A DNA stretch of 38,993 nt from Candidatus Auribacterota bacterium (GCA_026392035.1 JAPLCX010000026.1:1-38993); one strand, 5' to 3'; positions 1-38,993 are shown, numbered from the stretch's first letter. Numbers and translations are program-made. Notes: generated by a model from the sequence alone, not told the origin.

Positions 1-131
1 TCCGATCAATGGCAATTCCTACCGGGGATATAAACTCTCCCCTCCCGCTCCCCTTCTTCCCTATAGTTTTGATCGGCTTCCCGTCCCCTGCAAAAACCTT
101 CACCATCCCATTCCCCGAATCCGCAACCCAG
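1..131. repeat. Exact 131-bp duplicate of 1577-1707
   Basis: Every base of 1-131 matches 1577-1707 in the same orientation. The match may continue to the left of the window. On the right it stops abruptly at base 131. Both copies encode the same NHL blade stretch (VADSGNGMVKVF through SPVGIAIDR). Sequence beyond the join is only roughly three-quarters identical, so this tract is much younger than the duplication of the genes themselves. Confidence 0.95.
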
Positions 132-607
132 ACTCTCCCCTCCCCGTCCACCGCGACCCCGTGCGGGGCGAAGAAACCGCCCTCGAAATGATTTATGAAT
201 TTTCCATTCTGATCAAATATCTGCACCCGGTGATTGAAAGTGTCCGCGACATACACCAACCCATCCCTGTCAATGGCCACGCCGCAGGGGTCATTGAACT
301 GCCCCAGGGCATTCCCCTTCCCTCCCCACGCGAGTAGAAAGAACCCCTCCGGATCAAACTTCTGTATCCGATAGTTGCGAAAATCGGCCACAAAGACATT
401 CCCCTGACCATCAAGGGCGATCCCCCGCGGCTCTCTGTATTCACCCGGCCTCTCACCGATGCCCCCGCCGGTTATCCTTATCTTCTGACCCTTTTCAGCC
501 TCGATGCGGATCAGTTTGCCGGGCGCCTCCGCCTTTAAAAAAGCCTTTTTCGAACATGCGGGCGCCACGAGCAAGAGCACGATCAAAAATATAAATATCA
601 ACCTCAT
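1..607 (-). CDS. NHL-repeat lipoprotein, C-terminus cut by window edge
   Basis: This gene starts at ATG 605-607 and reads without a stop to base 1, so about 202 residues are visible and the C-terminus lies outside. The first 20 residues are hydrophobic and end in LVAPAC, a plausible lipoprotein signal with Cys18. The rest is an NHL beta-propeller: blades with the pattern PRGIALDGQGNVFVAD-RNYRIQKF, DPCGVAIDRDGLVYVADT-NHRVQIF, HGVAVDGEGRVWVADSGNGMVKVF and SPVGIAIDR. NHL propellers usually act as binding scaffolds; no enzyme activity can be inferred. It is a close paralog of the C-terminal NHL domain of the large glycosyltransferase fusion upstream (1224-7085), and bases 1-131 are identical to part of that gene. 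Its ATG overlaps the TGA of an open frame from an NHL scar (GTATGA), so it may be translationally coupled to upstream sequence. The product is probably an outer-surface or periplasmic lipoprotein. Confidence 0.8.
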   Translation of the reverse strand, partial: MRLIFIFLIVLLLVAPACSKKAFLKAEAPGKLIRIEAEKGQKIRITGGGIGERPGEYREPRGIALDGQGNVFVADFRNYRIQKFDPEGFFLLAWGGKGNALGQFNDPCGVAIDRDGLVYVADTFNHRVQIFDQNGKFINHFEGGFFAPHGVAVDGEGRVWVADSGNGMVKVFAGDGKPIKTIGKKGSGRGEFISPVGIAIDR

Positions 608-645
608 ACGACCCCCCTTTCATCTGCGCAACCGCGCGCCGATTG

Positions 646-726
646 CTTGAAATCTCCCTTTGAGAATTTCCGGATCCTGTGGTTGCGGCGATCAACGATA
701 TAACCTGCCCGCCCCTTTTTCTCCAG
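646..726 (-). pseudogene. Remnant of an NHL-protein C-terminus
   Basis: Reading the minus strand from 726 to 646 gives 27 codons containing YIVDRRNHRIRKFSKGDFK, which closely matches the last residues of the 1224-7085 protein (YIVDCRNHLIRKFSKRDFK). No start codon or preceding blades are attached: the frame opens just after the stop of the broken HepT-like gene. It continues past the usual end and stops at the TGA overlapping the start of the NHL lipoprotein gene. This is therefore the tail of a third NHL copy, or of the lipoprotein gene's former upstream neighbour, left after deletion. Confidence 0.75.
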
Positions 727-765
727 GGGTAACGGGTCAGTGAGGCACTGATTTTTTAGCTGCAG

Positions 766-1126
766 TCATGACTCAGTCAAAATCCCCGCTTCCTTAAGCC
801 TGAAACCATAAACATTCCTGAACAGATGTCTGAATTCCAAATATTGTTGCAGGCTGTCTCGCAACTCTGGTGTAATAACCGCCGGCCTTACCCCTTCCAA
901 GGATCTGCTCATTTAAACAAGAAGACTGATATGCCAACTTCTTTTATTAGGCAATCCGCCTTCCATTTCTTCAGCTACACGGCAAAATATGCGCTCCATG
1001 GCCGTATAAAAGTCATGAAGGAAAGCCTCTGGCGCGGCGCAGATTTCTCTCGCATTCTCTATGTTGATGCTCTATTTCTTCCCGCCATGCAGAGAGATAC
1101 TTTTTATAACATTCTGTCGCTTTCAT
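766..1126 (-). pseudogene. Decayed HepT-like (DUF86/HEPN) toxin gene
   Basis: One minus-strand frame reads AREICAAPEAFLHDFYTAME, then RIFCRVAEEMEGGLPNKRSW, an in-frame TAA at 913-915, and then MSRSLEGVRPAVITPEL through FRHLFRNVYGFRLKEAG to TGA at 766-768. This matches the conserved core of HepT-like proteins (a FLHDFY-ERIF helix, a GLP-W motif, and a VRPAVI - FRH-RN-YGF end). HepT proteins are HEPN-domain toxins of HepT/MNT systems. In the intact family a Gln probably stands where the TAA is (CAA to TAA). A second stop (TAG 1072-1074) and a frame change separate the N-terminal part, where an ATG at 1126 opens a different frame. No MNT nucleotidyltransferase partner is recognisable nearby. The 608-1223 interval otherwise holds only the NHL scar; I see nothing in 1127-1223. 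Confidence 0.7.
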
Positions 1127-1223
1127 AGGATAAATTTTATCAAATATGATTGGGTCTCAAAAAGACGTTACCCGAGGGTCGAATGTAATATCTGTACCTT
1201 GAACCCGCCCACCCGGCTGAGCG

Positions 1224-4200
1224 CTATTTAAAATCCCGCTTTGAAAATTTGCGGATTAAGTGGTTCCGGCAATCCACGATATAGACCCCTGGGCCATCCT
1301 TTTCCAACGCGATCCCCATGGGGAACTGGAGAAGAGGTTTGCCGGATTCAGAAGGCTTCAGTACCCCGAGCAGCTTCCCGTCTCTTGAATACTTAAGCAA
1401 CCTGTGGCCGGGCGGATCCGTCAGGTAAATGTCACCCGTGCTGTCAACGTCAAGGTACGGCTCATTAAACACTCCCTGCTCCCAGCCGTCAACCTTGAAC
1501 TCGCTCAGGTAATTCCCCTCTCGGTCGAGTATCTGAACTCGCTTATTCCCGGCATCTGCCACATATACCTTCCCCTTCCGATCAATGGCAATTCCTACCG
1601 GGGATATAAACTCTCCCCTCCCGCTCCCCTTCTTCCCTATAGTTTTGATCGGCTTCCCGTCCCCTGCAAAAACCTTCACCATCCCATTCCCCGAATCCGC
1701 AACCCAGGTGTCCGCGACATAGACTTTCCCGTCCCCGCCGACGGTCACGCCGCAAGGGTCCTTGAATTGGCCCGGGTAGTCACCCTCCTCCCCCCACGCC
1801 TTGACAAAGAGACCCTTTGCGTCGAACTTTTGTATCCGGTAGTTGCGAAAATCGGCGACGTAGGCATTCCCCTGGCCATCGAGGGCGATCCCGCGAGGCT
1901 CGGTGTACTGCCCCGGCGCATCACCCTGCCCCCCCTCGAGCATCTGCACGCGCGGAGGCGCGGGGGCTGGTATCGCTGGAGCCGCACCCGCACCCTTCTC
2001 TCCCTGCCCGCCCCTGCCCACCCCGCCGAAGTACGCGGTCTGATAAATCGCCGCGCCCTTATTCCTGAAGACGGGGCGGAAAATATCGGTGAGCTGGTTA
2101 AACTTTTCCAGCTGGTCAGGTCGATATTTAATTCTCTCGGTGTTGCCCACATAGACGTAGTCGATATTATATTTAGCAATAAGCGCGCTCAGTTCGGCCG
2201 GATCTATTGACGTATAAAGCTTTATCACGTCGTTCCTGCGCATCTCTTCGTAGCGATACCCCCTCTGGGAGACATGACTCCCCCAGCCCACCACCGTGGG
2301 CAAACCGGTATTCGCGCTGACCCTGGCGTATTCATATAGATAATCGGCACCCGTCGCCTCGGCGATCACAGGCTGTCCGGGAACCGCCTCATTGAGCCAG
2401 GAGATCGCATCGTACTCATCGGGTACGCTCGCCCTCATGTACGCATACCCGTTGAGCGTGGGGCGGCTCAGCATCCTCGGGAATATCGTTTTGAGCGGAC
2501 CGCGGGGCGGCTCTAATGATCTTCGCCCATAGTTATCGTCGCCGATTGTTCTGGCCCTCGGCCCCATGACGGTGAACACCAGCGAGGCCGCGAGGAGCGC
2601 GAAGAGGAGCGCGCGCCAGACGGCTCTCACCAGTAATCGCAGAAATCTCTTTACCCCCCCGCCCTGATGCGCTGGGGCATCGAATATTCGGGACAGGCAA
2701 TAGCTGCCGGCGATGGAAAAGAAAAACCAGACCGGCATGTAGAACTTGAATATCGTGTTCATCCTCTTCCACTCGCCCCCTTGGAGGAAGTCCTTTATGT
2801 GGAATATCTCGCAGAGGGCTATGATGGAATATCCATAGAGGACGAGGGTGAGGACGTAGACTGCCGACCTGTTAAAACGGTTCCTTTTGAGGACAATAAG
2901 CCCCGTGAAGAGAAACGCGAGCGCGATGGAGAGCGTCGCATAATCACGCGTTCCCAGCACCCTGAAGACAATCCATGGTGCCGCCGCAGCGAGCAACATC
3001 CCGAAGACGAAAAGCGCCCTCGCCCAGAGCCGGCGCCTCCTGTCAATGTAGCGGAGAAGCTCGCGCGCGAAGAGGCCGGTAATGATGAAGATAAAGAAGC
3101 CAAAAAAGCGGAGGAGGGCCAAGGGACTGGTGGTCAAATTCCCCACGAGGCCGATCCCCATCCCCTGCCTGCCGAAGAACTGGAAAAATGGCGAATAGGC
3201 GACCAGCGCGGTCAGGGCAAGGAGCAGCGTCGGGCCGGCCGTCTTCACCAGCGCCCTGAGCGGACTTCCCACCATCCCCTCGCCGCGGATTATCGAGAGA
3301 ATGAATCGGATGATGCGACCGAAGAAACCGCTGTTCCACCATATCGTATATGATGCTATGGGGATGCGTGAGGGCGGCGTCCGCTGGACAATCACCTCCC
3401 TTGCCAGGAGCACCAGCGCAAGCATGAGCAGATACGTGGGAAAGTCCCACGTGTTCATCGGTATCATCATGCCGATCACGACCGCAGAGATAAAGAAATT
3501 AGCGAGTGCTTCCATTCCGCGGCCTGGTAGGCCGATGCCATGGCGGCTCTCCAAGAGAATATTGAGGCCGAGTGCAAGAAGAAAGATGCCGAACGGCATG
3601 GCGATGATGTGGGCGTGCAGATCAACAAAGATAAAGCTCCAGAGCGGGAACTCGTGCACCGTGTATGCAATCACCTCGTGGGCGCAGCGGAAAAAACGGA
3701 ACACGGGCTCATGGTGGGTGGGCATGGCGATGCGGCAGAAGCGGTACAAGGCTTCCCTCCATGGCTGCGTGTCGATCAGGAGGAAGAAACCATCGAGGTT
3801 CCCCATGAGCCCCGCGAAAACCCCTCCGCACACACCGTACCTGATCCTGCCCGTGACAGTGTACACGATGGAGAAGACGCACGAAATCACCAGCGCGGGA
3901 ATGAGACAGAAACAGAGATTGTAGCTTATATGCGAGGGGATCCCCGCCAGCTTCGTGAGCATGGCGACGAGGTAATGGCCGTAGTAGTAGTAGTTGAGGC
4001 AGATTCCCGACGCCCACGGATCAATTGGGGGGAAGGAACGGCTCCGCAGAATTGAATTTATGAACGAGGAGTCCATGGAGCTCTCGCTCCAATAGATATC
4101 GGGATTGTAGAGCCGGAAAAGCAGGAACAGGCAGAACGCCCCGAAAAATACCAGTTCGGAAACGATGATCTGCTTCCTCCTCAGCCTGAAAAAGGCGCGC

Positions 4201-7085
4201 CACCCGCATTCGCCCTCGGCGCGCTGCCATGAGAGGAGGAGCACCACGGCCAGGGAGAGGAGGATGAGCCGGCGGGAAAACGCTGCGGCGCCAAGGCTCG
4301 CCGTGATCCAGACGATGTAGCCGGCGAGCGCGATCGCCATGACCTTGGCGAATGGGTATCCCCGGTCGGCAAGGTTGCCGAAGAACGAAGCTGTCAGCGG
4401 CAGGGCGAGGAGCCCCATGATCTCCACCATGGCGAGCCATACGATGAGCGCTCGCAGTCCGCTGTAGCGCGAGGGGGTGTACCCCTCGAGAGAGGGTTCT
4501 ATGGCGCCTGTCCGTCTCTCAGGGCGGTTGGACTCGTCCGCCCCGAGTGCATCCGCGAGCACCGGCCAGTAATCGATCTTGGGCTCTGCCTTGAGGAGTC
4601 GCTCGATGTATTCGGCAGGATAATTCGCCACCTTGCGGAAGAGAAGCACCTTGGGGTGATCGTACACCGTGAAGCTTTCGTCGGAGTAGTCATCGTCAAA
4701 ACTGATCCCCCAGAGCCGCGGGTGTGCGGCCACGCTCTTCACCAGCCTGTAGCCAAGCCGCTCAGCAAAGAGCAACCGGTAGTAATTCGATGTGATGGGG
4801 TAGCGATCCGGGACCCTGAGGACGGAGCCGTACATCCGTTTTGTCGGGATCGCAATGAGGTAGCCCTCCGCCAGTTCGCGAGCGAGGTCCCTCGCCTTGT
4901 TCCTGTCGTCGGTTTTGTAAATGTCCAGCTGCTTGACGGTGTAGCGATGCGTGCCGGTATTCCCCTCATCGGTGTGGCAGGGGAGGCCGCCGAATTCCCA
5001 TGTCTCACCGAGGATGTGCGAGCCCTTCGGGATATTTTTATAGATCCAGCGCGACGCGGTGATACGCGAGCTCTCGCGCCCGTAGATGCCCGTATAGGCG
5101 AGCGAGTAGAAAACGGAAAAGGCGAGCACGAGTCCGAGGGCACCGCGCAGGGCGATCCCCCAGCCGCGCTCGCGCACCCTCTCATAAACCAGGCAGACTC
5201 CCTGCGCCCCGAGCATGCAGAAGAACGGGATGAGGGGGGCAAGGTAGCGGAGGAATTTGACCTGAAAACTCAGCGTGACGCCTCCCACCGGCACGAGCCA
5301 CATCATGAGGAGCAGCGCACTCCGGTCTGGTTTCCTGAGCCAGCGGCACATGAGGTAACCTGTGCCCGCGAGGACGGTAATCCCCAGGGGCGCCCCCATG
5401 CAGTACCCGACGAGGTTTTTGATCTGGTATAATCCCTTCACGGTGTGCGCATACTGTAAGGTCCATGGTGGCGCCCATCTCCCCTGGACCATATCCTTTT
5501 GCTCTCTCAGCTGCCTCATGAATTCCTTGTGATCGATGAAGAAGAATGGCGCGCACACGGTAAAAGACGCGGCGCACACGATAAGTCCGGCGAAAAGCTT
5601 TCCCCATTGACTGAGCGAACGCATCCTTCCCTGCCTCCAGCAATAGGCGACGTGGGCAAACCCAAGGGGGAGGAGAATCGGCAGCGCGGTGAACTTTGTG
5701 GCGAGTGCCAATCCCGAGAAAAGGCCGGCGAGGCAATAGTGCCGCAACCTCCCCTCCTGCATGACGCGCGCGTTTGAGTAGATTGCCAGCATGATCAGGC
5801 TGGTGAGCATCACATCAACCGTCAGGAAGTGAGCGAGCTGGATATGGAATACCGTGAAGGCGAAAAAGAGAGAGGCCAGGCAGCCGGAACGCCTCGAGAA
5901 GAGCCGGCTCCCGATGAGAAACGTGAGGAAAATCGTCAGCGTGTCAAAAAATGCGGACCAGGCCCGGCCCACGACAAAGAGATCACCTGCCACGGGAAGG
6001 GCGCGAGGGAGGATGCACGTCAAAAAATTGTGCGACGACCTGATGAGGTAGAGCGGCAGCGAGCCGTACGCAAAGAAGTGCGGGTTATACGCCTCGATGC
6101 GTTCCCTGACCGTGACATGCTCGCCCCGGTCAATCTTACCCCTCAGGGCGTGGAGCTGCCTGTCGATATCGCCGACCGCGTACGAGACACGCGCCTCATC
6201 GGGATGGAACACCTCCGGCCTCCCCCAATCGAGGCGGTAAAAGCGGAGGCCGCCCCCGAGGAGCAAGGCCGCGAGGAAGAACACGAGGTATCGTCTGTTG
6301 CTGTTCATTTTTTCAGGAGACCGTTGACATAAAAACCCAGGGGAGACTCCCCTATAGCAACCCTTCCAATCGCAGTAACGTATCCTGAGCACGTCGAGAA
6401 ACATCCGCAACGGATCGCTCGCGATACTCACCCGACTCCGCGGGGAATCATACCAGGTCACCGGGACCTCCGCGATGCGGTATCCGTATTTCCGCGCGAT
6501 AAAGAGCGCCTCCACATCGAAACTGAAACGCTCAATCCGCTGTTGCGCGAACACGCGCCTCGCCGCGTCAGCGCGGAACAGCTTGAATCCGCACTGGGTG
6601 TCCTTGAAGCCGCGGAGCGTGAAGACCCTCACGATCTTGTTATATATTTTTCCCATCAGCTCGCGGTACCACGGCTGGTGGACGCGCACGTCCGCCCCTC
6701 GAGCGCTCCGCGATCCGATGGCGATGTCAAATCCCTCGTGGAGCAGCTTCGGAAAGAGCTTTTCCGCATCTTCGATGGGTGTCGAGAGATCCGCGTCGGA
6801 AAAGAGGATGTACGCTCCGCGCGCCACCTCGATGCCATGCCGCACTGAGAACCCCTTGCCCCGATTCGTACCGTTGAGGACAACCCTCACGTTCGGCTTC
6901 CTCGCGGCATACGCCTCGGCGACGCGGACGGTGCCGTCAGTGGAACCATCATCCACCGCAATGACTTCAAAGGGCTGCCCTCGCGCGGACAGGTACTCAT
7001 ATACCCTCTCAAGCGTCGCCCCGAGCCTTGGCTCCTCATTGAAGGCGGGAATCACCACCGAGAGATAGAGTTCGTCTTCTTTCAT
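1224..7085 (-). CDS. GT2 / PMT-like / YYY (DUF2298) / NHL fusion glycosyltransferase
   Basis: This 1953-residue membrane protein has four parts. Residues 1-~250 are a GT2 dolichyl-phosphate-glucosyltransferase-type domain (SVVIPAFNEE, DDGSTDGT, FSDADLSTP, DTQCGFKLF). From about 260 follows a PMT/ArnT-like GT-C region (FHPDEARVSYAVG near its start, many membrane segments, soluble tail to ~860). From ~870 to ~1690 is a YYY/DUF2298 domain with the signature LNYYYYGHY near 1032 and a MNTWDFPTY motif. After a Gly/Ala/Pro-rich linker, residues ~1700-1953 form an NHL propeller. Known roles suggest that GT2 charges a polyprenyl phosphate with sugar and the GT-C part transfers it outside the membrane; the role of YYY proteins is unproven. 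The GT2/PMT linker (RGVSPGFLCQRSPEKMNSNR) contains a terminator-like hairpin and an internal ATG at 6306-6308, so the first two domains may be a recent or artefactual join. The NHL part lacks 36 codons present in its paralog at 1-607. Confidence 0.85.
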   Translation of the reverse strand: MKEDELYLSVVIPAFNEEPRLGATLERVYEYLSARGQPFEVIAVDDGSTDGTVRVAEAYAARKPNVRVVLNGTNRGKGFSVRHGIEVARGAYILFSDADLSTPIEDAEKLFPKLLHEGFDIAIGSRSARGADVRVHQPWYRELMGKIYNKIVRVFTLRGFKDTQCGFKLFRADAARRVFAQQRIERFSFDVEALFIARKYGYRIAEVPVTWYDSPRSRVSIASDPLRMFLDVLRIRYCDWKGCYRGVSPGFLCQRSPEKMNSNRRYLVFFLAALLLGGGLRFYRLDWGRPEVFHPDEARVSYAVGDIDRQLHALRGKIDRGEHVTVRERIEAYNPHFFAYGSLPLYLIRSSHNFLTCILPRALPVAGDLFVVGRAWSAFFDTLTIFLTFLIGSRLFSRRSGCLASLFFAFTVFHIQLAHFLTVDVMLTSLIMLAIYSNARVMQEGRLRHYCLAGLFSGLALATKFTALPILLPLGFAHVAYCWRQGRMRSLSQWGKLFAGLIVCAASFTVCAPFFFIDHKEFMRQLREQKDMVQGRWAPPWTLQYAHTVKGLYQIKNLVGYCMGAPLGITVLAGTGYLMCRWLRKPDRSALLLMMWLVPVGGVTLSFQVKFLRYLAPLIPFFCMLGAQGVCLVYERVRERGWGIALRGALGLVLAFSVFYSLAYTGIYGRESSRITASRWIYKNIPKGSHILGETWEFGGLPCHTDEGNTGTHRYTVKQLDIYKTDDRNKARDLARELAEGYLIAIPTKRMYGSVLRVPDRYPITSNYYRLLFAERLGYRLVKSVAAHPRLWGISFDDDYSDESFTVYDHPKVLLFRKVANYPAEYIERLLKAEPKIDYWPVLADALGADESNRPERRTGAIEPSLEGYTPSRYSGLRALIVWLAMVEIMGLLALPLTASFFGNLADRGYPFAKVMAIALAGYIVWITASLGAAAFSRRLILLSLAVVLLLSWQRAEGECGWRAFFRLRRKQIIVSELVFFGAFCLFLLFRLYNPDIYWSESSMDSSFINSILRSRSFPPIDPWASGICLNYYYYGHYLVAMLTKLAGIPSHISYNLCFCLIPALVISCVFSIVYTVTGRIRYGVCGGVFAGLMGNLDGFFLLIDTQPWREALYRFCRIAMPTHHEPVFRFFRCAHEVIAYTVHEFPLWSFIFVDLHAHIIAMPFGIFLLALGLNILLESRHGIGLPGRGMEALANFFISAVVIGMMIPMNTWDFPTYLLMLALVLLAREVIVQRTPPSRIPIASYTIWWNSGFFGRIIRFILSIIRGEGMVGSPLRALVKTAGPTLLLALTALVAYSPFFQFFGRQGMGIGLVGNLTTSPLALLRFFGFFIFIITGLFARELLRYIDRRRRLWARALFVFGMLLAAAAPWIVFRVLGTRDYATLSIALAFLFTGLIVLKRNRFNRSAVYVLTLVLYGYSIIALCEIFHIKDFLQGGEWKRMNTIFKFYMPVWFFFSIAGSYCLSRIFDAPAHQGGGVKRFLRLLVRAVWRALLFALLAASLVFTVMGPRARTIGDDNYGRRSLEPPRGPLKTIFPRMLSRPTLNGYAYMRASVPDEYDAISWLNEAVPGQPVIAEATGADYLYEYARVSANTGLPTVVGWGSHVSQRGYRYEEMRRNDVIKLYTSIDPAELSALIAKYNIDYVYVGNTERIKYRPDQLEKFNQLTDIFRPVFRNKGAAIYQTAYFGGVGRGGQGEKGAGAAPAIPAPAPPRVQMLEGGQGDAPGQYTEPRGIALDGQGNAYVADFRNYRIQKFDAKGLFVKAWGEEGDYPGQFKDPCGVTVGGDGKVYVADTWVADSGNGMVKVFAGDGKPIKTIGKKGSGRGEFISPVGIAIDRKGKVYVADAGNKRVQILDREGNYLSEFKVDGWEQGVFNEPYLDVDSTGDIYLTDPPGHRLLKYSRDGKLLGVLKPSESGKPLLQFPMGIALEKDGPGVYIVDCRNHLIRKFSKRDFK
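1577..1707. repeat. Second copy of the 131-bp identical tract, at a deletion junction
   Basis: Identical to 1-131. At 1707/1708 the sequence jumps to the equivalent of base 240 in the other copy, so 108 bp (36 codons, bases 132-239 there) are missing here. In the protein this gives YVADT joined directly to WVADSGNG, merging two NHL blades in frame. Confidence 0.9.
6331..6353 (-). terminator. Terminator-like hairpin inside the GT2/PMT linker
   Basis: On the transcribed strand the order is AGGGGA, loop GTC, TCCCCT, then GGG and five T. The stem is a perfect 6 bp with a T-run three bases after it, resembling a weak intrinsic terminator. It lies within the long fusion ORF, in codons for the unusual linker VSPGFL, a few codons before an internal ATG. 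It may be a relic of an intergenic region between once-separate genes. Confidence 0.4.
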
Positions 7086-7180
7086 AGTAAAGGGGTCAAG
7101 TCTTGAATTTCAATTTTCTAGGTCGGGAGCTTACCTTGACATACACGCCATTCCTATTATCACGCGCATCCCTGCCCGAC

Positions 7181-9364
7181 CTACTTCTCGCCCACCCTGT
7201 AAATCCTCACGTCATCGCGCGCATAGACCAGAGGGAATGTTCCGGCAAACGCCCTGAGGCCCGCGGCGCTGTACTTCTTCGCCTCCAGTGTGCCGACATA
7301 CACATACTGGACCCCGTACTTCTGGAGGAGCGGTTTGACAGTCTCCTTGCGCGCCTCGTCGTACATCCGCTTGATGTCCTGGGTGCGCTCCATGATGAGC
7401 TTCCAGCTCCAGTCTCTCCAGAGGGACTCCTGGTTGCCCCACCCAAGGAGGGTCGGGTGCCCCGTGAAAGTGGACACGCGGCCGTGAAAACTGTAGGGGT
7501 CCCCCGTCGCCTCCAGGATAACCTCGCGCGCGGGAACGTGCTCGCTCACCCACCGCAGGGCGTTATACTCCCCGGGGTACCGCTGTCTGATGTACGCCGT
7601 CCCGTCCAGCGTTGGCAGGTAGGGGACGGGAGATTGTGTGCCCCCGCGGAATCTCTGGCACCGGTGGTAGGTGCCCCACACCGGATAGATGAGGGATCCC
7701 GCGACGAGCGCCGCGAGCGCCGCCTGCCAGGCCACCCTGAAACCGCCTCGCAGTCGCTCGGCCACGAAGCTGCTCCCCGCCGCAACGATGAGGGAGGATA
7801 GTATCCACGCCTGGAAATAGTACTTAAAAACCGTATTTTGCCTCTGGAGTCTTTCGCCATAAAAATCTTTCAGGTAGAACAGCTCACAGCCGAGAAAGAG
7901 CGCCGCGCAAAACAAGAGCAGGAGCGCCACAAACAGCTTCTCAGGGGGGAAATCACCGCGCGAAAAAACAACCATGACGGCCAGGAGGCACACCGCGCTC
8001 ATTATCCCCACCACCGCGCATCCCGCAATCAAACCCCCCGCAACCAATACCCCCATGCCGAGGAAGGCGAGCGGCCAGCCGTTCACCTGGAGTATCCGCG
8101 CCCGTGAGCAGCGCAGAAGCTCCGCGATCAGGTAGCTGAACGCGACAAAACAGGCGAGGCCGTTCACCGTGAAAAAAGCGCCGAGCGGCGAGCGCTTCGC
8201 CGCCTCCACAAGGCTTGCGTGCGGCTTTGCCTCAGGCTGGAACTGGAGCCGGAACGGGAGGAAGAGGACCACGCTGAGAATGACGAGCAGGAGGATCCAG
8301 CCGAAAAAGCGCCAGCTCTTCGCCAGGGCCCTGTGCCGCGAGGCAATGACGACACCGGCGAGAAACAGGAGCAGCACGTACGTGGGATAGTCCCACGTGT
8401 TGAACATGAAGACAGAGCCGAGGATGAGGGAAAACACGATACTGTAGAGACGCCATCCCGGCAGCGAAAATTTAGGGAAGATATCCCCCTGCCGCGTGAA
8501 GAGGACAAGGAGCATCGAGAGCATAAGGAAGCCGAACGGCATAAACATGAAGTGGGGATGGAGATCTCCGAGGAGGAAGCTGAAACAGGGAAATTCATGG
8601 ATCGTACCCGGGATGACCTCGCGCGATCCGTGGGCAAACATCTCATACCACCAATCCCTGCCCGTGAGCCCACCCGACCGAAGCGCACGCAGGATTGCGT
8701 CAAAGTTGCCCACGCCGAGGAGGAAGAGCGGCGCGAGGAGCGCAGGTCCCCTGCGCCGGGTGAGGTTATAGGCGAGGCTGAACGCCCCGCAACAGGCGAG
8801 GGGCACGATGCTCGCGACCGCGAGGTTGAAGCCGACCTCGGGTTTCACCGCGGCGAGTTTGATCACACCGGCAAAAACAACATAGCCAAAGTAGTAGTAA
8901 TTCACAGGTTTCCCCGCGAACCAGAGATCCTGCGGCGGCATTGAACGGCCCCGGAGCACCGCCTGGAGGTACATCATATCCGGCTCTTTCTCGGCGAGCG
9001 TGATGTCGGGCTTGTACGATTGTATGAACACGGCGAGAAAGTAGAGCGCGAGGAACAACACCTGCTCGAAAAGAAGAATCCGCTTCCGCTCGCGCAGGAA
9101 GGACAGCATCTCCTTGACGTTCAACGTGTAGAAAATCGAGGCGGATATCAGGAAGAGAATCAGGAATGCGGCGAGCGACGCCCCATCGAATGGGTAGAGG
9201 CTCAGGGAGGCGGCAACCCATCCCGCATACGATATGACGAGCAGGCCGAGCAGCCGTGCCACCCCCAGTCCCCCATCCGGCAGGTTCCGGAAGAGAAAGA
9301 AACAGAGCGGCCAGCTCGCCGCCCCCAGGAGCTCGATTACGACCAGCCATCGCAGGATGCTCAT
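7181..9364 (-). CDS. YYY-family (DUF2298) polytopic membrane protein
   Basis: This 727-residue protein belongs to the DUF2298/Chlor_Arch_YYY family, named for a triple tyrosine. The signature is in KPVNYYYFGY (Tyr156-158), preceded by the acidic ITLAEKEPDMMYL segment and followed by HEFPCFSFLLGDLHPHF and FNTWDYPTYV. Many hydrophobic segments alternate through the first ~560 residues. The C-terminal part is soluble-looking, with LDGTAYIRQRYPGEYNALRW and VQYVYVGTLEAKKY near the end; equivalent motifs occur in the YYY part of the downstream fusion (LNGYAYMRASVPDEYDAISW, YVYVGNTERIKY). The family resembles GT-C glycosyltransferases in layout, but its reaction is not established. The gene lies 95 bp upstream of the 1953-residue fusion on the same strand, so the two are probably co-transcribed and serve the same envelope-glycosylation process. 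Confidence 0.85.
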   Translation of the reverse strand: MSILRWLVVIELLGAASWPLCFFLFRNLPDGGLGVARLLGLLVISYAGWVAASLSLYPFDGASLAAFLILFLISASIFYTLNVKEMLSFLRERKRILLFEQVLFLALYFLAVFIQSYKPDITLAEKEPDMMYLQAVLRGRSMPPQDLWFAGKPVNYYYFGYVVFAGVIKLAAVKPEVGFNLAVASIVPLACCGAFSLAYNLTRRRGPALLAPLFLLGVGNFDAILRALRSGGLTGRDWWYEMFAHGSREVIPGTIHEFPCFSFLLGDLHPHFMFMPFGFLMLSMLLVLFTRQGDIFPKFSLPGWRLYSIVFSLILGSVFMFNTWDYPTYVLLLFLAGVVIASRHRALAKSWRFFGWILLLVILSVVLFLPFRLQFQPEAKPHASLVEAAKRSPLGAFFTVNGLACFVAFSYLIAELLRCSRARILQVNGWPLAFLGMGVLVAGGLIAGCAVVGIMSAVCLLAVMVVFSRGDFPPEKLFVALLLLFCAALFLGCELFYLKDFYGERLQRQNTVFKYYFQAWILSSLIVAAGSSFVAERLRGGFRVAWQAALAALVAGSLIYPVWGTYHRCQRFRGGTQSPVPYLPTLDGTAYIRQRYPGEYNALRWVSEHVPAREVILEATGDPYSFHGRVSTFTGHPTLLGWGNQESLWRDWSWKLIMERTQDIKRMYDEARKETVKPLLQKYGVQYVYVGTLEAKKYSAAGLRAFAGTFPLVYARDDVRIYRVGEK

Positions 9365-9478
9365 ATTCAGTAACCGGTGATCCCCATTCCCCTCTGAAAG
9401 TCACCCCGTGGGCGCTCACCGCTGAGGCGACGATGGATTTTCCCACCGACAATGCGCTCGAAGAACGCAACGCCTGTA

Positions 9479-9691
9479 CTACCACCAGGTTCCGCGCTGC
9501 TGGTAGGTCTTGATAAACCGCTCGATGCTGCGGTCGAAGGTCTTTTCCACGTCATCCGGAAACACACACGCAGGGAACTCCCCCGCCCGCAGGTGACTCC
9601 TCAGACACTCGCAGCATTTCCCCTTCTTGCTGCAAGGGCTATAGGTGCAGCGGCACCACGCCATCGTGCGTTCATATGTGCACTCCGCCAT
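9479..9691 (-). CDS. Small cysteine-rich DUF6485 protein
   Basis: A 70-residue protein with eight cysteines (4, 13, 15, 20, 26, 27, 29 and 42) in the pattern [18 protein letters not shown]...GEFPACVF, followed by a [13 protein letters not shown] helix. This is the layout of the DUF6485 family, whose members are about this size and have no assigned function; the cysteines suggest a metal site. The start is well supported by AGGAG six bases before ATG 9691. It sits 46 bp downstream of the HD-GYP regulator stop and 114 bp upstream of the YYY gene. I see nothing recognisable in 9365-9478. Confidence 0.8.
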
Positions 9692-9737
9692 CGAGAGCTC
9701 CTTTCTTCGGCGAGCGCGACAAGGAGAAAATGTCCAA

Positions 9738-10793
9738 CTACTGACCGAGGGTGAACAAGCGAATATGCTGCCACTGATTTTCTGGAATGCGTCTGAAGTA
9801 CTCTACGATATCTGGATCAAATTGAGTTCCCGCGCAGCGCGTGACCTCATGGAATGCCCGCTCGAGAGAAACCGCCTTGCGATAGGGGCGGATGGTGGTC
9901 ATGGTATCGAATGTGTCCACGACGGAGAAAAGCCTCGCCCCCAGGGGAATGTCCCTCCCCCTGAGCCCGGCCGGGTATCCCTTGCCGTCAAACCGCTCGT
10001 GGTGGTTGAGCACGATACCGAGGGATGGCTCCAGAAAGTCAATGCCCTTCAGTATATTATAGCCAATCTCCGGGTGCATGCGCATGAGGCTCCACTCTGC
10101 CGCCGTGAGCTTACCCGGTTTTAGGAGAATTTTATCGGGGATGCCGATCTTGCCGATGTCGTGCAGCATCGCCCCCTTTGAGATTGCGCCCAGATCCTTG
10201 CTCTTGATTCCCACACCCTTCGCGAGAAGGATGGCGTACATGCTCACCCGCTGCGAGTGATTGCCCGTTCGGTGCTCCCGCGCATCGAGCGATGCCACCA
10301 GCGCCTGGAGGGTCATATCGTACGAGTGCTTCAACTGCTGGAGCGTCTTTCTCAGATCGTTCGTCCGCTCCTCAACGAGGACCTCGAGATTGCGCTGGTA
10401 CTCTTTATTCTCGAGAATCAGCCGGCGCTTTTCCAGCGCCTTTGACACCGAAAAGGCGAGCTCCTTGAGGTTGATCGGCTTGACGACATAATCATCGGCG
10501 CCCTGGGTGAGGCAGTTGATCGCGCTCTGAGTCTCGTCAATCGCGGTGAGCATGATAACCGAGGTGTCCGGCCAGCGGTTCTTGATCTGCTGGAGGAGCC
10601 AGAAGCCGCTCTGCCCAGGCATATTGATGTCGCTGATGATCACCGCAGGCGGGTGTACTTCCATCAGAGAAATCGCCTCCTGGGAATTCGCCGCCGACGC
10701 ACAGGTGTACCCGTGCAGCCCGAGACCCCGTGCGACGATATCCCGCACGCTGGGTTCATCATCGACCACCAGTATATCGTCGTCATCTCTCAT
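9738..10793 (-). CDS. Response regulator with HD-GYP phosphodiesterase output
   Basis: A 351-residue two-domain regulator. Residues ~6-120 are a receiver (REC) domain with acidic DDE at 11-13, phospho-acceptor Asp55 in IISDINMPG and a conserved Lys in [10 protein letters not shown] linker with likely coiled coil ([20 protein letters not shown]) leads to an HD-GYP domain at ~165-340 with [32 protein letters not shown] and [16 protein letters not shown]. The metal-binding HD and GYP signatures are intact. HD-GYP proteins of the RpfG type hydrolyse cyclic di-GMP, so this is probably a phosphorylation-controlled c-di-GMP phosphodiesterase; the cognate kinase is not in the window. A sigma70-like promoter lies just upstream at 10839-10867. 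Confidence 0.9.
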
Positions 10794-10812
10794 GGGTAGC
10801 CGTCCTTGATAC

Positions 10813-10828
10813 AGTCAATCCCTTGACT
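10813..10828. promoter_or_regulatory. Inverted repeat between promoter and regulator gene
   Basis: AGTCAA-TCCC-TTGACT is a perfect 6-bp inverted repeat with a 4-bp centre. It lies just downstream of the predicted -10 box and about 20 bp before the start codon of the HD-GYP regulator, a position suited to an operator or a short leader hairpin. No known regulator site is recognised. Confidence 0.35.
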
Positions 10829-10838
10829 CAGTGAACAT

Positions 10839-10867
10839 AGTATATACCATCCAGCTCCGATCCGCAA
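10839..10867 (-). promoter_or_regulatory. Sigma70-like promoter for the HD-GYP regulator
   Basis: On the minus strand, TTGCGG (10862-10867) and TATACT (10839-10844) are separated by 17 bp. The -10 box has five of six consensus bases; the -35 keeps TTG. Transcription would begin near 10832 and give a leader of about 40 bases. The site lies in the 126-bp gap after uvrC, suggesting that the regulator gene has its own promoter. Confidence 0.45.
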
Positions 10868-10919
10868 TGTGCAGCCTGCCAATTCACTGACTGAGCCGCT
10901 GCCGGTGATGGTCATGGAA

Positions 10920-12746
10920 TCACCGTTTTCCACTCCTGCCAAGAAAGTAAGCGCGCACCCTCCGCGCGACGGCGCTATTGCCGAGAGCCCGCCGGAGTTC
11001 CTCAACAGGAGCGCGCGCAACACCCTTGATATCGCCAAACCTGCTCAGGAGGAGCGCGCTCCTTTTATCGCCAATCCCCTCGATCCCCTCAAGTTCCGAA
11101 GCCAGGAGCCGTCTCATTCTCACGCCCCGATGGCCGCCTATCGCGAACCGATGCGCCTCGTCCCGGACCCTCTGGAGGAAGAGCGTGACACTCGAGCCGG
11201 GGGTCATGGGAACAGCGTTTTTCCTCCCTTCAAGAAACACCCGCTCCGGCCTCTTCCGCCCGCCGGTTTCCCGCTCCTTGGCGAGGGCTATCACCCTTAT
11301 CCCTTTCGTTCCGAGATCACTGAGCGCTCTCACCGCCGCATGGAGCTGCCCCTTCCCCCCATCTACCACGACCAGATGGGGGAGCGCTCCCGAGTGCGTC
11401 GCCCGGCGGATCCTGCGCGCGAGCACCTCGTAGATCATCCGGCAATCATCGGCGCCGCCCTCCACCTTGATATGAAAATGCCTGTAATCCTCCTTACACG
11501 GGGCGCCGTCGCTGAACACCACCACGGCTCCGACCGCCCATGAACCACCGATATTCGAGACATCGACGCACTCAATCCTCCTGGGAGGAGCAGCGAGGCT
11601 GAATCTTCTCCGCATCTCATCGAGCAGCTGTTCCCACTCGAGCTCCCTCGCCCCCCGCGAGACAAATGACGCCTCCGCATTCGTGGACGCCAGGGTGACG
11701 AGCGCCCTTGTGGCGCCCCGGCACGGGGCGAGGATGCGCACCGCTCCTCCTCCCCGTTCACCCGCGAGGAGCGACTCGAGCGCGACGCGGTCCGCCGGCA
11801 GAGCCGGCACGAGGATTTCAGGAGGTATGTACGCGCATCCCAGGTAATGGTTGATCAGGATTCCGCGGGTGACGGCCACGTCATCCCCCGGGATTCCCTC
11901 CAGTGCAATCGTCCTCTTCCCGATGAGCCTCCCCCCGCGCACGCAGAGGATCGCGGCTTCTCCACGGGTCCCTTCCCGGTACACGCCGATCGCATCCCGA
12001 TCAGCGCCATCGTGAGAAACGCTCTTCTGCCGCTCGACGGTTTTTCTGATCGCCCCGAGCGTATCCCTGATCGCTCCGGCCCGCTCATAGTTCATCCTCG
12101 CCGCCTCCGCGCTCATCTCCTTCTCGAGCAGCGAGAGGAGGCTTCCTGTTCTGCCTGAGAGGAAAAGGGTGACGCGATCAACGAGCCCCTGATAGCCGTC
12201 CCCGCTGATCATCCCGCAGCATGGGCCGGAGCACCTCCTGATCTCATACTTAACGCAGGGGCGCGTCCTGCGCGAGAGCTCCGCGCCGCTGCAGCTCCTG
12301 AGCGGGAACACCTTCTGGAGGAACCGGAGCGTTTTACGCGCCGCGTCAGCCGAGGAGTACGGTCCGAAATATCGGGCGCCGTCTTTCCGCAGCTTCCTGG
12401 TGATTGTCAGGGCGGGGTATTCCTCGTTGACGGAAAGGCGTATATGGGCATATGCGGCATCGTCCTTGAGCCTCACGTTGTAGCGCGGCCGGTGTTCCTT
12501 GATGAGATTGTTCTCAAGGAGGAGCGCCTCCTTCTCCGTGTCGGTAACGATATAGTCGATCTCATCCGCGTGCGGAATGGCGGCGGGGACGAGCGGCTGC
12601 GAGCCCCCGCGATTGCGCACGTGCGCGGACACGCGGCGGCGTAGATCAATCGCCTTGCCCACGTAGAGCACATCCCCCGAGGCGCTCTTCATGAGATAGA
12701 CGCCTGGTTTTCTTGGCAAGCGCTTTAATTTATCGCGAGAAATCAT
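10920..12746 (-). CDS. uvrC: Excinuclease ABC subunit C
   Basis: UvrC makes the dual incisions around DNA damage in nucleotide excision repair, acting with UvrA and UvrB. At 608 residues it has full family length. A GIY-YIG nuclease domain opens the protein (KPGVYLMKSASGDVLYVGKA), followed by the cysteine cluster CVKYEIRRCSGPCCG, a UVR domain (~190-235, LLEKEMSAEAARMNYERAGA), the RNase-H-like 3' incision domain (VDVSNIGG, VVDGGKGQL, DEAHRFAI) and a C-terminal helix-hairpin-helix region (LEGIEGIGDKRSALLLSRFG). The ATG at 12746 has no clear Shine-Dalgarno sequence. uvrB lies immediately upstream, with a hairpin element between the two; both are on the minus strand. Confidence 0.97.
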   Translation of the reverse strand: MISRDKLKRLPRKPGVYLMKSASGDVLYVGKAIDLRRRVSAHVRNRGGSQPLVPAAIPHADEIDYIVTDTEKEALLLENNLIKEHRPRYNVRLKDDAAYAHIRLSVNEEYPALTITRKLRKDGARYFGPYSSADAARKTLRFLQKVFPLRSCSGAELSRRTRPCVKYEIRRCSGPCCGMISGDGYQGLVDRVTLFLSGRTGSLLSLLEKEMSAEAARMNYERAGAIRDTLGAIRKTVERQKSVSHDGADRDAIGVYREGTRGEAAILCVRGGRLIGKRTIALEGIPGDDVAVTRGILINHYLGCAYIPPEILVPALPADRVALESLLAGERGGGAVRILAPCRGATRALVTLASTNAEASFVSRGARELEWEQLLDEMRRRFSLAAPPRRIECVDVSNIGGSWAVGAVVVFSDGAPCKEDYRHFHIKVEGGADDCRMIYEVLARRIRRATHSGALPHLVVVDGGKGQLHAAVRALSDLGTKGIRVIALAKERETGGRKRPERVFLEGRKNAVPMTPGSSVTLFLQRVRDEAHRFAIGGHRGVRMRRLLASELEGIEGIGDKRSALLLSRFGDIKGVARAPVEELRRALGNSAVARRVRAYFLGRSGKR

Positions 12747-12758
12747 ATTGACTTACAC

Positions 12759-12876
12759 CACAGATACACACAGATGGGCGCAGATTCACACAGACATAGT
12801 ATATTGTGTGCATCCTGTTTTACACCCACTTCTGCACTCATCTGTGTTTATCAAAGTTCATCCGTGTGTATCTGTG
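12759..12876. repeat. Inverted-repeat (MITE-like) element with ACCACAGAT-type arms
   Basis: The left arm CACAGATACACACAGATG (12759-12776) pairs with the right arm at 12859-12876, matching 17 of 18 bases. Weaker complementarity continues inward (CAGATTCACACAGA against TCTGTGTTTATC). The element fills the gap between uvrB and uvrC and would fold into a long hairpin in either strand. A second element with related arms is at 35031-35167. Confidence 0.8.
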
Positions 12877-12886
12877 AAAAAACTAA

Positions 12887-14872
12887 CTACCTGAGCTCCA
12901 GCTCAAGCTGCTCCAGCTCAAACATCCGGTCCCTCAGCTCAGCGGCGGCCTCGTAGTCATACCGCGCGGCGGCGGCCAGCATCTGCGTCCTCACCGCCTG
13001 TATCTTCCGCTGTATCTCGGCGAGATCGCGCGCGCCGATCTCCTCAACGGGCACGGTGACGTAATCCGCCTCGCAGACCTGGCCGATGACGTCGTTCACC
13101 GCCTTGCGCACCGTCTGGGGCGTGATGCCGTGCGCCGCATTGTATTTTACCTGCACCTCACGGCGCCGCGATGATTCGCTCACCGCCGCCTCGATCGAGC
13201 GGGTGCGGGTTTCGGCATAGAGGACCGCGCGACCGTTGATGTGCCGCGCCGCCCTGCCGCATGTCTGGATCAGAGAGGTCTCCGACCGCAGGAATCCCTC
13301 CTTGTCGGCATCGAGCACGGCGACGAGTGACACCTCGGGCAGGTCGAGCCCCTCGCGCAGGAGGTTGATGCCCACGAGCACGTCAAACTCGCCGCGCCGC
13401 AGGTCGCGGAGAATCCGCACCCGCTCAATTGTTTCAATATCAGCGTGCAGGTAGCGCACCCTGATGCCGATCTCACCGAGGTATTCCGCCAGATCCTCCG
13501 CGGTCCTCTTCGTCAGTGTCGTCACGAGCGCCCGCTCCCCGCGCGCGACCGTTTTGCGGATTTCCCCGATCAGGTCGTCCACCTGATGCGTTGCCGGCCT
13601 GATGATGATCTCGGGCTCGACCAGGCCCGTGGGCCGCACCACCTGCTCCACGACCCTGCCGCCGCTCTTCTCACGCTCATACACCCCGGGAGTCGCCGAA
13701 ACACAGATCACCTGTGCGGCGACCGTTTCAAACTCGCCGAACGAGAGCGGCCGGTTATCCAGGGCCGAGGGCAACCGGAATCCGTATTCCACAAGTGTCT
13801 CCTTGCGCGAGCGGTCCCCGCGGTACATGCCATTGAGCTGGGGGACCGTCACGTGGCTCTCGTCTATGAAGATCAAATAGTCGTCCGGGAAATAGCTCAG
13901 CAGCGTTGCCGGGGGCTGGCCCGGCTGACGCCCGTCGAGGTGCCGCGAGTAGTTTTCAATGCCCGCGCAGAATCCGAACTCCTGGAGCAGCTCCAGATCG
14001 TACTCCGCGCGCTGTCGCAGCCGCTGCGCCTCGATGAGCTTCCCCTGCCGGGCGAGTTCCCGATGCCGCTCCTCGAGCTCTTCGCGAATGGTCACGAGTG
14101 CCTTTTTCAGCCGGGTCTCAGGGGTCACATAGTGGCTCGTGGGGTACATGGCGACCTCGTCGAGCGGTTTCACCACCACGCCCCGCAGGGGGTCGATCTC
14201 CGATACCCCCTCGACCACATCATCCAAAAACCCAACCCGTACGGCGTGCTCCTCCTGGTGCGCGGGGAAAATCTCAACCACGTCGCCGCGCACCCGGAAC
14301 GTCCCGCGGTGGAAATCAAAGTCGCCGCGCGCGTACTGGATCTTCACGAGGGCGCGCAAGAGATCATCGCGGTCGAGCCTCATGCCGCGCCCGATCTTCA
14401 CGTTCATCCCGCGGTAGTCCTCCGGCGCCCCCAGGCCGTATATCGCCGAGACGCTCGCCACGATAACCACGTCCTTCCGCTCGGAGAGCATCGTCGTGGC
14501 CTCATGCCGCAATTTGTCGATACGGTCGTTGATCGCAGCGTCCTTCTCGATGTAGGTGTCCGTTTGAGGGATGTAGGCTTCCGGCTGGTAGTAGTCGTAG
14601 TAGCTCACGAAGAAGCCGACGGCGTTTCCCGGAAAGAGCAACTTGAACTCAGAGAAGAGCTGGGCCGCGAGCGTCTTGTTCGGCGCGAGCACCAGCGTGG
14701 GGAATCCTATCCGGGCGATGACGTTCGCCATGGTGAATGTTTTGCCCGATCCGGTCACGCCGAGGAGCGTCTGGTGGCGCAGGTTGTTCAGGACGCCTTC
14801 GGCGAGCGATGCGATTGCCTGCGGCTGATCCCCGCACGGGCTAAGTTCAGAAACAAGCTTGAAACCAGCCAT
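12887..14872 (-). CDS. uvrB: Excinuclease ABC subunit B
   Basis: UvrB is the damage-verifying helicase-like subunit of the UvrABC repair system. The sequence shows the Walker A motif GVTGSGKT (GSGKT at 41-45), the DNA-clamping beta-hairpin region [20 protein letters not shown], the DEAD-type motif IDESH, ATPGVYE, the late helicase motifs ([17 protein letters not shown] and [18 protein letters not shown]), and a C-terminal UVR domain ([17 protein letters not shown]) that contacts UvrC. I place the start at ATG 14872 ([20 protein letters not shown]), 22 bp after the upstream gene's stop. A GGGGAGG motif lies nine bases before it and residues match UvrB from the first position. An in-frame ATG 16 codons earlier overlaps the neighbour and would add unrelated residues. 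Length is 661 residues, normal for the family. Confidence 0.97.
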
Positions 14873-14894
14873 TGACCGATGCCTCCCCTCAATG

Positions 14895-16652
14895 CTATCT
14901 GCCGCGCTCCATCTGCCCAAGGAGCTCGCGCGCCCGCGCGTTCCCCGGACTCACCTGGAGGCAGCGTTCGAGGAGCGGCCGTGCCTTTTCGAACTCCATC
15001 TTCCCCATCGAAATCTCCGCGAGGCCGAGCAGCGCGTCCGGATCGTCCTTCCGGCGCTCGATCGCGAGCCGGAACTGCTTTTCGGCATCCCCGGTCTTCC
15101 CTTCCGTCAGGTAGAGTTTTGCTGAATTGCTGTAGGCTTCTGGATCAGCGGGCGCAAAATCTTTCGCGCAGTCGAATTCACGCATTGCCTCCCTGACTCT
15201 CCCCAGCCGCGCGAGGTATCTCCCGAGGGTGTTGCGGCACACCGCGTCCCGCGGCCGCAGTTGAACTGCGAGCTTGTACTCGCGCTCGGCGAGGGCGATT
15301 TCACCAGTCGCCTCCAGGCCGCGCCCCAGATGCATGCGCGCGGGCGCGGAGTCCTCACGGGCCTCAACCAGCCCCCTGCACACAACCACCGCGTCCGGGT
15401 AATGACCCTCGTCTATCAATGCCTTAACCCGTGCGAGGGTTTTGTCAAACTGCTCCTGGTCCATGCTCAGCGGCGTTCTCTCTTTTTTCTCCACCACGCG
15501 CGCGGGGCCCACGCAATACACAGAACCGTCATCGGAACCGAAGTAGATCGCCCTACCCGAGAGGGTGGGCGATGAGGCTATCTTCCCTCGCGCCTTGAAC
15601 TTCCAGACCAGCCTGCCCTTTGCCATGTCAATGCAGTAGAGATATCCATCAATCCCCCCCACCACGAGCCTCCCCTGTGAGACACAGGCGGAGCTCGCCA
15701 CCGCCCCTGCCGTTCTGAACGTCCAGAGTCGTTGACCGCTCCCCGCCGCCCAGCAGTACATATTGCCGTCCATCGAACCGAGAACCACCCGCTCCCCCTC
15801 AATGGCGGCGGTAGCCCTGATCGCTTTATCGGTCTTCGCATGCCAGAGCGACTTTCCCATGCGGGCGTCGATGCAGTGCATTTTCCCGTCCTTCACACCA
15901 GCAAATATCCTCTCCCCGCTCACCGCCGGTGAGGCGCTCACGGCTGATTTCAGATCGCTCTTCCAGAGCCTGCGGCCGGTCTCGGCCTCGAGGCAGTAGA
16001 CATTGCCATCCTCGCATCCGAAAACGATCCTGTCGTCGACCAGCGCGGCTGATGAAATGATGTCGCCGCGAAAGGGAACATCCCAGATGTCTTTTCCGTC
16101 TTCGCTATTGACGCAGGAAAATCTTCTATCCATCCTCCCGAGGTAGACGCGCCCTTCCGCGACGAGCGGCGTCGCGAGTATCCGCTCCGGAAACCGCTTC
16201 CTCCACATCTCCTTCCCGCTCGCCTCATCGAGGCAGTAGAGCACCCCCTTCTCCTCGACCTGACTCTCCCTCCCCACCTGTTTCACTTCAATAAGGCTCG
16301 AGGTAAAGAAAATCTTCCCCTCCGCGACCGCGGGTGTGCCCAGATCTCTGTGCCGCGCACGGAACCTCCAGACCTGATCCCCCGTCTCTGCATCCATGCA
16401 GTAGAGGCATCCGTCACCCGCCGCGATATACGCCCTGCCGTCCGATATAACCGGCGAACTATTCACGGGGCCCCTCGCCTGGAATTGCCAGATGACATCC
16501 ACGGCGTCGGGTATCTCCCCTTCTCCGCCCCCCCCCTCCATTCCCGCACGGGAGAGCGCGCGCGCTTCAGGGCCGGAGCTCCAGGCCCGCGCCGCAAAGG
16601 AAAACATCAGCACGCACATGCCGAATCTCATTCGCACCGTCTCTTCTGACAT
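14895..16652 (-). CDS. Exported PQQ-like beta-propeller protein with TPR tail
   Basis: After a probable signal peptide ([20 protein letters not shown]), about 340 residues form PQQ-like/BamB-type propeller blades, each with a pattern such as [20 protein letters not shown] followed by WRFRARH. Then come about 180 residues of TPR helices ([57 protein letters not shown]). Both parts are protein-interaction scaffolds, so this is likely a periplasmic or surface scaffold; no enzymatic role is visible. A conserved Cys occurs in most blades ([17 protein letters not shown]), common in this propeller group. Of three possible in-frame ATGs, 16652 has the best ribosome site (GAGAGG before it); 16670 and 16631 are alternatives. 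The stop is just upstream of uvrB, so the two may be co-transcribed. Confidence 0.8.
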
Positions 16653-16728
16653 GGCACCTCTCGACGACATCAGGGATGCTCACGGCATCAATTTTACAAT
16701 TGCAGTGCCCCTGTCCGCCCCACGCCCT

Positions 16729-18027
16729 CTACCGGTTCCTTACCAGCCTCGCCGCGTAACCGCCGTCGCATCCGCTCCTGTGGGGATAGAGACTGATTTG
16801 ATCCTCAATACCGAAGGCGGGGAATTCCTGAAGGAACCGCTCGACCACCTTCTCATTCTCCTCTGGCTCGATGCTGCAGGTGCTGTACACAAGAATCCCA
16901 CCCCGACGCACCACCGCCGCGCCCGCGGTGAGCAGTGCCACCTGCCGCCCCGCGAGCCTACCGATGTCGTTCTCGCTCACGCGCCACCGCGCCTCGGGCC
17001 TGCGCCTGAGCACTCCCGTGTTCGAACATGGCGCGTCGACGAGCACGCGGTCCACGGGCTGCGTGTCGATGGATGTCCCCGCCCTCAGCGCGTCACCGAT
17101 GACCACCGTGATGCAGTTCAATCCAAGGCGTTTCGCATTTTCGGATATCATGCCCGCTTTTCTCCCCCTCAGCTCCACGCAGATGACCTCGCCCTCATCA
17201 CCCATCGCCTCAGCGATGCCAGTCGCCTTGCCGCCCGGCCCCGCACAGAGGTCGGCGATCCGCTCCCGGGCCCGAGGCCCCAGGAGATCGACCACGCGCA
17301 TCCCGGAAACATCCTGCACCTGGAACAACCCTTCGCGGAACGAGGCAAGATCTCTCAGGGGGCACGGCAGCTCCTCAATGTCAAGCGCGAGCGGATGGCC
17401 GCCATGGGGAACCGCGCGGGCGCTCTCCCGTGCGAGCCTTGTCATGAGCTCATCGCGGCTGATCCGTACTCTATTAACCCTCACGGTGAAGGGGGGCGCC
17501 GTGTTGTTTGCGACACAGAGCGCCTCTACCTCAACCCTCCCCCATCGCGCGAGCCAGCGCTCCACCAGCCACAGCGGATGGGAGTGAGCGGCCGCGAGGG
17601 AGGACGCGGGAGATCCCTCTCCCGCGAGCGGCGCGATTTCCCGCTGGCTCCGTTGCGCCCTCCGCAACACCGCATTGACGAACTTTTCTGATCCCTTGGG
17701 GCCAAAGCGCTTGGCCAGTTCCACCGTCTCGTCCACCGCCGCGTAGGCAGGGACGCGATCGAGGTACAGGAGCTGATACACTCCAAGTCTTAAAATGTCG
17801 TCGATGCCGGGCGTAATCTCCCGCATCCCCCTGCCCGCGCACCGCTCGATGACCGCGTCAAGTGTCCCCCTCCTCCTCAAACAGCCGTAGGCGAGCTCCG
17901 TCGCCAACCGCCGGTCCTCCAGCGGAAGCGCGGATAACCTGAATTCACGGTCGAGCAGCTCAGAGACAAACACATCAGACCTGAGCGCACCCCGCAGCAC
18001 CCTGAACGCAGCCTCGCGCGCAGTCAT
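16729..18027 (-). CDS. rsmB: 16S rRNA (cytosine-967-C5)-methyltransferase
   Basis: RsmB methylates C967 of 16S rRNA with S-adenosylmethionine. The first ~140 residues are a NusB-like RNA-binding domain (REAAFRVLRGALRSDVFVSE, ITPGIDDILRLGVYQLLYLD, VPAYAAVDETVELAKRFG). The catalytic domain follows, with the SAM-binding LCAGPGGKATGIAEAM and the two cysteines of this enzyme class: Cys334 in DAPCSNTGV and Cys384 in YSTCSIEPEEN. The 432-residue length fits the family. fmt lies directly upstream on the same strand with a 92-bp repeat-rich gap, the usual fmt-rsmB order. Confidence 0.95.
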   Translation of the reverse strand: MTAREAAFRVLRGALRSDVFVSELLDREFRLSALPLEDRRLATELAYGCLRRRGTLDAVIERCAGRGMREITPGIDDILRLGVYQLLYLDRVPAYAAVDETVELAKRFGPKGSEKFVNAVLRRAQRSQREIAPLAGEGSPASSLAAAHSHPLWLVERWLARWGRVEVEALCVANNTAPPFTVRVNRVRISRDELMTRLARESARAVPHGGHPLALDIEELPCPLRDLASFREGLFQVQDVSGMRVVDLLGPRARERIADLCAGPGGKATGIAEAMGDEGEVICVELRGRKAGMISENAKRLGLNCITVVIGDALRAGTSIDTQPVDRVLVDAPCSNTGVLRRRPEARWRVSENDIGRLAGRQVALLTAGAAVVRRGGILVYSTCSIEPEENEKVVERFLQEFPAFGIEDQISLYPHRSGCDGGYAARLVRNR

Positions 18028-18052
18028 AGTAGTCAGGATTAATAATCAGCAC

Positions 18053-18119
18053 TAAGCCGTAAGCTATAAGTTGTAAGCCTCATGCTTAATTCTTAGAGCT
18101 AAATGCTTACTGCTTAAAG
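18053..18119. repeat. AT-rich TAAGC/GCTTA repeat cluster between fmt and rsmB
   Basis: The gap contains several TAAGC and GCTTA pentamers, including TAAGC-CTCAT-GCTTA, which can form a small hairpin. Its base composition is clearly more AT-rich than the flanking genes. It resembles degenerate short dispersed repeats; no terminator T-run is present. Confidence 0.5.
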
Positions 18120-19058
18120 CTATCCCAGTTTCGTCCCCACAAGGCCGCGGCGGCCCGCCACGAATTGCGCAGCGGCCATGCGCTTCTTCCCCGCCGGCTG
18201 TACCTGCCTGAGGATAAGAGATCCCCTCCCCGTGCCGACATGGATGCCCCGATCATCACAGCGGGTGATCACCCCGGGCTCCCCTGCCCCTCCCCTATCC
18301 AGGTCGGCATCGAGCACCTTGAGGAGCGTCGTATTGCCATGGGACAGCAGGTGGGTGTAGGCACCAGGCCATGGATAGAACGCCCTCACCCGGCGCGCGA
18401 GCTCGATTGCGGACGAACGCCAGTCAATGAGACCTTCAGACTTGCTCACCTTGGGAGCGAATGTCGCCCGCGCACTGTCCTGTGGCCTGCCGGTCACGCC
18501 CCCTCCCTCGATATCGCGCACCGCCTTGAGCAAGAGCCTGCTCCCCGCCTCCGCTAACTGGATACTCAAACTCTCGCAGGTGGCTGTCGGGGGGATTGAC
18601 ACTGTTTCCTGAGCGATAATGTCCCCCGCGTCCATCTCTTCTCCGACATACACAATCGTGCTACCCGTCTCACGCTCCCCGCTGAGAATCGCGCGCGGGA
18701 TGGGCGCCGCCCCACGGTATTTCGGCAACAGCGACGGATGGAGATTGATTGTCCCGCGTGGGGGGAGCTCCCAGAGCCCCCGGGGGAGAAAGCTGCCGTA
18801 CGCCACGACCGCGATCAGGTCGGGATTGATATCCGCAATCTGATTCATGAACCGGACGTCCGTGAGCCTCTGCGGCTGCAACACCATGAGGCCGAGCTCA
18901 AGGGCGCGCCATTTCACCGGCGGGGGAGAGAGCACGAGGCTTCTGCCCCTCGGTCTGTCCTCCTGGGTGACCACGGCGAGAACATCCTGCCCGCCCTGCG
19001 CGAGCGCGTTGAGGCTTGGCAGCGCGAACTCCGGCGTTCCCATAAATACGATTCTCAC
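18120..19058 (-). CDS. fmt: Methionyl-tRNA formyltransferase
   Basis: Fmt formylates initiator Met-tRNA using 10-formyltetrahydrofolate. The N-terminal Rossmann-type domain begins RIVFMGTPEFALPSL. The catalytic set is present: Asn105 and His107 in TINLHPSLLPKYRGAAPI, the SLLP loop at 109-112, and Asp143 in GEEMDAGDII. A C-terminal domain (VRAFYPWPGAYTHL onward) completes the 312 residues. The start is GTG 19058, supported by an AGAGGAG ribosome site nine bases before it and by alignment of MRIVFMGTPEFA with the family start. The deformylase gene def is also in the window but about 3.5 kb away. Confidence 0.96.
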   Translation of the reverse strand: MRIVFMGTPEFALPSLNALAQGGQDVLAVVTQEDRPRGRSLVLSPPPVKWRALELGLMVLQPQRLTDVRFMNQIADINPDLIAVVAYGSFLPRGLWELPPRGTINLHPSLLPKYRGAAPIPRAILSGERETGSTIVYVGEEMDAGDIIAQETVSIPPTATCESLSIQLAEAGSRLLLKAVRDIEGGGVTGRPQDSARATFAPKVSKSEGLIDWRSSAIELARRVRAFYPWPGAYTHLLSHGNTTLLKVLDADLDRGGAGEPGVITRCDDRGIHVGTGRGSLILRQVQPAGKKRMAAAQFVAGRRGLVGTKLG

Positions 19059-19076
19059 GAAAAATCTCCTCTCCGG

Positions 19077-19156
19077 CTAAATCCCAGACCCCGAATCCCG
19101 GATCCCAAGAAAACGGCTATTTTCTTCTCTGCTTTGGGATTTGGGATTTGGGATTT
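19077..19156. repeat. GGGATTT tandem and inverted repeats
   Basis: TTTGGGA is repeated tandemly from 19133 to 19156 (about 3.4 units), and variants of the complementary motif (AATCCC, GATCCC) occur at 19080-19108, giving an inverted arrangement around an A/T-rich centre. The region codes for the C-terminal tail of the DUF192 lipoprotein. Confidence 0.75.
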
Positions 19157-19589
19157 CTACTATATCCCCCACTCCCACTCCATTCCTCTCAAACCAGCCT
19201 TGATTCATCTCGAGGGCGTACTGAAATGGCTGGGGTGATGGATGGCGGGTGACAGGGTCGTACGGCTGCATCTGTTCTATGTGGATTATCCTCCCGCTCC
19301 CGTCCATGAACGCGATGCTCAACGGGATACGCGTATTCTTCATCCAGAAACTCACCATCACGGGTGAATTGTACACAAAGAGCATCCCCTCACTGCCGCC
19401 GAGGGATCTCCGATACATCAAGCCGCGGGCCTGCTCCTCGGGCTTCCTGGCAAGCTCCGCGATGATTGTCTTCCCCTTGGCGCGGAGCCTCGCCTTTTCA
19501 AGCCTGAGGCGCGGGGGCTCATCGCTGCACGACACGAGGGCAAGGATGAGCGCGCACGACAGGATAGCTCCGCGCGACCTATGCAGCAA
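19077..19589 (-). CDS. DUF192 (UPF0127) lipoprotein with repeat-derived tail
   Basis: The core (~30-145) is a DUF192 domain: ELARKPEEQARGLMYRRSLG, GMLFVYNSPVMVSFWMKNTR, PLSIAFMDGSGRIIHIEQMQ and ALEMNQGWFERNGVGVGDIV. The family is small, often secreted, and of unknown function. The N-terminus ends in ALVSC, a good lipobox with Cys21. The start is TTG 19589, overlapping the DUF1189 stop by 11 bp and preceded by GGGAGGAG with six-base spacing, so translation is probably coupled. The last ~23 residues (from IPNPKSQSREE to the end) are encoded by an inverted GGGATTT-type repeat region and do not belong to the domain. The stop codon itself lies in the repeat. Confidence 0.88.
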   Translation of the reverse strand: MLHRSRGAILSCALILALVSCSDEPPRLRLEKARLRAKGKTIIAELARKPEEQARGLMYRRSLGGSEGMLFVYNSPVMVSFWMKNTRIPLSIAFMDGSGRIIHIEQMQPYDPVTRHPSPQPFQYALEMNQGWFERNGVGVGDIVEIPNPKSQSREENSRFLGIRDSGSGI

Positions 19590-20367
19590 TTTCGTCTCCT
19601 CCCGAGGTCAAAACGGCACCGATGAGAAAGGCGAGGTGTATGAACACGTAGAGCGCGAGCACGCACCGCGGCTGCAGCCCGATCCCCATGAACAGCACAA
19701 AGAACAGCACGCACACGGCGAGCGCGAGCGCATAGATACTCATCTGGAGGATCGCGCGGAATGAACGCCTCGAACCGCGCAGCAACGCCACCACCTTCCC
19801 GATGAGCGCGGCGGCTGCCGACTGCGCGAACAGGACAAGCACCAGAGCCCCGTACAGGCCCGCGATGTAGAACGCCATTTTCGTGTAACCAACCGTGAGC
19901 CCGCTGAAATAGTTCCTGTCTATCGAGAGGTTTCTCATCTCCCCGAAGTTACGCTCGATAGAAGTCTCACCCAGTTTGAATACAATCGCTCTCCTCTTGA
20001 TGAGGACCCCCCCGCTATACCTCGGATCCACACGATCTGTTTTTCCCGTGGTGTCAATGATCACCGCAAAATTTGCCTTGTCGCCTACCCTTCGCTCGAC
20101 CAGATGCGGCTGCGCCACTTCCGCCCGCGCCTCCCCGTCGAGGATCGTCACCGGGGGGAGATTGTCGCGGCACCAGAGCAAGAGGTTGTTCAGGAAAATC
20201 AACTGCACGACTGCAATCACCGCGAGGACCGTGCCAAAGAACCCCGCTACCGTGAGGAGATGGCGAAACGCTGCGCCGAACGGCAGCGCGGCAACCTCCT
20301 GATAGAACCGCAGATCGGATGCGCTTTTCCACAGATCAGAAAAAAATTTGCCGAACCTTCTGTTCAC
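19579..20367 (-). CDS. DUF1189 family membrane protein
   Basis: A 262-residue membrane protein with one N-terminal hydrophobic segment (AGFFGTVLAVIAVVQLIFLN), an extracytoplasmic domain of about 110 residues containing FAVIIDTTGKTDRVDPRYSG, and three or so C-terminal membrane segments (MAFYIAGLYGALVLVLFAQS, IYALALAVCVLFFVLFMGIG, VLALYVFIHLAFLIGAVLTS). The opening (FFSDLWKSASDLRFYQEVAAL) and the VIIDTTGK motif are typical of DUF1189. No function is established for the family. Its stop overlaps the start of the DUF192 lipoprotein gene, forming a two-gene unit. Confidence 0.82.
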   Translation of the reverse strand: MNRRFGKFFSDLWKSASDLRFYQEVAALPFGAAFRHLLTVAGFFGTVLAVIAVVQLIFLNNLLLWCRDNLPPVTILDGEARAEVAQPHLVERRVGDKANFAVIIDTTGKTDRVDPRYSGGVLIKRRAIVFKLGETSIERNFGEMRNLSIDRNYFSGLTVGYTKMAFYIAGLYGALVLVLFAQSAAAALIGKVVALLRGSRRSFRAILQMSIYALALAVCVLFFVLFMGIGLQPRCVLALYVFIHLAFLIGAVLTSGGDEIAA

Positions 20368-20397
20368 CTCATCTCCTCTCTCACATCATTGAGCCTA

Positions 20398-20763
20398 TCA
20401 GAACAAAAACCTGGGCGACCAGATATCTTTTTCCCGTTTCCTCAAAAGGTACAGGACACTCACGGCCGCGGCTTCCTTACATTTATCCTTACTCAGTAAT
20501 GGTGCGATGCACTTGACCACCTCATCGTCATCCAGATCGATCGCCAGGCTTAACCCCCTTGCTATCTCCTCAGCAGAATTGCCGGAAAGGAGATCACGAA
20601 GGCAAGGAATGATACAATTGCATTTCGCAACAGCGAATTTCCAGAGGATCCATTGCTTGTCTCTCTTGAGTTGTGGTTCAACCAATTTCCACCCCGAGCG
20701 GTCTCCGATGCACAAGAGACAACAGGCAGCAGCGAACCTCATGCTTTCTCTTTTGCTCTTCAA
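20398..20763 (-). pseudogene. C-terminal part of frameshifted HEAT-repeat protein
   Basis: This frame starts from TTG 20763 and encodes 121 residues of HEAT/Armadillo-type helices (SMRFAAACCLLCIGDRSGWK, SAEEIARGLSLAIDLDDDEV, CIAPLLSKDKCKEAAAVSVL). It continues the repeat pattern broken off at the end of the 20678-21616 frame. Removing one A in the run near 20745 would join DVIEEQKR to SMRFAAACC without gap, giving one protein of about 405 residues. Either the gene is broken, the assembly has an indel, or both parts are translated separately. Confidence 0.7.
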
Positions 20764-21616
20764 TTACGTCCATAATTACCGGCATTCCTGATTTGTCCCC
20801 AAATTGCAGCAATGTCTCCGCGGTTTGGAACCGATACTCCTCATCTGCCTCGGTGAGGTCTTTTTTAATTATCTCAATTCCCGAAAAATCGCCGCCGCGC
20901 GCCAGAAAGTCGAAAGCGACATTCCTTATCTGCCAGTTGGGGCTTTTGAGCATATCTATAAGAACACGGCGAGCTGCATCCTTTTTCTCGCCTTCATGAA
21001 AAAGGTAGCCCGCAGCGCTTGCCTTGCGCATATCGGCAGCATGTAATCTCACCGCGGATTTCGAATCTTCATCGTTGCCCGCAACTCCCTTGAATGTCAT
21101 TTGACTGCTGATCTGCTGTGCCCGAGGGGAATACATCTCATCAGCTTCAGACAGGGCAATTCCTGCAAGTGCCTCAATCCCTTTCGGATCATGTACCCTG
21201 CAAAGATCGCGTGCCGCATATACGCGCATATCCTCATCTTTGCCACACAGGGATTCCCTAAGCACCGCTATCCCGGAAGACTCACCGAGTCTTGCCAACC
21301 CGTACGCCAATGCCATCCTGACGTGGGGACTGCTGTCTTTCAGTCCCCGCTGCAACACAGGGATTGCTCTTTTGTCTTTTAGAGATGCAAGGGCGTCATA
21401 AAAAGATATCGCATAATTCTCTTTCCAAGAGCTGGATTTTTCTCGATATGCCCACTCCAGATCCTTCCAGGCATCTTCATGCGGAGAAGCGAGTATATGC
21501 CAGCATTTTAGCTGATAGGATTGCGCCTGTTCCGCGCTGATCAATCGGCGGCTCATATAATCCGGGGCACTATTTTGAACGATCAGCGCGAGTACGCAAC
21601 TTAGCAGGAGCATCAT
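20678..21616 (-). CDS. HEAT-repeat protein, N-terminal part (frameshifted)
   Basis: A hydrophobic N-terminus (MMLLLSCVLALIVQ) suggests export. It is followed by helical HEAT repeats such as KRAIPVLQRGLKDSSPHVRM, GIAVLRESLCGKDEDMRVYA and RRVLIDMLKSPNWQIRNVAF. HEAT repeats are protein-binding scaffolds. The last ~17 residues (CCLLSLVHRRPLGVEIG) do not continue the pattern, because the true frame moves to the one ending at 20398. Codons are visibly more AT-rich than in galE next to it, hinting at a different origin. It lies 21 bp downstream of galE with AAGGA before the start, so it is probably the last gene of the def-galE unit. Confidence 0.75.
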   Translation of the reverse strand: MMLLLSCVLALIVQNSAPDYMSRRLISAEQAQSYQLKCWHILASPHEDAWKDLEWAYREKSSSWKENYAISFYDALASLKDKRAIPVLQRGLKDSSPHVRMALAYGLARLGESSGIAVLRESLCGKDEDMRVYAARDLCRVHDPKGIEALAGIALSEADEMYSPRAQQISSQMTFKGVAGNDEDSKSAVRLHAADMRKASAAGYLFHEGEKKDAARRVLIDMLKSPNWQIRNVAFDFLARGGDFSGIEIIKKDLTEADEEYRFQTAETLLQFGDKSGMPVIMDVIEEQKRKHEVRCCLLSLVHRRPLGVEIG

Positions 21617-21637
21617 CTGATGGCTTAATCCTTACTG

Positions 21638-22609
21638 CTACTTTTTATATCCATCCGGAAATTTCCGCATCCACTCCCACGCGCTCTCAATGATCTCTTC
21701 GATCCTCACCCGGCGGGGCGCCCATCCCAGCTCGCGCTGTATCTTCTCAGGTCCCGCAATCAGCACTGCCGGATCGCCTGGTCTCCGGGGGGCCATATCC
21801 TCCCTGATCGTCCTCCCGGTAACTCTTCTCGCGGTCTCGATAACCTCGCGGACCGAATAGCCCTTCCCATCTCCGAGGTTATAGACGTACTCCCCGCGGC
21901 AGCCGAGCGCGATGACATGCGCCTCAGCCAGATCGCTCACATGGATGTAGTCGCGCACACACGTGCCATCGCCGGTCGCATAGTCGCTCCCGAACACCTT
22001 CACGCGCTCCGCCTGCCCCAGGGCGACCTTGAGCACCGAGGGGATGAGGTGGGTCTCCGGGTCGTGATCCTCGCCGTGCGCTTCGCTCGCGCCCGCCGCA
22101 TTGAAGTACCTGAGCGAAACACAGTCCATGCCATAGGCTCGGTGGTAGCGGTGCAGGATTTTTTCGAAATAGAGCTTGGATTCGCCGTAGGGGTTGATTG
22201 GCCTGGCAGGCTGATCCTCCCCTATCGGAACCCGCTCCGGCGTGCCGTAGACCGCCGCAGAGGACGAAAATACGATACGACCGGTCCCCGCCTCCCGCAT
22301 CGCTTCAAGCAGGTTGAGCCCGTTGCAGATGTTATTGATAAAATACCGCGCCGGGTGCTCCACCGATTCCCCGACCAGGCTGTATCCCGCGAAGTGGATC
22401 ACCGCCTCGATTTTGAATTTCCTGAGCGTCTCTTCAATGCGTGCTCCGCGCGCCAGGTCGTCCGCGATCAGGCGGGCACCAGGAGGAACGGCATCGCGAT
22501 GCCCCTTCTCCAGATTGTCATAGACGGTGACGTCGTGCCCGCGCGCGAGGAGCTCGGCAATCGTGACGCTCCCTATATACCCCGCCCCGCCCGTTACCAG
22601 AACCCTCAT
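21638..22609 (-). CDS. galE: UDP-glucose 4-epimerase
   Basis: GalE interconverts UDP-glucose and UDP-galactose with bound NAD, supplying sugar nucleotides for envelope glycans. It is an extended short-chain dehydrogenase: NAD-binding GGAGYIG at 7-13, the serine-rich SSSAAVYGTPE with catalytic Ser around 116-117, and the YxxxK pair Tyr141/Lys145 in PYGESK. GVRDYIHVSDLA-type residues (CVRDYIHVSDLAEAH) and NLGDGKGYSVREV complete the family pattern over 323 residues. Its ATG overlaps the def stop (ATGA), indicating coupled translation. It fits with the glycosyltransferase block further downstream. Confidence 0.93.
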   Translation of the reverse strand: MRVLVTGGAGYIGSVTIAELLARGHDVTVYDNLEKGHRDAVPPGARLIADDLARGARIEETLRKFKIEAVIHFAGYSLVGESVEHPARYFINNICNGLNLLEAMREAGTGRIVFSSSAAVYGTPERVPIGEDQPARPINPYGESKLYFEKILHRYHRAYGMDCVSLRYFNAAGASEAHGEDHDPETHLIPSVLKVALGQAERVKVFGSDYATGDGTCVRDYIHVSDLAEAHVIALGCRGEYVYNLGDGKGYSVREVIETARRVTGRTIREDMAPRRPGDPAVLIAGPEKIQRELGWAPRRVRIEEIIESAWEWMRKFPDGYKK

Positions 22610-23121
22610 CGCCGCTCCCCCTTCTCTCCACGTGTGCGCAATTTCCTCAAACGCCCCGAGAGCAACGTGCGGCGCGCCACGCTCATCCTGTCTATGAGCA
22701 ATACGCCGTCCAGATGGTCGATTTCATGCTGGACAGCCTGTGCCGCCACGCCGGTCATCTTTTTCTCCTTCCGCTTCCCGGAGAGATTGGTGAACTCAAC
22801 CGTGAGCTCCGTCGCCCGCTCGACAGAAACCACGATGTCAGGGAAACTCAGGCAGCCTTCCTCCATCGCCTGTTTCCCGCCGATCTCGCGGATCACCGGG
22901 TTGATGAGCACGATCTTGCCGCTGCCATCCCGGGGGATATCCATCACGGTGAGCCTCAGGGGCACGCCGACCTGGGGAGCTGCCAGACCGAGCCCTTCAT
23001 GGTAGTACATCGTCTCCAGCATATTCTCCGCCAAACGCGCGATCTCAGGAGTGATGTCGGCGATCTCTGACGCTCGTTTCCTCAGCACCTCATCGCCAAA
23101 AAGATATATATCTAGACGCAT
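22606..23121 (-). CDS. def: Peptide deformylase
   Basis: Removes the formyl group from nascent protein N-termini with a metal ion. All three motifs are intact: GLGLAAPQVG (43-52), EGCLSFP with metal-ligand Cys90, and QHEIDHLDG with His132, Glu133 and His136. The 171-residue length is normal. The start ATG 23121 is preceded by AAGGA. It is the first gene of the def-galE-HEAT unit and has a promoter-like sequence about 30 bp upstream. Confidence 0.96.
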   Translation of the reverse strand: MRLDIYLFGDEVLRKRASEIADITPEIARLAENMLETMYYHEGLGLAAPQVGVPLRLTVMDIPRDGSGKIVLINPVIREIGGKQAMEEGCLSFPDIVVSVERATELTVEFTNLSGKRKEKKMTGVAAQAVQHEIDHLDGVLLIDRMSVARRTLLSGRLRKLRTRGEKGERR

Positions 23122-23151
23122 TTATAAAATCCTTCTCCAGTTCGCCCAGTT

Positions 23152-23180
23152 ACTATATCATTTTCTCCCACCTGAGTAAA
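23152..23180 (-). promoter_or_regulatory. Sigma70-like promoter for def-galE
   Basis: TTTACT (23175-23180) and TATAGT (23152-23157) are separated by 17 bp on the minus strand. The leader to the def ATG would be about 25 bases. The site lies in the 298-bp divergent gap between def and the CaiB-type gene. Confidence 0.45.
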
Positions 23181-23257
23181 TGCCGCGATGCCCCTGCCAC
23201 GATACCCAGAGTGCTCCGCGCGCCGCGCACACATGCAGCCTATGCATATTTATTCCC

Positions 23258-23286
23258 TTGCCCGACCACATGACATTTATCATAAT
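23258..23286 (+). promoter_or_regulatory. Sigma70-like promoter for the acyl-CoA island
   Basis: TTGCCC (23258-23263) and CATAAT (23281-23286) are separated by 17 bp. The leader to the CoA-transferase start would be about 125 bases. It is the only good promoter-like pair I see before the right-hand gene block. Confidence 0.4.
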
Positions 23287-23374
23287 CAATCCAACCTGTG
23301 TCCTTGTCAATCCCGGCCATCGGCTGGACACGCAGGGCGCAGCGCGGCCCCCCTCCAGGGCGGCGGCTCGCTCT

Positions 23375-23391
23375 GTGTTCACGCGTGACAC
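23375..23391. promoter_or_regulatory. Palindrome in the leader of the CoA-transferase gene
   Basis: GTGTTCACGCGTGACAC is an inverted repeat with one extra base, located about 30 bp before the start codon and downstream of the predicted promoter. It could be an operator for a dimeric regulator. No regulator gene is adjacent, so its role is open. Confidence 0.35.
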
Positions 23392-23419
23392 CACCCTGGG
23401 ATAGAGGAAGGAGTACGGT

Positions 23420-24604
23420 ATGCAACCCCTTGCAGGCATCAAGGTTCTCGATCTGACCCGCGTTCTCGCGGGGCCTTTCTGCACGATGATCCTCGCGGAT
23501 ATGGGAGCCGACGTCATCAAGATCGAGCAGCCCGGGAAGGGCGACGACACGCGCGCGTTCGGCCCGCCATTCGAAAAAGGCGAGAGCGCCTATTTTCTCA
23601 GCATCAACCGCAACAAGAAGAGCATCACACTCGACATGAAGTCGGACAACGGCAAGGAAATCATCCGTCGGTTGATACAACGCTCAGACATTCTCGTTGA
23701 GAACTTCCGCCCGGGGACGCTCAAGAAGCTCGGTTTCGACTACGAAACCGTCTCGAAGATCAACCCGCGCCTCGTCTACGCATCCGTCTCCGGCTTCGGC
23801 CAGACGGGGCCGTGGTCAGCGAAATCGGGCTACGATCTCGCCATCCAGGGTCTCGGTGGAATCATGAGCCTCACCGGCGACGCGGGAGGCCCACCCTACA
23901 AGGTCGGGGTCTCACAGGCAGACCTCACTGCAGGCCTCTACGCGCTCCAGGGGATTTTGCTCGCGCTCTATGCGCGAGAGAAAACGGGGAGGGGGCAGCT
24001 GGTGGACGTCGGCATGTTCGATTGTCAGATCGCGCTCCTCAGCTTTCAGGCGGGGATCTACTTCATGACCGGCGTATCGCCCGCGCGGAAAGGGAACCAG
24101 CACCCCACCATCTGCCCCTATGAGACATTCAAGGCGCGGGACCGCTACCTCACTGTCGCTGTTGGCAATGACCGGCTCTGGCAGAAGTTCTGCGCGCTCC
24201 TCGGCCTCGAAAAGCTCCGGGATCATCCCGATTATTCAACAAACCCCAGTCGCGTGCAGCACCGCGATCGCCTCTTCCCGATCATCCAGGAGGAGATCGG
24301 CAAGAGGGAGAGCGCGCACTGGCTCAAACTCTTCGAAGAGGGTGGAATCCCCTCAGGCCCGATCCTCTCCGTCGAGGAAGCCCTCACCCAGCCGCAGACA
24401 CTCGCGAGGGAGATGGTGGCCACGGTGGATCACCGCACCCTCGGGAATATCAAACAGACGGGAATCCCCATAAAGCTTTCCGAAACACCGGGGGAGATAA
24501 AAAATCCCCCACCCTGCCTCGGCGAGCACACCGACGCCGTGCTCGAAAGCCTCGGCTATTCGGGTGCTGATATCCAGGCCATGAGGGCAGGCGGGGTTAT
24601 CTGA
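23420..24604 (+). CDS. CaiB/BaiF family (class III) CoA-transferase
   Basis: A 394-residue class III CoA-transferase, which moves CoA between a CoA thioester and a free carboxylic acid through an aspartyl intermediate. The family start PLAGIKVLDLTRVLAGPFCT, the DVIKIEQPGKGDDTR segment, FGPPFEKGESAYFLSINRNK, ASVSGFGQTGPW, and the catalytic aspartate (Asp168 in GVSQADLTAG) are present. The C-terminal part has ENRGRG-type residues replaced by GKRESAHWLKLFEEGGIPSG and PILSVEEALTQPQ, normal for the family. The substrate cannot be read from sequence; being upstream of methylmalonyl-CoA mutase genes suggests a short dicarboxylic or C3-C4 acid. The start ATG 23420 has AAGGAG before it. Confidence 0.9.
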   Translation: MQPLAGIKVLDLTRVLAGPFCTMILADMGADVIKIEQPGKGDDTRAFGPPFEKGESAYFLSINRNKKSITLDMKSDNGKEIIRRLIQRSDILVENFRPGTLKKLGFDYETVSKINPRLVYASVSGFGQTGPWSAKSGYDLAIQGLGGIMSLTGDAGGPPYKVGVSQADLTAGLYALQGILLALYAREKTGRGQLVDVGMFDCQIALLSFQAGIYFMTGVSPARKGNQHPTICPYETFKARDRYLTVAVGNDRLWQKFCALLGLEKLRDHPDYSTNPSRVQHRDRLFPIIQEEIGKRESAHWLKLFEEGGIPSGPILSVEEALTQPQTLAREMVATVDHRTLGNIKQTGIPIKLSETPGEIKNPPPCLGEHTDAVLESLGYSGADIQAMRAGGVI

Positions 24605-24751
24605 TCCACGCAGAGCAAGTTGCGGCTACATTCCTTTGACCGCTGAAGGCACTGAAAATACCCCCCACGACCGACGGCGCGCGATCCCCGCCACTTTTTT
24701 AAAGAATCGCCCGCCGCGGATTATGTATAATGCGTGGGAGCGGAGGAGGCC

Positions 24752-26413
24752 ATGCACAACGACATCACCGGCGCAAAGGCCAACTGGCAGGGCGCGGTAC
24801 GAGGAGCCCGCGCGAAAATCGGCGAGCGGAAGCCGACCTTCACCACATCCTCAGGCATACCCGTCGATCTCATCTACACCCCCGAAGATGTTGCCGGCCT
24901 CGACTATGTGAGCGACCTCGGATTCCCGGGCGAGTTTCCGTTCACCCGCGGCGTGCAGCCCACCATGTACAGGAGTCGCCTGTGGACCATGCGCCAGTAT
25001 GCGGGGTTCGGAACCGCGGAGGAATCGAATGCACGGTACCGCTACCTTCTCGATCAGGGGCAGACCGGCCTCTCCATTGCGTTCGATCTCCCCACGCAGA
25101 TCGGCTACGACAGCGACCACCCCCTCGCCGAGGGAGAGGTAGGGAGGGTTGGTGTCGCCATCGATTCCCTCGAGGACATGGAAACCCTGTTCAGGGGAAT
25201 TCCGCTGGACAGGGTGAGCACCTCCATGACCATCAACTCGACCGCCGCCATCCTCGTGGCCATGTACATCGCCCTCGCCGAGAAGGAGGGCGTCCGACGC
25301 GCCCTCCTGAGGGGGACCATCCAGAACGACATCCTGAAGGAGTACGTCGCCCGCGGCACCTATATATTTCCGCCGCGGCCGGCGATGCGCATCACCACGG
25401 ACATACTCTCTTTCTGCAGCCGCGAAATCCCCCGTTGGAATGCGATAAGCGTGAGCGGCTACCACATGCGCGAGGCGGGGGCCACCGCCGTGCAGGAGCT
25501 CGCCTTCACCCTCGCTGATGGGATCGCGTACGTCGAAGCGGCAATCGCTGCGGGCCTTGAGGTGGATGCCTTCGCACCGCGGATTTCATTCTTCTTCAAT
25601 GCCCACAACAATCTCTTCGAGGAAGTCGCCAAGTTCCGCGCGGCACGGAGGATGTGGGCGAGGATCATGCGCGAGCGGTTTAGCGCAGGCGACCCGCGCT
25701 CGCTCATGCTCCGCTTCCACGCGCAAACCGGCGGCTCCACACTCACCGCCCAGCAGCCTGACAACAACATCGTGCGCATCACGATCCAGGCGCTCGCCGC
25801 GGTCCTCGGCGGTGCCCAGAGCCTGCACACCAATTCGCGCGACGAAGCCCTGTGCCTCCCGACGGAGGAGTCTGTTCGCACCGCACTGCGAACGCAGCAG
25901 ATTATCGCCGATGAGAGCGGTGTCGCCGAAACCGTCGATCCGCTCGGAGGGTCCTACTACGTGGAGCATCTCACCAACCGGGTTGAACAGGAGGCGCGCG
26001 CGTACCTCAAGGAGATTGACTCGATGGGGGGCGCACTCAAGGCGATCGAGAACGGCTACATCCAGCGCGAGATCCAGACGAGCGCCTATGAGTACCAGAA
26101 GAGGGTCGAGCGCACGGAGCAGATCGTGGTCGGCCTCAACCGGTACGCCTCTGACATCGAGGGCCACGGCGCCCTCTTGCGCGTCACGCCCGAAACAGAA
26201 GAGAAGCAGCGCCGCACGCTCGCGAAGCTGAAGGCATCCAGGGACAGGGCTGCGGTCACGCGGGCCCTGGATGCGGTTGAGCACGCTGCGCGCGGCGCGG
26301 ATAATCTCATGCCGCCGATGCTCGCCGCGGTAAAATCATACGCAACCGTGGGAGAGATCTGCGACCGGCTGAGGGCGGTCTTCGGCGAATACCGGCCGGT
26401 GACGACACTATGA
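24752..26413 (+). CDS. mcmA1: Methylmalonyl-CoA mutase, large (catalytic) subunit
   Basis: The substrate-binding subunit of a split adenosylcobalamin-dependent acyl-CoA mutase. The fold signatures are [88 protein letters not shown] and [13 protein letters not shown]. Tyr83 (in RQYAGF) and Arg201 (in VARGTYIF) are the pair that characterises methylmalonyl-CoA specificity; isobutyryl- and 2-hydroxyisobutyryl-CoA mutases carry other residues there. I prefer ATG 24752, with GGAG six bases upstream; a GTG at 24734 in frame is possible. A TATAAT lies at 24726-24731 but without a good -35. It overlaps the B12 subunit gene by 4 bp. With 553 residues it lacks the B12 domain, as expected for the split type. 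Confidence 0.94.
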
Positions 26414-26808
26414 AAAGGAATACGCCGATCAGGGTTCTCATCGCCAAGCCGGGCCTCGACGGCCACGACCGCGGCGCCATCGTGATCGCCCACGCCCTGC
26501 GGGACGCCGGGATGGAGGTGATCTACACCGGCATCCGCCAGACACCGGAGCAGATCGCGAACACGGCGATCCAGGAGGACGTCCGCGTGGTTTGCCTGAG
26601 CTGCCTCTCCGGTGCGCACAACAGGCTGTTTCCGAGAGTCGTCGAGCTTCTCAGGGCGGAGGGGGCGCCCGATATCCTGGTTTTTGGCGGCGGCATCATC
26701 CCTGAAGAAGATATCCCCGCACTGAAGGAGGCAGGCATCGCGGAAATCTTCGGGCCGGGTACGATGCTTTCGGATATTGTTGCGTTCATCACAAAAAGTG
26801 TCCACTGA
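26410..26808 (+). CDS. mcmA2: Methylmalonyl-CoA mutase, B12-binding small subunit
   Basis: A 132-residue cobalamin-binding domain. The base-off signature DxHxxG is DGHDRG with His19 as the lower cobalt ligand. The family motifs [47 protein letters not shown] and [13 protein letters not shown] follow in order. It starts in an ATGA overlap with the large subunit gene, so the two are made together. Together they convert (R)-methylmalonyl-CoA and succinyl-CoA. Confidence 0.95.
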
Positions 26809-26902
26809 TATCGAGGCGTCATTCCTGCGGGAGCAAGAGTCCAGACACCGTGTCCGTGCTGACCGCCGGGGATGACTGTACAGGGATAGAATCCGGTATA
26901 TC

Positions 26903-27835
<933 letters not shown>

Positions 27836-27910
27836 GGACTGCGCGTTCCATGACCGCTCATCTTTGAGATAAATCCGCAACTCTCAACCCTCAACCGGAG
27901 CTTGTGAACT

Positions 27911-28324
27911 ATGATTGTTAAAATCGACCATATCGGGATTGCCGTCAGGAAGATTGAGGATTCACTCCCCCTCTACCGTGACCTCCTCGGTCTCAAAAAC
28001 ATCCGCATCGAGAAGGTGCCGGAGCAGAAGGTGCGCGTGGCGATGATACGGATCGGCGAGGTAAAGATCGAGCTCGTCGAGGCGCTCGGCCCAGACAGCC
28101 CGATCTCGAAATTCATCGAAAAAAGGGGCGAGGGGATCCACCACATTGCCCTGAGCACTGATGATATACGCCGCGACATCCAGAGGGCGACATCGTCCGG
28201 AATCAAGCTTATCAACGAGACACCGACGCGGCGCGGCGACGAGTACGAAATCGCCTTCCTCCACCCCTCCTCTACCGGCAAGGTCCTCATCGAACTCTGC
28301 CAGCCGATTCAAAGCCATCGCTAA
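27911..28324 (+). CDS. mce: Methylmalonyl-CoA epimerase
   Basis: Interconverts (S)- and (R)-methylmalonyl-CoA. It is a 137-residue vicinal-oxygen-chelate protein with two beta-alpha-beta-beta-beta halves. The metal-binding positions are visible as His7 in VKIDHIGIAV, the GIHHIAL histidines near 77-78, and Glu128 in VLIELCQP. With the mutase subunits and MeaB it completes the succinyl-CoA/methylmalonyl-CoA module. The stop codon TAA lies inside the first palindrome of the REP array. Confidence 0.93.
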   Translation: MIVKIDHIGIAVRKIEDSLPLYRDLLGLKNIRIEKVPEQKVRVAMIRIGEVKIELVEALGPDSPISKFIEKRGEGIHHIALSTDDIRRDIQRATSSGIKLINETPTRRGDEYEIAFLHPSSTGKVLIELCQPIQSHR

Positions 28325-28444
28325 AGCGATGGACTACATAAAGTTCGCCCTCTGTAGTCCACGGCTTTAGCCGTGGCAGGCAGTCGCACAGTAGTCCGCG
28401 GCTTTAGCCGTGGCCTATTCTCCACCGCTAAAGCGGTGGACTAC
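28315..28444. repeat. Array of four GTAG-type REP palindromes
   Basis: Four 23-bp units share a GTAGTCC foot and a hairpin with a GCTTTAGC core: 28315-28337 (inverted), 28354-28376 (direct), 28391-28413 (direct) and 28422-28444 (inverted). The hairpin stems are near-perfect but differ between units (CCATCGCT, CCACGGCT, CCGCGGCT, CCACCGCT), so compensating changes preserve pairing. GTAG beside a palindrome is the hallmark of REP sequences mobilised by RAYT (TnpA-REP) proteins; no RAYT gene is in the window. They fill the gap between mce and the oxidoreductase gene. Confidence 0.85.
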
Positions 28445-28510
28445 ATTAAATTTTGCCTTATAATGTTACTCTGACAGTTCGAGAGAACTATTCAGGAGGT
28501 GCTCATCGCA

Positions 28511-30391
28511 ATGGGCTACGGTTTCTGGGGCACACTGCTCACCGTTGATCTCACGACCGGGAAGATAGGCCAGCGATCAATCCCTGAGGATCGATTCAGG
28601 AAATATCTTCTCGGCAGCGGCCTGGCTGCCAAGCTGCTGTATGACGAGCTGGATATCAGGCTCGATCCCCTTGCCCCTGAGAACTCCCTCATTTTCATCC
28701 GCGGCCTGTTTAACGGCCTCGTGCTCCCCGGCGACAGCAAGTTCAACGTCTGCGCCCGCTCCCCCCTCACTGGCATCTGGGGAGAATCCGCAGCGGGGGG
28801 GCACTTCCACCAGCAGTTCAACGCGACCGGCTGGGACGGCGTCATCTTCACGGGGGCCTCACCAAAACCTGTCTACCTGTGGGTGAACGAAGAAAGGGTT
28901 GAAATCCGCGACGCATCGCACCTCTGGGGGCTTGACACATTCGAGACAAGCACACGTCTAAAAGCGGAGACAGATGAGAAGGCAATCGTCGCCGCGATAG
29001 GTCCCTCCGGCGAGAAGGGTGTCCTCTTCGCCTCGATTATGTTCGACGGCCACATCGCCCGCGCCGCCGGCCGCTGCGGCATGGGGACAGTGATGGGTTC
29101 GAAGAAACTCAAGGCGGTCGTGGTCCGCGGGAATAAGAAGCTTCCTGTGAAAGACCCTGAGGGCCTGAAGGCCGCCCTCAAGGAGCAGATACCCAAAATC
29201 CTTGAGGCAGCCAAGGGCCTCACCGATTTCTCCACCGCGGGCGGCGTCGAGGCGGTGGAGCTCCATGGCGACCTCCCCATCAAAAATTGGTATGAGGGGA
29301 GCTGGAAGGAGCAGGCGACGAAGATCTGCGGGCAGACGTTCATCCCCAAAACACTCGAGCGCCACTACGCATGCTTCGGCTGCCCCATCCGCTGCGCAAA
29401 GATTATCAAGCTTGACTCAGGCCCCTACGCGCCGCTCTTCGGCCACGCGCCGGAATACGAGACGCTCGCCGCCTTCGGGTCGATGTGCCTGATTGACGAC
29501 TACGAGGCCATCATGGCGGCGAACGAGACGTGCAACCGGCTCGGGATGGACACCATCTCCTGCGGCGGCGCGGTCGCCTTCGCCATTGAGTGCTACGAGA
29601 AGGGGGTCATCAGTACAAATGACACGGACGGGCTTGAGCTCACCTGGGGGAACGCCCCCGCCATGGTCGAGCTGGTCGGCCGCATCGGCAACCGCAGCGG
29701 TACGCTGGCCACGCTCCTCGGACAGGGGGTGAAACAGGCAGCGGAGAAACTGGGCCACGGGTCAGAACAATGGGCGGTCCACACCAAGGGCCTCGAGTAC
29801 CCCTACCACGATCCCCGCGCCTTCACCTGCATGGCGGCGAACTACGCCACGGGAAACCGCGGCGCGTGCCACCTCGAGGCGCTGAGTTATTTCCTGGGCC
29901 GCGGCGTCCCGCTCGCCGACATGGGCTACACGACGCCGCCCGATCCCCACTCGAACGAGGGGAAGGGGAAGATCTGCTATGACACGCAGAATTTTCAGGG
30001 CCTCTTCAATCCCCTCGGCCTCTGTAAGTTTTTATTCCTGGGGAGGGTCGGTCCGCAGTGGATAACCGGCTGGCTCAACTACGTCGCGGGATGGGACATC
30101 ACGATGCATGACCTGCTCCACATTTCCGAGCGACTCATCAACCTGAAGCGGATGTACAACGTGCGGCTCGGGATACGGAGGAAGGACGACAAACTCCCGC
30201 CGCGCCTCGCGACTCACGCGCGCCCGAGTGGGGGGGCGAAGGGCGTCCTGCCCGATGTGGACAAGATGGTCTCCGAACTCTACGCGCTCCGCGGCTGGGA
30301 TAAGGATGGGATCCCCACACAAGCGACCGCGGCCCGCTTCGGACTTGAACAGGAATACCATTTGATTGAGAAGGCCGTCACAAAAATGTAG
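28511..30391 (+). CDS. aor: Aldehyde:ferredoxin oxidoreductase (tungsten type)
   Basis: AOR enzymes oxidise aldehydes to carboxylic acids, or the reverse, with ferredoxin as partner and a tungsten- or molybdenum-bis-pterin cofactor. The N-terminal domain shows LGSGLAAKLLYDEL, GVIFTGASPKPVYLWVNEE and GHIARAAGRCGMGTVMGSKK. The [4Fe-4S] ligands are Cys288, Cys291 and Cys295 (CFGCPIRC) with the distal Cys505 in NPLGLCKF. APEYETLAAFGS is the conserved middle motif. The start ATG 28511 follows AGGAGG by 11 bases; an upstream GTG at 28499 would overlap that site. Length is 626 residues. Which aldehyde it uses is unknown. It follows the mce gene after the REP array, and its acid product could feed the CoA-transferases in the island. 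Confidence 0.92.
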   Translation: MGYGFWGTLLTVDLTTGKIGQRSIPEDRFRKYLLGSGLAAKLLYDELDIRLDPLAPENSLIFIRGLFNGLVLPGDSKFNVCARSPLTGIWGESAAGGHFHQQFNATGWDGVIFTGASPKPVYLWVNEERVEIRDASHLWGLDTFETSTRLKAETDEKAIVAAIGPSGEKGVLFASIMFDGHIARAAGRCGMGTVMGSKKLKAVVVRGNKKLPVKDPEGLKAALKEQIPKILEAAKGLTDFSTAGGVEAVELHGDLPIKNWYEGSWKEQATKICGQTFIPKTLERHYACFGCPIRCAKIIKLDSGPYAPLFGHAPEYETLAAFGSMCLIDDYEAIMAANETCNRLGMDTISCGGAVAFAIECYEKGVISTNDTDGLELTWGNAPAMVELVGRIGNRSGTLATLLGQGVKQAAEKLGHGSEQWAVHTKGLEYPYHDPRAFTCMAANYATGNRGACHLEALSYFLGRGVPLADMGYTTPPDPHSNEGKGKICYDTQNFQGLFNPLGLCKFLFLGRVGPQWITGWLNYVAGWDITMHDLLHISERLINLKRMYNVRLGIRRKDDKLPPRLATHARPSGGAKGVLPDVDKMVSELYALRGWDKDGIPTQATAARFGLEQEYHLIEKAVTKM

Positions 30392-30484
30392 GGTTTCCAT
30401 AATGAAATATCTATTAGGCTTCCCACCGGGAACGCATCAATCAACTACCAAAACCACATTGGGGTACAGGAGGGAACATTTCCT

Positions 30485-31438
30485 ATGATGAACTTACTTG
30501 TCATGGTATACCTTTCATTTCCACTGCTCATCGGCTGGCTCTTCTGGGGAAATAACCCCGGCGTCAAAGTGGATTTGGGGCAGATCAAGAAAAATCCTGT
30601 GCTTACCGGCGGTATTCCCGGAGGCCTTCCCGGACGAGTCAATAAAATCCAGGTGGTAAATTTTTCTCCGAAAACCGGCAATGAGATTGCCATACTGGGT
30701 TCGACCAGGATAACAATGCTCTCTTGTGAGAATTACCGGATCAGCAAGAATCTCTCTTTCGCTATTAATTTTACAACTAAGAAGAGTCCGCTCGGCATAC
30801 CCGGCATAAACCCCGAGCTTGTTGATGTAGATGGCGATGGGACATTTGAAATAATGAGGGGCGGAGGCGGATTCAGCGATGTGGGGCTCCTCGATGACAA
30901 AGGGAACCCGCTCTGGATCTTCCAACCCAATCCAGGGCGACACACCACTAACAAATTGATCTACGGAGACCTAAACAAAGACGGCGCTATCGAATTCTAC
31001 GCGGCCGACCGCAAAGGACTCTACCAATTGGATCCGAAAGGGAAGGTCGTTAAGAAAATCAGCGATACCTGGATCTCGGACATCAATATAGTCGATGATC
31101 CACATCGCGAAAAGTCTCTTCTCGTCGCCCTCACGCATAGAAAAGAGTTTCAAATGTTTGATTTCAATGGCGACTTAGTAAGAAGATTCACGCCCGCGTA
31201 CCATTTTAGCCATTTTGACATCGTCAACTGGCCTTCGGGTCCGAATATCTTAATCGGGGTAGAAGGGTTCCACAGGTGGAAGATAGTCCTGATTGACCTC
31301 GATGGGAACACCATATTCGATCAGATGCTGACAGACTTCTGGTTATCTCACGGGCCGGAGGGAGTGGCCGTGAGGTTTGGCGAAAAAGAGCAGCCTTACC
31401 TCGCGGTCGTGGGGCATACTAAGTGGGTAACTCTGTGA
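30485..31438 (+). CDS. Exported FG-GAP/VCBS-like repeat protein, frameshifted near its end
   Basis: A 317-residue frame with a hydrophobic N-terminus (MNLLVMVYLSFPLLIGWLFW) and repeats containing calcium-loop motifs typical of FG-GAP/VCBS propellers: ELVDVDGDGTFEIMRGGGG and YGDLNKDGAIEFYAADRKG. No enzymatic motif is visible; it is probably an anchored extracytoplasmic propeller. The frame ends at HTKWVTL, but another frame immediately continues with propeller-like sequence (see 31430-31584), so the gene appears to have lost one base. AGGAGG precedes the start. Codon use is more AT-rich than in the flanking aor and fdrA genes, suggesting separate acquisition. Confidence 0.7.
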   Translation: MMNLLVMVYLSFPLLIGWLFWGNNPGVKVDLGQIKKNPVLTGGIPGGLPGRVNKIQVVNFSPKTGNEIAILGSTRITMLSCENYRISKNLSFAINFTTKKSPLGIPGINPELVDVDGDGTFEIMRGGGGFSDVGLLDDKGNPLWIFQPNPGRHTTNKLIYGDLNKDGAIEFYAADRKGLYQLDPKGKVVKKISDTWISDINIVDDPHREKSLLVALTHRKEFQMFDFNGDLVRRFTPAYHFSHFDIVNWPSGPNILIGVEGFHRWKIVLIDLDGNTIFDQMLTDFWLSHGPEGVAVRFGEKEQPYLAVVGHTKWVTL

Positions 31439-31584
31439 GCATTTTCTCTCCCGAGGGGAAGCTCATTTATCAGGAAACTCTCAAGGCTAACAGAGGCTTT
31501 TGCGTGAATGGGTGCAAAAAGGGCAAAGGAGAGGTATTGTTGGTTGGCGATAATGGCACAGCAGTGTGGGAATATAGCTTGTAA
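31430..31584 (+). pseudogene. Out-of-frame C-terminal end of the FG-GAP-like protein
   Basis: Directly after the preceding stop, another frame reads NSVSIFSPEGKLIYQETLKA, then GKGEVLLVGDNGTAVWEYSL and TAA at 31582-31584. This is a typical last propeller blade. Adding one G to the run TGGG at about 31424-31427 would give KWGNSVSIFSPEG in one frame, for a protein of about 366 residues. Confidence 0.65.
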
Positions 31585-31596
31585 TGAGGTAGTAAA

Positions 31597-31758
31597 AGGG
31601 ACACTCTTTGTAATATATTTGCCACCAAGCAATTAAGTGCGAATTTATAACACTGCATTCTCTTTAAACACCCAAAAGAGATTTTCTTTTGCTTCAAGAT
31701 TTGATATTTAATTAGCCCCTATTTGCTTGCCATAGAGCTAATTATAAAGAGTGTCCCC
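31597..31758. mobile_element. AT-rich MITE-like element with GGGACACTCTTT ends
   Basis: AGGGACACTCTTTGTAAT at 31597-31614 is matched in inverse orientation by 31741-31758 (16 of 18 bases). The 160-bp interior is AT-rich and has no gene. It lies in the 346-bp gap between the FG-GAP-like gene and fdrA. After the element, 31790-31826 carries a degenerate CTGTGGTT-type repeat; I see nothing else in the gap. Confidence 0.65.
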
Positions 31759-31930
31759 ATTGACTCTTGTTGTATACCTTAAACTTTTTGCTGTGGTTAC
31801 AATCCATGTAAATCCGTGGATAAAAACACTGCTTGAAGTGAATTAGTGCCCCCGATTACCTAAACACTCCTTTTCCACTTGCGGCGCTGTCTGGCATGAC
31901 TTATACTCACCGCGTAAAGAGACCACTCAT

Positions 31931-33484
31931 GTGGGGCACACCGTGCTGAAGAATATTGTGGTAAAAAATCGCTACGTCGATTCTATCATGCTCATGTCCA
32001 TTTCCGCGCGGACAAAAGGCGGTGCCGGCGTGAAAGAGGTTTCGGCAATGATGGGGACGGATGCGAACAAAGAGCTCATGAACGCATCCGGACTCCTGGA
32101 CGATGCCGGGCGCGCCGCCGGGCCGATGGACCTCGTCATCGCGGTCGAAGCCCGTGATGACGCGGCGATACGGAAGGCCGCCTCAGCGATGGAGGATCTC
32201 CTCACCCGCCGCGAGGAAGCGTCCGGAGCCGCCGATGAGGCGCCGCCGCGCTCGCTCGCGCGCGCCCTCGAACTCTGCCCGGGGGCAAAGCTCCTTTTCA
32301 TTTCCCTCCCCGGCGCCTACGCCCGCCGCGAGGCTGAGGCGGCGCTCGACAAGGGCCTTCACGTGATGATTTTCAGCGACAATGTGACCCTCGCGGACGA
32401 GATTGCCCTCAAGAGAAAAGCCCGGGACCTCGGTCTCATCGTCATGGGGCCCGACTGCGGGACAGCGATCATCGGCGGCGTCGCTCTCGGGTTCGCGAAC
32501 GTGGTCAACCGCGGGCCGGTGGGGATCGTCGGCGCGTCGGGAACCGGCATCCAGGAGGTGAGCTGCATCATCTCCAACATGGAGCACGGCATCACCCACG
32601 CCATCGGGCTGGGCGGCCGTGACCTTAAGGAGGAGGTGGGCGGCATCAGCATGCTCATGGGACTGGAGGCGCTCGACGCGCACGCCGATACGAAACTGAT
32701 CGTGCTCATTTCAAAACCTCCCGCCCCGGCGGTCGCACGGAAAATACTGGACAGGGCTCAATCCTGCGCGAAACCCGTCATCGTGAACTTCTTGAAGGGT
32801 GACCCGTCGGAGGCCGCGAAGCGCGGCCTCCAATTCTCACCCACGATCGAGGGAGCAGCCCTCATGGCGGTCGCCGCCCTGAGGGGGAAGAAGTGCACCC
32901 CGTCCGGAATCCACCCCGAACTCCAATCGCAGGCGAAAGAGGCAAGGAAGACATTGAACCCAAGGCAAAAATATATCCGCGGCCTCTATTCCGGTGGGAC
33001 GCTCGCAGACGAGGCGCTGCTGATCCTTCAGGGGGTGGTCGGAGACTGTTATTCCAATACGCCGTTGAAACCTGAGTTGAAGCTCAAAGACTCGAAGAAG
33101 AGCGTGGGACACTGCCTCGTAGATCTCGGCGATGACGAGTTCACCCGCGGCAGGCCGCACCCCATGATTGACTTCACGTTCAGGTGCGAGCGGATCGTGC
33201 AGGAGGCCGAAGACCCGGAGACCGCCGCGATCCTTATCGACGTCGTGCTGGGCTACGGCTCGCACCCTGACCCCGCGGGCGCCCTCGTTCCGGCGATCGA
33301 GAAGGCTCGTAAGATCGCAAGCGCTGAGGGCCGGTCGCTCCCATTCGTCGCTTCCATAACCGGCACCGACGCCGACCCGCAGAATCGTTCGCGGCAGAAG
33401 ACGGCGCTCGAGAGCGCAGGCGTGCTCATCGCGCCGACCAATGCCCAGGCAGCCCGCCTCGCGGGAGTCATAGTGAAAGGATAA
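31931..33484 (+). CDS. fdrA: FdrA family protein (succinyl-CoA-synthetase-like)
   Basis: A 517-residue FdrA protein, distantly related to acyl-CoA synthetases (NDP-forming). The start VVKNRYVDSIMLMSISARTK, the CoA-binding-like MIFSDNVTLADEIALKRKAR, LGLIVMGPDCGTAIIGGVAL and GIVGASGTGIQEVSCIISNM, and the later DEFTRGRPHPMIDFTFRCER and GYGSHPDPAG motifs match the family. In E. coli, FdrA (AllF) with YlbE (AllG) and YlbF (AllH) forms oxamate carbamoyltransferase. The phospho-histidine segment of succinyl-CoA synthetase alpha (GHAG) is not present: the equivalent stretch reads KRGLQFSPTIEGAALM, so classical ligase chemistry is unlikely. The start is uncertain (GTG 31931 or GTG 31943). The DUF1116 gene follows 78 bp later. 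Confidence 0.88.
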   Translation: MGHTVLKNIVVKNRYVDSIMLMSISARTKGGAGVKEVSAMMGTDANKELMNASGLLDDAGRAAGPMDLVIAVEARDDAAIRKAASAMEDLLTRREEASGAADEAPPRSLARALELCPGAKLLFISLPGAYARREAEAALDKGLHVMIFSDNVTLADEIALKRKARDLGLIVMGPDCGTAIIGGVALGFANVVNRGPVGIVGASGTGIQEVSCIISNMEHGITHAIGLGGRDLKEEVGGISMLMGLEALDAHADTKLIVLISKPPAPAVARKILDRAQSCAKPVIVNFLKGDPSEAAKRGLQFSPTIEGAALMAVAALRGKKCTPSGIHPELQSQAKEARKTLNPRQKYIRGLYSGGTLADEALLILQGVVGDCYSNTPLKPELKLKDSKKSVGHCLVDLGDDEFTRGRPHPMIDFTFRCERIVQEAEDPETAAILIDVVLGYGSHPDPAGALVPAIEKARKIASAEGRSLPFVASITGTDADPQNRSRQKTALESAGVLIAPTNAQAARLAGVIVKG

Positions 33485-33562
33485 ATCGCCGTTTCGCCGT
33501 TTCACCCATTCGCCGGTTCGGTTCTATTTTTCACCACATGATATTGCAGGGGAGCACAGGTC

Positions 33563-34990
33563 ATGAACATAAATAGGATTAATGAATTATGGCAGGATAA
33601 GCTCTCAGCTATCAGCATGGGCTTAAAGTCGTTCACCAAGTCCATGGCGGCACAGGGCGCCGGGGTGATCCATGTCGACTGGCGGCCTCCCGCGGGGGGC
33701 GACCCCCAGATGCTCGCGGCGCTCGATTCACTGCGTCCGCTCGGAGAGAAGATCAACAGAGCAAACGATACCGCGCTCACGATGATGATGGGCGCACAGC
33801 CAGTCCTCGTCGACCTCCGTCCAGCGCGGGAGGCAATCCCGGGGATGAAAGAGAATCTCATCCTCCACGCAGGGCCACCCATCGAATGGGAGAATATGTG
33901 CGGACCCATGCGCGGGGCAATCGCAGGAGCCCTGATCTATGAGGGGAAGGCGACGTCGCTCGAGGAGGCTGAGAAACTCGCCGCGCGCGGTGAGATAGAA
34001 TTTTCACCGTGCCACCACCACGGCGCCGTGGGGCCGATGGCCGGTGTCATCTCTCACTCGATGTGGGTACTCTGCGTTGAAAACAAATCCAAAGGCAACC
34101 AGGCATTCGCCACACTCAACGAGGGCCTGGGCAAGGTGCTCCGTTTCGGCGCCAACACCCCCGACGTCATCACGAGACTCAAGTGGATGGAGACGACACT
34201 CGCCCCCGCCCTCGCCAAGGCCGTCCGCCACGCTGGCGGGATCAACATCAAGAGCCTGATCGCGCAGGCGCTCATCATGGGGGACGAGTGCCATAACCGC
34301 AACGTGGCTGCGACGGGTCTCTTTCTCCGCGCCATCACTCCCCACCTGCTCGCGACCGACCTCGACAAGGAGGCGATCGGACAGATCTTCCAATTCATCA
34401 GCGGCAACGACCACTTCTTCCTCAACCTTTCCATGGCGGCATCCAAGGCGACCGTGGACACCATCAAGAAACTCGAATACAGCACCGTCATGTACGCCAT
34501 GGCCCGGAATGGGGTAGAGATTGGCATCCGCGTGGCAGGGCTCGCCGACCGCTGGTTCACCGCTCCCGCGGGTGAGCCTCAGGGTCTCTACTTTCCAGGC
34601 TACAGTGCTGCGGATGGCTGCCTCGACCTGGGCGACAGCACCATCACGGAGACAGCAGCGATCGGCGCCATGGCCATGGCGAGCGCTCCCGCAATTGTCA
34701 AATTTGTCGGAGGCGCGCCCGCGGACGCGATTCGCTACACGAAGGAGATGTACGAGATCTGTTGGGGAATCCACAGGGACTTCCAGCTCCCCGCGCTCGA
34801 TTTTCGCGGCACGCCCGCGGGCGTTGACATACGGAAGGTCGTCGAGACGGGCATCACCCCGATCATCAACACCGGCGTGGCTCACAAGAACCCGGGGATC
34901 GGCCAGATCGGCGCCGGCATACTTCGGGCGAATATGGCCTGTTTCAAAGACGCCCTGGCAGAGTTCGCCAAAAGTTATTCACAGGAATAA
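33563..34990 (+). CDS. ylbE: DUF1116 (YlbE/AllG-like) protein
   Basis: A 475-residue DUF1116 protein. Recognisable stretches are WRPPAGGDPQMLAALDSL, GMKENLILHAGPPIEWENMC, GPMRGAIAGALIYEG, FSPCHHHGAVGPMAGVISHS, INIKSLIAQALIMGDECHNR and GNDHFFLNLSMAASKATVDT. In E. coli the homologue YlbE is one subunit of oxamate carbamoyltransferase together with FdrA and YlbF. Here fdrA is directly upstream but no YlbF (DUF2877) gene follows; instead an MdcA gene is next. The conserved HHH and ECHN motifs suggest an active or metal site, though this is inference. The start ATG 33563 has GGGAG upstream. Confidence 0.88.
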   Translation: MNINRINELWQDKLSAISMGLKSFTKSMAAQGAGVIHVDWRPPAGGDPQMLAALDSLRPLGEKINRANDTALTMMMGAQPVLVDLRPAREAIPGMKENLILHAGPPIEWENMCGPMRGAIAGALIYEGKATSLEEAEKLAARGEIEFSPCHHHGAVGPMAGVISHSMWVLCVENKSKGNQAFATLNEGLGKVLRFGANTPDVITRLKWMETTLAPALAKAVRHAGGINIKSLIAQALIMGDECHNRNVAATGLFLRAITPHLLATDLDKEAIGQIFQFISGNDHFFLNLSMAASKATVDTIKKLEYSTVMYAMARNGVEIGIRVAGLADRWFTAPAGEPQGLYFPGYSAADGCLDLGDSTITETAAIGAMAMASAPAIVKFVGGAPADAIRYTKEMYEICWGIHRDFQLPALDFRGTPAGVDIRKVVETGITPIINTGVAHKNPGIGQIGAGILRANMACFKDALAEFAKSYSQE

Positions 34991-35030
34991 GAAACAGGAT
35001 GCACGCAGATACACAGGATTTTCAATTTTA

Positions 35031-35167
35031 ACCACAGATTAACACAGATGAATACAGATTATTAAGGCGGCAACAGGGTTTCTAGCCGCTGGCTGCTGGA
35101 ATGATCTTAATCCGCCCATTTTTCGTAATCCGCGGCTAAAAATGCCGTATTTGTGTTTATCTGTGGT
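35031..35167. repeat. Inverted-repeat element with ACCACAGAT arms
   Basis: ACCACAGATTAACACAGATG (from 35031) and its inverse partner at 35145-35167 (rc: ACCACAGATAAACACAAATA) match in about 20 of 23 bases. The 137-bp element lies between the DUF1116 and MdcA genes and its right arm ends 23 bp before the MdcA start. Degenerate arm-like sequence also precedes it (35000-35018). It is related to the element at 12759-12876. Confidence 0.78.
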
Positions 35168-35190
35168 TTACCGTTAAGGAGAATAATCCC

Positions 35191-36858
35191 ATGGCAGGGA
35201 AGGATTACCAGTCGCTCGCGCGAGATAAAGGAAAGCGTGTCGCTGCCGCGAGCCCGCTGTCGCTGGATGGCTCAAAGGTCGTCCCCCCAGATAGGGCAGC
35301 GGCGCTCCTCTACGCCGTCATACGTCCCGGAGACCGCGTCGCCATAGAGGGCAATAACCAGAAGCAGGCTGATTTTCTCGCGAGGATTCTCGCGGGCCTC
35401 GACCCGCGCAGGATTAACAGCCTGCACATGGTCCAGTCCTCGGTCGCGCTCCCGGAGCACATCGCCGTCTTCGAGCGGGGCATTGCCCGCGACCTCGACT
35501 TCGCCTTCTCCGGCCCCCAGGCGAAGGAACTCGCGCGCATCGTAAACGAGGGGAAGGTGAAGATCGGGGCGATCCACACCTACCTCGAGCTCTTCGGCCG
35601 CTACTTCGTGGACCGCACGCCGCGCGTCTCCCTCATCGCCGCGGAGCTCGCCGACGCGCGCGGCAATCTCTTTACCGGGTTCAACACGGAGGAGACGCCG
35701 ATCATCGCCGAGGCGACCGCCTTCAAACAGGGGATCGTCATCGCCCAGGTGCGCGAGATAACGGATGCCCTGCCGCGCGTGGATATCCCGGGAGACCAGG
35801 TGGACTTCGTCATCCCCTGCGGCTCATCTCCGTACATCGAGCCGCTCTTCACCCGTGACCCCGCGAAGATTACCGAGGCCCAGATTTTTATGGCGATGCT
35901 CGCCCTCAAAGGAATTTACCTCCCCTACATGGTCACCAACCTCAATCACGGTATCGGTTATGGTACGGCAGCAATCGAACTCCTCCTCCCCACCTACGGG
36001 GAAACACTGGGCCTCAAAGGGAAGGCCTGCACACACTGGATCCTCAACCCTCACCCCACCCTGATCCCGGCGATCGAGACGGGGTTTGTGGAGACCGTGC
36101 ACTCGTTCGGCAGCGAGCCCGGCATGGAGGAGTACGTCCGGGCGCGGAGCGACATCTTCTTCAACGGCCCCGACGGCAGCATGCGCTCCAACCGGCTGCT
36201 GTCGCAGGTCGCCGGCCTCTATGCGAGCGACATGTTCGTGGGCCTCACCCTCCAGATCGATGAGAACGGGAACAGCTCGACGGCGACCACAAACCGGATC
36301 GCCGGATTCGGCGGGGCGCCCAACCTCGGCGATAATCCAGGCGGCCGGAGGCACGCGAGCAGCGCCTGGCTCATGGCGGGGCGCGAGGACGAGGGTCGCA
36401 GGCGCGCCGTCGGAGGCCTGCCGCGCGGGCGGAAACTCGTGGTGCAGATCACCCCCACGCAGAGCGAGAAGAAAGGCATCCCGGTCTTCGTCGAGAAACT
36501 CGAAGCTGAAAAGCTCTTCGAGCAGAAGCTCTTCCCCCTCCCGCCGATTATGCTCTACGGAGATGTGATCACGCATATCGTGACAGAGAAGGGAATCGCG
36601 GTTTTGCACCGCTGCCCGGATCTCTCAACACGCCAGGCGGCGATCCGCGCCATTGCCGGGGATACGCCGGTGGGGCGGAAGGAGAAGAATGCGGAAACGG
36701 AGCAACTCAAGAAGCAGGGCATCGTTCTCTGTCCGGATGATATCGGCGTCAGGAGGGAAGAGGCGCAGCACTCGCTCCTCGCCGCGAGGAGCATCGCCGA
36801 TCTGGTCAGCGCTTCCGGAGGCCTCTACAAGCCTCCCGCACGCTTCCTCCCCGTTTAA
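35191..36858 (+). CDS. mdcA: Malonate decarboxylase alpha subunit-like CoA/ACP transferase
   Basis: Full-length (555 residues) and clearly of the MdcA type: DRVAIEGNNQKQADFLARIL, FERGIARDLDFAFSGPQAKE, IGAIHTYLELFGRYFVDRTP, FNTEETPIIAEATAF, LPRVDIPGDQVDFVIPCGSS, IEPLFTRDPAKIT, NHGIGYGTAAIELLLPTYGE, HWILNPHPTLIPAIETGFVE, ARSDIFFNGPDGSMRSNRLL and RIAGFGGAPNLGDNPGGRRH are all present. In malonate decarboxylase MdcA exchanges acetyl for malonyl on the acyl-carrier subunit, and the isolated alpha subunit can act as a CoA-transferase. None of MdcB, C, D, E, G or H is nearby, so this protein probably works as a stand-alone transferase with the FdrA/DUF1116 pair. AAGGAG lies before ATG 35191. Confidence 0.92.
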   Translation: MAGKDYQSLARDKGKRVAAASPLSLDGSKVVPPDRAAALLYAVIRPGDRVAIEGNNQKQADFLARILAGLDPRRINSLHMVQSSVALPEHIAVFERGIARDLDFAFSGPQAKELARIVNEGKVKIGAIHTYLELFGRYFVDRTPRVSLIAAELADARGNLFTGFNTEETPIIAEATAFKQGIVIAQVREITDALPRVDIPGDQVDFVIPCGSSPYIEPLFTRDPAKITEAQIFMAMLALKGIYLPYMVTNLNHGIGYGTAAIELLLPTYGETLGLKGKACTHWILNPHPTLIPAIETGFVETVHSFGSEPGMEEYVRARSDIFFNGPDGSMRSNRLLSQVAGLYASDMFVGLTLQIDENGNSSTATTNRIAGFGGAPNLGDNPGGRRHASSAWLMAGREDEGRRRAVGGLPRGRKLVVQITPTQSEKKGIPVFVEKLEAEKLFEQKLFPLPPIMLYGDVITHIVTEKGIAVLHRCPDLSTRQAAIRAIAGDTPVGRKEKNAETEQLKKQGIVLCPDDIGVRREEAQHSLLAARSIADLVSASGGLYKPPARFLPV

Positions 36859-36863
36859 GGATG

Positions 36864-37117
36864 CAGACGTATTACGGATCATGCCGGCGTCCATAATGTT
36901 ATAGACTGAACGACCCCCGGCTTTAGTCGGGGGATACTTCTCCCTCGTCCCCTTCGGGGACTTTGGGAAAGATTTCTTCGCCTCAAGGCGAGGGGTTTCA
37001 ACCATCCCCGATGGGGACACTAAAGATTCCTACCCGTCCCAGGCGGCTGCAGGCTGCAAAGGCGGAATAATTTCTTCATAACATATTCGGATCACGCACA
37101 ATATCTAATAGGTTCGG
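36864..37117. mobile_element. MITE-like element copy A, interrupted by a 114-bp insertion
   Basis: It begins with CAGACGTATTA (36864-36874), like copy B at 38622, and its second part (TTCCTACCCGTCC, CATAACATATTCG, GATCACGCA) follows copy B to about 37117, where the right end (TAATAGGTTCG) is degenerate. Between CATAATGTTATAGACT and AAAGATTCCTACCC, 114 bp are inserted. The 350-bp gap 36859-37208 is filled mostly by this element; beyond it I see only a perfect palindrome GTGAGGCCTCAC at 37182-37193. Confidence 0.75.
36908..37021. mobile_element. 114-bp hairpin-rich insertion (REP-like)
   Basis: This segment is absent from the sister element at 38622-38760. It contains CCCCCGGCTTTAGTCGGGGG, whose GGCTTTAG core resembles the REP units at 28315-28444; GTCCCCTTCGGGGAC, a perfect stem with a TTCG loop; CGCCTCAAGGCG; and ATCCCCGATGGGGA. 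ACT is found at both junctions (GACT before, CACT at the end), a possible 3-bp target duplication. Confidence 0.65.
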
Positions 37118-37208
37118 GTTTTTACTGCGGCCTGCGAGGCTCGAAGAGCGTAAGGATTTCTCAGGAGAGGTGCAGCGGCTGGTGAGGCCTCACTAAGGAT
37201 GGTGGACT

Positions 37209-38522
37209 CTAAAAGTCTGATACTGCGACCTTAAACGCCACATTCAATGCCAGCATAAGTTCTTCCATCGAAAATTCCCGATAATTAATACTCTCGAACG
37301 GCTTGTTCGCAAGTGCTATGCGCGGGAAGTAATGACCAATCCGTTTTTTGATCCCCGCCCTTGAATAGAACTGCCGCCATATCCATCGCAGGCCCTCATC
37401 CAGTTCCTCAGGAGACATATGTTTGGGATAGAAGGTAGCATACTGCCCGTTATACTTGGACAGGTCTTTCTCAAACAACCTGTTTTCCTGTTCCAGCTTA
37501 CGATACAAGTGTGATCCTTCGCCGGGGGACAGGGCTGAAAACAATGCCAAATCAATCTTGTTCTCTTCGGCAAACTCCAGCGTTTTGCTGAAGACATCCT
37601 TGCGGTCGGAATCAAACCCGAACATGAACGAGCCGTATACCGCAATCCCGGCGTCATGGATGCGCTGGATCCACTCCCGGTATTTCTTTGGATTGGCCCA
37701 GCCCTTGTTCACTTCTTTCAGGCCTTCCTCGCTCAATGTCTCAATACCGCAGAATAAAAACTTACAGCCGCTTTGGGCCGCTAGTTTTAATAACTCAGTA
37801 TCGGCAGCCCCGTCGAGGGTAAACTGACCACTCCAGGATATATTGAGCGGGATAAACTCTCGCAATAATTTTTTGACATAGATGCGGTTCCCCGCAATAT
37901 TATCATCGACAAAAAATATCATCTTATCGGCGAACTCGGCTACCTGAGCGACAACATCTTTGATGGGTCGCTGGCGCACTGTGCCACGGTAAAATTTTGT
38001 CACGGAACAATAATCGCATTGGTGCGCACATCCGCGACTTGTTTCCGTATGATAAAAGTCCAAGTGCTGGACAATTCCTTTATGTATGAATGGGATATCT
38101 TTCAAGTCAATATAGCCGCTGCTTTGATATCGTCGCTTGAGTCTGCCACGCCGGGCATCATCCAGCACCTGATGCCATAACGGTTCCCCCTCGCCGATTG
38201 CAATAGCATCTGCATGCGGGAGTGCCTTCTCCGGCCATAGGGTGGGATAGAATCCCCCCATAATAACCGGCACGCCGCGGCTGCGAAATTCCTGGGCTAT
38301 CCTGTTCGCTTGCGGCGCCACATGCAACATAACGGTAATACCGACGAGATCGGCAGGCTGGTCGTAATCGATATCTTGAGTATTTTCATCAATCATGGCA
38401 ACTTCAACATCTGAAGGCGTCAGGGACGCAAGGGTGGGCAAGGCCAGGGGAATGGAGTTCATGTATTTGACCGATGCCTGGCCTCTACCGCTGATTTTGG
38501 GATTGATTAAGAGCACTTTCAT
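37209..38522 (-). CDS. B12-binding-domain radical SAM protein
   Basis: A 437-residue radical SAM enzyme with an N-terminal cobalamin-binding-type domain (MKVLLINPKISGRGQ, LALPTLASLTP, DLVGITVMLHVAPQANRIAQ, PVIMGGFYPTLWPEKAL, ADAIAIGEGEP). The radical SAM core has the [4Fe-4S] motif Cx3Cx2C in TSRGCAHQCDYCSVTKFYRG, then FFVDDNIAGNRIYVKKLL, FLFCGIETLSEEGLKEVNKG and GIAVYGSFMFGFDSDRKDVF. A C-terminal helical part typical of the hopanoid- and bacteriochlorophyll-methylase-like group (DUF4070-type) follows. Such enzymes modify lipids, pigments or other small molecules, often by methylation; the substrate is unknown. It is the only minus-strand gene in the right half, is more AT-rich than its neighbours, and sits between two MITE copies. 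Confidence 0.88.
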   Translation of the reverse strand: MKVLLINPKISGRGQASVKYMNSIPLALPTLASLTPSDVEVAMIDENTQDIDYDQPADLVGITVMLHVAPQANRIAQEFRSRGVPVIMGGFYPTLWPEKALPHADAIAIGEGEPLWHQVLDDARRGRLKRRYQSSGYIDLKDIPFIHKGIVQHLDFYHTETSRGCAHQCDYCSVTKFYRGTVRQRPIKDVVAQVAEFADKMIFFVDDNIAGNRIYVKKLLREFIPLNISWSGQFTLDGAADTELLKLAAQSGCKFLFCGIETLSEEGLKEVNKGWANPKKYREWIQRIHDAGIAVYGSFMFGFDSDRKDVFSKTLEFAEENKIDLALFSALSPGEGSHLYRKLEQENRLFEKDLSKYNGQYATFYPKHMSPEELDEGLRWIWRQFYSRAGIKKRIGHYFPRIALANKPFESINYREFSMEELMLALNVAFKVAVSDF

Positions 38523-38563
38523 ATATTCTATGGACTGAGATGTTTAATGAAGCCTCACGCGCA

Positions 38564-38581
38564 CCATGCGATGCCGCATGG
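38564..38581. repeat. Hairpin upstream of the radical SAM gene
   Basis: CCATGCG-ATGC-CGCATGG is a perfect 7-bp inverted repeat about 40 bp upstream of the radical SAM start codon. It could be an operator or a remnant of a palindromic repeat. Confidence 0.4.
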
Positions 38582-38621
38582 CGTCGAACGGGTGGTTCCA
38601 CAACTGACTGTACCAAAAATG

Positions 38622-38760
38622 CAGACGTATTATGGATCACACAGGCGGGCATAATGTTGTAAACTAAATATTCCTACCCGTCCAATGCGTTTGTATGCCG
38701 CAAAGCTAGAATATTTTATCCATAACATATTCGAAGCACGCATGATATTTAATACGTCTG
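38622..38760. mobile_element. MITE-like element copy B with 11-bp terminal inverted repeats
   Basis: The ends CAGACGTATTA (38622-38632) and TAATACGTCTG (38750-38760) are perfect inverted repeats around a non-coding, AT-rich interior. The interior is homologous to 36864-37117 after removal of the insertion there. No clear target-site duplication flanks it. Together the two copies bracket the radical SAM gene in direct orientation. Confidence 0.78.
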
Positions 38761-38865
38761 GGGACTTTATTCACCTGTCCCGCCTCTGCGGGATCAGGTG
38801 CAGCGCAATTTTAGTATATCAAACTTTTTCTTTATCTCAAGCTGGCGATATGTGTCCAGCCAAAA

Positions 38866-38903
38866 TAGAAATGTCCCCTTCTTACCAAATTAGAAATGTC
38901 CCC
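38866..38903. repeat. Direct repeat TAGAAATGTCCCC
   Basis: The 13-bp sequence occurs at 38866-38878 and again at 38891-38903. Such AAATGTCCC motifs often mark ends of insertion sequences, so this may be an insertion-sequence scar, but no transposase sequence accompanies it. Confidence 0.55.
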
Positions 38904-38912
38904 ATGACTGTT

Positions 38913-38943
38913 CCCTCTCCCCCCAATGTCTGGGGGGAGAGGG
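38913..38943. repeat. Strong G/C hairpin, 12-bp stem
   Basis: CCCTCTCCCCCC and GGGGGGAGAGGG pair perfectly around the 7-base loop AATGTCT. It is followed by a TTAGGGTGAGGGGGG stretch typical of short dispersed intergenic repeats. Apart from the entries listed, I see no gene in 38523-38993. Confidence 0.7.
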
Positions 38944-38993
38944 TTAGGGTGAGGGGGGCTAGAAGAGATGTACTCTTCCCCTCACAGAGCCAC

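Follow-up and report, generated by a model that had tools for sequence, protein, structure and literature searches.

What does an orphan, full-length gene for the malonate decarboxylase subunit MdcA do next to fdrA and a DUF1116 gene, and on what do the three products act? The genes lie in the window, i.e., the whole 38,993-nucleotide stretch of a Candidatus Auribacterota genome that we analyzed (JAPLCX010000026.1:1-38993). On balance, we lean toward the trio being part of a dispersed pyrimidine-catabolic module, in which an AllFGH-type enzyme would phosphorolyze an acylurea, most likely ureidomalonate, and MdcA would activate malonate. The features discussed below are:

23420..28324, plus strand: methylmalonyl-CoA cluster (CoA-transferase III, mutase large and small subunits, MeaB, and epimerase).
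28499..30391, plus strand: aldehyde:ferredoxin oxidoreductase (AOR; PF01314, PF02730), 1.5 kb upstream of fdrA, with a purely positional tie to the trio.
31931..33484, plus strand: fdrA/allF (NF004760 FdrA, 522 bits, cut-off 433; PF00549, PF02629).
33563..34990, plus strand: allG (DUF1116; PF06545, 314 bits).
34991..35190: spacer between allG and mdcA, in which a dispersed CATCTGTG..ATCTGTGG repeat occurs twice.
35191..36858, plus strand: mdcA, full-length, orphan (TIGR01110, 802.6 bits, cut-off 789.15).

The first-pass annotation had described fdrA, a DUF1116 gene, and a full-length mdcA-type gene in one direction, and all three are indeed present on the plus strand. By profile and PDB matches, the fdrA product is predicted to be an AllF-type transcarbamylase subunit with a CoA-ligase-like fold (E. 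coli FdrA 3dmy, E 9e-88) and the allG product an AllG-type transcarbamylase subunit (3clq, E 2e-127); the mdcA product matches MdcA of 5vit (E 4e-192). Near the N-terminus of AllG, residues 11-57 match the C-terminal tail of the FdrA model NF004760. The fdrA start is uncertain; sister proteins start at the residue aligned to GTG 31943, which may be the true start. The intergenic gaps are 78 bases (fdrA-allG) and 200 bases (allG-mdcA); a promoter was sought in the latter and none was convincing, and a GGAG ribosome-binding site is found 5' of the mdcA ATG. A tRNA search returned none, and an Rfam scan gave no match. An FG-GAP-like gene (named by eye) also lies upstream of the trio, and a radical SAM gene lies downstream.

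Conservation of the trio in related genomes, named beforehand as a check, was found within family f1 (G000-G005, where G000 is the window's own genome). The fdrA-allG-mdcA order and orientation recur in the sister genomes G001, G003, and G005, indicating that the trio is more than chance; mdcA of the sister genomes is 76-83% identical. In G004, allG and mdcA are adjacent on a short contig, and the mdcA contig of G002 ends inside allG; contig ends interrupt the trio in two of the six family genomes.

No DUF2877 (YlbF) gene had been reported at first pass, and this does not hold for the genome: a single AllH/DUF2877 match (PF11392, 80.6 bits) sits on another contig (G000:C13:2989-3330), shares its phylogenetic profile with the trio, and is followed by a PF04199 cyclase gene and a uridine phosphorylase gene (Udp; TIGR01718, over cut-off). 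Homologues of AllF, AllG, and AllH are all encoded in the own genome, as is a catabolic carbamate kinase (TIGR00746, 405.5 bits, cut-off 358.25; G000:C47). The accompanying claim, that no other malonate decarboxylase subunit is present, stands across the own genome for MdcE, for which a profile search gave none (control genomes matched only below cut-off), and for MdcD, for which a single AccD-like match lay far below cut-off; for mdcC, it extends to the locus, where none was seen beside mdcA.

The orphan MdcAs themselves carry a telling residue pattern. We compared eight of them (the window, G001-G006, and G021) with the P. aeruginosa reference (PMC5534430) and 83 other MdcAs. The malonate, oxyanion, and catalytic residues N59, Y134, N258, I261, N292, F312, R341, and G381 are kept in all eight, with Q345 changed to H in two. 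In contrast, the MdcC-docking residues F424 (to Q/V/R), E466 (to K/R/V/A), and the aromatic residue at 490 (to D/E) are lost in eight of eight, although at least 79 of the 83 others keep them and position 490 is Y or F in 81 of the 83. A single F424 mutation breaks the P. aeruginosa Mdc holoenzyme, whereas E466A or I490A alone left the complex intact (PMC5534430), so the argument for loss of docking is carried by F424 and by the joint loss. In the tree, the orphans form a clade (100/99) sister to L041/L060, whose Mdc belongs to cyclase clusters, and to L037 (Syntrophaceae), whose MdcA lacks the docking residues too and is not accompanied by MdcC-E. Since the catalytic side is kept and the docking side is lost, the orphan MdcA is probably a stand-alone acetyl-CoA:malonate CoA-transferase, which would use free CoA in place of MdcC. 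The earlier suggestion that MdcA passes CoA to a malonate-like acid is probably right, with the transfer taking place without MdcC.

The genes around the trio point to pyrimidines; please note that many of these neighbors were named by eye, with a subset backed by family profiles. In G003 and G005, the trio lies between a block of AllH, cyclase, Udp, and nitrilase genes and a BMP-type (nucleoside-type) ABC transporter, and G002 and G003 add PreT-like, PreA, dihydropyrimidinase, and/or ureidopropionase-like nitrilase genes. In G006, from a different family, AllH-FdrA-AllG are together, cyclase and Udp lie at a distance of 3-5 kb, and a separate contig carries MdcA, immediately before a PLP-enzyme gene. 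Elsewhere in the phylum, AllH-FdrA of G022 occupy the end of one contig, and the end of another carries AllG, a two-subunit (AtoDA-type) CoA-transferase, cyclase, and Mo hydroxylase, the CoA-transferase lying between AllG and cyclase; G013 and G031 each combine AllG with a double cyclase and Mo hydroxylase. AllG occurs in 12 of 44 phylum genomes and strong cyclase orthologues in those 12 plus G028 (hypergeometric 6e-10 over the 44 genomes, 1.6e-4 at family level), and MdcA occurs in eight of 44, every one an AllG holder (P 3e-6), but the genomes are related, so these P values are too small and overstate independence. Full-length ArcC (carbamate kinase, over cut-off) is found in the same 10 of 24 genomes as the cyclase, and XDH-type Mo hydroxylases occur in these 10 as well.

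Outside the phylum, 20 MdcA-bearing genomes from other groups were tested, and seven of them have AllG; the clusters of L247, L252, and L248 are independent examples from Bacillota. L247 (Defluviitaleaceae) combines a Xan_ur (UraA-type) permease and the FAD, FeS, and Mo subunits of a hydroxylase with AllG, cyclase, nitrilase, FdrA, a CoA-transferase III (CaiB-type), and an MmdA-type decarboxylase. L252/L060 and L250/L041 carry Mo hydroxylase, a uracil-permease-like NCS2 protein (UraA-type), a PucR-like regulator, AllH, FdrA, AllG, and cyclase, together with an M42 peptidase, OadB-like protein, biotin carrier, MdcA, MdcC (TIGR03130, over cut-off), and MdcD/E-like proteins. L248/L249 (Flavonifractor type) have an amidase, ArcC (over cut-off), a cytosine-deaminase-like gene, permeases (UraA-type in L248), cyclase, AllG, FdrA, and AllH, then OadB and Mdc, with a PucR-like regulator in L248. 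The sixth of the seven, G073 (L072), resembles L248/L249 by sequence, as compared without its AllG side, and the seventh, L251, is an allantoin operon that lacks the cyclase and serves as a contrast. On haloarchaeal plasmids, a cyclase of about 50% identity is encoded next to Mo-hydroxylase subunits, joined in L256 by cytosine deaminase and codB.

The cyclase is the best conserved of four proteins compared between the own genome and L060/L252. It is 78% identical, above AllG (54%), FdrA (40%), and MdcA (60%), and this speaks for a substrate common to both. The predicted structure of the cyclase, a moderate model (pLDDT 76.5, residues 23-63 poor), has isatin hydrolases among its closest structural relatives; isatin hydrolases open a cyclic amide. 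AtzD-type barbiturase (PF09663) gave no match in 24 genomes, and the control was also without any match. Identity between the L247 nitrilase, located between cyclase and FdrA, and the nitrilase that neighbors Udp in G003/G005 is 51-53%, and the latter is a candidate malonamate amidase; this sister-type nitrilase had no match in six own-genome stretches plus the window.

These observations can be combined into one route, for which we infer every substrate and reaction from gene context. Uracil would be oxidized to barbiturate by a molybdenum hydroxylase, and the PF04199 cyclase would open the ring to ureidomalonate. FdrA (AllF) and AllG, with AllH from the other contig, would form an AllFGH-type transcarbamylase converting ureidomalonate and phosphate to malonamate and carbamoyl phosphate, from which ArcC would make ATP. 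Acylureas (R-CO-NH-CO-NH2) have the cleaved bond in common, and oxalurate and ureidomalonate are one CH2 apart. A nitrilase or amidase would then release malonate from malonamate, and the orphan MdcA would convert it to malonyl-CoA as acetyl-CoA:malonate CoA-transferase. Malonate activation would fall to the AtoDA-type enzyme in G022, the CaiB-type enzyme in L247, and the complete Mdc in L252; different malonate-activating systems in the same slot support malonate as the product and argue against MdcA as a transcarbamylase subunit. An FdrA/DUF1116 core that makes or breaks a carbamoyl bond, one of the options given in the first-pass annotation, is probable. For the own genome, the weakest step is uracil oxidation, because no Mo hydroxylase closely orthologous to the cluster type was found there (its own ones are only 33-36% identical to that type); the family has a reductive uracil route (PreTA, dihydropyrimidinase, and aminotransferase), so this oxidation may be unneeded. 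The wider proposal has, in our estimate, even chances: an energy-conserving anaerobic uracil/cytosine route of Mo hydroxylase, PF04199 cyclase serving as a second type of barbiturase, AllFGH-type ureidomalonate transcarbamylase, and a malonate-activating CoA-transferase (carrier-free MdcA, or AtoDA/CaiB types). This route would extend over two or more bacterial phyla, and haloarchaea would share its first half.

The reductive route could also supply the substrate, i.e., the transcarbamylase would phosphorolyze N-carbamoyl-beta-alanine and MdcA would activate malonate derived from malonate semialdehyde, perhaps via AOR. The own genome does encode PreT/PreA, dihydropyrimidinase, and an adjoining aminotransferase on contig C21 (PreA NF006183, 551.6 bits; dihydropyrimidinase TIGR02033, 465.1 bits; both over cut-off), and AOR is close to fdrA. 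We nevertheless consider this unlikely: a ureidopropionase-like nitrilase already covers the step in the sisters, the phosphorolysis of an alkyl urea is unfavorable, with citrulline as the precedent, and PreTA and dihydropyrimidinase are missing from the L247, L252, and L248 clusters even though these share the cyclase and AllFG.

Quite unlikely, in our view, is an ordinary oxamic transcarbamylase that cleaves oxalurate from allantoin (purine) breakdown, with MdcA a chance neighbor. AllFGH activity on oxalurate is demonstrated in E. coli (PMC11326118), and purine-type genes are present in the genome, namely Mo hydroxylases, YgfK/SsnA-like genes, and ArcC with carbamoyltransferases (partly by eye). 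However, the window's AllG and FdrA fall outside the clade of E. coli AllFG and L251 (100/100 for AllG, 99/96 for FdrA, in trees whose deeper backbones are weak), and L251, a Clostridium allantoin operon, has AllG without a nearby cyclase, whereas AllG of the window's phylum always comes with the cyclase. The tree placement and the L251 contrast led us to disfavor an allantoin/oxalurate role; moreover, allG and mdcA stay adjacent throughout the family, and in Bacillota AllG is again found with malonate genes.

A methylmalonate route from thymine, in which AllFGH would cleave a methylated ureide and MdcA would make methylmalonyl-CoA for the nearby mutase and epimerase, is very improbable. The mutase, MeaB, and epimerase genes are 3.6-7 kb upstream of fdrA, and in G003 a similar methylmalonyl-CoA cluster and the trio are about 10 kb apart, but the cluster has its own CoA-transferase III and the malonate-pocket residues of MdcA are unchanged. 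Rather than competing with the main reading, methylmalonate use may be a secondary activity, the methylmalonyl-CoA cluster being a possible sink for methylated analogues. Finally, one new enzyme made of FdrA, AllG, and MdcA, with MdcA instead of YlbF as first proposed, is hardly credible despite the gene adjacency conserved in family f1, and we rejected it because AllH is encoded in the same genome with the trio's profile, MdcA is unlinked from FdrA-AllG in G006, and L252/L060 hold complete AllFGH and Mdc as separate sets. We find it better to place MdcA at a subsequent step of this pathway than within the transcarbamylase.

Under the preferred ureidomalonate reading, three steps would gain candidate genes, namely the oxidation of uracil by a molybdenum hydroxylase, the action of a barbiturase that is not of the AtzD type, and the transcarbamylation of ureidomalonate. 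If true, AllFGH would widen from one oxalurate enzyme to a family harvesting carbamoyl phosphate from several acylureas, and MdcA, an acyl-carrier-dependent subunit, may turn into a free-standing CoA-transferase. A literature search that paired FdrA with malonate decarboxylase or uracil, and barbiturase with uracil and malonate, and that also covered DUF1116, returned no earlier description of the pathway among the papers searched, which included few subscription papers and no bioRxiv preprints; the closest paper found describes nitrifiers in which allFGHK adjoins triuret/biuret genes, read as oxalurate use (PMC12625717).

Compared with E. coli AllFGH (fdrA, ylbE, ylbF; PMC11326118) and AllK, the AllF/AllG/AllH homologues, ArcC, and the carbamoyl-phosphate logic are alike; here, however, AllH is on another contig, the clade is different, and the context is pyrimidine/malonate (cyclase, Udp, nucleoside-type transporters, and MdcA), not allantoin. 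The AllFGH substrates known so far are oxalurate/oxamate only. With the biotin-independent malonate decarboxylase Mdc (5vit; PMC5534430), the locus shares a full-length MdcA with malonate-binding and oxyanion residues, but it differs in having no MdcD/MdcE in its own genome and in the lost docking residues. The plasmids Aminobacter pSR8 and Citrobacter pE51_002 similarly group FdrA-DUF1116-DUF2877-ArcC with a cyclic-ureide opener and a base transporter, although that opener is of the AtzD type (ring-opening amidohydrolase) and no MdcA or cyclase was seen in those sets. Oxidative pyrimidine degradation in Rhodococcus runs from uracil through barbiturate and ureidomalonate to malonate and urea. 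The proposed intermediates up to ureidomalonate and the malonate product are alike; the route suggested here would differ by its PF04199 cyclase in place of an AtzD-type barbiturase, by its apparently anaerobic hosts, and by yielding carbamoyl phosphate in place of urea, and hence ATP.

Two loci elsewhere in the genome of the window's organism make it look, by gene content, like a nucleobase fermenter: a purine-type island on contig C54 (L194, L195), with an XdhC-like gene, two Mo-hydroxylase operons and YgfK-like and SsnA-like genes, and contig C47 (L197), on which several carbamoyltransferase-like genes flank that of the carbamate kinase ArcC. An AOR-family gene is located close to the fdrA-DUF1116-mdcA trio (window 28499-30391) and another (L256:20118-20741) close to a haloarchaeal cyclase cluster, a recurrence that may be chance. 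Further features of the window are:

12758-12877 and 35032-35166, dispersed repeat CATCTGTGT..ATCTGTGG, two pairs (four copies, versus none expected from shuffling)
1224-7085, - strand, very large ORF of 1953 residues, neighbouring a DUF2298 membrane protein gene

Two sister genomes carry, in addition to the orphan mdcA, MdcA of the ordinary Mdc-operon type together with MdcD:

G004, contig C278 (L098)
G001, contigs C172 (L099) and C100 (L166)

A Syntrophaceae MdcA (L037:8052-9659), with MdcC-E absent nearby, adjoins a solute:sodium symporter gene and has MmdA/OadB-like genes close by; the MdcC-docking residues are missing here too, and this is a putative second orphan malonate CoA-transferase.

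A Clostridium allantoin operon has FdrA and AllG fused into a single ORF of 1000 residues (L251:9864-12866). AllFGH-like sets with ArcC are also found on conjugative plasmids, i.e., Aminobacter pSR8 (L169), a Citrobacter IncA plasmid (L175) and an E. coli IncF plasmid (L168), accompanied by an amidohydrolase of the ring-opening (AtzD) type or else by a cysteine hydrolase, which suggests cyanurate/biuret or barbiturate as a further use of this transcarbamylase family.
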